50,931 nt of DNA from Erysipelotrichaceae bacterium (lineage in GTDB: Bacteria; Bacillota_I; Bacilli_A; RFN20; CAG-826). The DNA is taken from positions 1 to 50,931 of the forward strand of contig DURD01000022.1 in NCBI GenBank assembly GCA_012837435.1, given 5' to 3'. Each line of letters starts with the position of its first letter. Position 1 is the first letter of the stretch. The notes under the pieces were generated by a model. The model saw only the letters and a program-made list of their open reading frames with translations. It did no database searches and was not told where the DNA came from. Shown here one piece after another: positions 1 to 50,931 of the stretch. The position numbers were made by a program, and so were the translations under genes.

Positions 1-123
1 AATATGCCTAGATTCGTTCTTAAATGTAAGACCCCAAATGAGATAGAAGTTGAACTAAAAGAGGAATTCACTAGAATAAGAAGTGAGCAAGGACAAAAAA
101 GTCCCACATCAATTGAAAGTTAA
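1..123 (+). mobile_element. C-terminal end of a transposase-like ORF (possibly IS30 family), truncated by window start
   Basis: Frame 1 reads NMPRFVLKCKTPNEIEVELKEEFTRIRSEQGQKSPTSIES*; the NxPR...KTPNEI pattern resembles the C-terminus of IS30-type transposases. Short fragment only. Confidence 0.5.
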
Positions 124-217
124 CATATCATCATTACCAAAAAGATAGATTAGACTTTTAAATTATGGAATTTAACGATAGAATAATAGCGGCTTAAGAT
201 ACGGGAAGAAATATTAA

Positions 218-1906
218 ATGGAAGACATGATTAAAGTGGCCGCCTTGGGCGGTCTTGATGAAAGTGGACGAGATTGTTATGTTATTGAAATCAATAATGA
301 TATTTTTGTTTTGGACTGCGGTCTTTCTCTACCGGATAAAACTATTCCCGGTGTCGATTATCTTTTAGCGAACGCTCATTATCTCATCAATAACAAAGAG
401 AGAGTTAGAGCCTATATCATGACCCATGCTCACGATGAAAACATGGGGGCTTTAAAGTACTTTTACGACTACGCTCCTGCGCCTATCATCTGCACGAGTT
501 TCACCAAAAAAATCATCGAAACACAATTTATTTTTAATAAATTAAAAGTCCCTCTTGATTTTATTATTGTCCCTCCGACAAGTTCTTTAGAAATGGCCTC
601 TCGTAAGTTGCATTTTTTTCAAACCGCGCATAACGCCGCTTATTCCTTTGGTGTAGCGATTGAAACCACTAAAGGAAATATCGTTTACACCAGCGACTTT
701 ATCGTCGATTATTCGGTGAAGACCCCGGCTTTTATTTTTGATATTAAAGCTCTCTCTGCCTTGAGTGAAAAGCCAACTTTCTTGTTGATGAGCGATTCTA
801 AAGCCGCTAATCTCGAAGGGTATTGTGCTCCTTTCCATCGCCTTTCTCCTCTAATTGAAAAGTATTTTAAAACAGGAAATAAAAGAATAGTAATCGATTG
901 CTTCTGGCAAAACTTTTATCGCATCAGTGAAATTATCGATTTATGTAAAGAGTTCAATAAAAAAATGTTCTTTTACAATGATTTTACCCGACAAATTATG
1001 GAACTACTCATGAACCTTAATCCCACTCGTATCCCTCCTTCGATGGTGGTAAAAAAAGAAGATCTTCTCAGAGTGAGAGAGCAAGATTTAGTCATTTTGT
1101 TGCTCGGTAAGGGTAGAGAGATGTACGAAGAATTAATCAAGATTGTCGATGGTACTAATGAAGATAAGCGCATAAAACTAAATGATCGCGATATTTTCAT
1201 TTCTGCAGCCATGGCTACACCCACTTTAGAAACAATTGCCACTCGGAGCAATGACTACTTATATCGCACGGGCGCAGAGGTGGTTTTGATTCCAAAAAGC
1301 CAACTTTCTTCTATGCACCCGCGACAAGACGATCTAAAGTTCTTTTTGTCGGTTCTAAAACCCAAATACTATCTACCAGTCCGCGGCAATTATGTCAATT
1401 TAATGGCCAATGCTCGACTGGCTTTATCGATGGGAATCGGTTTAAATCACACGAATGTCTTTATCTTAGATAACGGTATGCAACTGTGTTTTAATGAGCA
1501 TGGTCGCCCGACGATTTTGCCTAATAATCCTAACGAGATGCCCACTCATCCTATCTTAGTTGATGGTCGTGGTGTTTCTACAAATATCAGCGAAAATATC
1601 GTCAATGATCGTCGACAATTAAGCGTCGATGGGGTGGTGATTGTCGCTCTTTCTGTTTCTTTAAAGGAAAAGCGAATCATCGCTGGACCCGATTGTCAAA
1701 TGCGGGGATTTGTCTATGTCAAAGAAGCCGAACCTTTGTTAAAATCCATCTCTAATATTTTTGTCGACGAAGTGACCACGGCTCTATCAGTCGATAACAC
1801 CAACTTCGACGAAATAAAAGTTAATGCTAGAGAAAGAATTAGGCGTTTTATTAAAAGAGAGAACGGCCGAGACCCCATGATAATTCCGCTGATTGTGGTT
1901 AAATAA
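218..1906 (+). CDS. rnjB: RNase J family metallo-beta-lactamase ribonuclease, J2-like with degenerate metal motifs
   Basis: MBL/beta-CASP architecture of RNase J; located directly upstream of ftsK as rnjB is near spoIIIE in Bacillus. HxHxDH is replaced by HAHDEN and the late PVHGEY-type motif by PVRGNY. Confidence 0.8.
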   Translation: MEDMIKVAALGGLDESGRDCYVIEINNDIFVLDCGLSLPDKTIPGVDYLLANAHYLINNKERVRAYIMTHAHDENMGALKYFYDYAPAPIICTSFTKKIIETQFIFNKLKVPLDFIIVPPTSSLEMASRKLHFFQTAHNAAYSFGVAIETTKGNIVYTSDFIVDYSVKTPAFIFDIKALSALSEKPTFLLMSDSKAANLEGYCAPFHRLSPLIEKYFKTGNKRIVIDCFWQNFYRISEIIDLCKEFNKKMFFYNDFTRQIMELLMNLNPTRIPPSMVVKKEDLLRVREQDLVILLLGKGREMYEELIKIVDGTNEDKRIKLNDRDIFISAAMATPTLETIATRSNDYLYRTGAEVVLIPKSQLSSMHPRQDDLKFFLSVLKPKYYLPVRGNYVNLMANARLALSMGIGLNHTNVFILDNGMQLCFNEHGRPTILPNNPNEMPTHPILVDGRGVSTNISENIVNDRRQLSVDGVVIVALSVSLKEKRIIAGPDCQMRGFVYVKEAEPLLKSISNIFVDEVTTALSVDNTNFDEIKVNARERIRRFIKRENGRDPMIIPLIVVK

Positions 1907-1913
1907 AAAAATA

Positions 1914-1944
1914 GAAAGCACATAGAATTTGTGCTTTTATTTTT
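1914..1944 (+). terminator. Rho-independent terminator after RNase J gene
   Basis: AAAGCACA-tagaatt-TGTGCTTT followed by T-rich tract. Confidence 0.75.
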
Positions 1945-1952
1945 GAAAAAAT

Positions 1953-1988
1953 TAGACACCTGCGAGCATATGTATATATAATAGGTGT
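1953..1988 (+). promoter_or_regulatory. Promoter for ftsK with start codon at predicted TSS
   Basis: TAGACA (1953-1958), 18-bp spacer, TATAAT (1977-1982), ATG at 1989. Confidence 0.6.
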
Positions 1989-4613
1989 ATGAAAAAGAAG
2001 AAGCCTTTCGTAGCCAACAAGAACCATTTTAATTTCTTTTTTGGTTTATTATTATGTATCATTAGCTTAATTCTTACCCTCAATACAGGGATTGTGGCTA
2101 GAGTTTTATCGACCCCTTTTACTTATGCTTTTGGTTCTTTTTCTTATTTAATCTATCTAGCGATTAACGTCTTAGGTTTAAGGCTAATATTTTTTAGAAA
2201 ATCTTTCAAAATCAAACTTAACAACTATTTTTTTGCTACCTTGATTTTGCTTGTTTCTCTGATGATTTTATTCACTCATATCACTTGTCTAATCCGTTAT
2301 AAAGACGAAGGAACATATTTAGCACTCAGCGATAATGAAACTTTAAATAGCATTAACTATCTCACTTCTTACAAAAATGTTTTTGATGAAATAAATGGGG
2401 GCTATATGAATATTACTTCATTAGGCCTCATCTACCATCCTTTCGGTGCTGGTCTCGTCGGTTATTTTTTAGTTGCTCTATTCAATAACTTATTCAACGT
2501 CAGTTACGGTGGATTAATCGTCGGGATTGTCCTAGCATTTTTTGCTTTGCTCTTATATTTTGTTCCGCTTGTTCTTAGAGTGCTCACTAAAGATAAAAAC
2601 AAAAAAAGTAGTTCTAAAGAGAAGAAAGGCACGGTGTCCGACATCGGTTCGAATAAGAAAACCGTTATCAAAGTTAAAAACATCGATGTCATAAAAACGG
2701 CGAGTCAAATCGATCCTGATAATTATGAAAGCGAAATCATCGGCTCTCCAAAAAGGAGCACGATTATCTCTTCGCCCACTTTTAATCAATTAGATAGTGA
2801 AGCGGCGAATTTCACCATCAATCAAAGCGGGATGTTTGTACCCGCAAAATTTATCGTCGATCTAGCTCAACATGTGCAAGAGGGCGAACTTCCTCTTTCT
2901 AGAGATGAATTTATCGAAGAAGAAATTGTTCTTGAAAGAGAAACCAAGACTGAGCAACTGCAACTAGATTTCGATGCCCTTCCAGAAAATAGAGTGGAAA
3001 CTGGGCAACCCAAAACCGTTTTTGCGGAGCCTAAGCCTATCACTCCTTTAGAAGCTCAACCATCACCTTTACTAAATCGAGATATCCCTAGTAATCCTCC
3101 CTTAAAAGAAAGGGTGAGATGGATTCCACCGAGCACCAAAATTTTAAATGTTTATGAGACGAGTGAGCAGGAAGAAGCCAATCGTCAAATTGCTGAAGAA
3201 AGAAAAGAATTAATCAACATCGCCTTTTCTGATTTTGGGGTGGGGGCAAGAGTGGAAGACTATACCATCGGTCCTTCGATTACGAGGTTTAACATTAGAT
3301 ATGACCACAACGTCTCGGCGCGCAGTGTCAGCAGCATGGTCCAAGACATTCAAATCCGTTTATCCGGAGTTAACGCTCGATTTGAGAGCATTGTTGAAGG
3401 ACAACCAACTTCGGGTTTAGAAATTCCTAATGCTGTGACGACTACTGTGGCTTTTAAAGATGTCTTTGAGGCCCTACCAGAGGTCGACAAACATCCGTTA
3501 GCCGTCGCCTTTGGTAAAAACATCCAGGGCGATGTCATCTATGCGGATTTTGATGAATTTCCCCATATCTTAATCGCGGGCTCTACGGGAAGTGGTAAAT
3601 CGATTTTTTTGAATTCGCTGATTGTCACTTTGATTATGCGCAATTCCCCCGATGATTTAAAAATTGTCTTAGTGGATCCCAAGAAAGTGGAAATGTCCCG
3701 CTACAAAGACATGCCCCATCTTCTCTGTCCGATTATTACTGACCCTAACGAAGCTAAACTCTTGATTGAACAACTATGTCAAGAAATGGAAGATCGCTAT
3801 GTCATATTTTCCAACACTGGTTGCACCAACATCAAAGAGTATAACGAAGACGCTCCTGCTTTAGGTTTAGAAAAACTGCCATATATCATTGTGGTTTTAG
3901 ATGAATATGCTGATATTGTCGATCAATGCAAAGAAATTTCGATGCCGATTGTTTCTTTAGCGCAGAAAGCTAGAGCGTGCGGTATCCATTTACTAATTTC
4001 CACCCAACGTCCTTCCACTAATGTGGTCACCGGGGTTATTAAAGCTAATTTGCCGACGCACGTCGCGCTCATGACCGCTTCAGCGGTCGATAGCATGACC
4101 ATCATCGGTGAAGGTGGCGCGGAAAAATTAATCGGTAAAGGTGATATGCTCGTGCAATCTCCACTGGTTTCTCGTGTCGGCGTGGTGCGTTTGCAAGGTT
4201 GTTTTATCCATCGGACCGAAATCACGCGGGTGGTGGGCTATTTAAAAGACCATTACGAAACTCACTATGATGATAAATTTTTAAATCTAATGGAAAAAGC
4301 TGAACAAGCTTCCAGCGATTATTTAGCTTCTCCAGAATTTAAAGAACAAGGCAACAACGAAGAAGAGCGGTATCAAGCCATTAGAGAATGGGTTATGAGC
4401 CAAGAATACATGTCTATATCCCGCATCCAAAGAGAATGCAGCGTGGGATTTAATCGCGCGGGACGCTTTTTCTTACGGTTACAAAATGAAGGCATCATCT
4501 CCACTGAGACTGAAGGCAACAAAGGCTGCCGTGTTTTAATTCAAGATAAATTTTCTACTTCTTCTGATGTAGTGACGAGTGAAGAACTCACTTATTTTAG
4601 GAGTGATGACTGA
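1989..4613 (+). CDS. ftsK: DNA translocase FtsK/SpoIIIE
   Basis: N-terminal TM segments, Walker A AGSTGSGKS, Walker B VVLDEYAD, C-terminal gamma winged helix. Confidence 0.95.
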   Translation: MKKKKPFVANKNHFNFFFGLLLCIISLILTLNTGIVARVLSTPFTYAFGSFSYLIYLAINVLGLRLIFFRKSFKIKLNNYFFATLILLVSLMILFTHITCLIRYKDEGTYLALSDNETLNSINYLTSYKNVFDEINGGYMNITSLGLIYHPFGAGLVGYFLVALFNNLFNVSYGGLIVGIVLAFFALLLYFVPLVLRVLTKDKNKKSSSKEKKGTVSDIGSNKKTVIKVKNIDVIKTASQIDPDNYESEIIGSPKRSTIISSPTFNQLDSEAANFTINQSGMFVPAKFIVDLAQHVQEGELPLSRDEFIEEEIVLERETKTEQLQLDFDALPENRVETGQPKTVFAEPKPITPLEAQPSPLLNRDIPSNPPLKERVRWIPPSTKILNVYETSEQEEANRQIAEERKELINIAFSDFGVGARVEDYTIGPSITRFNIRYDHNVSARSVSSMVQDIQIRLSGVNARFESIVEGQPTSGLEIPNAVTTTVAFKDVFEALPEVDKHPLAVAFGKNIQGDVIYADFDEFPHILIAGSTGSGKSIFLNSLIVTLIMRNSPDDLKIVLVDPKKVEMSRYKDMPHLLCPIITDPNEAKLLIEQLCQEMEDRYVIFSNTGCTNIKEYNEDAPALGLEKLPYIIVVLDEYADIVDQCKEISMPIVSLAQKARACGIHLLISTQRPSTNVVTGVIKANLPTHVALMTASAVDSMTIIGEGGAEKLIGKGDMLVQSPLVSRVGVVRLQGCFIHRTEITRVVGYLKDHYETHYDDKFLNLMEKAEQASSDYLASPEFKEQGNNEEERYQAIREWVMSQEYMSISRIQRECSVGFNRAGRFFLRLQNEGIISTETEGNKGCRVLIQDKFSTSSDVVTSEELTYFRSDD

Positions 4614-6745
4614 TGGAAAGTTTTATTCAAGCCAGACTTGTCGATTGGCGCAAGATAAATGTGGCTGTTTACACCAATACCCCTTATCCTAGCAATTTTA
4701 AAATCATTTTATATAAAGAAGAAGAGGTCATTAAAAAAGAAGTCGTCAAACATTTTAACTTAGTCGGCGGTATTCTTTTTTTTGATTTGTTGCTCGAAGA
4801 AGATTTTGTTTTGGGCATTAACTATCGTTTGATTGTCGGTTCAAAAGAACCAGTCATTATCGATACTAGTGGGGTAGTAGATTTTCCTTCTTTCGATGAG
4901 AAATACGCTTATGACGGCGATGATTTAGGTAATGTCTATCATCCTTCACATACCGTTTTTACCGTTTGGGCTCCTCTAGCTTCGATGGTTTTAATTAAAC
5001 TGATTAACTCTAAAGAGGAAGTATCTTATCGAAAGATGAATCGTGAAGAAAAGGGTATTTATCGCCTCGAGATTGCCGGAGATTTATTAAACTACAAATA
5101 TCATTACATAGTCCACAATAATGGTGTGATTTATGAAGCTAACGATCCCTATGCAAAAGAGGTGAGTTTGAACAGCGAATATTCTTTAGTCGTGGATGTT
5201 GATCAATTGTTAAAAATTAAAAATATTGTTCCTAAAAATGTCATTAAAAATTATGTAGAGGCCGTGATTTACGAGACCCATATTAGAGATATAAACGAAG
5301 ATAAATTTAATGATGTCGTTCACAAAGGTAAGTATTTGGGTTTCGTCGAAGAAGGTCGTAAAACTCCAGCGGGAAATCCCGCGGGCTTAGATTACATTAA
5401 ATATCTAGGGGTGAGCCACGTGCAAATACAACCAGTTTTAGATTTCGATTCTAAAGACGATATCGATACTTCTTTTTGGTATAACTGGGGTTATGACCCT
5501 CTTTCATTTTTTGCTTTAGAAGGGAGCTATTCCCTTCATCCCGATGTCCCGATGGCTCGAATGTTTGAATTTAAAGAAATGGTCAATAAATTACATCAAA
5601 GCGACTTAAGAGTCATCATAGATGTGGTTTATAACCACATACACGAATATGAAAATAGCGATTTAGAAAAAATAGTACCCCATTATTATTTTCGCAAAAG
5701 CAAACACCACAAACTCTCAAATCTTTCAGGATGCGGGAACGATTTTGCTAGCGAAAGAAAAATGGCGAGAAAAATTATCATCGACAGCGTAAAGTATCTT
5801 TTTAAATACTACGATATCGATGGACTTCGATTTGATTTAATGGGCCTTCTCGATATCGAAACCGTTAAAGCCGCTTATATAGAAGCGAAAAAGATTAAAA
5901 AAGACATCATGTTTTATGGGGAAGGTTGGCACATGGATAATGAAAATCAAACTTTAAAAAGAGCGAACAAAGGAAATGCTCCCTTGCTCCAAGAATTTGC
6001 TTTTTTTAACGATGTTTATCGCGATATTATCAAAGGTCCTTCGATGGCGCATAACCTAGGAGAAAAAGGCTACATATGCGGTAACACCGATTATGTTTAT
6101 GGGGTGGATTATGCTTTCCACGCTTCGACCCTACCTTTATCCTATAAACCTCTATTTAAATCCGCTAATCAGAGCGTTAATTTTATCGAATGTCACGATA
6201 ACAATACCCTCTTTGATAAATTGTTAGTTTCTAATGCAAATGAAGACGAAAGAACTTTGTTAGATAGAGTTAATCTAGCTAATGGAATCCTTCTTTTATC
6301 TTTTGGCATCCCCTTTGTGCATATGGGTCAAGAAATTGGCTTGAGTAAGGGAGGATTAAACAACACTTACAAGACGAGACAAGTAAACAATCTTGATTAT
6401 CGTCTTGTTGATGAGCGATTCGACATGGTTAATCGCTTTCGTATTTTAAATATTTTGCGTAAGAAACTAGCTTACACTCGTCTTTTTACTAAAGAAGAGA
6501 TGACGGATTTTTTTGAGATATCCCATCGGGATAACGGCTTATATGTTTTACTAGCGAAAGATAAAAATGTCATAGCTAACGAAAAAGAATTTGTCATCTT
6601 TATTAATCCAACGACTAAAGTAATCAGTTTTGAACTAGATGATTATTATACGGTTGTTGAAGGGGCGATTAATCAAAAAGAAATGAGCGTCAAAAATGGG
6701 TTTCTTCCCGGATGTAATTTATTATTGTTATTTCTTAAGAAATAA
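4613..6745 (+). CDS. pulA: Type I pullulanase (glycoside hydrolase family 13)
   Basis: YETHIRD, YNWGYDP, DVVYNHI, GLRFDLMG motifs; N-terminal CBM48-like region. Confidence 0.9.
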   Translation: MESFIQARLVDWRKINVAVYTNTPYPSNFKIILYKEEEVIKKEVVKHFNLVGGILFFDLLLEEDFVLGINYRLIVGSKEPVIIDTSGVVDFPSFDEKYAYDGDDLGNVYHPSHTVFTVWAPLASMVLIKLINSKEEVSYRKMNREEKGIYRLEIAGDLLNYKYHYIVHNNGVIYEANDPYAKEVSLNSEYSLVVDVDQLLKIKNIVPKNVIKNYVEAVIYETHIRDINEDKFNDVVHKGKYLGFVEEGRKTPAGNPAGLDYIKYLGVSHVQIQPVLDFDSKDDIDTSFWYNWGYDPLSFFALEGSYSLHPDVPMARMFEFKEMVNKLHQSDLRVIIDVVYNHIHEYENSDLEKIVPHYYFRKSKHHKLSNLSGCGNDFASERKMARKIIIDSVKYLFKYYDIDGLRFDLMGLLDIETVKAAYIEAKKIKKDIMFYGEGWHMDNENQTLKRANKGNAPLLQEFAFFNDVYRDIIKGPSMAHNLGEKGYICGNTDYVYGVDYAFHASTLPLSYKPLFKSANQSVNFIECHDNNTLFDKLLVSNANEDERTLLDRVNLANGILLLSFGIPFVHMGQEIGLSKGGLNNTYKTRQVNNLDYRLVDERFDMVNRFRILNILRKKLAYTRLFTKEEMTDFFEISHRDNGLYVLLAKDKNVIANEKEFVIFINPTTKVISFELDDYYTVVEGAINQKEMSVKNGFLPGCNLLLLFLKK

Positions 6746-6759
6746 CCAAAGGAGTCACC

Positions 6760-7044
6760 ATGATTAGTACTATCACCATTTTAGGGAAAGCTCTCGATCC
6801 CATTAAGAATTTTGAGCAATTTAGACACGTGGAAATCGAATCGCGTGAACCATTTGAAGAAAAATCTTTTTATAGTAAAATACCAGTAATGTACTGGGAT
6901 CGGAGCAAAGGCAATAATCCCTTACTCAACATTCCTACTGGATGCTTGATGGTCATATTCGGTCGTCTAGAAAGACATCCCCAGTTAGGTTTATACGTTC
7001 TAGCGGAACAAATTCGTCACTTTCCTTCTAACTTAGAGAAATAG
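6760..7044 (+). CDS. Small OB-fold protein resembling a single-stranded DNA-binding protein
   Basis: 94 aa; ITILGKALDP...FRHVEIESRE...KIPVMYWD...CLMVIFGRLERHPQLGLYVLAEQIRHF is SSB-like; no acidic C-terminal tip. Confidence 0.55.
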   Translation: MISTITILGKALDPIKNFEQFRHVEIESREPFEEKSFYSKIPVMYWDRSKGNNPLLNIPTGCLMVIFGRLERHPQLGLYVLAEQIRHFPSNLEK

Positions 7045-7050
7045 GTATTT

Positions 7051-7839
7051 ATGTTTCATTATCCGAGAGTCATATTAAAAGTTGGGCCGCGCATCCTTGC
7101 GACATATTTTTTCCATATCAAAAAATGGGCTCGCCATCCCAAACGCTACCCCATGGAATTAAAATCGAGTAAAATGCGCACTCTTACGAGACATATCGCC
7201 AAGGCGTTTCGCGTGGATTTTCACGTTTTTGGTCTAGAAAACATTCCTAAAGATGAAAAATTTTTCCTCGTGAGCAATCACATGTCCGCTTTTGACGTTA
7301 TCCTTTTTTTAAGTGTGGTTGAAGGGCCGCTTTCTTTCGTCGGTAAAAAAGAACTAGCAAAAGTGCCCTTTATCGGTAACGCTCTTAAAGCTATTGAAGC
7401 GCTATGTATTGAACGCGATAACCTCCGTCAATCTTTAAAAAAGATGTTAGCTCTAGAAGAAGATATGAAAAAGAAAAATAAAAACTGGATGATTTTTCCC
7501 GAAGGAACTAGAATTCGCGACCCCTTACTACCAGTCGCCCCGTTTCATCACGGAACTTTTAGGCCGGCCCATAAAACCGGAACGACCATCTTGCCCGCGG
7601 CTTGCTACGGTAGTTTCCGTGTTTTGAAAAACCGACCACAATTTAAAAGATATCCCGTATTTGTCACCTTTTTAAAACCGATTAGAAAAGAAGAATATGA
7701 AAACTTGAATACTGCTGACCTGGCTGAAATTACTCGAACGATGATTCAAAGAGAAGTTACTTACCATCTAAGACCCTTGGATCATGAGATCATGAGCAAA
7801 AATCGCGAGAAAAAGTATCGTTTTAATTGGATTGGTTAA
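7051..7839 (+). CDS. plsC: 1-acylglycerol-3-phosphate O-acyltransferase (PlsC-like)
   Basis: VSNHMSAFD (HX4D variant) and FPEGTR motifs. Confidence 0.85.
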   Translation: MFHYPRVILKVGPRILATYFFHIKKWARHPKRYPMELKSSKMRTLTRHIAKAFRVDFHVFGLENIPKDEKFFLVSNHMSAFDVILFLSVVEGPLSFVGKKELAKVPFIGNALKAIEALCIERDNLRQSLKKMLALEEDMKKKNKNWMIFPEGTRIRDPLLPVAPFHHGTFRPAHKTGTTILPAACYGSFRVLKNRPQFKRYPVFVTFLKPIRKEEYENLNTADLAEITRTMIQREVTYHLRPLDHEIMSKNREKKYRFNWIG

Positions 7840-9113
7840 TAAAATTTCTTTCTTAGTCCCTTTGGCAAACGATTTTTAATCGTTCGGCCATCGCTTTTAG
7901 CGATATCGACATGGAGATTTTGATAAGTGAGTAAAACGTATCCTTTTGGAAAATTTATGTCGAGGCTTTCTCCGAGATAATATCGTCTTAATTGCTCTTC
8001 GCTTATGGCTAATTTATTAGGAAAATCTTTAACGAAACGGGCGTAATGATAATCGTATCGGATTTCATTTTTGTCAATTTTACCCACTTTTACTCCATTT
8101 CTAATAATGTTTAAAGGTTTGAGGTTAAGAGCTTTATCTTGTAAGTAAAGATATGGGCCGTATTGGGTAAAAAAGGAATAGCCGTTATCGACGATGTTAA
8201 ACGATAATTTGCTTTTGTTAAGGAGACGATTCTGATTTTTAGTCACGCCTTTTTTCTTTATTAAACAAAGATAATGGCCTTCTCCCGGAAATATACAGGG
8301 TAATAAGTGCACACCGTAAGGGCACTTCTTATTTACGTAAAATAAAGGATGGTTTAAGGGAAGGATTTCCGCGTCGCTATTATCTAGTAGATAAGAAATG
8401 ACTTCCTCGTTCTCTTCAAAAGAAAACGAACAAGTAGAATAAACCATCGTGCCCCCAACTTTAAGCAGATGATAGGCCATTAGAATTAATGACTTTTGAA
8501 TCTCTCGATACTTTAGGACTTTTTGATAAGACCAGTCTTTTTCCATGAGATTATTTTTTCTAAACATCCCACTTCCCGAACAAGGAGCATCGACGATAAT
8601 CTTATCAAAATAAGTGTGATAGTTATCTGAAATTAAAGAAAAATCATTATTAGTGATGACGAGATTGCCTCTTCCCATTCTTTCCGCGTTTTCTAAAATG
8701 GCTAAAGCGCGATTTTTCGAAATGTCATTAGCGACAATTACTCCTTTATTATTCATTAGTAAAGAGGCTTGTATAGTTTTGCCTCCTGGGGCGGCGCATA
8801 AGTCTAAAACCGTATCGTTTTCTTCGGGGTTCAACAAATAAGCGACGACCATCGCACTCGGTTCTTGCAAATAAAAACAACCTAATTCGTGATAAATACT
8901 TCTCCCTAAATCGTAGACATTTTTATCATAGAGATAACCATTTTTTACTAGGGGATGTTTTTTTAAAAGTGGATAGATATTAAGTAGAGTATCCTCCTCC
9001 ATTTTTTCAGTATTTAGTAATAGAGCGTGTTTGCTGGGTTGCTCTAAAGACTCTTTTAAAAGAATGATTTCCTCTTCTGATAAATACGATTTTAAATGTT
9101 CAAAAAATTCCAT
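7836..9113 (-). CDS. rsmF: NOL1/NOP2/Sun family rRNA cytosine-C5 methyltransferase (RsmF-like)
   Basis: DLCAAPGGKT, DAPCSGSGMFR, STCSFSFEENE motifs; RsmF-type C-terminal region. Confidence 0.88.
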   Translation of the reverse strand: MEFFEHLKSYLSEEEIILLKESLEQPSKHALLLNTEKMEEDTLLNIYPLLKKHPLVKNGYLYDKNVYDLGRSIYHELGCFYLQEPSAMVVAYLLNPEENDTVLDLCAAPGGKTIQASLLMNNKGVIVANDISKNRALAILENAERMGRGNLVITNNDFSLISDNYHTYFDKIIVDAPCSGSGMFRKNNLMEKDWSYQKVLKYREIQKSLILMAYHLLKVGGTMVYSTCSFSFEENEEVISYLLDNSDAEILPLNHPLFYVNKKCPYGVHLLPCIFPGEGHYLCLIKKKGVTKNQNRLLNKSKLSFNIVDNGYSFFTQYGPYLYLQDKALNLKPLNIIRNGVKVGKIDKNEIRYDYHYARFVKDFPNKLAISEEQLRRYYLGESLDINFPKGYVLLTYQNLHVDIAKSDGRTIKNRLPKGLRKKFY

Positions 9114-9185
9114 CGCTATTATTTTAACAAATAATCATGTAAAAAAAGCATTTTTTCATGCTATATTTATGTAGAGGTCTTATCT

Positions 9186-10493
9186 ATGCGAATGGTCGAC
9201 TTGATTATCAAAAAAAGAAACGGAAAATCTCTAAATAAAGAAGAAATTGCTTTTTGGATTAATGGTTACACTAGAGGTGAAATACCTGATTACCAGTCTA
9301 GCGCAATGTGTATGGCCATTTTGTTTAAAGGGATGTCCGAAGAAGAGGTGGTTAATTTAACCGACTCTATGGTCCATTCTGGTGAAGTGTTAGATTTAAG
9401 CATTTTAAAAGGTGTAAAAGTCGATAAGCACTCGACCGGGGGTGTGGGGGATAAAACTTCTCTTATTTTAGGACCGATGGTCGCCGCCTGTGGAGCGACT
9501 TTTGCTAAACTCAGTGGCCGTGGTCTTAGTCATACGGGAGGGACTTTAGATAAATTAGAATCTATCCCCGGCTTAACCGTTGAAATTGAGGGCCATCGTT
9601 TTATCGAACAAGTAAATGAAATCGGGATAGCAATCGCCGGCCAAACTCAATCACTCGTCCCCGCGGATAAAAAGTTATACGCCTTAAGAGATGTGACGGG
9701 AACGGTGGAATCGATTCCTTTAATCGCTTCGAGCATCATGTCGAAGAAATTAGCCGCTGGGACTGACACTATTCTTTTAGATGTGAATGTCGGAAATGGC
9801 GCCTTTATGAAAGACATTAATGAGGCTCGAACCTTAGCTAAATTAATGGTTAAAATCGGCCATAACCTTTCACGTGATACTCGCGCCGTTCTTTCGAACA
9901 TGAACGAACCTTTAGGCTTGGCAATAGGTAACGCTTTAGAGGTTAAAGAAGCCATCGAGGCTTTACGAGGAAAAGGTCCGAGTGATTTAATGGAATTATG
10001 TTATACCTGTGGAAGCCTTATTCTCTTACAAGCTCATCTAGATGACAATCTAGAAGACGCACGTAAAAAACTAGAAAAAGTTATTGAAGATGGTTCAGCT
10101 TTTTCTTTATTTATAAAAATGGTCGAAGCTCAAGGAGGAGACATAGACTATATTTTAAATCCTAATAAATTTGTTCTAGCAAAAAACATCATCCCTGTTA
10201 AAGCGCAAAAAGATGGTTATATCAAAGAGATTAATGCTTTAGAAATCGGCCTAGCCTCGATGCTTTTAGGGGGAGGAAGAACCAAAATAGAAGATACCAT
10301 CGATATGGCCGCGGGAATCGTTTTAAATAAAAAAGTGGGCGACATCGTGAAAGAAAATGAAACGCTGTGCTACTTGCACACTAATAAAAAGCTTGATGAA
10401 ATCAAACAAATTATCATCGATGTCCAAAAGGCTTTTGTTATTAGCAAAGATTTTGTTCCCAAGCCAAAAGTAATTTTGGAGGTTATCGAATAA
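9186..10493 (+). CDS. pdp: Pyrimidine-nucleoside phosphorylase
   Basis: KHSTGGVGDKTSL and SGRGLSHTGGTLDKLESIPG motifs. Confidence 0.93.
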   Translation: MRMVDLIIKKRNGKSLNKEEIAFWINGYTRGEIPDYQSSAMCMAILFKGMSEEEVVNLTDSMVHSGEVLDLSILKGVKVDKHSTGGVGDKTSLILGPMVAACGATFAKLSGRGLSHTGGTLDKLESIPGLTVEIEGHRFIEQVNEIGIAIAGQTQSLVPADKKLYALRDVTGTVESIPLIASSIMSKKLAAGTDTILLDVNVGNGAFMKDINEARTLAKLMVKIGHNLSRDTRAVLSNMNEPLGLAIGNALEVKEAIEALRGKGPSDLMELCYTCGSLILLQAHLDDNLEDARKKLEKVIEDGSAFSLFIKMVEAQGGDIDYILNPNKFVLAKNIIPVKAQKDGYIKEINALEIGLASMLLGGGRTKIEDTIDMAAGIVLNKKVGDIVKENETLCYLHTNKKLDEIKQIIIDVQKAFVISKDFVPKPKVILEVIE

Positions 10494-10948
10494 TGCGAAT
10501 AGTTATAACCACGGTTTTAAATGCTGAGATTGTCATCGATCAAAAAATCCATTCTTCAATTGGAAGAGGCTATTGTTTGCTCGTCGGTTTCACGCCTAGC
10601 GACAATGAACAAATCGTCGATAAAATGGTCGATAAATTATTGTCTTTAAGAGTTTTTATGGACGACAAAGGTTTAACTAATTTGTCAATCTATGATGTTA
10701 AAGGAGAAATAATTACCGTCAGCCAGTTTACTTTATACGCCGATTTATCTAAAGGAAGAAGGCCTTCGTTTACTAAGGCGATGCGCCCCGAAGAAGCTCA
10801 AGCCCTATATGAATATTTTAATGAGCAACTAAGGCAGAAATTTGGACCCATCGTTACGGGTGTTTTCGGCGCGGATATGAAGGTTAGTAGTGTAAATGAT
10901 GGACCGTTTACTGTCATTTTAGATAGTGAGGATATCATTAAAAAATGA
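10493..10948 (+). CDS. dtd: D-aminoacyl-tRNA deacylase
   Basis: VSQFTLYAD and NDGPFTVILDS motifs. Confidence 0.95.
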   Translation: MRIVITTVLNAEIVIDQKIHSSIGRGYCLLVGFTPSDNEQIVDKMVDKLLSLRVFMDDKGLTNLSIYDVKGEIITVSQFTLYADLSKGRRPSFTKAMRPEEAQALYEYFNEQLRQKFGPIVTGVFGADMKVSSVNDGPFTVILDSEDIIKK

Positions 10949-12060
10949 AGGTTTTATTAGGTTTATCTGGCGGTGTCGATAGTGCGGTTTCCGCCTATCT
11001 ACTTTTAAAAATGGGACATGAAGTCACGGGGTGTTTTATGCGCAACTGGGATGCCTTAGCTAATAATGACTATTTAGGAAACCCAACCATTAATGATGAA
11101 AGATGTCCACAAGAAAAAGATTATGAAGACGCTAAAAGGGTCGCGGATATTTTAGGCATCAAACTTTTAAGAATCGATTACATTAAAGAGTATTGGGACG
11201 ATGTTTTCACTTACTTACTCAAAGAATATGAAAGTGGAAGAACACCTAATCCCGACATTTTCTGCAATAAATATGTAAAATTTGGTCCTTTCTTGGATTA
11301 CGCCAAAAGTCATGGCTATGACGCGATTGCGATGGGTCACTACGCTAAGCGCGTCGATAAAGAGGGAATCGCTTACTTATTGAAGAGTTTTGATAAGAAC
11401 AAAGATCAAACTTATTTCTTAAGTCAAATTAGTCAAGAGCAATTATCTTTTTGTTTATTTCCTTTAGGGGATATAAGTAAAAACGAAGTGAGAAAAATCG
11501 CTCATGAATTAGGTTTAAAAAGCGTGATGGATAAAAAAGATAGCACGGGAATTTGTTTTATCGGCGAAAGGAATTTTAAAGATTTTCTTAAAAATTACCT
11601 TCCGATGCAAAAAGGAAAAATTATCGATATCGAAAATAATCGTCTTATCGGTGAACACGAAGGAGCGATGTATTACACAATTGGTCAAAGAAAAGGATTA
11701 GGGATTGGGGGAATACCTGGGGAAGTCGCTAGAGGGTGGTTTGTCGTCGATAAAGATGTAAAAAACAATGTGGTTTATGTGGCGAGTGGCGACGAAAATA
11801 AATATCTCTATAGTGTAGGGTGCTCAATCAACAATCTAAATTGGATTAGTAAAAAACCTCTAATTAATCATCGATACCATGCCAAATTTCGTTATCGTCA
11901 AGCGGATAATCCAGTCATCATTACTAGCATGAATGAAGAAGAAATTGAACTATCTTTTATCTCGCCGATAAAAGCTGTAACTCCGGGGCAAGCGGCGGTG
12001 ATTTATGAAGGAGACATTTGTCTCGGTGGTGGAATAATCGAAAAGGTCTATAAAAAATAA
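10945..12060 (+). CDS. mnmA: tRNA 2-thiouridine(34) synthase MnmA
   Basis: GLSGGVDSAVSAYLL, NPDIFCNKYVKFG, GHYAKR, STGICFIGER motifs. Confidence 0.96.
   Translation: MKVLLGLSGGVDSAVSAYLLLKMGHEVTGCFMRNWDALANNDYLGNPTINDERCPQEKDYEDAKRVADILGIKLLRIDYIKEYWDDVFTYLLKEYESGRTPNPDIFCNKYVKFGPFLDYAKSHGYDAIAMGHYAKRVDKEGIAYLLKSFDKNKDQTYFLSQISQEQLSFCLFPLGDISKNEVRKIAHELGLKSVMDKKDSTGICFIGERNFKDFLKNYLPMQKGKIIDIENNRLIGEHEGAMYYTIGQRKGLGIGGIPGEVARGWFVVDKDVKNNVVYVASGDENKYLYSVGCSINNLNWISKKPLINHRYHAKFRYRQADNPVIITSMNEEEIELSFISPIKAVTPGQAAVIYEGDICLGGGIIEKVYKK
12030..12057 (+). repeat. 28-bp direct repeat, left copy (3' end of mnmA)
   Basis: TGGAATAATCGAAAAGGTCTATAAAAAA, identical to 13475-13502. Confidence 0.97.
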
Positions 12061-12065
12061 GTCTA

Positions 12066-12094
12066 TTGATTATTTAACTAAAATGTTGTATATT
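12066..12094 (+). promoter_or_regulatory. Promoter of Fic gene inside cassette
   Basis: TTGATT (12066-12071), 17-bp spacer, TATATT (12089-12094). Confidence 0.6.
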
Positions 12095-12118
12095 TTAGGC
12101 AAATAGAGGTATTTGTCT

Positions 12119-13171
12119 ATGAGAAGATTTGATTATTCGTTTTTAGAAAAGGAACCTATTCCCTCCAATATTGCGTCAATGCTTTTTGCGATTGAAAGAA
12201 ATAAAACCACTTCTGATTTTTTTAAAGAAAAATATCCTCAAGTTTTTAATAATTTAGTAAAGATAGCAAAAGTGCAATCTGTTAAAGCCAGTAATGCCAT
12301 CGAAGGAATTGTAACGACTGATCAAAGAATTAAACAATTAGTTAATGAATCTACTGAACCTAGAAATCATAACGAAGAAGAAATTGCTGGCTATAGAGAT
12401 GTCTTAAATAGAATTCATCTAGATTACCAAACCATCGATATTGAAACTAGACAAATATTATTACTTCATCGTGATTTGTTAGAAAGAAAACAAACACCGA
12501 CGAGAGGGATGTTTAAAACAGTTGATAATGTCATAATGCAGATTAACGCTGATGGTAGTAGAAGTGTTAGATTTAGACCAGTTCCAGCGATTGAAACTCC
12601 TCAATCAATGGAACAACTTGAATTAGCGTTTATCGACGCTAGAAGTAACTCTAATATCAATCCATTATTATTAATTCCTTGCTATATTTTAGATTTCTTA
12701 TGTATCCATCCATTTGAAGATGGGAATGGTAGAATGTCTAGATTATTAACATTATTACTTTTATATAAAACTAGGTATGATGTTGGCAAATACGTTTCTC
12801 TAGAAAACATTATCAATAAGAATAAAGGCATGTATTACCAAAAACTTTATGAATCATCTTTAGGTTGGGCGGAGAACCGTAATTCTTATTGGCCGTTTAT
12901 TGAAAACTTTTTAATGACTTTGTTATCCGCTTATAACGAATTAATACGTCGATATGAGATTATTAAAGACAAGAAGTTATCGAAAGCGGAAAGAGTGGAA
13001 GAAATAATTAAAGCCACACTTGGAAAGATTACAAAAAAAGAGATTCATGAAATATGGCCGGATATCTCAATTAATACAATCGAACTCGAATTAGCAAGAT
13101 TGTTAAAAGAAGGATTGATTGAAAAGATGGGCAACACTAATGGCGCGGCCTATTTCTGGAAAGGGAAATAG
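12119..13171 (+). CDS. Fic family protein (class II, N-terminal autoinhibitory motif, C-terminal winged helix)
   Basis: HPFEDGNGRMSR Fic motif; SNAIEG fits the [S/T]xxxE[G/N] inhibitory motif. ATG at 12119 follows AGAGGT SD; ORF track start at 12113 is a TTG. Confidence 0.92.
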   Translation: MRRFDYSFLEKEPIPSNIASMLFAIERNKTTSDFFKEKYPQVFNNLVKIAKVQSVKASNAIEGIVTTDQRIKQLVNESTEPRNHNEEEIAGYRDVLNRIHLDYQTIDIETRQILLLHRDLLERKQTPTRGMFKTVDNVIMQINADGSRSVRFRPVPAIETPQSMEQLELAFIDARSNSNINPLLLIPCYILDFLCIHPFEDGNGRMSRLLTLLLLYKTRYDVGKYVSLENIINKNKGMYYQKLYESSLGWAENRNSYWPFIENFLMTLLSAYNELIRRYEIIKDKKLSKAERVEEIIKATLGKITKKEIHEIWPDISINTIELELARLLKEGLIEKMGNTNGAAYFWKGK

Positions 13172-13221
13172 GGTATATCATCTAAATGGACGATTTAGAT
13201 TTTTATGGAGGATTATCTAAA

Positions 13222-13473
13222 ATGAAAAGTGCAAAGACTGGATATGCAGTCGACGACTTATTTGAAGAGTTCTATATTCCAAAAGCGGTAAAAGCCATCG
13301 CTCCAGACGCCATCAATGGTCTCAGATTCCTAAATAGCGTTTATTTCGATGGAAGTGAAGAAGAATTTAATGCGGTTTTCGATAGTGAAACAAAGAAACA
13401 GCAATTTACTAGCACCAACCCTAATTTGGTATTCTTTGTTAGAAATACCAATGGTGAATACGTACCGCTTTAA
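13222..13473 (+). CDS. Small ORF resembling the C-terminus of a BspA-like (LRR_5) surface protein; possible fragment
   Basis: YIPKAVKAIAPDAINGLRFLNSVYFDGSEEEFNA...FFV matches the BspA-type repeat pattern; GGAGG SD 8 nt before ATG 13222. ORF track extends to 13186. Confidence 0.5.
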   Translation: MKSAKTGYAVDDLFEEFYIPKAVKAIAPDAINGLRFLNSVYFDGSEEEFNAVFDSETKKQQFTSTNPNLVFFVRNTNGEYVPL

Positions 13474-13474
13474 T

Positions 13475-13502
13475 TGGAATAATCGAAAAGGTCTATAAAA
13501 AA
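13475..13502 (+). repeat. 28-bp direct repeat, right copy (remnant mnmA 3' end)
   Basis: Identical to 12030-12057; in the mnmA frame reads GIIEKVYKKQ-stop (TAG). Confidence 0.97.
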
Positions 13503-13544
13503 CAATAGTTTTTGTCTTTTCTTTATGATAAATTGTTTCTGTTA

Positions 13545-13756
13545 AGCAAGAAGCCCATTCACGAAATATCCTCTTAGCGAATACCTAGCGGTGAAAAGGG
13601 TATAGGTAAAGCGTGAAAAGCCACTTCCCAAGATTCGGGTAATGCCGACGTTCGAATTGCGTAAGATTCAAAAATGAGTGCTTCTATGGTTAGAAGAAAA
13701 AGGATGGTACCGCGGAGAAATTCGTTCCTTACTAGGGGACGATTTTGTATTTTTTG
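13545..13756 (+). promoter_or_regulatory. T-box riboswitch upstream of alaS
   Basis: AGGATGGTACCGCGG antiterminator box (13701-13715), terminator TCGTTCC/GGGACGA (13722-13742) plus T tract. UGGU bulge fits an ACCA tRNA 3' end (A73, as in tRNA-Ala). Specifier codon not resolved. Confidence 0.88.
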
Positions 13757-13766
13757 GAGGTAGTCT

Positions 13767-16364
13767 ATGCGTTACATGAAAGCCAAAGACATTCGCAGAA
13801 TGTGGTTAGATTTTTTTGCCAGCAAAGGACATCACATTGAAGCGGGCTCATCTTTAATTCCCAAGAACGATCCAACTTTGTTATGGATTAATTCCGGCGT
13901 CGCGGCTCTAAAAAAATATTTTGATGGCAGCGAAGTTCCTCCGAGCAGGAGAATAGTCAATGCACAAAAAAGTATTAGAACGAACGACATTGAAAATGTG
14001 GGTCGGACCTCTAGACACCACACATTTTTTGAAATGTTAGGTAATTTTTCTATCGGTGATTATTTTAGAAAAGAAGTTATCCCTTGGGCAGTAGAACTTT
14101 TGACCGATAAAAAATGGTTCGGTATCGAAAAAGAAAAGTTATATATCACTTATCATCCCCATGATTTAGAAACGAAAAAATGTTGGATGAACGCGGGCAT
14201 CAGCGAAGATCATCTGATTGCTAACGAAGATAATTATTGGGAAATTGGCGAAGGACCTTGCGGACCAGATACCGAAATTTTCTTTGATCGTGGAGAAAAA
14301 TTTGATCCTCAGCGCCTCGGTTTAAAATTATTAATTGAAGATTTAGAAAACGATCGCTATATCGAGATCTGGAATATCGTCTTTTCACAATTTTGTGCGG
14401 TTCCAGGTATTTGTCGAGACGACTATCAAGAACTACCCTGTAAAAACATCGATACCGGGGCGGGACTTGAAAGACTAGCCTGCATCATGCAAGGAACGAA
14501 TTCTAACTTTGAAACTGATTTGTTTTATCCTCTCATCAAAGAAGTCGAAAAGAAAAGTGGCAAAAAATATCTAGATAACCCCTTGCCTTTTCGCGTAATT
14601 GCCGATCACATTAGAGCTATCACCTTCGCTTTAGCGGATGGGGAATCTTTTTCAAACGAAGGAAGAGGCTACGTTTTAAGAAGACTATTAAGAAGAGCGG
14701 TGCGGTATGGCAAAGTTTTGGGAATAGAAAAGCCCTTCCTTTTTGAGTTGGTTTCTATCGTCGCTAACATCATGCAAGACTATTATCCTTATCTACTAGA
14801 TAAACAAGAATACGTGGCTAAAATTGTTAGAGCCGAAGAAGAAAAATTCATTAAAACTCTAAATAATGGCGAAGCCTTATTAATAAAATTAATAAAGGAA
14901 AACCGCTCCATCAGTGGCGCGGAGGTTTTTAAGCTCTACGATACTTTTGGTTTTCCCAAAGAACTAACCCTAGAAATTTGCGAGGAACAGGGTGTTTCTG
15001 TCGATTTAAAAGAGTTCGATGACTTGATGCAAAAACAAAAGCAAAGAGCGAGAGACGCTAGAAGCGATTTGCAGTCTATGAATAAACAAGCCATCGATTT
15101 GATAAACTGCACCCTTCCTTCGACATTTAATTACGGTGGTTCTCAAATTGTTTCCACAGTCATCGCCTGCTTTAAAGATGGTCAGAAAGTCGACAGTTTG
15201 GATGACGAAGGGGAAATCATGCTCGAAGTCACCAATTTCTATGCCGAAAGTGGGGGTCAAGTTTCCGATACCGGTACGATAGAAAACGACCAGATGTTAG
15301 CCAAAGTCGTCGAGGTCATTAAAGCGCCTAATCGTCAACATCTCCATTATTTAAAGGTGATGTACGGAGAAATTAAAGTTGGTGATCAAGTAACGCTTAA
15401 AGTCGATGAATATCGCCGCGCTTTAATCGAAAGAAATCATTCTTCGGTCCATTTGTTGCAACAAGCTTTAACCGAAGTACTAGGGGATCATATCGTTCAA
15501 CACGGCAGCAGTGTCAACGATGAATACTCTCACTTTGACTTTAATCATTATGAGAAAATGAGCGCCGAGCAAATCGCTGAAGTCGAAAGAAAAGTCAATC
15601 AATACATCGCTTCGGCTATCAAAGAAGAAACTCTCGTTTTACCGATTGAAGAAGCCAAAAAAATCGGCGCAAAAGCTCTGTTTGATGATAAATATGGCGA
15701 GACCGTTCGCGTCGTAACTTTCGGTGAAGTTTCAAAGGAATTTTGTGGAGGCACTCACGTTAGTAACACCGCGGATATCGGCGTTTTTGTCATCGAATAT
15801 GAAGAGAGCATCGCCGCGGGGATTAGAAGAATTCAATCGAGAACTTCTTTTGGGGCCTATGAATTATTAAAGAAAAGAGAAAATATCTTAAACGTCAGCC
15901 GCGATTTATTGACTGCGGGCTCGATTGGCGAAGTGCCAAATAGAATTAAATGTTTACAAAGGGAAAAAGAACTTTTAGCTAAAGAAAACGATGTTCTAGA
16001 GCAAAAAATTGCTGGAGCAATCAGCAATAATTTAAAACAATCTTTTGTGGAAAAAGATGACCTACAAGTGCTCGTGCAATTTCTTAAAGAGCAAAAAAGA
16101 GAATCTCTATTAAAGATTATCGATAATTTAAAAGCGAACAAAGATAACTATCTAATCGCTTTGATCGGTGAAGAAAATGGAGGTTATCCTCTTGTTGTCG
16201 CTGCGAGTAGAAAGGCGAATGACCAAGGCTTTTTAGCGGGAAAAATCGTCAAAAAGATGGCGAATATTTTAGGGGGTTCTGGAGGCGGTAGACCAGAGTT
16301 AGCTTCGGGAGCGGGAAAAGATATTTCAAAATTAAAGGAAGCTAAAGACGTATTGTTGAAGTAA
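13767..16364 (+). CDS. alaS: Alanyl-tRNA synthetase
   Basis: RRMWLDFFASKGH, FFEMLGNFSIGDYF, CGGTHV motifs; preceded by T-box. Confidence 0.97.
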   Translation: MRYMKAKDIRRMWLDFFASKGHHIEAGSSLIPKNDPTLLWINSGVAALKKYFDGSEVPPSRRIVNAQKSIRTNDIENVGRTSRHHTFFEMLGNFSIGDYFRKEVIPWAVELLTDKKWFGIEKEKLYITYHPHDLETKKCWMNAGISEDHLIANEDNYWEIGEGPCGPDTEIFFDRGEKFDPQRLGLKLLIEDLENDRYIEIWNIVFSQFCAVPGICRDDYQELPCKNIDTGAGLERLACIMQGTNSNFETDLFYPLIKEVEKKSGKKYLDNPLPFRVIADHIRAITFALADGESFSNEGRGYVLRRLLRRAVRYGKVLGIEKPFLFELVSIVANIMQDYYPYLLDKQEYVAKIVRAEEEKFIKTLNNGEALLIKLIKENRSISGAEVFKLYDTFGFPKELTLEICEEQGVSVDLKEFDDLMQKQKQRARDARSDLQSMNKQAIDLINCTLPSTFNYGGSQIVSTVIACFKDGQKVDSLDDEGEIMLEVTNFYAESGGQVSDTGTIENDQMLAKVVEVIKAPNRQHLHYLKVMYGEIKVGDQVTLKVDEYRRALIERNHSSVHLLQQALTEVLGDHIVQHGSSVNDEYSHFDFNHYEKMSAEQIAEVERKVNQYIASAIKEETLVLPIEEAKKIGAKALFDDKYGETVRVVTFGEVSKEFCGGTHVSNTADIGVFVIEYEESIAAGIRRIQSRTSFGAYELLKKRENILNVSRDLLTAGSIGEVPNRIKCLQREKELLAKENDVLEQKIAGAISNNLKQSFVEKDDLQVLVQFLKEQKRESLLKIIDNLKANKDNYLIALIGEENGGYPLVVAASRKANDQGFLAGKIVKKMANILGGSGGGRPELASGAGKDISKLKEAKDVLLK

Positions 16365-16789
16365 TGGTTAAGAAACATTTAGGTTTAGATTTAGGGATAA
16401 AAACATTAGGCATCGCCTATAACGATTCTTTAGGCTTTGTTCACGGTTTAGAAAGCTTTCGCTTCGATAAAAATCAATACATCGTCGCGAGAAAGCACGT
16501 CCTAGAGCTCTGCGAAAAAATGTCCATCAATGACTTAGTCATTGGGTTACCTTTACATCTCAGTGGGAAGAAGAGTGAAATGAGCGATATTTGCTTGAGA
16601 TTTAGAGATGATTTATTAAAAGAAAAACCCTCGTTAAACATTGAAATGATGGATGAGAGATTGACAAGCGTGACGGCGAATAAGAGCATTTCTGAAAGAG
16701 GAATGAACCATCAAAAGAGAAAAGAAAATGTCGATCGTATCGCCGCTTGTATAATATTAGATACTTATTTAAAGATGAAAGGTTATTAG
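16364..16789 (+). CDS. ruvX: Holliday junction resolvase-like RuvX/YqgF
   Basis: GLDLGIKTLGIAY, VIGLPLHLSG, DERLTS motifs. Confidence 0.92.
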   Translation: MVKKHLGLDLGIKTLGIAYNDSLGFVHGLESFRFDKNQYIVARKHVLELCEKMSINDLVIGLPLHLSGKKSEMSDICLRFRDDLLKEKPSLNIEMMDERLTSVTANKSISERGMNHQKRKENVDRIAACIILDTYLKMKGY

Positions 16790-16793
16790 TAGT

Positions 16794-17063
16794 ATGAAAA
16801 TCGAAAATGAAAATCAGATGGTCGTGGTGGATGAAGAAGGTAAAGAGCGTTTGATGGAAATTCTTTTTACCTATGACAACGAAGATAGAGAAGCTTCCTA
16901 TGTTTTCTTTTATGACCCTGAAGATCCTGAGCAGGAAGTCACCGTGATGCGCTATTACGATAATGGCGAATTAGAGGATATCGATGATGACGAAGAATAC
17001 GAAGAGGTCCTAGAAGTTTTTAATGCGTGGCAAGAAGATATTAATATCCAAGAAGGAAATTAA
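16794..17063 (+). CDS. DUF1292 (YrzB-like) acidic protein
   Basis: Small acidic protein downstream of ruvX; typical DUF1292 pattern. Confidence 0.75.
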   Translation: MKIENENQMVVVDEEGKERLMEILFTYDNEDREASYVFFYDPEDPEQEVTVMRYYDNGELEDIDDDEEYEEVLEVFNAWQEDINIQEGN

Positions 17064-17104
17064 AAAAATAGTAAATAAAAGTTATAGCAATACTTTTATG
17101 ATGT

Positions 17105-17113
17105 TGATATAAT
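17105..17113 (+). promoter_or_regulatory. Extended -10 promoter element for greA
   Basis: TGATATAAT (TGnTATAAT). Confidence 0.5.
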
Positions 17114-17140
17114 GTCGCTTGCTAGAAAAGAGGGTTAGTT

Positions 17141-17614
17141 ATGGCTGAGAAACAAAAACTCACAAAAGCTGGTTATAAAAAATTGGAAGATGAAATGTCT
17201 TATTTAATTAATGTTGTCAGAGAGGAAGTCAAGGCTCAACTTGCTGAAGCAAGAGCGCAAGGCGACCTATCTGAAAATGCGGATTATGACGCGGCGAGAA
17301 ATAAACAAGGTGAAGTAGAAAAGCGCATAAAAGAAATCGAAAACATTTTGGTCGATGCTGAAATTATCGAAGAAAGTAAGGCCAACACTAAAAAAGTGGG
17401 GCTAGGGACGACCGTTACCATTCGTTTCTTAGAAGATAATTCGGAAAAATCATTCATGATTGTCGCCACTGTTGAAACCAATCCATTCGCTGGTAGAATT
17501 TCTAACTCCTGTCCTCTAGGAAAAGCCTTAGTCGGTCGAGGCGTCGGCGAAATTGTCGAAGTAAAAGCCGCCAGAAATTACAAAGTAGAAATCTTAAAAA
17601 TTGAAATTAAATAA
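17141..17614 (+). CDS. greA: Transcription elongation factor GreA
   Basis: LTKAGYKKLEDEM, ARAQGDLSENADYDAA, N-terminal coiled coil. Confidence 0.95.
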   Translation: MAEKQKLTKAGYKKLEDEMSYLINVVREEVKAQLAEARAQGDLSENADYDAARNKQGEVEKRIKEIENILVDAEIIEESKANTKKVGLGTTVTIRFLEDNSEKSFMIVATVETNPFAGRISNSCPLGKALVGRGVGEIVEVKAARNYKVEILKIEIK

Positions 17615-17639
17615 ATACATTTTTAGACAAAAAACTCTC

Positions 17640-17672
17640 AACCTCCCTATTAGTTAAGTAAGGAGGTTTTTT
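17640..17672 (+). terminator. Hairpin plus T tract between greA and comEA; right arm is the comEA Shine-Dalgarno
   Basis: AACCTCC (17640-17646) / GGAGGTT (17662-17668) then TTTT; ATG at 17673. Confidence 0.7.
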
Positions 17673-18212
17673 ATGATTAAACTTTTAATCGGCGTCGTGA
17701 TTGTCGCCTTTGTGGTCGTCGTAGGCTTTTTAATTATCGATCCAGATTTGACCCAATTTAACTCTCAAACATCACTCACTGAAATTTCCACGACGGAAGG
17801 GAGTAGATACACCATTGAAGGACAAGTCCATAAAGCGGGAACTTATGTTTTAAGCGATGCAGTAACGATGGCGGATCTAATCGAAGCCGCAGGAGGAACG
17901 ACGGCTAATGCTGATGATTTAGCGTATTTTTCTACCGCGGAATTATCGGCAAATTCTACTTATTATATCGCGGGCAAATACGATGAAAGCGATATTTGTG
18001 CGACGACTGAAATTGAAAAGGTCAACATCAACGAAGATACTGCTGAACAGCTCATGAGTGTGTCGGGAATTACCACTTCGATTGCGACTTCAATCGTTTC
18101 GTATCGAAACGAAAATGGTTTATATAACACCATCGAAGATGTTTTAAATGTTTATGGAATCGGTAACGCTACCTACCACAAGATTCGTAATTATGTCATC
18201 TTGCATACGTGA
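17673..18212 (+). CDS. comEA: Competence protein ComEA
   Basis: N-terminal TM, SLBB-like domain, VNINEDTAEQLMSVSGI...I helix-hairpin-helix domain. Confidence 0.88.
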   Translation: MIKLLIGVVIVAFVVVVGFLIIDPDLTQFNSQTSLTEISTTEGSRYTIEGQVHKAGTYVLSDAVTMADLIEAAGGTTANADDLAYFSTAELSANSTYYIAGKYDESDICATTEIEKVNINEDTAEQLMSVSGITTSIATSIVSYRNENGLYNTIEDVLNVYGIGNATYHKIRNYVILHT

Positions 18213-20218
18213 TTATTTTTCTTACATTCATCGCTTTATATTTAGGATTATCGCTTCGCTACGCTTATGTAGTCGTTATCTTAATTTCAGCAATCTTTCT
18301 CTTCTTTGTTTTTAAAAGATGCAATCTTTTTTTAACGCTTATTTCTCTAGGAGTAATCGTCCTTGGATTCTCTTGGTCTTTTATCGATATCTCTTATCAA
18401 AAAAGTACCTATCAAGGGATAGTTTACGAGGCCAAACAAAACTATTTTCTTTTTAACAGCGGGGGAGAACGATTATACGTTCACGCAAAAAATCACGATT
18501 ATGATATCGGAGACTTTTTATCGATTGAAGGAGAAAAAAGCGAACTCGATTTCACTGTCCTAGAATCAGATTTTAATTTTAATGAATTTTTAAATAAAAA
18601 AGGGGTTTTTTACTCTTTAGAAAGTCACAAAATTACCGTTAAATTTCATAATTTCATTAGGATAAAACAAAGAAGAGAAGAGTTTTTAGAAAATTTTGAA
18701 ACTTCAGAAAAAAGCATCGTAGGAGCCATCTTATTTTCTAGTGGAGAAGAAACTCCTTTAACTAGCGAGATAAAAAGCCTTCATCTCTCGCGTTTTTTAA
18801 GCGCCAGTGGGCTTTACATCCTAGCGTTTGTCACCTTTATGAACTTCCTCTTAAAAATGTTTTTAAAAGATAAAATAGGGGAAGCGATAACTATCCTTTT
18901 AGTGATCCTCTATAGCGTATTTACCTTTCCGCGCTTCGCCTTGATTCGAGTATGTTTCTTATTGATATTTAAATGGATCAATAAATATCTATTAAAAAAG
19001 AAATTTAATTATTTAGAAATATTATCGTTTCTCGGAATCTTTTTCTTGCTTTTAGACCGATATCTCGTTAGACAAGATTGTTTTATTCTCGGCTTTGCTA
19101 TCCCGATAATCGCTTATTTGATACGCGATATTTATCCTCATCATCAGATAAAAAGATTCTTGATGAAATCGGTAACTATCTATCTCTTCTTTTTGCCGTT
19201 TGAAATAAATTATTATCATAAAATTGCGATATTTTCTTTACCTTTACAGGTAGTAAGCGCCCCCTTATTCATCGCTATCGGCGTTATTTCCTTATTATGT
19301 TTTTTCTATGTGCCTTTAATCAAGGTTGATAAAGTTTTAATTTTGATCTTACAGACCTTTATTAAAATCATCGAGCCTCTAAATTTAGCAATTTTAATGC
19401 CAAGTTTAAATATAGGATTATTATTTTTATATGAAAGTTTATATCTTATTTATCTATATTATTTATCGCTGGGAATGAGACCTTTTCAGCATTATTTGAC
19501 CTGGGGTTTAGTCAGTTTGATGATGGTATATGCTCTCCCTATAGATAACGCTTTATCAGTGGAAGTATCTTTTATCAACGTCGGTCAAGGAGATTGCACG
19601 ATGGTCCGTTACCATAATCAGGTTTCTTTAATCGATACTGGGGGACTGAATTACAAAGATATTGCCAAAGATGTTCTCCTTCCTTATCTACATAAAAAAA
19701 GAATCCATCGCCTCGATAATGTTTTTATTACCCATTACGACGAGGACCATTTCGGCGCTTTATCTTCTTTAAAAGAAAACATTTATATCGATAACATCTA
19801 TGATTATCATTCATCCTTTCCCGTTAGAATGGGAACCATCGAATTTATTAATTACAATATTTATAGTTCAGAAAGTGAAGATGAAAACGAGCGTTCTTTA
19901 GTTTTGGGTTTTAAGGCTCTCGATCTCCATTTTTTGTTGATGGGGGACGCACCGAAAGAGGTGGAAAGAAAAATAATCAGTCAGAATAGTCACTTAAAAT
20001 GCGATGTTCTAAAAGTGGGTCATCATGGTTCTGACACCTCTTCTTCAGAAATTTTTATCAAGCAATTACGTCCTGAGGTCGCCGTGATTTCCTGTGGCAA
20101 AAATAATAGCTTTGGACATCCTTCAAAAAGCGTCATTTCTATTTTAAAAAAATACAAAATTCTTATAAGGAGAACGGACTTAGAAGGCACGATCACTTTT
20201 AAGAAGAGGTTTGTCTAG
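18209..20218 (+). CDS. comEC: DNA internalization protein ComEC/Rec2
   Basis: Multi-TM competence domain plus C-terminal MBL (VGQGDCTMV, THYDEDHFG, VGHHGSDTSS). Confidence 0.9.
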   Translation: MIIFLTFIALYLGLSLRYAYVVVILISAIFLFFVFKRCNLFLTLISLGVIVLGFSWSFIDISYQKSTYQGIVYEAKQNYFLFNSGGERLYVHAKNHDYDIGDFLSIEGEKSELDFTVLESDFNFNEFLNKKGVFYSLESHKITVKFHNFIRIKQRREEFLENFETSEKSIVGAILFSSGEETPLTSEIKSLHLSRFLSASGLYILAFVTFMNFLLKMFLKDKIGEAITILLVILYSVFTFPRFALIRVCFLLIFKWINKYLLKKKFNYLEILSFLGIFFLLLDRYLVRQDCFILGFAIPIIAYLIRDIYPHHQIKRFLMKSVTIYLFFLPFEINYYHKIAIFSLPLQVVSAPLFIAIGVISLLCFFYVPLIKVDKVLILILQTFIKIIEPLNLAILMPSLNIGLLFLYESLYLIYLYYLSLGMRPFQHYLTWGLVSLMMVYALPIDNALSVEVSFINVGQGDCTMVRYHNQVSLIDTGGLNYKDIAKDVLLPYLHKKRIHRLDNVFITHYDEDHFGALSSLKENIYIDNIYDYHSSFPVRMGTIEFINYNIYSSESEDENERSLVLGFKALDLHFLLMGDAPKEVERKIISQNSHLKCDVLKVGHHGSDTSSSEIFIKQLRPEVAVISCGKNNSFGHPSKSVISILKKYKILIRRTDLEGTITFKKRFV

Positions 20219-20250
20219 TTTAAAAATATAGAATATTTTATAATGAGGGC

Positions 20251-21231
20251 ATGATTTATCTAATAAGTGGCAAACAAAATATCCTTTTAAAAAGCCAGAT
20301 GGAAACGATAGTGAATAAATCTTTATCGAAAATAGATGCGATGAATTTCGTCCGTTTTGATGGCTATTTAACTACCGTGCAAGAAATGGTTAGAGAAGCG
20401 AATTATTTGCCCTTAGGATACGAACATAAGGCCATAGTCATCGAAAATCCCTATTATTTATTTAAAAGTAAAGGGCGTAACAAAATAGAAAGCGAACAAG
20501 ATTATCCCGTCTTAAATGATTATTTATCTCACCCTAATGAAGTTTGCGATTTTATCTTTTTAGTCAATACCTCTGATGCGGAGATTAATAAAAAAAGTGA
20601 ACTATATGGATTGATCGAGAAAAATGGTCAAATTATCGAACTAAAAGAACCAGAAAAAAGAGAATGGGTCGAGATAGTTAAGCAGTTTTTTATAAGAGAA
20701 TGGCCAGAAGTTATTATCGATAGCGACGCCGCGAGCGAGTTGGCTAGAAGAACCGAGGGTGATTATGCTTCTTTATTAAATAACGGAAATAAACTGGCTC
20801 TTTATACCAAACATATTACCTTTGATGACGTCGCTTTGCTCGTCACTAGACCTTTAGAAGAAAACGCTTTTCTTCTTTACAATTACCTGATGGAAGAAAA
20901 GAATGCGGACGCCGTGAGTTTGTTTCGCGATTTAAAAAGCAACAACGTTGAACCGGTAACGCTTATTTCGATGATTTCTAATCAATTTAGGTTGTTAAAC
21001 CGCGTTTCGTATTTATCGAGCCGTCGTTACGATTCCGAGAGTATCGCTAAAGAATTAGGCATCAATCCTATTCGCGCTAAAATTTTTAGAAGAAATAGTT
21101 TTGTCATTTCTCGTAAAACCATAGCTAAAACATTAGAAGAGTTATTCCAATTAGATTTAAAAATTAAAAGCGGCCTCGTCGACCGCCATTATAGTTTTGA
21201 ATTATTTCTTATCAACTTCAAGAGAAGATAA
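20251..21231 (+). CDS. holA: DNA polymerase III delta subunit
   Basis: HolA-like length and pattern (ELARRTEGDYASLLNNGNKLALY, DLKSNNVEPVTLISMISNQFRLL). Confidence 0.85.
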   Translation: MIYLISGKQNILLKSQMETIVNKSLSKIDAMNFVRFDGYLTTVQEMVREANYLPLGYEHKAIVIENPYYLFKSKGRNKIESEQDYPVLNDYLSHPNEVCDFIFLVNTSDAEINKKSELYGLIEKNGQIIELKEPEKREWVEIVKQFFIREWPEVIIDSDAASELARRTEGDYASLLNNGNKLALYTKHITFDDVALLVTRPLEENAFLLYNYLMEEKNADAVSLFRDLKSNNVEPVTLISMISNQFRLLNRVSYLSSRRYDSESIAKELGINPIRAKIFRRNSFVISRKTIAKTLEELFQLDLKIKSGLVDRHYSFELFLINFKRR

Positions 21232-21495
21232 CTATCTTAAAGTATTAACCAAAATTGAAAGTTCCGATTTTTTTCTAGCCGCAGTATTTTTGTGTTGAAT
21301 ACCATCGCTCACCGTTTTATCAATCAAACGAAAAGCTTCTTTTAATAAAGTTTCAGCGTTAGCTAAATCTTGAGCTTCGACCGCTACTTTTACTTTTTTA
21401 ATGGCTGTGCGCATTGCACTTTTTTGAGAAGCATTTCTCAAGCGAGCTTTTTCATTTGTTTTATTGCGTTTGATTTGCGATTTAATGTTTGCCAT
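21232..21495 (-). CDS. rpsT: 30S ribosomal protein S20
   Basis: MANIKSQIKRNKTNEKARLRNASQKSAMRTAIKKV. Confidence 0.97.
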   Translation of the reverse strand: MANIKSQIKRNKTNEKARLRNASQKSAMRTAIKKVKVAVEAQDLANAETLLKEAFRLIDKTVSDGIQHKNTAARKKSELSILVNTLR

Positions 21496-21601
21496 GAAGT
21501 TACCTCTTTCTTGGTGCCGAGTGATATATTACCAAAGCTCGACAAATAATGCAATTATTTATTAATCATTTTCTGTATTTTTTTCTCTAAGAACGATTTC
21601 T

Positions 21602-22039
21602 TTATTCTAAAGTGTAAAACTCCACCTCTACGGAGTGAGTATCGATGGTCAATATAGCATAAGAACCAGAATATTTATCTCGCGCATAACTAATCGCCCC
21701 TGGATTTATGTAGTGCACCTGAGTAATAATTTCGTTTCGGCGAAAATGGGTATGTCCGTGAATGACAATTTTTACGCGGTTATCCTTGATGACGTTTTTA
21801 GAAACGTTGGGGGTATGCTGAACATACATATTTCCGTAAGGCGTGGGTATGAGTAAATAATGATTGAAGCCGTAATATCGATCGCAATTTCCTCTCACCG
21901 AGATAAAAGGGCGAATAGAAAATTCATCTTGTTCGCTGTCTCCCGCATGCAAATATAGATCCATTTTGGGATATTTTTTAATCAATTGATGCAGAGCCTC
22001 ACCGTTACCATGAGAGTCGCTAACTACCAATACTTTCAC
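21602..22039 (-). CDS. YfcE/MJ0936 family metallophosphoesterase
   Basis: VVSDSHGN, HAGDSE, VRGNCD, IHGHTH motifs. Confidence 0.9.
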   Translation of the reverse strand: MKVLVVSDSHGNGEALHQLIKKYPKMDLYLHAGDSEQDEFSIRPFISVRGNCDRYYGFNHYLLIPTPYGNMYVQHTPNVSKNVIKDNRVKIVIHGHTHFRRNEIITQVHYINPGAISYARDKYSGSYAILTIDTHSVEVEFYTLE

Positions 22040-22120
22040 TGGTATATGATAGCAAAGAACCCTTCGTTATATCAAAGATATTTCGTGATAAAGTACCTGG
22101 CATTTTATATAATAAAACAA

Positions 22121-23059
22121 ATGGATAAAAAAAGAATAAATCTGTTATTTATGGGAACTCCTCAAATTAGTGCGTATGTCTTTGAGGCTTTGATAGTAGA
22201 AGGCTACCATTTTGTCGGTTTAGTTTGTCAACCCGATCAACCGGTGGGCCGAAAAGGTCTTATCGAAAAAGTCCCCACGAAAGTCATCGCGGAAAAATAT
22301 AATATTCCCGTCTTTCAACCCCTTAAAATCAAAGAAGACTACTCATTTATGAAGGGATTAGATGTCGATTTGGTCATCACTTTTGCTTATGGACAAATTG
22401 TTCCCCAGGGTTTTTTAGATATCCCTCCGCTAGGTTGTTTGAATCTGCACGGTTCTTTATTACCTAAATATCGCGGAGCTTCTCCCGTTCAAACCGTGCT
22501 TTTTAATCGTGAAACAGTGACGGGGGTAACGCTGATGGAAATAATCAAAGAGATGGATGCCGGCCGGATATATGGAAAGAAAGAAGTATTGATTAGCGAA
22601 GAGGATAACGCCACCTCGTTATTTATTAAAATTCAGGAAGCGGCTAAAGAATTGATTATTTCTTTATTGCCAAAATATTTAAAAGGCGAACTAAAGGGAG
22701 AAGAGCAAGACGATAGTCAAGCGACTTATTGTTCACTCATTAAGAAAGAACAGGAAAGAATAGATTTAAACGATAATATTTTAGATATTTGGAGTCAAAT
22801 TAGAGGGCTGAGCTTAGAGCCAGGAGCCTATTTATTTCTAGATGGTCAAAAAATAAAAATTTACCAATCTAAAATTATCAATAACAAAGTTAACAGTGAA
22901 GTAGGCACCATCATTCAAGCGGATAAAAAGGGTCTTGTCGTTCAATTGAAAGACGGACAATTAGCCCTATTAGAATTACAAAAAGAAGGAAAAAAGAAAA
23001 TGGATTATCGAGCCTTTGTCAATGGCCATCGAAATCTGTTAGGTCAAAAGTTTATCTAG
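22121..23059 (+). CDS. fmt: Methionyl-tRNA formyltransferase
   Basis: LLFMGTPQISAYVFEAL, LNLHGSLLPKYRGASPVQ; likely start is ATG at 22121 rather than the ORF-track start 21986. Confidence 0.95.
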   Translation: MDKKRINLLFMGTPQISAYVFEALIVEGYHFVGLVCQPDQPVGRKGLIEKVPTKVIAEKYNIPVFQPLKIKEDYSFMKGLDVDLVITFAYGQIVPQGFLDIPPLGCLNLHGSLLPKYRGASPVQTVLFNRETVTGVTLMEIIKEMDAGRIYGKKEVLISEEDNATSLFIKIQEAAKELIISLLPKYLKGELKGEEQDDSQATYCSLIKKEQERIDLNDNILDIWSQIRGLSLEPGAYLFLDGQKIKIYQSKIINNKVNSEVGTIIQADKKGLVVQLKDGQLALLELQKEGKKKMDYRAFVNGHRNLLGQKFI

Positions 23060-25396
23060 ATGGATAATTATTTGCGATTAAGCGTCCATCAACTAGTGGA
23101 TTTTTTATTAAGAAGTGGCGATATCGATAATCGCGTATTTAATCGTTCTTCGATGAGCGAAGGTACGCGATTGCACGGCCTTTATCAAGCTAAACAAAAA
23201 GGCCACTATTTATCGGAAGTTTTCTTGTCCACTCGCATCGTTATCGAAGAAATGGAAATACATTTAGAAGGTCGAGCGGACGGCATCATCAAAAAAGGTG
23301 GTTCTGAATATATCATCGACGAAATAAAAACCACCGTCGAAGATTTAAAAACATTTCACGAACAAAACCTCGAATGGCATCTCGGACAAGCTAAATGCTA
23401 CGCTTATATGTTCGCAAAAGATCATAACCTCGAATTTATCGGTGTAAAACTTACTTATCTAAGACAAGGTAAAGAAAGAGATCGTTTTATTGACTCCTAC
23501 ACCTTTGATTTTTTATCTTTAGAACAATATGTCCACGATTTATTAAACGAATTTTTAAATTTTTATAATATTATTCTAAGAAAGAACAAAGAAAGAGATG
23601 AGAGCATTAAAAAACTAACTTTTCCTTTTAAAAAATATCGCGTTGGACAAAGAGAATTAGTTAAATACGCTTACGCGATCAGCAGAAAAGGCGGGAGATT
23701 ATTTGTCGAAGCTCCCACGGGTATAGGAAAAACCATCTCGACTCTTTTCCCTTTTGTTAAAGCAATAAATGATAATCATAAAACAAAAATCTTTTATCTC
23801 ACCGCTAAAAATAGTGGTAAAGAAGCCGCTCATCAAGCGGTGAAAATAATGAAAGAAAAAGGTTTAAAAATTGGAAATATCCTGATTACTGCTAAGGATA
23901 AGATATGTTTTTCTAAAGGCAAAGCTTGTAATCCAGAAGAGTGTCCTTACGCTAGTAAATATTACGATAAAATCCAAACAGTCCTACGTTATTCGTTATT
24001 AACTTATGATGATTTTGACTTAGACACCATCACTCAAATTGCTTATGAAAATCAAATCTGTCCTTTTGAATACGAACTAGATTTATCCCTATTTATGGAT
24101 ATCATAATTTGCGATTACAATTATTTATTTGACCCTCTCTCTTACATGAAAAGATATTTTGACGAAGATGCTTCTTCCTTTCTCGCTCTGGTGGATGAAG
24201 CCCATAATCTCGTCGATCGAAGCCGAGATATGTATTCAGCTTCTTTATCCTACTTATCTTTTTTAGAAGCCAGAAAATCTATTCGCCATAGCAAACTAAA
24301 CAAACTCAAACTAGCGATGTCAAAAATGCGTAAAATGTTTAAAGAATATATGGATGATAGTGAAAAGGGAGAGCATGTAATTAAGGTATTTACTCCTAAC
24401 ACCTATAAGACTGTTTCTTCATTTATTACCACTTTGCAAGATGTGAATAAAAACGAAAATAAGGAGATGACTAGCGCTTTGCTCGAGTTTTATCTATCGG
24501 TCAATCGCTTTTCTAGAATGCTCGAATTATTTAATGATTCATACCTATGTTATTACGAAGTGAAAGACGACGATGTCACATTGAATTTAGTGTGTTTGGA
24601 TGCTTCTAATTATCTAGCGGCCTCCTTGAGAAAATTAAAAGCCAGCATCTTGTTTTCCGCTACCTTATCTCCCATTGAATACTACGTCGATACTTTAGGG
24701 GGAAGTCAAGAGGATGCCCAGTTGATTTTGCCTTCGCCATTTCCACAAAATAATTTGAAAATTATCATCGCTCCTAAAGTTTCCATCCGCTATAAAAATA
24801 GAAAGACCTCATATCAAAAAGTCGCGGAATATATTAAGAATTTTGTCAAGAATAAAATTGGTAATTATTTTGTCTATTTACCAAGTTATGAATATTTAGA
24901 TAATTTAATGCCTTTTATTGATTTAGAAGAGTGCTCGACTTTTCAACAGTCAAAAGAAATGGACGATCAATCAAAAGAAATTTTTCTAAAAAATTTTAAA
25001 CCACAACCTATTAAAACCTGTGTGGGGTTTGCCGTGGTAGGCGGGGTGTTTGGAGAAGGCATTGATTTAGTAGATGATCGTTTAATCGGCGCGGTCATTG
25101 TCGGCATTGGTATGCCAAAAATCAATTTTGTCAGCAATCACGTTTCCAAATATTTTGATGAAAGAGGACATTCGGGTTACGACTATGCTTACGTGAATCC
25201 CGGAATGAACCGTGTCATGCAAGCCCTGGGGAGAGTAATTAGAAGCGAAACGGATAAAGGAGCAGTTCTTTTAATTGATGAGCGTTATTTGAATAATGAA
25301 TATCGCGATTTGTTTAAAGCGGAATGGAGACGTTACGAAGTAGCTTTTACTCCTGATGAAGTTAATGAAATTATGAAAGACTTCTTTAACAAGTAA
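23060..25396 (+). CDS. DinG/XPD-like ATP-dependent DNA helicase with N-terminal PD-(D/E)XK-type domain
   Basis: N-terminal GRADGII...IIDEIKTT nuclease-like motif; Walker A EAPTGIGKT; DEAH; cysteines CFSKGKACNPEECPYA suggest Fe-S; ALGRVIRSETDKGAVLLIDER motif VI. Confidence 0.85.
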   Translation: MDNYLRLSVHQLVDFLLRSGDIDNRVFNRSSMSEGTRLHGLYQAKQKGHYLSEVFLSTRIVIEEMEIHLEGRADGIIKKGGSEYIIDEIKTTVEDLKTFHEQNLEWHLGQAKCYAYMFAKDHNLEFIGVKLTYLRQGKERDRFIDSYTFDFLSLEQYVHDLLNEFLNFYNIILRKNKERDESIKKLTFPFKKYRVGQRELVKYAYAISRKGGRLFVEAPTGIGKTISTLFPFVKAINDNHKTKIFYLTAKNSGKEAAHQAVKIMKEKGLKIGNILITAKDKICFSKGKACNPEECPYASKYYDKIQTVLRYSLLTYDDFDLDTITQIAYENQICPFEYELDLSLFMDIIICDYNYLFDPLSYMKRYFDEDASSFLALVDEAHNLVDRSRDMYSASLSYLSFLEARKSIRHSKLNKLKLAMSKMRKMFKEYMDDSEKGEHVIKVFTPNTYKTVSSFITTLQDVNKNENKEMTSALLEFYLSVNRFSRMLELFNDSYLCYYEVKDDDVTLNLVCLDASNYLAASLRKLKASILFSATLSPIEYYVDTLGGSQEDAQLILPSPFPQNNLKIIIAPKVSIRYKNRKTSYQKVAEYIKNFVKNKIGNYFVYLPSYEYLDNLMPFIDLEECSTFQQSKEMDDQSKEIFLKNFKPQPIKTCVGFAVVGGVFGEGIDLVDDRLIGAVIVGIGMPKINFVSNHVSKYFDERGHSGYDYAYVNPGMNRVMQALGRVIRSETDKGAVLLIDERYLNNEYRDLFKAEWRRYEVAFTPDEVNEIMKDFFNK

Positions 25397-25420
25397 GTCT
25401 TTAATGCTAAAATACAAAAC

Positions 25421-25924
25421 GTGAAAAAGAAACTAGACTTCTTAACCAAAGCAAAACTCATTTATAGTGGCGAACTATTGTTATTCGCTATCATTTTTGG
25501 CGTTGTGGCAATTTTGGAATTCTTGCAAGTTATTAAAATTAGTGAGAGACATCATCTCATCTTTAACTGGATTACCCTTTTCGGTGGAACTTGGCTCATC
25601 GTCGATTTCTTTTGGGCTCTACTTTCTAAAAAAAGAAGACCTAAAATTGCTTTTATCGATAAGATCCTTCACTTACCCGCGGGTATCTATTTAGTGGTTT
25701 TTGACCTCTATTGTTTGATTGCTAAACCCCAAAATCCCTTAGTTTACCAATATGGAATTCCTACAGTTTTAACTTATTTATGCCTTTGCTATGTTTTTGA
25801 AGCGATTTATCATTATTTTTATCCGATTCCCAGCATTATCGATATCGGAAAAGAAGAAGAACAAAAAAATCTAGTCTTAGAAAAGGAAATGGTTGAAGGA
25901 GAGAAGCCATATGAAACTGAATAA
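25421..25924 (+). CDS. Hypothetical membrane protein
   Basis: Several hydrophobic segments; GTG start downstream of TGCTAAAAT. Confidence 0.6.
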   Translation: MKKKLDFLTKAKLIYSGELLLFAIIFGVVAILEFLQVIKISERHHLIFNWITLFGGTWLIVDFFWALLSKKRRPKIAFIDKILHLPAGIYLVVFDLYCLIAKPQNPLVYQYGIPTVLTYLCLCYVFEAIYHYFYPIPSIIDIGKEEEQKNLVLEKEMVEGEKPYETE

Positions 25925-26267
25925 ATTTGCCACGATAATGTTGATATTTGCTTTAGTTTTTACAATCGCTACGCTTTTTCTACTCCCCTTTTCTTTAGCT
26001 TTTGTCATTAATTCATTGGTGCTGATTTATACGCATGATCCTAGTAGTGGAGTGGTTATCTACTTTAATCATTTGTATTATGTCTCATTTCTCTACTTAA
26101 TTTTAACAGCTTGCTTGTCCGCGGCTATTTTGCCGTTTGACATCATTCTTTTAAGAAAAATGAGAATCAACACTTGGTATACTAAAGCTCTATTAATCTT
26201 TTCTATTTTGAGTTTAGCCTTATCTCTTTTATTGATATTTTCTCTTCCAGCAATCTATACATTATGA
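25911..26267 (+). CDS. Hypothetical small membrane protein
   Basis: Three hydrophobic segments; AAGGAG SD before ATG at 25911; stop overlaps lepA start. Confidence 0.6.
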
Positions 26268-28078
26268 AAATTTCAAAGAAAAAAATTAGGAATTTTTCCA
26301 TTATTGCCCATATCGATCACGGTAAAAGCACTCTAGCGGATCGTATTTTAGCAACGACAGGAGCCATCGAAGAAAGAGAAATGAAAGATCAGGTTCTTGA
26401 TTCTATGGATCTTGAAAGAGAAAGAGGGATTACTATTAAACTCAATGCGGTAACTTTTTCTTATCACGCCGAGGATGGTGAAGATTACACCTTCAATTTG
26501 ATTGATACTCCTGGACATGTGGATTTTACCTATGAGGTATCGCGTTCTTTAGCGGCTTGCGAAGGAGCGCTTTTAGTGGTTGACGCCACCCAAGGAGTGG
26601 AGGCTCAAACGTTGGCCAATGCCTATCTAGCGGTCGATAACGATTTAGAAATATTGCCAGTTATCAACAAAGTTGATTTGCCTTCCGCTAATGTCGAAAT
26701 GACCAAAAAACAAATCGAAAAGAAAATTGGAATTCCCTGCAATAAAGCGGTAGAAGTCAGTGCAAAAACCGGTTTTAATATCCACGAACTCTTAGAAGCT
26801 ATCGTCAAAGTAATCCCTGCACCTGAAGGTGATGAGAATGCTCCTCTCAAAGCTCTGATTTTCGATAGTTACTACGATCCTTATCGCGGAGTTATTGTGC
26901 TAGTGAGAATTAAAGAAGGTACAGTAAAAGTGGGTGATAAAATTCGACTCATGCAAGCGGATAAAGAATATCAGGTAATTGAACTAGGGATTAAAATCCC
27001 TAAAGAAGTCAAAACTGATGAATTAAAAGCTGGACAAGTTGGTTATTTAGCTGCGCAAATCAAAGACATCAAAGATGTCCGCGCGGGAGATACTATCACT
27101 TTGAGTGAAAATCCTACAAAAAATCCTTTACCTGGCTATAGAATAATAAATCCTATGGTTTATTGTGGCCTATATCCCGTCGAGAGTGATGATTATCAAG
27201 ATTTAAAAGAAGCTTTAGAAAAACTATCACTGAACGATAGTTCCTTTCAATTCATTCCTGAAACTAGCCAAGCTCTAGGGTTTGGTTTTAGATGTGGATT
27301 CTTGGGTTTATTGCACATGGATGTCGTCCAAGAAAGACTGGAAAGAGAATATAATCTCGATTTAATTTTAACAGCGCCCAGCGTTATTTATCACATTCAT
27401 ATGACCGATGGCACTATGATCAATTTAGATAATCCGAGCAAACTGCCCGATAGCAGTAAAATCGCCCATATCGAAGAGCCTTATGTCAAAGCCAGTATTA
27501 TGACACCTAAAGAATACATCGGCGCCATCATGGAACTATGTCGCGATCGAAGAGGCATCTATAACAATCTAGATTATTTTGACGAGACGAGGATGGTCTT
27601 AACCTATGAACTACCTCTTGCTGAAATTGTTTATAACTTTTTTGACAAGTTAAAAAGCTACACTAAAGGCTATGCGTATTTCGATTACGAATTTTCAGAC
27701 TATAAACAATCTAACCTTGCGAAATTAGATATTCTTCTCAATGGTCAAGTGGTGGATGCTTTAAGCAGTATCGTCTATCGTCCGGATGGCTATCGTCGCG
27801 GTTTGAATGTTATCAGAAGAATAAGAGACGTCATTCCCCGTCAACAATTTGAGGTTCCTGTTCAGGCTGCAATCGGCGGGAAAATTATCGCAAGATGCGA
27901 CGTCAAAGCCCTAAGAAAAGATGTCCTTTCTAAATGTTATGGGGGAGATATTTCTCGCAAAAAGAAACTATTAGAAAAACAAAAAGAAGGCAAAAAAAGA
28001 ATGAAGAAAGTGGGTTCTGTCGAAGTGCCCCAAGAAGCTTTTATGTCGATTCTTTCCATCGGTGATAAAGATGATTAA
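26264..28078 (+). CDS. lepA: Elongation factor 4
   Basis: [28 protein letters not shown], LepA C-terminal domain [24 protein letters not shown]-like. Confidence 0.97.
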
Positions 28079-28163
28079 TAGTGTAAAACTAGTAGTTTTT
28101 TGGAATTAGTTATTGAAATAAAAACAAATTAATATATCATAAAAGTAAGGAGAAAATACTTTT

Positions 28164-29642
28164 ATGGCAAGCACTGATTTAGCGATACGTTTTACGGAAG
28201 ATAAATACGCTAGTAAAAACGAAGTAGCACAAGAACTTAAGATTACATCTGTCGATACTTTTTGGAGCAATATTTTAGCGTATCGCTCCCATTTTCATCA
28301 TTATTTATCTTTAAAAACTATCGAAAAAAATATGCTAGTTTTTTGTGGCTGTCCTTCTATTAATAATCTCGTTAATACTCTCGAGATGAAACTGATAAAA
28401 GTTAGCCGTGAATATATGGCCATCACTCCTAGTAGTAAGTCAGCTAAAAAAATCGAATACACTTTTAAAAAACAAATACTCAACGCCTTAAATGAATGCG
28501 AAGAATTAGCGGTGGGAGAAGACTTTATCGAAAGCGTTATAAGAGAGGAATTAATCAATACCATTCCCGCTAACATGGTGCTGGTAAATCATTTGGAAGC
28601 TTTAAACTACATTAAACGTAGTTATGTCAATAATATCAACGAAGATTTCCTCGCGGAACTATATGCTAAATTATTGGGGACTGAAGAATTGACCTCGTTT
28701 TATCGCATTTTTGAAGATAAAAACCCTGAACATCGCGTTTTAATCGATCGCATTTATACTTCCGCCCCCGTAAATCTCATCGAATCGATGATGAACAATC
28801 TTTTTTCCTTCATCGCTTCCTCAAATTTATCGCCATCTTTAAAAGCGGTGGTGGTATTTTTCTACGTCAATTATGTCAAACCATTTAGTCAGTATTCCGA
28901 AGAAATTGCCATTTTGATGGCGAAAGCGGTTTTAGCTCACGATGCTTTTGGAGAAGTAGCGGTCATTTTACCTATTGAAAAACTTCTTCTTTTACCTAAG
29001 GAAGAATCGGCGCGCGTCTACGTCGAAGTTCAAAAAACCACAGACATCACTTATTTTGTCGATTATATTTTCAAATATTTAGTTAAATATTGCGATAATT
29101 TCTTAGAAGATATCGCCGCCAACAAAGTGATGGAAATGCGCGAAGACTTCTATCGAACCGACGAAGTCGAACCAGTGCAAATTCCAAGCGATGAAGACGA
29201 AGAAACCATCGATTTATTTTCTTATGGCGAAGAACAAAGCTTACAAGAAACTAAAGAAGAAATTGTCGAAGAAAAGATTTTAGAAAAGCCAACACCAATT
29301 CTAGAAAAACAAGAAATACCGAAGAAAAAAACCGTAAAAGTAAAATATGTTCAGGAGGAATTAGCGGTTTCCTATATTCCAGTAGCGCTCGATGAAAAGC
29401 AAGCCGTTCTTTTAGAACAAGACCTAATGGAAAGAGACCCAGAACTTAGAAAAGGCGAAGCTAAGTTTTATGCTAGACATTGTACGAAAGGCAAAAAATA
29501 TACTATCGCTCAATATAAAAAGAGTTTAAAATGTGCTTATGAAACCGCTCGGACGGCCATGGATCATTTAGTAGAACTAAATTACTATCGAAAAGAAAAA
29601 GTCAAAAATAAGTACGTTTACATTCCAGTAGAAAGAGATTAA
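28164..29642 (+). CDS. Fic-fold protein with degenerate active site
   Basis: Segment APVNLIESMMNNLFSFI...LKAVVVFFYVNYVKPFSQYSEEIAILMAKAVLA aligns in pattern to Fic helices, but HPFxDGNGR is replaced by VKPFSQYSEE. Confidence 0.6.
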   Translation: MASTDLAIRFTEDKYASKNEVAQELKITSVDTFWSNILAYRSHFHHYLSLKTIEKNMLVFCGCPSINNLVNTLEMKLIKVSREYMAITPSSKSAKKIEYTFKKQILNALNECEELAVGEDFIESVIREELINTIPANMVLVNHLEALNYIKRSYVNNINEDFLAELYAKLLGTEELTSFYRIFEDKNPEHRVLIDRIYTSAPVNLIESMMNNLFSFIASSNLSPSLKAVVVFFYVNYVKPFSQYSEEIAILMAKAVLAHDAFGEVAVILPIEKLLLLPKEESARVYVEVQKTTDITYFVDYIFKYLVKYCDNFLEDIAANKVMEMREDFYRTDEVEPVQIPSDEDEETIDLFSYGEEQSLQETKEEIVEEKILEKPTPILEKQEIPKKKTVKVKYVQEELAVSYIPVALDEKQAVLLEQDLMERDPELRKGEAKFYARHCTKGKKYTIAQYKKSLKCAYETARTAMDHLVELNYYRKEKVKNKYVYIPVERD

Positions 29643-29653
29643 GGAGATCAGTT

Positions 29654-29866
29654 ATGCCCCCAGTAGTTATATTTCTTATCGTTGTCGCTGTCGCGGCAGT
29701 TATCGCTTTAGCAGCGTTTTTTATCTATCGCGCTTTGAGACCGCGTTTAAAAGAAGAAAAACCTTCAGAAGAAGAAATCTTGGAAGACGAAATGAAAAGA
29801 GTTCTTCAAGATGTTGCTGATGAAAAAACTTCTAAAGAAATTATTAACTATAAACAAGATGAGTAA
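29654..29866 (+). CDS. Small single-pass membrane protein
   Basis: Hydrophobic N-terminus followed by acidic tail; SD AAGGAG upstream. Confidence 0.6.
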   Translation: MPPVVIFLIVVAVAAVIALAAFFIYRALRPRLKEEKPSEEEILEDEMKRVLQDVADEKTSKEIINYKQDE

Positions 29867-30953
29867 TCAGGCAAAATCTTTATATATCCATATCCCATTT
29901 TGTGAAAAAATATGCGATTACTGCGACTTTACCAAGTTGCAGTATTTTCGTAATTTTGCTGTTCCTTATCTTGAATCTTTAAAAAAAGAATTGGATTTTT
30001 ATCAACCACACAGTCTTAGCACCATCTATGTCGGCGGGGGAACTCCAACGGCTCTCGAACTAGATTTATTCCAACAACTATTAGAGATAATCGCCCCCTT
30101 TTCTACCGGGGTTATAGAATATACATTTGAAGCTAATCCCGAATCTTTATCGAAAGAAAAAATCTCATTAATGAAACAATTCGGGGTCAATCGCGTGTCA
30201 TTGGGGGTCCAGACCACCGATGATAAAATATTAGCGGCCATCAACCGTTCGCATCGCTTTAAGGATGTGCAAACCGCCATTAACAATTTAAAAAAAGGAG
30301 GTATTGAAAACATCAATGTCGATTTAATTTTAGGTTTACCTTACGCGAGCAAGCGCCTATTAATTAAGGATTTAAATCGCATTTTATCCTTAGGTGTTAA
30401 GCATATATCCTGTTATTCTCTTACTGTTCATCCCCATACGGTTTTATATCGCAAAGGTTATCGCGAAATTGATGATGACATATTGCGAGAATATTATGAT
30501 ATCGTCGAAGAAATATTGACCAAAAATAATTATATCCACTATGAAGTATCGAATTATTGCCTTCCTTCTTTTGAATCTAAGCACAATTTAACATATTGGC
30601 GGAACGAGCATTATTACGGTGTGGGTTTAGGAACTTCTGGATATTTAGATAATGTCCGCTACAAGAATACCAAAAATCTAAATAAATATTTAAAGGGTCA
30701 ATATCTCGATGAAGAAGAAATTTTAAACGACCAAGATCGATTGTTTTATCAAATCATGCTCAATTTAAGAACGATAGAAGGTTTATCTCTAAAAGAGTTA
30801 AAAGAAGATTTTTCTTTGGATTTATATCAGCAAAAAAAAGACATTATTGATGAATTTATAAAACAAAAATACCTTTATACGGAAGGCGATTATTTAAAAC
30901 CTACCTACCAAGGAATGATGATTTTAGACGCGATTATATTAAAATTAATATAG
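29859..30953 (+). CDS. hemW: Radical SAM coproporphyrinogen III oxidase-like HemW
   Basis: LYIHIPFCEKICDYCDF, YVGGGTPTAL motifs. Likely ATG at 29859 (ORF track 29811). Confidence 0.92.
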   Translation: MSNQAKSLYIHIPFCEKICDYCDFTKLQYFRNFAVPYLESLKKELDFYQPHSLSTIYVGGGTPTALELDLFQQLLEIIAPFSTGVIEYTFEANPESLSKEKISLMKQFGVNRVSLGVQTTDDKILAAINRSHRFKDVQTAINNLKKGGIENINVDLILGLPYASKRLLIKDLNRILSLGVKHISCYSLTVHPHTVLYRKGYREIDDDILREYYDIVEEILTKNNYIHYEVSNYCLPSFESKHNLTYWRNEHYYGVGLGTSGYLDNVRYKNTKNLNKYLKGQYLDEEEILNDQDRLFYQIMLNLRTIEGLSLKELKEDFSLDLYQQKKDIIDEFIKQKYLYTEGDYLKPTYQGMMILDAIILKLI

Positions 30954-31011
30954 TTATAAGTGAGTAAAAGTGGTTTTTATGGGATAAAGTGCAAAAATTA
31001 GCAGATAATGC

Positions 31012-31039
31012 TTGACACTGCTAATGATTGCTTTAAAAT
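31012..31039 (+). promoter_or_regulatory. SigA-type promoter of hrcA operon
   Basis: TTGACA (31012-31017), 16-bp spacer, TAAAAT (31034-31039). Confidence 0.7.
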
Positions 31040-31043
31040 ATAC

Positions 31044-31070
31044 TTAGCACCCATACACCAAGAGTGCTAA
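31044..31070 (+). promoter_or_regulatory. CIRCE operator (HrcA binding site)
   Basis: TTAGCACCC-N9-GAGTGCTAA; one mismatch to TTAGCACTC-N9-GAGTGCTAA. Confidence 0.95.
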
Positions 31071-31085
31071 AAAAGGAGAAAAACC

Positions 31086-32126
31086 ATGGCTTTATCACGA
31101 AGTAATATAGTTCTAAAGTACATCGTTGAATATTTCATCAAAACCGCGCAACCCGTCGGTAGCCAAACGCTGATTGATGAATATAAACTTTCTTATTCTT
31201 CTGCAACAATTAGAAATGAAATGCACGCCCTAGAAAAAATGGGTTACATTGAAAAAACCCATTCTTCAAGTGGAAGGGTTCCCAGTACCAAGGGATATCG
31301 CTATTACTGTGAAAATTTAAGAGATGGTACGGTCAATGAACAGCTAAAAAACAGCATTCAATCCGTTCTCGACCAAAAAATTAAATCCATTGAAGAAGTA
31401 ATTAAAGAGAGTTGCGAAATATTGTCTCACATGACCAATTTGGTGACGGTAGTGATGGGGCCGGATGAAAGAGAAGAGAAATTGGCGTCAATCCAAATGA
31501 TCCAAATTTCTAATAACTCAATAACCGCCATATTCGTTACCGATAAGGGCTATGTAGAAAATAAGACATTTATTGTTCCAGAAAATATCTCAGCCAAAGA
31601 AGTGGTTTCCTGTGTTTCTCTACTAAACGATCGCTTAAAAGGTACGCCAATTGTCGATTTAGTGGAAAAAACCGAAGCTTTGAAACCTATTCTCAGTGAA
31701 TATATTGTCGGTCATGACTTAGTTTATCAAGCTTTGCTTGAAACTTTCGTGCGTTTCGCTTCCGATCGTTTGAGTTTATATGGACGCGATGAATTATTCA
31801 CTCATGAGGAATATAAAAACGACGTAGAGAAGCTTGAAAAAATATTTAAGTTATTGAGCAACCAATCGCTTTTAAAAGAAGTTAAAAGAGAAATCAGAGA
31901 AGATGAAAGAGGACGTGTCCTCCGCATCGGCGATCTCCGCGATAATCCTGATGTCTCTATGGTTTCTGCGAGAATTAATCTCGGTCAAGATGGAGAAAGC
32001 GCGATTGCCCTTCTCGGTCCGACGCGCATTGATTATGACCAAGCACTTTCGGCGCTTGATTATATCGCAAAAACCTTAACTGATTACTTTAATGACATCA
32101 ACAAAGGAGGGCAAGGAGATGCCTAA
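31086..32126 (+). CDS. hrcA: Heat-inducible transcription repressor HrcA
   Basis: N-terminal winged helix with SYSSATIRNEM and SSGRVPSTKGYRYY; follows CIRCE. Confidence 0.96.
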   Translation: MALSRSNIVLKYIVEYFIKTAQPVGSQTLIDEYKLSYSSATIRNEMHALEKMGYIEKTHSSSGRVPSTKGYRYYCENLRDGTVNEQLKNSIQSVLDQKIKSIEEVIKESCEILSHMTNLVTVVMGPDEREEKLASIQMIQISNNSITAIFVTDKGYVENKTFIVPENISAKEVVSCVSLLNDRLKGTPIVDLVEKTEALKPILSEYIVGHDLVYQALLETFVRFASDRLSLYGRDELFTHEEYKNDVEKLEKIFKLLSNQSLLKEVKREIREDERGRVLRIGDLRDNPDVSMVSARINLGQDGESAIALLGPTRIDYDQALSALDYIAKTLTDYFNDINKGGQGDA

Positions 32127-32700
32127 AGAAAACGAAAATCTTAACGAAATCAAAGAAGAAAAAGCCAAAGACAAGAAAAAAGTCAAAGCTTTAGAAGAAA
32201 AAATTGAGAAGCTCAAAAGTGATGTTGAGCACTGGAAAAATGAATATTATCGGGCCTACGCCGATACGAAAAACTTGAGAAAGAGTTTAGAAAAAGAATA
32301 TTCAGAAGCTCTCAAGTATCGCTCAATTGGATTTATCGAAGGACTATTACCGATACTCGATAGTTTCCATACGGCATTAGGAAACGAAATCACTAGTCCA
32401 GAATTAAAAAATTATCTCGTCGGTTTTCAATTCATTTATCGCAATTTGGTCGGTGCATTAGAAAGCGAAGGGGTAACAGAAATCGCTCCTAAGGTAGGAG
32501 ATAAATTCTCGGCGGACACTATGAATGCCGTCGATACTACTGAACAAGATGGAGAAGAAAATCTTGTGACCAAGGTCCATCGCAATGGTTATAAGTTACA
32601 TAATCGTCTCATCAGACCCTCGATGGTTTCGGTCAGTAAAAATAAAAATAGTGAAAATCAAGATAGCAATGAAGATTGCATAGTAGAAGCGGAAGCTTAA
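32119..32700 (+). CDS. grpE: Nucleotide exchange factor GrpE
   Basis: Coiled coil, RAYADTKNLRKSLEKE, HRNGYKLHNRLIRPSMVSVSK; SD AAGGAG before ATG 32119 (ORF track 32092). Confidence 0.95.
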   Translation: MPKENENLNEIKEEKAKDKKKVKALEEKIEKLKSDVEHWKNEYYRAYADTKNLRKSLEKEYSEALKYRSIGFIEGLLPILDSFHTALGNEITSPELKNYLVGFQFIYRNLVGALESEGVTEIAPKVGDKFSADTMNAVDTTEQDGEENLVTKVHRNGYKLHNRLIRPSMVSVSKNKNSENQDSNEDCIVEAEA

Positions 32701-32715
32701 AAAGGAGAAAATCAA

Positions 32716-34554
32716 ATGGCAAAAGAAATTATCTTAGGTATTGACTTAGGTACCACAAATTCCGTCGTCAGCTATTTGCAAGCGGACGGCACAGTCAAAG
32801 TTATTCCCAATCCAGAAGGGACAATAACCACCCCGTCCATCGTTGCCTTTAAGGCTAGCGGTGAAGAAATTGTCGGCAACGCTGCCAAAAGACAGGCAGT
32901 TACCAATCCCGACACCGTTTTATCCGTGAAAAGAATCATGGGTAAACCAGAAAAGATTAATATCAAATGTGTGAATAAAACTTTTACACCTCAAGAAATT
33001 TCTGCAAAAATCTTGGCTTATATGAGAAAGTATGCAGAAGCACATCTCGGTCAAAAAGTGGAAAAAGCTGTCATTACTGTTCCAGCTTATTTTAACGATG
33101 CGCAAAGACAAGCGACTAAAGATGCCGGCCAAATTGCCGGTCTCGATGTCGTAAGAATTATCAACGAACCTACCGCCGCGGCTTTAGCCTATGGCTTAGA
33201 AAACGACAAGAGCGAAAAAATCTTAGTTTTCGACTTAGGTGGTGGGACGTTTGACGTTTCCATTTTGGATATTGGAGACGGCACTTTTGAAGTCATTTCG
33301 ACAGCGGGAGATAACAAACTCGGTGGTGATGACTGGGATCAGGTTATCGCCGATTGGGTCAAAGCTCAAATTAAGAGCCAATCCAACGTCGACATTACAG
33401 ATAAAGGTTCATTGCAAAGAATTAGAGAAGCTTCTGAAAAAGCTAAAATTGAACTTTCGGCTTCGATGGAAACGGTCATCTCGTTACCTTTTATCTCTAT
33501 GACTTCGTCTGGTCCAGTTAACTTTGAAATTAGTCTCACGAGAGCAAAATTCCAAGATTTAACAAGACATCTCTTGAAGAGATGTGAAGAACCGGTGAGA
33601 CGGGCTTTAAGCGACGCGAACATCTCGGCAAAAGATCTCAATCAAGTCCTATTGATTGGAGGTTCAATTCGTATGCCAGCGGTCCAAGAATTGGTTGCTA
33701 AGTTAACCGGTAAAAAGCCTAACTTAAGCGTCAACCCCGATGAAGCCGTGTCTATCGGTGCAGCCTATCAAGGCGGAATCGTCGCGGGCGATGTGAAAGA
33801 CGTTATCCTTTTAGACGTCACACCTTTAACCCTCGGTATTGAAACTTTAGGGGGAGTTATGACTTCATTAATTCCCAGAAATACTACGATTCCTACGACT
33901 AAGAGTCAAATATTCTCTACCGCAGCGGACAATCAACCGGCGGTGGATATCATGGTTTATCAAGGGGAAAGACCGATGGCGAGCGATAACAAATTGTTAG
34001 GCCATTTCCAACTGACAGGAATCAAACCTGCAAGACGGGGGCAACCTCGTATCGAAGTGACATTTTCTATCGACGTCAACGGCATTGTGAAAGTCAGCGC
34101 CAAAGACTTGGATACCCAAAAAGAACAAAATATTACCATTTCTGGTAGCACCGGACTTTCTAAAGAAGATATCGATCGAATGGTCAAGGAAGCCGAAGAA
34201 AATGCGGAAGCTGATAACAAGCGCAGAGAAAATGTTGAACTTCGCAACAAAGCAGAATCCTTTATCAACGACATCGACATCGCTATGCAAGAAAAAGGTG
34301 AGAGTATGGATGCTTCTCAAAAAGAACAAACACAAAAATTGCGTGATGAATTAAAGACCGCTTTAGATAACGACGATATGGAAACTGTTAGAAAACGCAT
34401 CGACGAGTTGGAAAAAGCCGCGGCTTATATGCAGCAACAACAAGCTCAAGCCTCTCATGAAGCGGAGGCTGATTCAAACAACAAAGCGGATGAGGCAAGT
34501 CCCGGTAGTAATCCCGATGATGTCATCGATGCTGATTTTACAAAAAACAACTAA
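32716..34554 (+). CDS. dnaK: Chaperone DnaK
   Basis: [39 protein letters not shown]. Confidence 0.98.
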
Positions 34555-34578
34555 TTATTTTTGAATAAATTCTATTAG

Positions 34579-34602
34579 ATATAGGGGCTTATGCCCCTAT
34601 AT
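34579..34602 (+). other. Stable hairpin in dnaK-dnaJ intergenic region (no U tract)
   Basis: ATATAGGGGC-TTAT-GCCCCTATAT, perfect 10-bp stem. Confidence 0.8.
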
Positions 34603-34625
34603 GCTTGTAGAAAGAAAGGGACATC

Positions 34626-35759
34626 ATGGCAGAAAAAAGAGATCTTTATGAAATATTAGGTATAAAAAAATCTGCTTCCAAAGACGCGATAAAAAGCGCT
34701 TATCGCAAGCTAGCTAAAAAATATCATCCCGACAACAAAGAAACGGGCAACGAACATAAATTCAAAGAAGTGCAAGAAGCTTACGATATTCTTTACGACG
34801 ATCAAAAAAGAAGCGCTTACGACCAATTCGGTTTTGCGGCCTTTGAACAAGGAGCGGGCGCTCCCGGAAGCAATCCTTTTGAAGGAGGCTTTGGCTTTAG
34901 CAGCGACACGATGGATTTTGGCGATATCTTCTCCTCATTTTTTGGAGGTGGCTCTCGTCGGACCTCTAGAGCGAGCAGTGGTCCAAGAAGAGGAAACGAC
35001 ACTATCATCCGCGCTAAAGTGAATTTCATGGACACCATTTTAGGTCGCGATATCGAAATTCCTCTTTCGGTCGACGAAAATTGTTCTAGTTGTAATGGAA
35101 CGGGCGCTAAAAGCCCGAGCGATATTCAAACTTGTCCGCAATGCAATGGCCGAGGCTACGTTACCACTCAAAGAAGGAGTTTGTTCGGCATGATTGAACA
35201 GGAAGAAGTTTGCCCTCGCTGTGATGGAAAAGGCAAAATTATCCTCAACTCTTGTCCTAGATGCAATGGCCGAGGTTTTAATCGCGTCAAAAAAAATGTC
35301 AAGGTTCACGTTATTGCCGGCATTAACAACGGCCAACAAATTCGCGTTCAAGGTATGGGTGGTCGAGGCATTAATGGGGGGAAAAATGGCGACTTATTCG
35401 TCGAAATCAATATTAAACCGCACGAATTTTTCAAAAGAGATGGCAATGACATCCATTTAGATTTGCCGATTGATTTCTTCGACGCTATCTTAGGAGTCAC
35501 TGTCGATGTTCCTACGGTTTACGGGGAAGCTTCTTTAAACATTCCCAGTGGCATTCAACCTGGCCAAACTCTACGAATGCGCGGTCAGGGTGTCAAAGAT
35601 TTAAGGACGGGAAAACCCGGCGATCAATATGTCCATTTAGATGTTAAAATGCCTAGTTCTTTAAATAGACAGCAAAAAGATTTACTGAAACAATATCGCG
35701 AATCGATTAAAAAAGATGACTCATCTCTCGAAAAATTTAAGAAAAAGTTCAAAAATTAA
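34626..35759 (+). CDS. dnaJ: Chaperone DnaJ
   Basis: J-domain YHPD, four CxxCxGxG-type zinc repeats. Confidence 0.97.
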   Translation: MAEKRDLYEILGIKKSASKDAIKSAYRKLAKKYHPDNKETGNEHKFKEVQEAYDILYDDQKRSAYDQFGFAAFEQGAGAPGSNPFEGGFGFSSDTMDFGDIFSSFFGGGSRRTSRASSGPRRGNDTIIRAKVNFMDTILGRDIEIPLSVDENCSSCNGTGAKSPSDIQTCPQCNGRGYVTTQRRSLFGMIEQEEVCPRCDGKGKIILNSCPRCNGRGFNRVKKNVKVHVIAGINNGQQIRVQGMGGRGINGGKNGDLFVEINIKPHEFFKRDGNDIHLDLPIDFFDAILGVTVDVPTVYGEASLNIPSGIQPGQTLRMRGQGVKDLRTGKPGDQYVHLDVKMPSSLNRQQKDLLKQYRESIKKDDSSLEKFKKKFKN

Positions 35760-35780
35760 ACCTTCTATTGAAGGTTTTTT
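35758..35780 (+). terminator. Rho-independent terminator after dnaJ
   Basis: AAACCTTC-tatt-GAAGGTTT with T tract. Confidence 0.85.
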
Positions 35781-35827
35781 GTTAAATTTAAAATAATATT
35801 ATTTTTTTTAGACAAATTTCAACTTCC

Positions 35828-35850
35828 CCTCCTATTGGTATATTAGGAGG
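35828..35850 (+). promoter_or_regulatory. Hairpin sequestering SD of the C39-like gene
   Basis: CCTCCTA (35828-35834) / TAGGAGG (35844-35850); right arm is the SD of ATG 35857. Confidence 0.6.
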
Positions 35851-35856
35851 TTTTAA

Positions 35857-37056
35857 ATGCTATACATTCCACAAATTACCAAAGAAGGCTGTGGCATAGC
35901 TTGTCTAAAAATGCTTTTGGCCATTGTTCAGAAGGACGAAAATTATCTCTATTTAGATGAGGATGAAAAACACGGAGCATATTCTTATAAAGATCTTTCC
36001 CTCATCGCTGAGAGATATGGTGTGACTTTAATCGGTATCAAAATTGAAGATAAAGACGATTTAAATCACTTCAAAGAATTCCCTATGATCTTGACCATAG
36101 TCAATCCCGATGAAACTTCACATGCTATTTTGATCAGTAAAAGAAAAGGAAATCGTGTGAAGGTACATGATCCCGCGAAAGGTGTTTATTGGCAAAATAT
36201 CAAGAAATTAATCCTTAGATGGGACGGAACCGCGCTCGCAGTTAAACAGTTTGAAAAACAACCTTATGAAAAAATAATCATCGATACCAAGGATAACAAA
36301 AGTGATTTTGTTTCTTATGTTTTACAAACTTTAATCGCGGTATTTATTGCGCTAGCGACATTTTTTATCAAACCGAACAGTTCTTATTTATGGCCAATGA
36401 TTTTTGCCGTCTTAAGTTTATTGGCTGAAATTTTGCTAAGAACCACATTATTAAAAAGAATGCAGAGATGCGATAAATACCTTCGTCGTTTTTTACCGTA
36501 TGTTCACCCGGATGACTATTATGAATACTTTAAAAGAAGTCAAGAGTATAAAAGGAGTTCACTGACAATGACCCTAAACTTTATCTTCTATCTATTGGTA
36601 GTGGTTTTAATTATTACGATTTCGCTTTTTAATTCTTTATTACTAATCATTCTAATCGCGGCGTCTTTGTTAGCCGCTTATCTCGATGTTTTCTTTTTTA
36701 CCCCTTATAAAAAAAGCATCGGCAAAGATATCGAAAACGAGGAACGCGCTTTGCAGAATGAAAAAGTATTAGAAGGTGTGGAATTGAAGGTTAAAACAAT
36801 GGAAGTAAAATCTTATCGCTATGCCTATCTTGAAATAGCTAAAAAGATTATCGTCTCAGTTTTATTTGTTTTTTCGAGTGTTTTAGTGAGTATTTTTGAA
36901 AAGAGTTTCTTTCTCACTAATATTATTTTCTACACTTGTATGAGTCTATTGCTTTACCAATCCTTGACCCCCTTATTTTCTTATGACTATCGAATGGAAG
37001 AAAATTTAGGGAACAAGGCGCGAGTAAACAACATGATTCATCAAAAGATGAAATAA
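35857..37056 (+). CDS. C39-type cysteine peptidase domain fused to transmembrane region, no ABC ATPase
   Basis: QITKEGCGIACLKMLL, ...SHAILIS..., VHDPAKG (Cys-His-Asp) followed by several TM segments; ORF ends without Walker motifs. Confidence 0.75.
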   Translation: MLYIPQITKEGCGIACLKMLLAIVQKDENYLYLDEDEKHGAYSYKDLSLIAERYGVTLIGIKIEDKDDLNHFKEFPMILTIVNPDETSHAILISKRKGNRVKVHDPAKGVYWQNIKKLILRWDGTALAVKQFEKQPYEKIIIDTKDNKSDFVSYVLQTLIAVFIALATFFIKPNSSYLWPMIFAVLSLLAEILLRTTLLKRMQRCDKYLRRFLPYVHPDDYYEYFKRSQEYKRSSLTMTLNFIFYLLVVVLIITISLFNSLLLIILIAASLLAAYLDVFFFTPYKKSIGKDIENEERALQNEKVLEGVELKVKTMEVKSYRYAYLEIAKKIIVSVLFVFSSVLVSIFEKSFFLTNIIFYTCMSLLLYQSLTPLFSYDYRMEENLGNKARVNNMIHQKMK

Positions 37057-37092
37057 TTAGTAATAACCGCTAGATAATGATATGATTATCGC

Positions 37093-37548
37093 ATGGAACT
37101 TGACTTTAATTCGTGCGATGAATCGTTTAATCACTATCGAGAAACATACGAAAAATTACTAAAAAAGACTTTAGAGCATTTAGCCTTGAACTTTAATCCT
37201 TTTCTCAGTGTGACTCTCGTTGATAACGACTTTATTCAAAAAATAAATTGCACCTATCGTCATATCGATCGTCCCACTGATGTCATATCTTTCGCCTTTA
37301 TTGATGACAGTAGTGATAAGGATAAAGTTCTCCACTCTGGCACAAATGTCGTTCTCGGTGAAATCTACATCTCTTTAGATCAAGCCAAAAGGCAAGCCCA
37401 GAGTTACGGTCATAGCCTCGATAGAGAATTAAAATTCCTTTTCGTCCATGGATTATTGCATCTTCTTGGCTATGACCACACGACAGAAAAAGATGAAAAA
37501 GTCATGTTTTCTTTGCAAGACGAAATCTTGCCATCAGGTGTTTTATGA
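37093..37548 (+). CDS. ybeY: Endoribonuclease YbeY
   Basis: RPTDVISFAF, HGLLHLLGYDH. Confidence 0.95.
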   Translation: MELDFNSCDESFNHYRETYEKLLKKTLEHLALNFNPFLSVTLVDNDFIQKINCTYRHIDRPTDVISFAFIDDSSDKDKVLHSGTNVVLGEIYISLDQAKRQAQSYGHSLDRELKFLFVHGLLHLLGYDHTTEKDEKVMFSLQDEILPSGVL

Positions 37549-37949
37549 ATGTCCAAGAATTAATCGAAAAAGCTAAAGAAGCAAGAAAATGGTCTTACTG
37601 CCCTTATTCAAATTTTGCTGTCGGTTCCGCTTTACTATGTAAAGATGGTCAAGTGTTTTATGGCGCGAATATCGAAAATTCTTCTTATTCTCTTTCGATG
37701 TGCGCCGAGCGCAACGCTTTATATAACGCTTTGATGCACGGCTATAAAAAAGAAGATTTCTTAGCGTTAGCCGTGGTGGCCGACACCCCTCGAGCCTGCG
37801 CCATGTGTGGAGCTTGCCGTCAAGTTTTTAGTGAACTATTCCCCGCGGAGGGAAAAATATATTTAGCCAATGTCGAAGGTTCAGTGATAGAAACCGATAT
37901 TTCTCAATTACTTCCCTATGCTTTTTCTAGCGAGGATCTAAAAAAATGA
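37545..37949 (+). CDS. cdd: Cytidine deaminase
   Basis: CAERNAL, PRACAMCGACRQV. Confidence 0.95.
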   Translation: MNVQELIEKAKEARKWSYCPYSNFAVGSALLCKDGQVFYGANIENSSYSLSMCAERNALYNALMHGYKKEDFLALAVVADTPRACAMCGACRQVFSELFPAEGKIYLANVEGSVIETDISQLLPYAFSSEDLKK

Positions 37950-38836
37950 AATCGGGTTTCGTCGCTATTTTAGGTCGCCCTAATGTCGGTAAATCGACGC
38001 TGATGAATCGCTTGGTAAATCACCGTGTTTCAATCGTCACTGAAAAATCTCAAACCACGAGAAATAGAATCATAGGCATTTACCACTCTGAAGAAGCACA
38101 AATTGTCTTTTTAGATACACCAGGAATTCATAAACCTTTGCGACAATTAGGTCAGGAAATGAACAATATGGCTTTTAGTGCCGCGCACAACGTCGAAGCT
38201 TCTCTCCTAGTGGTCGATGCTTCTCAGCCATTTGGCCGCGGAGATCAGTATCTCATTGAACATTTAAACATTCACCATACGCCTCTAATCATAGTTTTTA
38301 ATAAAATCGATCTAGCAAGACTCGATAAAACTATCGAATTAAAAAAGATTTATCGCGAATACTTTAAGGAAGCGATTTTTATCGATACTGTCGCAAAAGA
38401 TGGTTTTAATATCGATGAAATTATTAAAAATTTATTGGATATTTTACCAGAAGGGCCAGCCTTTTATCCTAAAGATATGATTACCGATAAAGATGTAGTG
38501 TTCCAAATTAAAGAAATTATCCGGGAAAAGATTTTAACACAACTGAGACAAGAAGTGCCGCATTCCATCGCCGTATATATGGAAAGTATTGATTGGGAAA
38601 AGAAACCAATCCAGATTGTGGCCTCGATTATCGTCGAAAAGGAGAGCCAAAAAGGTATTGTTATCGGCTCTGGTGGTAAAAGAATTAAAGAAATTGGCGC
38701 GAAAGCTCGTCTAGATATTGAAAAACTCTTAGGAAAACACGTCTTTTTAGATTTAGAGGTCAAGGTAAATCCCGATTGGCGCAATAAAGAAGCCGCTTTG
38801 CAACAATACGGCTATAAATATAAAAGTCAAAAATGA
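37946..38836 (+). CDS. era: GTPase Era
   Basis: GRPNVGKSTLMN, DTPGIHKP, NKID, KH domain GSGGKRIKEIG. Confidence 0.97.
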   Translation: MKSGFVAILGRPNVGKSTLMNRLVNHRVSIVTEKSQTTRNRIIGIYHSEEAQIVFLDTPGIHKPLRQLGQEMNNMAFSAAHNVEASLLVVDASQPFGRGDQYLIEHLNIHHTPLIIVFNKIDLARLDKTIELKKIYREYFKEAIFIDTVAKDGFNIDEIIKNLLDILPEGPAFYPKDMITDKDVVFQIKEIIREKILTQLRQEVPHSIAVYMESIDWEKKPIQIVASIIVEKESQKGIVIGSGGKRIKEIGAKARLDIEKLLGKHVFLDLEVKVNPDWRNKEAALQQYGYKYKSQK

Positions 38837-39543
38837 AAATTATCGTTCTAACTATCAACCAATATAAAGAAAAAGATGCGATTGTTACCGCGGTGGCGGA
38901 AAATCAACTCATCACTTTTTTAGCAAGAGGAATCTATAATCCGAAAAGTAAAAATAGCATTTTGAATAACCCTTTAACGATTGTCGACATCGAATTAGTG
39001 GAGGGCAATTTTAAATATCCGATTTTAAATAGCTCAAAGCAACTATTTACTCCCTTAAAAGTTGAGATGGATTCGAAGTATTTAGGTTCTCTTCTCTTGA
39101 TGAACGAAATGATGATGCATCTTTTTCCTGATGAAGAAAAACACCGGATGTTTCCCTTTTTAGAAGAAGGAATTATCGCCTTAAGAAAAACTAACGACTG
39201 GCTCATGACTCTACTTATCTTTATGAGCCACGCCATCCGCATCGGAGGCTTTGAATTAGAAGTCAACCAATGCATAAATTGCGGTAAGAAAAAGAATATT
39301 GTGGCCTTTTCCTTTGTCGATGGGGGTTTTGTTTGTGAGGATTGCTATTATGAAGGAATGGAACGGGTCTTTACTAAAGAGCAAATGGTTCTGGTGAGAA
39401 AAATATTTAATTCTCGTGATTACTCTTTAGTTTCAACGCAGTATAGCCATGGTGACGCTCAAAGGCTATTTAATAAATTTCTTGAATTTATTCAAGAAGC
39501 CTTTGGATACCGCTTTAAAAACATCCGTCTTTTAGTCGATTGA
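38833..39543 (+). CDS. recO: DNA repair protein RecO
   Basis: N-terminal OB fold and CINCGKKK...CEDC zinc motif; downstream of era. Confidence 0.9.
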   Translation: MKIIVLTINQYKEKDAIVTAVAENQLITFLARGIYNPKSKNSILNNPLTIVDIELVEGNFKYPILNSSKQLFTPLKVEMDSKYLGSLLLMNEMMMHLFPDEEKHRMFPFLEEGIIALRKTNDWLMTLLIFMSHAIRIGGFELEVNQCINCGKKKNIVAFSFVDGGFVCEDCYYEGMERVFTKEQMVLVRKIFNSRDYSLVSTQYSHGDAQRLFNKFLEFIQEAFGYRFKNIRLLVD

Positions 39544-39571
39544 TTTTGAGACAAATCACACTTATAATAGG

Positions 39572-39600
39572 TTGACAACAATTCATCAAAAATATATCAT
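39572..39600 (+). promoter_or_regulatory. SigA-type promoter of glyS
   Basis: TTGACA (39572-39577), 17-bp spacer, TATCAT (39595-39600). Confidence 0.75.
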
Positions 39601-39636
39601 ATTTTTCGTACGTGTGACAATTTTAAGAGGTATTCT

Positions 39637-41010
39637 ATGAATAAATTTGAATTTGATAAATTGAGCAATCATTTCATAGTGTCAGGCTTTTATTTCCAAG
39701 GTTCAGAAATCTACGGAGGATTAAGCAACACTTGGGATTATGGTCCTCTAGGAAGTGAAATTAAACAGAATATTCGCCAAATGTGGTGGAAGAAATTTGT
39801 CCAAGAAAGCCGTACCAATGTCGGAATTGATGCGGCGATTTTGATGAACCCCAAAGTCTGGGAAGCCACTGGACATGTGACGACGTTCAACGATCCTTTA
39901 ATTGATTGTAAACGCTGTAAACAGCGTTTTAGAGCGGATCAACTCATCGAAAAGAAATTTCCTGAGGCTCCCATCAACAGCATGACTAATGAACAGATGA
40001 TGGCTTATATTCGCGAAAATCATGTCGAATGCCCAAATTGCGGCAGTGAAGATTTCACAGATATTCGTCAGTTTAATATGATGTTTAAAACCCATGTGGG
40101 TGTGACAGAAGATAATAAATCTACGGTATATTTAAGGCCAGAAACCGCTCAAGGGGTGTTCGTCAACTTTAAAAATGTTTTGCGCTCTACCCGTCGAAAA
40201 TTACCAATCGGTATTTGTAACGTGGGGCGCGCCTTTAGAAACGAAATTACTCCCGGACAACTGACATTCCGCACGAGAGAATTCGATCAGATGGAAATGG
40301 AATTTTTCTGCAAACCAGGTGAAAACTTGAAATGGTTTGATTATTGGAAGCAATATTGTTTAGATTTTGTCGTTTCCTTGGGAATAAATAAGGAAAATCT
40401 TCGTTATCGCGACCACGAAAAAGCTGAACTGGCTTTTTATAGCGAAGCTACCACTGACATCGAATATCTTTTCCCCTTTGGATGGGGAGAAATTTGGGGA
40501 ATTGCCGATCGCACGGATTATGACTTAAAACGCCATGCTGCATATAGCGGCGAAACCCTCGATTATTTTGATTCTGAAACTAATGAGAGATATGTTCCTT
40601 ATTGCATCGAACCTTCCGTGGGTTTAGATCGTTTAGTTTTGATGACCTTGTGCGATGCTTACGATGAAGAAATCGTCAATGGTGAGGATACGCGCATAGT
40701 CATGCGTTTGAAACCCGCGGTCGCCCCGATTAAAGCCGCCATCTTACCTCTATCCAAAAAATTGGAAGAAAAAGCTCGAGAAGTCGAAGAGGGTTTACGC
40801 AAGTGTTTTAATGTTATCTATGATGATACGGGAAGTATCGGTAAACGTTATCGTCGTCAAGACGCGGTGGGAACACCGTACTGCATCACGATAGATTTTG
40901 AAACGATGGAAGATGGGACTGTGACGATTCGCGAACGCGATTCTATGGAACAAATCCGCTTGCCGATTGAAGATTTAAAAGAATATTTAAAAGAAAAAGT
41001 ATTTTTCTAA
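39637..41010 (+). CDS. glyS: Glycyl-tRNA synthetase (single-chain type)
   Basis: [27 protein letters not shown], class II motifs. Confidence 0.96.
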
Positions 41011-41047
41011 AATAGTAAAGAAATAGTAGATAAATAGTAGAGTTATA

Positions 41048-42841
41048 ATGAATTATAAAGTATTTGATGATAGTTTATATAAAGACGTATTAAAGCATGG
41101 AGATATCGTCAAAGTGGTCTCGGCTTATTTGCCCGTGATTAGAAAAGGTAAAAGCTATGTAGCTAAATGTCCTTTCCACGATGATACCAATCCTTCGATG
41201 CACATTTCTCCTAAATTACAAATTTTCAAATGTTTTGTCTGTGGAACGAGCGGTAACGCGATTAGTTTTGTTAAAAAGTACGCGCATCTATCGACGAGAG
41301 AAGCTTTAAAAAAGGTCGCGGAAATCTGCAACTATCACGATGATCGACTTGAAGGTATTGTCGAATCGAAAGTCATCGATCCAAAACGGGTTCCCCTTAC
41401 TAAATGTCTACATGATTTAACGGTTTATTACCAATATGCTCTCAATTCTCCAGAAGGAAAAGAAGGGCTAGATTATTTTAATTCTCGCAAGTTAGATGCG
41501 GAGATAAGAAGTAAATTCTTACTCGGCTACGCTTATAAAGATGGCGAAGCTACTTGTCGATTTTTACTCGAAAAAGGTCATTCGGTCAAAACGATTGAAG
41601 ATGTGGGCATCGCTTCTTCTAAAAGCGGCACTTTTTCCGACCGCAATCAGGGAAGAGTAATTTTTCCCATCAGCGATATCAACGGCGAAGTGGTCGGTTA
41701 TTCGGCTCGTAGATTGGGAGAGGGTCCTGAGGCAAAATATGTCAATTCTCCAGAAACTTATTTGTTTCACAAATCAGATATTCTTTATAACTACCATAAT
41801 GCGAAAGAAAAAGCGCGTATCGCTGGCTACGTCTATGTTTTGGAAGGATTTATGGATGTCTACGCCCTATATCGCATCAACATTGAAGCCTGTGTAGCGA
41901 TGATGGGGACGGCGCTGAGTGAAGAGCACATTCGCCTCCTCCGAGCGCTAGGTGTAGAAGTAAGATTATGTCTCGACGGCGATCTCGCTGGTCAAAAAGC
42001 TTCGATGAACATCGCCGAAACTCTAGTTAAAAACAGTATCAACGTTCGAATTGTCGATAGTCAAAACAACAATAAAGATCCAGATGAGATTCTTAATACT
42101 GAGGGTGAAAGGGCGCTAAATGCCTATCTCAACAAGTTGATACCCTATGTCGATTTTGTTTTGAACTATTTTCAGAATACTAATCCCTTGCAAACTACTG
42201 AACAAAAAACGCAACTCATCCAGGAATTTGTTCCTATCTTGTTATCGATTCGTTCGCAACTAGAACTAGATAGTTACATTAATAAACTTGCCAATATCAC
42301 GGGCTATACCTCCGAAGCGATTAGGAACATTTTGAAAACCGCTAAGACAAAGCCTGAGATAAGAGATTATCGTTCCGTGATTATGGAACATCATCCTGAA
42401 AGAAAAATCCTCCGTCGGCTCAATATCGCCGAGCGTGAACTTTTATACCAGATGCTAAAGAATAAGCACGCTGTGGCCTTTTATGAGGGAAATATCGATG
42501 GTTTCTATGATTCCACCTACCGGCTGATTGCTAATTTTCTCATCGAATATGCACAGAACAATGAAAACTTTGTGCCGACTGATCTAATTTCTTCTTTAGA
42601 AAATAGCGATTTAAAAGACAAAGAAGCGATGATCAATCAAATTACCGAACTATACCTAGAAAGAAATCATCCAAAAGTTTGCGACGATCAGTTGCTCAAC
42701 AATCTGGAACAAGTTATTAAACAAGAAAGAGAACGCATTTTTGAAAAGGATTTGCTCGAACAGTCTATCGAAAACAAGGATCCGCTTGAACAAGCGCGCA
42801 TCATCTCGGATTACAACCGTCGGAAGATGCGCAATAAATAA
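41048..42841 (+). CDS. dnaG: DNA primase
   Basis: CPFHDDTNPSM zinc finger, Toprim VLEGFMDVYAL...CLDGDLAG. Confidence 0.97.
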   Translation: MNYKVFDDSLYKDVLKHGDIVKVVSAYLPVIRKGKSYVAKCPFHDDTNPSMHISPKLQIFKCFVCGTSGNAISFVKKYAHLSTREALKKVAEICNYHDDRLEGIVESKVIDPKRVPLTKCLHDLTVYYQYALNSPEGKEGLDYFNSRKLDAEIRSKFLLGYAYKDGEATCRFLLEKGHSVKTIEDVGIASSKSGTFSDRNQGRVIFPISDINGEVVGYSARRLGEGPEAKYVNSPETYLFHKSDILYNYHNAKEKARIAGYVYVLEGFMDVYALYRINIEACVAMMGTALSEEHIRLLRALGVEVRLCLDGDLAGQKASMNIAETLVKNSINVRIVDSQNNNKDPDEILNTEGERALNAYLNKLIPYVDFVLNYFQNTNPLQTTEQKTQLIQEFVPILLSIRSQLELDSYINKLANITGYTSEAIRNILKTAKTKPEIRDYRSVIMEHHPERKILRRLNIAERELLYQMLKNKHAVAFYEGNIDGFYDSTYRLIANFLIEYAQNNENFVPTDLISSLENSDLKDKEAMINQITELYLERNHPKVCDDQLLNNLEQVIKQERERIFEKDLLEQSIENKDPLEQARIISDYNRRKMRNK

Positions 42842-42885
42842 CGGTATTAAAAACGAACAAAAATTAATGAAAGGGGCATTGATTT

Positions 42886-44214
42886 ATGGGAAGAAAAAAG
42901 TTAGATAAAAACGAGGTCGAAACCAAAAAACCAAAAAAGAGAGGTCGACCCAAAATCAGCGAAGGAGGGGTCAGCACACCCAAATTATCTTTCGAGAAAA
43001 AGAAAACCACCAAAACAATCTACAATGAGGATGGTGAAATCCTTTCTCTTGACGATATTAAAAATAACCTTCTCAAAAAAGCAAAATCGACCGGCAGTAT
43101 CGATCAGAGTGATGTTTATGATGCGCTCAGTTCTTTTGAAGTTGACGACGATACTGTCAATGAGTTGATGGATTTTTTCAGAGAAAAAGGCGTTGAAGTC
43201 ATTTCAGATGAAGAGGAAGAAGAGTTTGATGAAGAGTTTGATGAGAGCAAATTGAATTTAGAAGATGATACTGACGACGCTGATTTTTTTGAAGAAGTCA
43301 GAGGCAAAGTAGATGAAGAGGAAGAAGAAGAGGAAGAAGAAGACGTCAATATCGATTATACGAGCAGCGATGTCAAAGTTAACGATTCGGTGAAGATGTA
43401 TCTAAAAGAAATCGGAAAATACTCTTTACTAAAACCTCACGAAGAGCCCATTCTTGCTAAAAAGATTTTAGAGGGCGATGAAGAGGCTAAACAAACGCTG
43501 ATTAATGCCAACTTGAGATTGGTAGTGAACATTGCCAAACACTACGTGGGCCGCGGTATGCTTTTGCTTGATTTAATTCAAGAAGGCAATCTCGGTTTGA
43601 TGAAAGCGGTCGATAAATTCGATTATACAAAAGGCTACAAGTTTTCAACTTACGCCACATGGTGGATTCGTCAAGCTATCACTCGTGCCATCGCCGACCA
43701 AGCTCGCACTATCCGCATCCCTGTCCACATGGTGGAAACCATTAATAAAATGACTCGTATTCAAAGACAGTTGATCCAAGAATTGGGTCGCGAACCCACC
43801 GCTGAGGAAATCAGCGATGTGATGAATGGGGAGTTATCACCGAAGAGAATTAGAGAAATTCAGAGAATTGCGATGGAACCTGTTTCTTTAGAAACACCTA
43901 TCGGCGAAGAAGACGATTCTCACCTCGGAGATTTTATCGAAGACAAAGAGAGCGAATCTCCTGTCGACTATACGACTAGACAACTTTTAAAAGAAGAATT
44001 GTATGCCATTTTGAAAGATTTGAGCGATCGCGAAGAAAGAGTCATTCGTCTGCGTTATGGTTTAGATGACAATCGCCCTAGAACTTTAGAAGAAGTAGGC
44101 CGTGAATTCGGCGTCACTCGCGAGAGAATTAGACAGATCGAAGCCAAGGCCATTAAAAAACTCCGCCATCCCACTCGTTCAAAAAGACTAGGCGATTACA
44201 AGGAAAAACTCTAA
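42886..44214 (+). CDS. sigA: RNA polymerase primary sigma factor
   Basis: sigma 2.4 [20 protein letters not shown], sigma 4.2 [30 protein letters not shown]. Confidence 0.97.
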
Positions 44215-44876
44215 TGGTAAAACTATCTAAACGCTTGCGTACTATTCACGATTTAGTACCCAAATGCCTACCCGCGGATATCGGCAGCGATCATGGAAAA
44301 TTGATGATGGCTCTTTTAGAGAGCGGTAAAATAGAAAAAGGCTATGCCGTCGAGAACAAGGAAGGGCCTTACGAAAAACTAAAAACAAATCTGATTAAAG
44401 CAGGGGTCATCGATAGGATTATACCGCTCCTTAGCGACGGCCTCGAGGATTTGCCTTCCGTCGTCGATACTTTAATCATCGCTGGGATGGGCGGTTTAAA
44501 CATCGTCAACATCTTAAAAAAGCATCCGAGAAAATTGTTGAGAATTAAAACCATTATCGTCGATGCTCACAGCGCTATTCCAAATGTTAGAAGGCATCTC
44601 TGTTCGATAGGTTACGCTATCGCCGATGAAAAGATTGTAAAAGAAAACAATATTTTCTACGAAATCATCAAATTCATCAGAGCCGATAGTGCGATTATCA
44701 GCGATGAAGATTTGGAGTTTGGTCCATTTCTAAGACAAGAAAAATCCGCTGTCTTCAAAGAAAAATATCAAAACCGCATCAGCGAGATTGAATCGATTAT
44801 CGCGAAAGGAAGTTTGCCTAAAGAACGAATCAATTCTCTCAATGATGAAAAACACCGATTAAAAAGATACCTATGA
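44214..44876 (+). CDS. trmK: tRNA (adenine(22)-N1)-methyltransferase TrmK
   Basis: RLRTIHDLVPKCLPADIGSDHGKL; downstream of sigA. Confidence 0.92.
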   Translation: MVKLSKRLRTIHDLVPKCLPADIGSDHGKLMMALLESGKIEKGYAVENKEGPYEKLKTNLIKAGVIDRIIPLLSDGLEDLPSVVDTLIIAGMGGLNIVNILKKHPRKLLRIKTIIVDAHSAIPNVRRHLCSIGYAIADEKIVKENNIFYEIIKFIRADSAIISDEDLEFGPFLRQEKSAVFKEKYQNRISEIESIIAKGSLPKERINSLNDEKHRLKRYL

Positions 44877-45640
44877 AAACAAGACAATTACTATTGAAAT
44901 TAGCAAAAAAGTTTCCAAAACGCTATGCGAAAAAGGAAGGGGATTTTGTGGGTTTGATGACAGGAAAATTGCCAGAAGAAATCCATAACATTGTCTTGTG
45001 CCTAGATTTTGATTGGCAAGTCCTGCCCTTCATCGAAGAGAAAAAGCCAGATATAATCATCACTCATCATCCTTTTATCTATGGAAGTAAGTTCAAAGTT
45101 TTTAAATTAGACAAGTCTAAAGAGGCGCTATGCCAGAAGGTTGATGATTTAGGTATACCAGTATATAGCTACCACACTAATTTTGATAGGGGTAAAGACG
45201 GAATGAATGACGCACTAGCGGAAGCATTAGAGCTAGGTAATGTTTATTCTCCAGTAGGAGAAAGCATGATGCGTATCGGCTATCTAAAAGAAGAAATGCC
45301 TATTCGACAATTTGCTAACTACGCCAAGACAAAACTCGGTATGGACTATGGGTTATTGCTCACTAATGGGCGCCCCATGATAAAAAAAGTCGGTATTATC
45401 GGCGGAGGAGGATCTAAATATTGGCCAATTGCAAAAGAGGAAGGATGCGACATCTATATTTCTGGCGATGCCCCTCACCATATTAGAAGGGCCATGGTAA
45501 ATGAGAATTTCAATTATTTAGATATTCCTCATGAAGTCGAAAAGATTTTTATGCCTCAAATGAAAAAAATACTGCTAGAAATCGATCCTTCTTTGAATAT
45601 TTTAACGGTGGATTATCAAAAATTACCTGAAGTTATATAA
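44873..45640 (+). CDS. Nif3-like dinuclear metal center family protein
   Basis: ITHHPFIYG, SYHTNFD, ISGDAPHH motifs. Confidence 0.9.
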   Translation: MKTRQLLLKLAKKFPKRYAKKEGDFVGLMTGKLPEEIHNIVLCLDFDWQVLPFIEEKKPDIIITHHPFIYGSKFKVFKLDKSKEALCQKVDDLGIPVYSYHTNFDRGKDGMNDALAEALELGNVYSPVGESMMRIGYLKEEMPIRQFANYAKTKLGMDYGLLLTNGRPMIKKVGIIGGGGSKYWPIAKEEGCDIYISGDAPHHIRRAMVNENFNYLDIPHEVEKIFMPQMKKILLEIDPSLNILTVDYQKLPEVI

Positions 45641-45698
45641 GTAGAAAAATGGTATTAAAATAGTAGTTATATATCTAAGATATAAAGGAATTAAAATT

Positions 45699-46172
45699 AT
45701 GAAAGCAATTATTGAAATAAATCCGTTCGGAATAATCGAAATAGCCTTAGATGAAGAGCACGCTCCTTTGAGCGTTGATAATTTTGTAAGTTTAGCCAAA
45801 AAAGGTTTTTATAATGGCTTATCTTTTCATCGCGTCATCAAAGGTTTTATGATTCAAGGAGGTTGTCCTAAAGGAAACGGTACCGGTGGTCCCGGATATG
45901 CGATTAAAGGTGAATTTGCCGCTAATGGTGTTAATAACCCTTTAAAACACTTAAGAGGGACTATTTCGATGGCGAGATCGAGAGAGTATGATTCCGCTGG
46001 CAGTCAATTTTTTATCGTGCACGAGGATGCTCCTCATCTCGATGGACAATATGCCGCTTTTGGTCGAGTAGTCAAAGGCATGGAAGTAGTCGACGCCATT
46101 GCGTCTGTTAAAACCAACTATCTAGACCGGCCTTTAGATAGAGTTACAATTAAATCTGTTAAAATTATTTAG
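45699..46172 (+). CDS. Cyclophilin-type peptidyl-prolyl isomerase
   Basis: [40 protein letters not shown]. Confidence 0.95.
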
Positions 46173-46173
46173 T

Positions 46174-47058
46174 ATGGCAAAAGATTTATTAATTGGTTCA
46201 CACGTATCGATGAATGCTCCCGATTACTATCTAGGTAGCGTGAAGGAAGCTATTTCTTATAATGCTTCGACATTGATGTTTTATACAGGAGCGCCTCAAA
46301 ATTCTTATCGCAAACCCCTAAAGGAATTAAAGATTGAAGAAGGTCGCGCTTTACTGAAAGAACACGGAATGGATGAAAATTACATAGTGGTCCACGCTCC
46401 TTACATCGTCAATCTCGCCAATACGGTTCGTCAAGACCTATTAGCGGCTTCAATCGAAATGATTACGACTGAACTACAAAGAACCGCGGCTTTTGGCGCT
46501 AGAACGTTTGTTTTACACCCAGGCAATCACTTAGGCGCTGGAGAAGACCTAGCAATACAAACTCTGGTTTCTTCGTTAAATCAAGTTTTTCAAAATGATG
46601 GGACCGAGGTGAAAATCGCTCTTGAAACTATGGCGGGAAAAGGCAGCGAAATCGGCACATCCTTTGCCAGCCTCAAAAAAATTATCGATTTATGCGATTA
46701 TCCAGAGCGTCTCGGTGTTTGTATCGACACGTGTCACATGAATGATTTTGGTTATGATGTGCACGATATCGATGGTTTGCTTAAAGAATTTGATGAAATT
46801 ATCGGATTAAATCGCTTATTAGTGGTCCATCTCAACGATTCCAAGAATGTCAGAGGTTCCAATAAGGATCGCCATGAGAATCTCGGTTATGGAGAAATTG
46901 GTTTTGAGACGTTATGCGCTATCGCTAATCATCCTCTTTTAAAAGATGTCCCAAAAATTTTAGAAACTCCTTATGTAGACAAAAAACCTCCCTACGCCTT
47001 AGAAATTCAAATGCTGAGGGATGAAAAATATATCGAAAACTGGAAAGAGAAAATTTAA
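46174..47058 (+). CDS. nfo: Endonuclease IV
   Basis: IGSHVSM, LHPGNH, ETMAGKGSEIG, CIDTCHMNDFGYD, LNDSKN...RHENLGYGEIG. Confidence 0.96.
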   Translation: MAKDLLIGSHVSMNAPDYYLGSVKEAISYNASTLMFYTGAPQNSYRKPLKELKIEEGRALLKEHGMDENYIVVHAPYIVNLANTVRQDLLAASIEMITTELQRTAAFGARTFVLHPGNHLGAGEDLAIQTLVSSLNQVFQNDGTEVKIALETMAGKGSEIGTSFASLKKIIDLCDYPERLGVCIDTCHMNDFGYDVHDIDGLLKEFDEIIGLNRLLVVHLNDSKNVRGSNKDRHENLGYGEIGFETLCAIANHPLLKDVPKILETPYVDKKPPYALEIQMLRDEKYIENWKEKI

Positions 47059-48104
47059 CGCAAACTTTCAATTTCTCGAATCATCGTGTCATAAGCTTCT
47101 TCTTCTGACACTTTTTTTATAGCGACACCTTTTTTAAAGATAACGTATTGACCTTTTCCTCCCGCGATCCCGATATCAGCGTTTTTGGCTTCGCCAGGAC
47201 CATTGACTACGCAACCCATCACCGCGACGGCTAGAGGAATATTATTTTCTTCAAGATAAGAAAAGATTTTTGCGCCCAACGGACGGACGTCAACTTGCGT
47301 CCTTCCACAGGTAGGGCATGAAATTAAAGTAGGGTAATTATCATATAGTCCGCAATCGTGTAATAACCTTTTCGCGGCTCGCACCTCATCTCGGGCATCA
47401 CCCGTAATGGAAATGCGGATGGTATCACCGATTCCTTCGAGTAGAAGAGGAGCTAAACCGGCGACACTTCTCACTAAAGAAATATCTTTTGGCCCCGCTT
47501 CTGTAAGACCAATATGTAAAGGATATGGCAAGCTTTTACTTGCTAAACGATAAGCGCTGATTGTTTCTTTGACATTGCTGGCTTTTAAAGATACCACGAT
47601 ATTGTAAAAATCGTATTTTTCTAAAATATCAATTTGTTTTTTTACGGAAAGCAGTAATTTTTCCGCTAGAGAGAGAGGCAGAGCCTCCACTTCGCTATTT
47701 ACCGATCCTGAATTAGCGCCTACGCGAATCGCTACTCGATTTTCTTTCGCGGCCAAAACAATTTTTTTAATAACACTTTCATCCTTGATGTTACCGGGGT
47801 TTAATCTGATTTTATCCACGCCATTCTCAATGGCTAATAGAGCCAAACGTCCATCGAAATGGATATCGGCCACTAGAGGAATACTTATGTGCTTTTTGAT
47901 TTCTTTTATTGAAACAGCATCTTCCTCATCTAAAACAGAAACCCGCATTAAATCGGCGCCTAATTTTGCGCATTCATTGATTTCTTCGACAACTTCTTCC
48001 CAGTTTGAAGTCTTATGTTTACACATCGACTGGATTAAAACCCTATTTTGTCCACCGATCAATATTTTGCCAATTTTAACTTGTCTAGTTTTTTCGCGTT
48101 TCAT
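47055..48104 (-). CDS. ispG: 4-hydroxy-3-methylbut-2-enyl diphosphate synthase
   Basis: RVLIQSMCKHKT, LRLNPGNI-like, ISCPTCGR, VMGCVVNGPGEA. Likely start ATG at 48104 (ORF track 48122). Confidence 0.95.
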   Translation of the reverse strand: MKREKTRQVKIGKILIGGQNRVLIQSMCKHKTSNWEEVVEEINECAKLGADLMRVSVLDEEDAVSIKEIKKHISIPLVADIHFDGRLALLAIENGVDKIRLNPGNIKDESVIKKIVLAAKENRVAIRVGANSGSVNSEVEALPLSLAEKLLLSVKKQIDILEKYDFYNIVVSLKASNVKETISAYRLASKSLPYPLHIGLTEAGPKDISLVRSVAGLAPLLLEGIGDTIRISITGDARDEVRAAKRLLHDCGLYDNYPTLISCPTCGRTQVDVRPLGAKIFSYLEENNIPLAVAVMGCVVNGPGEAKNADIGIAGGKGQYVIFKKGVAIKKVSEEEAYDTMIREIESLR

Positions 48105-48146
48105 AACATCAGTATAAACCACAAGCTAAGTATTTTAAAAATATAT

Positions 48147-48174
48147 TTGCATTAAGGTTTACCTGTGGTAAGAT
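48147..48174 (+). promoter_or_regulatory. Promoter of rpmG
   Basis: TTGCAT, 16-bp spacer, TGG-TAAGAT extended -10. Confidence 0.6.
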
Positions 48175-48203
48175 ATGTGAGCGGCTTTGAAGGAGAAAAC
48201 CAA

Positions 48204-48371
48204 ATGGCAAAGAAAGATGATAGAATCTCATTTACGCTGAAATGCACAGAATGCGGCGAAGAAAATTATCTTACGTCTAAAAATAAAAAGAAGAACCCCG
48301 AACGCTTGGAACAGAAAAAATATTGTAATGTCTGCAGAAAAGTGACTCTTCATCGTGAGAAAAAGAAATAA
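48204..48371 (+). CDS. rpmG: 50S ribosomal protein L33
   Basis: [50 protein letters not shown] before ATG 48204. Confidence 0.93.
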
Positions 48372-48392
48372 TAGGCACCGCCTATTTTTTTT
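48370..48392 (+). terminator. Terminator after rpmG
   Basis: AATAGGC-ACC-GCCTATT followed by T tract. Confidence 0.85.
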
Positions 48393-48400
48393 GTAACTAA

Positions 48401-49036
48401 ATGATTAAAGTAACGACCTTTACCTATGAAGATCTCGATGACTTATACGCTAATACGTATGTTTTAAGCGACGACGATAATAATTGCGTGGTCATCGATC
48501 CTTCAAACAATAACCTCAGCGTCGTTAATTTTATCGATAAAAATAGTCTCAATCTCAAAGCCATCTTCATTACTCACGGACATGTCGACCACATAAAAGG
48601 AGCGGAAATACTTGTCTCACATTATAACGTTCCGCTTTACATCGGTTTTTATGATGCCGACAAATTAAAAGACCCTTATCAAAATTGTTCGATGTTTCTC
48701 GGTAACCCCGTTATTCTAGAAATCGATTATCAAACGGTCGCCGATAAGGAAGTATTGCGCCTATTAAAAGAAGACATCGAGGTAATAGAAACACCGTATC
48801 ATACTTCTGGTTCGGTTTGTTATTATCTAAGAGATAGCCATCTTCTTTTTACTGGAGACTTTATTTTGCAATACTCTGTGGGAAGGTGCGATCTACCTAG
48901 TTCTCAACCTCGCGAATTAGAAAAGTCGTTATCAAAGATATTAGTTTTACCTAAAAAAACCAAGATTTATGCGGGGCATGGTAAAAGTTCGACAATCGGT
49001 GAAGAACTACTTCTAAACCCCTTCATTAGACGATGA
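48401..49036 (+). CDS. MBL-fold hydrolase (glyoxalase II-like)
   Basis: ITHGHVDHIKGAE, HTSGSVCYY, TGDFI, GHGKSSTIGEE. Confidence 0.9.
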   Translation: MIKVTTFTYEDLDDLYANTYVLSDDDNNCVVIDPSNNNLSVVNFIDKNSLNLKAIFITHGHVDHIKGAEILVSHYNVPLYIGFYDADKLKDPYQNCSMFLGNPVILEIDYQTVADKEVLRLLKEDIEVIETPYHTSGSVCYYLRDSHLLFTGDFILQYSVGRCDLPSSQPRELEKSLSKILVLPKKTKIYAGHGKSSTIGEELLLNPFIRR

Positions 49037-49080
49037 ATATTTGCTACAATATTCAAGTATAGCTGAAAGGAATATAAGTA

Positions 49081-49637
49081 TGATTAATGTTACAGAATTA
49101 AGACCAGGCAACTATTTCATTGATGAAGGCAATTTGTATCAAGTATTAGATATTTTACTCAATAAGACCGCGATGAGAAAAATGGTGGCTAAAGTCAAAG
49201 TCAAAAACCTCAGAACGGGTACGATAAATGAAATCGCTCGCAACTCTGGTTATCTAGTTGATAACGTTCGTCTTGACAAAAGACAAATGCAGTTTCTTTA
49301 CGATAATGGTGATTTTTCGGTGTTCATGGATCAAGACAACTATGAACAGATCGAAATCCCCAATTCTCATCTCACTTGGGAGAAACAATTTTTAAAAGGG
49401 GAAGAAGTAGTAGAAATCATCTCTTATGAGGGAGAAATTCTCGGTGTCAATCTTCCTGCTAAAGTGCCTTTAAAGATTGTAGAATGCGATCCCGGCATCA
49501 GAGGCGATACTGTTAATAAACCCACTAAACCCGCTACATTAGAAACAGGGCTAGTGGTAAAAGTCCCTCTATTTATCGAAGAAGGCGAAGTAGTTTTGGT
49601 TCGCACAGATACTGGCGAATATGATGGAAGAGCCTAA
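49081..49637 (+). CDS. efp: Elongation factor P
   Basis: RPGNYFIDEGNLYQVLD, GEYDGRA C-terminus; SD GAAAGGA; ORF track start 49041 is upstream TTG. Confidence 0.95.
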
Positions 49638-49655
49638 TAGGAGGTAAATGTACCA

Positions 49656-49880
49656 ATGATGGAAATTCAAATCTGGCAATTCGTTTTATATCTCATCCTC
49701 GCGCTCCTCGGTGGTGGCGCTGCTGGTTTCTTTATAACGAGATATTTGTTCCAAAAACAAATTAAAGAAAACCCCCCAATCAATGAAAAAATGATTCGAG
49801 CAATGTTCAAAAGCATGGGGCGTACCGCTAGTGAAAAGCAAATCAGAGAAGTGATGCGCAGCATGAACGAACACCGTTAA
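49656..49880 (+). CDS. yneF: YneF-like (UPF0154) membrane protein
   Basis: N-terminal TM plus NPPINEKMIRAMFKSMGRTASEKQIREVMRSM. Confidence 0.9.
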   Translation: MMEIQIWQFVLYLILALLGGGAAGFFITRYLFQKQIKENPPINEKMIRAMFKSMGRTASEKQIREVMRSMNEHR

Positions 49881-49892
49881 AAAAACCGTAAC

Positions 49893-49920
49893 AAAAGCAC
49901 TCGTCGATGAGTGCTTTTTT
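49893..49920 (+). terminator. Terminator between convergent yneF and plsY, possibly bidirectional
   Basis: AAAAGCACTC-gtcgat-GAGTGCTTTT TT. Confidence 0.88.
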
Positions 49921-49961
49921 AATCCAAGAATACAAAGTATTCTATACTACTAAAAATATAC

Positions 49962-50732
49962 TTATTTTTTACTTTTTATCCAGCTTACTTTTCTTTCGTT
50001 GCCTGCCAATAAACGCTTGATATTTTCGTGGTGTCTAGCAATCATAACAATGATTTCAACGCTCATCACAATCGCATAGACATAATTGCAGTAAAGCAAA
50101 GGTCCCCATTGGAACAAGAATATTAAATTATCAGGCATAACTCTAAAAGTGATTAAAGCTGATAAGACCCAAACAAAAACAAAATTAACCACCCCCGTCA
50201 TTATCGAGGAGAGAGAAACATATTTTGTCTTAAATAATGTAGTCAAGAAAGTGACGATGCTTGTTACTGATAAAACCCAGTTGGTCGCCAATGCTAAACC
50301 TATCACGTTAGAGGCCGCTTTGCCTCCTCTAAAACCAGTGAATAGTGGATAGACACTTCCAAATAATGAACCGACAGAAGCTAACCAATAGACGGGCCAC
50401 TGAATGACATACGAAGAAATATCCGCGGTGTGCATCTCATAAGCACTCGGTAATAAGGGCATCCCGTTATTCATGGGTGCAAAAGTTAGAACTGCCCAAC
50501 AGATGTATAAAGGAGCGATAGTTTTAAAAACATCGAAGAAGAAAACGATGAAAAAATACTTCTTTCCCCATATTCTGCCGCAGTTAGTGGCTCCACAATT
50601 TTTAGAGGCATAATCGCGTGGATCTTGCTTAAAAATGATTTTTCCAATAGGAATTGAGATATTTGTGCTTCCCATTAAATAACCAAAAACTAAACAGATG
50701 ACAGCGACCAATATATTGATAAATATATTCAT
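49962..50732 (-). CDS. plsY: Glycerol-3-phosphate acyltransferase PlsY
   Basis: YLMGSTNISIPIGKI, GATNCGRIWGKKY, GFRGGKAASNVIG. Confidence 0.93.
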   Translation of the reverse strand: MNIFINILVAVICLVFGYLMGSTNISIPIGKIIFKQDPRDYASKNCGATNCGRIWGKKYFFIVFFFDVFKTIAPLYICWAVLTFAPMNNGMPLLPSAYEMHTADISSYVIQWPVYWLASVGSLFGSVYPLFTGFRGGKAASNVIGLALATNWVLSVTSIVTFLTTLFKTKYVSLSSIMTGVVNFVFVWVLSALITFRVMPDNLIFLFQWGPLLYCNYVYAIVMSVEIIVMIARHHENIKRLLAGNERKVSWIKSKK

Positions 50733-50850
50733 TTTTATTCCTCCGGACCAACTGTTTTTATTCTACTAAAATGCTTTATATTTGCAACTTAATTTGTATA
50801 TAATTATGTACTAATTCAAATGATGTGAGACTAAATTAAAGATTAAAATA

Positions 50851-50898
50851 GAGTCCTTGCTTATAATTAATTTAACCACAAATTAATAAGGAGGACTC
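50851..50898 (+). promoter_or_regulatory. Inverted repeat enclosing the SD of the terminal ORF
   Basis: GAGTCCTTGCTTATAATTAATTT-aaccac-AAATTAATAAGGAGGACTC; imperfect stem containing AAGGAGG; TATAAT in left arm. Confidence 0.7.
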
Positions 50899-50899
50899 C

Positions 50900-50931
50900 A
50901 TGGATATTGTATCACACGAAAGAAATTATAT
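50900..50931 (+). mobile_element. N-terminus of an ORF truncated by window end; putative transposase
   Basis: MDIVSHERNY... after AAGGAGG SD; inferred as transposase from hairpin architecture and from the transposase remnant at the other end. Too short to prove. Confidence 0.35.

Follow-up and report, generated by a model that had tools for sequence, protein, structure and literature searches.

A Fic-derived protein family with a degenerate active-site motif at the lepA–hemW locus of uncultured Bacilli

Pseudo-enzymes are well known among kinases and little documented among Fic proteins. Fic clades that lack the catalytic residues have already been noted, together with AvrB, which is devoid of the motif (PMC4454073), and the Fic2 protein of Campylobacter fetus is degenerate yet toxic (PMC5651007). 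In Coxiella burnetii, the C-terminal HTH of the active Fic protein CbFic2 binds DNA, and DNA induces its dimerisation (PMC10628234). A literature search of partial coverage yielded no account of a Fic-derived protein encoded between lepA and hemW, the locus described here.

The gene under study, PFIC (pseudo-Fic), occupies positions 28164..29642 on the forward strand of the window, that is, the whole stretch of 50,931 nucleotides that was analysed. Its CDS of 492 aa starts with the ATG at 28164, sits between lepA and hemW and is supported by the ORF call, by homologues and by Fic homology. The architecture of PFIC recalls that of CbFic2, with a Fic core followed by a C-terminal (winged) HTH domain, putative in PFIC, but CbFic2 is catalytically active and PFIC is not expected to be. 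Like AvrB and Fic2, PFIC is related to Fic and has lost some or all of the motif. It is encoded on the chromosome and stays at a single locus, in contrast to these two proteins, of which one is an effector delivered by injection and the other acts as a toxin. Class II Fics (PDB 4rgl, 8cil and SoFic 3eqx/3zcn) match the PFIC profile over the N-terminal helices and the core. Unlike them, PFIC has neither HPFx(D/E)GNGR nor, at the aligned place, the inhibitory helix (S/T)xxxE(G/N) of the regulated Fics of Classes I-III, the aligned stretch being NALNECEELAVGED.

The nearest intact relatives of PFIC that we found are Fics with a variant motif, HPYxDxNGR, which recur in the same class (L103-L119). 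These proteins (e.g. L103, 408 aa) are collinear with PFIC over residues 7-323 and have in common with it Y-I-x-Y-I before the loop, Y-N inside it and D-[IL]-T-Y-F after it. They differ in that PFIC has its catalytic His, Gly and Arg replaced and a longer acidic linker, and the tails are weakly comparable. The PFIC tail also gives a weak but repeated match to the winged helix of BlaI/MecI (Penicillinase_R, PF03965) in 19 of 37 members, below the cut-off of a family whose overall architecture is unrelated.

Fic homology and the altered active-site loop

As judged from alignments and profile comparisons, PFIC is a true Fic homologue. Its segment NLIESMMNNLFSFI...YVNYVKPFSQYSEEIAILMAKAVLA matches intact Fics column by column, with KPFSQYSEE facing HPFxDGNGR or HPYxDYNGR. 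A phmmer search of PFIC against the fetched ORFs returned genuine HPFxDGNGR Fics (E=6e-8 to 7e-5), with VKPFSQYSEE placed exactly under the motif. With hhalign, profile A2, built from 38 PFIC homologues, aligned to four HPFxDGNGR Fics at 97.7% and E=1.7e-12, and the PFIC profile aligned to twelve HPYxDxNGR Fics at 99.5% and E about 1e-22 over residues 7-323; the controls, namely a column-shuffled and a reversed alignment of the HPYxDxNGR Fics and two unrelated families, were empty. Among PDB Fic structures, the best match of profile A2 was 4rgl (E=1e-10, profile positions 62-314). Taken with the empty controls, the hhalign and PDB matches indicate that the Fic descent is real and spans the N-terminal two thirds of the protein, beyond the loop. 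The preliminary description had recognised a Fic helix pattern around the loop; the Fic homology stands, but it covers the N-terminal 323 residues and not the loop alone.

No Pfam or NCBIfam model matches PFIC over any cut-off. PFIC itself gives no match to the Fic model PF02661 at E<=10, and so lies below the Pfam gathering cut-off, and a weak match to this model is present in 18 of 37 family members (best 2.9e-5). A protein search of related genomes with PFIC gave matches in 47 out of 59, and a scan of viral contigs found no relative. In a maximum-likelihood tree, 18 PFICs make up a single clade (support 100/100) that is separate from the 27 intact Fics, although the long branches limit inference on the sister group of PFIC. 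A DnaD/DnaB-like role of PFIC in replication initiation was considered and set aside, since the homology is to Fic.

All parts of the gene are given on the forward strand. The N-terminal segment (residues 1-62, RFTEDKYASKNEV...YRSHF...LSLKTI; 28164..28349) is kept even in the eroded homologues of 210-320 aa. It is followed by the Fic-derived helical region (residues 63-323; 28350..29132), supported by alignment to Fic proteins and by dN/dS data. This region holds the destroyed active-site loop KPFSQYSEE (28878..28904), in place of HPFxDGNGR or HPYxDYNGR, and a D-x-T-Y motif (D294, T296, Y297; 29043..29054) common to the HPYxDxNGR Fics, where it reads DLTYF; its D and T are invariant in alignment A4. 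An acidic linker of variable length (residues 321-404, pI 4.4; 29124..29375) leads to a basic, winged-helix-like C-terminal domain (residues 405-492, pI 9.2; 29376..29639) bearing a near-invariant YETARTSM, and both pI values agree with the acidic linker and basic C-terminus proposed at the outset. Upstream of the gene, TTGAAA-16-TATCAT (28113..28140) is promoter-like by consensus match only. A similar sequence precedes the PFIC orthologues of the same genus, and promoter consensus matches are no commoner near PFIC than in shuffled sequence.

Alignment to intact Fics confirms that the canonical motif is destroyed and replaced by VKPFSQYSEE, as first described, and the family alignment extends this degeneracy to the whole family. 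The position of the catalytic His is never H in 72 non-redundant homologues: it is K in 47, R in 8 and otherwise Q, V, N, L or A, with a gap in 4. The last Gly position of the loop is E or D in 51 of the 72 and the final Arg has become E in 54, and Pro and Phe are retained in most, the usual loop being [K/R]PFxxY[S/N]EE. None of the 72 homologues has an intact Fic motif elsewhere in the protein. Compared with the nearest active type, HPY-x-DYNGR, the loop KPF-xx-Y[S/N]EE keeps Y-N and has three residues changed, and these three are needed for catalysis and phosphate binding in Fic enzymes. The best reading of the loop is that PFIC is a pseudo-enzyme, expected to be catalytically inactive.

The replacement loop is conserved in its own right, AvrB is classed alongside Fic and Doc despite having no motif (PMC4454073) and the degenerate Fic2 is still toxic (PMC5651007), all of which would fit a catalytic activity that PFIC has kept, or a new and different one provided by [K/R]PFxxY[S/N]EE. 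We hold this to be improbable, given that the residue at the His position varies, as do the other replaced positions, that acidic residues stand in place of the anion-binding Gly and Arg, and that the loop is missing altogether from the homologues of 210-320 aa.

Selection, genomic context and resident Fics

Among close relatives of the same genus, dN/dS ranges from 0.03 to 0.08 in the dead core (residues 195-320) and from 0.10 to 0.36 in the linker, and the C-terminal domain has zero non-synonymous differences at dS 0.09-0.40. Such low values rule out decay and indicate that the dead core is maintained. A decaying pseudogene or a chance ORF, which the lost catalytic motif and the shortening or loss of PFIC in some lineages might suggest, is already refuted by dN/dS values that stay well under 1 across all regions and has a practically negligible probability; moreover, the frame is open in all homologues on intact contigs, and no family-f1 genome with an assembled locus is without the gene. 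In the first 62 codons (28164-28349), synonymous differences are unusually few among a few close relatives, an effect that is slight genus-wide.

The upstream neighbour, lepA (EF4; 26264..28078, forward strand), and the downstream neighbour, a hemW-type radical SAM gene (29859..30953, forward strand, start inferred), are both conserved. They flank 66 of 81 non-redundant PFIC homologues on the same strand, in keeping with the housekeeping context reported initially; 14 others have one of the two and 1 has neither, many lying at contig ends. As for the f1 genomes that seem to be without PFIC, hemW matches are only partial in G004 and G014, the PFIC frame of G248 runs off the contig, G565 likewise yields no real match to lepA, and the G016 genome is 66% complete. 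Because these cases go together with an assembly that is absent or broken at the locus, missing assembly is their likely cause. The lepA–hemW loci examined in families f4, f6 and f8, which belong to the same order, have no PFIC, and in most of them the two genes enclose no other large gene. An ORF of 425 aa found there at locus L133 was considered as a diverged PFIC and rejected, being adenylosuccinate synthetase.

The single-TM acidic protein adjoining PFIC in the preliminary description is real (70 aa; 29654..29866, forward strand, upstream of hemW) but is not specific to PFIC. It is conserved upstream of hemW together with PFIC and, more weakly, where PFIC is absent, which ties it to hemW and not to PFIC. 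Its candidacy as a dedicated PFIC partner was dropped, since the PFIC-free families f4, f6 and f8 have it ahead of hemW as well. Order-wide (loci L006-L088), a single-TM acidic protein of about 70-140 aa is found directly upstream of hemW, with PFIC or without it.

The genome also encodes active-looking Fics, as previously stated: five Fic matches exceed the Pfam cut-off and have HPFxDGNGR motifs, and one of them lies within the window (12440-12763). At G000:C39:101633-103132, two Fic genes with intact motifs (L002 and L004) share a strand and are separated by about 1 kb; this genome of 1.1 Mb totals five Fic matches above the cut-off.

Could PFIC, itself inactive, regulate the resident active Fics or pair with them in the manner of an antitoxin, for instance in heterodimers? 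Most PFIC genomes also have intact Fics (a Fic match was found in 54 of 59 relatives), and Fics can bind and restrain each other, a degenerate one included (Fic1/Fic2 of Campylobacter fetus, PMC5651007). Such a partnership is nonetheless very doubtful. The homologue is present without any Fic match in G022, G050 and G245, and the sole Fic match of G475 is the PFIC homologue itself; since these genomes keep the homologue with no intact Fic detected, the co-occurrence with active Fics raised by the preliminary description turns out to be incidental. Furthermore, PFIC is single-copy and bound to its locus, whereas the number of intact Fics differs from one genome to the next, and the most conserved part of PFIC is the tail and not the Fic core. 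Partnership with active Fics does not by itself explain PFIC.

Short homologues

Family f25, which falls outside the order, encodes proteins of about 300-320 aa at the lepA–hemW locus that match both the N-terminus and the C-terminal domain of PFIC and have no Fic loop; the L146 homologue, with 210 aa, is shorter than the other f25 forms. The f25 profile matches PFIC at E=8e-32 and gives no direct match to active HPY Fics, its link to Fic passing only via PFIC. A protein with a Spo0A_C domain adjoins the eroded PFIC homologue in 8 of the 9 f25 loci examined, and the two seem to occur together at the lepA–hemW locus. Lying between the eroded homologue and hemW, the f25 Spo0A_C proteins match PF08769 over the cut-off (L089:2591-3349, L090:3376-4089, L091:3551-4225, L093:1514-2203, L146:1561-2211 and L150:2579-3400). 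Any Spo0A match was found in just one family-f1 genome among those searched.

Two small genomes also have a homologue directly after lepA, of 416 aa with two TGA read as Trp in G475 (0.65 Mb), and of 218 aa in G536 (0.80 Mb). TGA codons break the frames of the G475 PFIC homologue (L161:2308-3555) and of the G536 lepA (L162:771-2570), as expected under code 4. We infer that the short PFIC forms derive from the long ones. A fuller history can be offered tentatively, with a probability somewhat short of even: a Fic captured at a fixed chromosomal locus, at an early stage of this part of the class, would have turned into a DNA-binding regulator that belongs to the core gene set and is perhaps essential. 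The enzyme domain would have been inactivated first and later reduced or deleted in separate lineages, including the small code-4-like genomes, so that forms of about 490, 416, 300 and 210 aa survive.

The C-terminal domain and a proposed role

Over 37-38 members, the C-terminal 88 residues of PFIC are basic (median pI 9.3), and the core and linker are acidic (median pI 4.7 and 4.5). The sub-threshold matches of this domain to Penicillinase_R reach 1.8e-4 at best, and the PFIC of the window scores 15 bits, under the cut-off of 22.6. A match to SoFic-like_C (PF21248) was seen only in the eroded homologue L146, at 1.4e-3 and under the cut-off. The profile of the C-terminal domain gave nothing significant against the tail of active HPY Fics or against PDB sequences. 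An AlphaFold2 model of the full PFIC with six sequences had a mean pLDDT of 39 and was discarded; that of the C-terminal domain reached a pLDDT of 68 with no wing modelled, and Foldseek returned no match under E=1 for it.

Because the tail is basic and conserved and gives sub-threshold matches to DNA-binding families, and because CbFic2 offers a precedent, we read PFIC as a DNA-binding protein for which the dead Fic core serves as scaffold, and infer a winged-helix fold, DNA binding, dimerisation and a regulatory role. From the sequence data at hand, we lean modestly towards a pseudo-Fic that has been exapted and exerts its effect, probably on DNA, by means of the C-terminal domain. The retained non-enzymatic role suggested by the preliminary description is thereby refined: the protein is Fic-derived, with a dead motif, and under selection, and a non-enzymatic role, probably via the basic domain, is the best reading.

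The ancestor would have been a Fic, nearest to the HPYxDxNGR type and with a winged-helix-like C-terminal tail, that settled between lepA and hemW in a bacterium ancestral to this part of the class. Once captured, it would have lost its catalytic residues, His giving way to Lys or Arg and the anion-binding Gly and Arg to Glu, and the pseudo-Fic would have been kept because the basic C-terminal domain had become important. PFIC would then most likely be a DNA-binding regulator, whose basic domain may touch DNA via the near-invariant YETARTSM helix and be tethered by the acidic linker. The dead Fic core would provide a scaffold for dimerisation or partner binding, presumably trimmed off where unneeded to leave the homologues of 210-320 aa.

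A winged-helix-like domain is a versatile binder, and the adjacency to lepA is conserved; the tail might thus act on RNA, the ribosome or a protein instead of serving as a DNA-binding regulator, which would fit its place after lepA. We regard this as unlikely, for the families that the tail matches below threshold are DNA-binding repressors and the eroded forms adjoin a Spo0A_C-domain protein. In addition, PFIC may have its own promoter, and its adjacency to lepA therefore need not imply a common function.

PFIC represents an entire family of orthologues whose Fic core is dead and whose gene has been kept at a single locus; the genomes are reduced, and stages of the core's erosion survive among them. 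If the DNA binding proves true, a toxin-like enzyme family would be shown to give rise to a core regulator, and an unnamed gene of uncultured Bacilli would be given a function.
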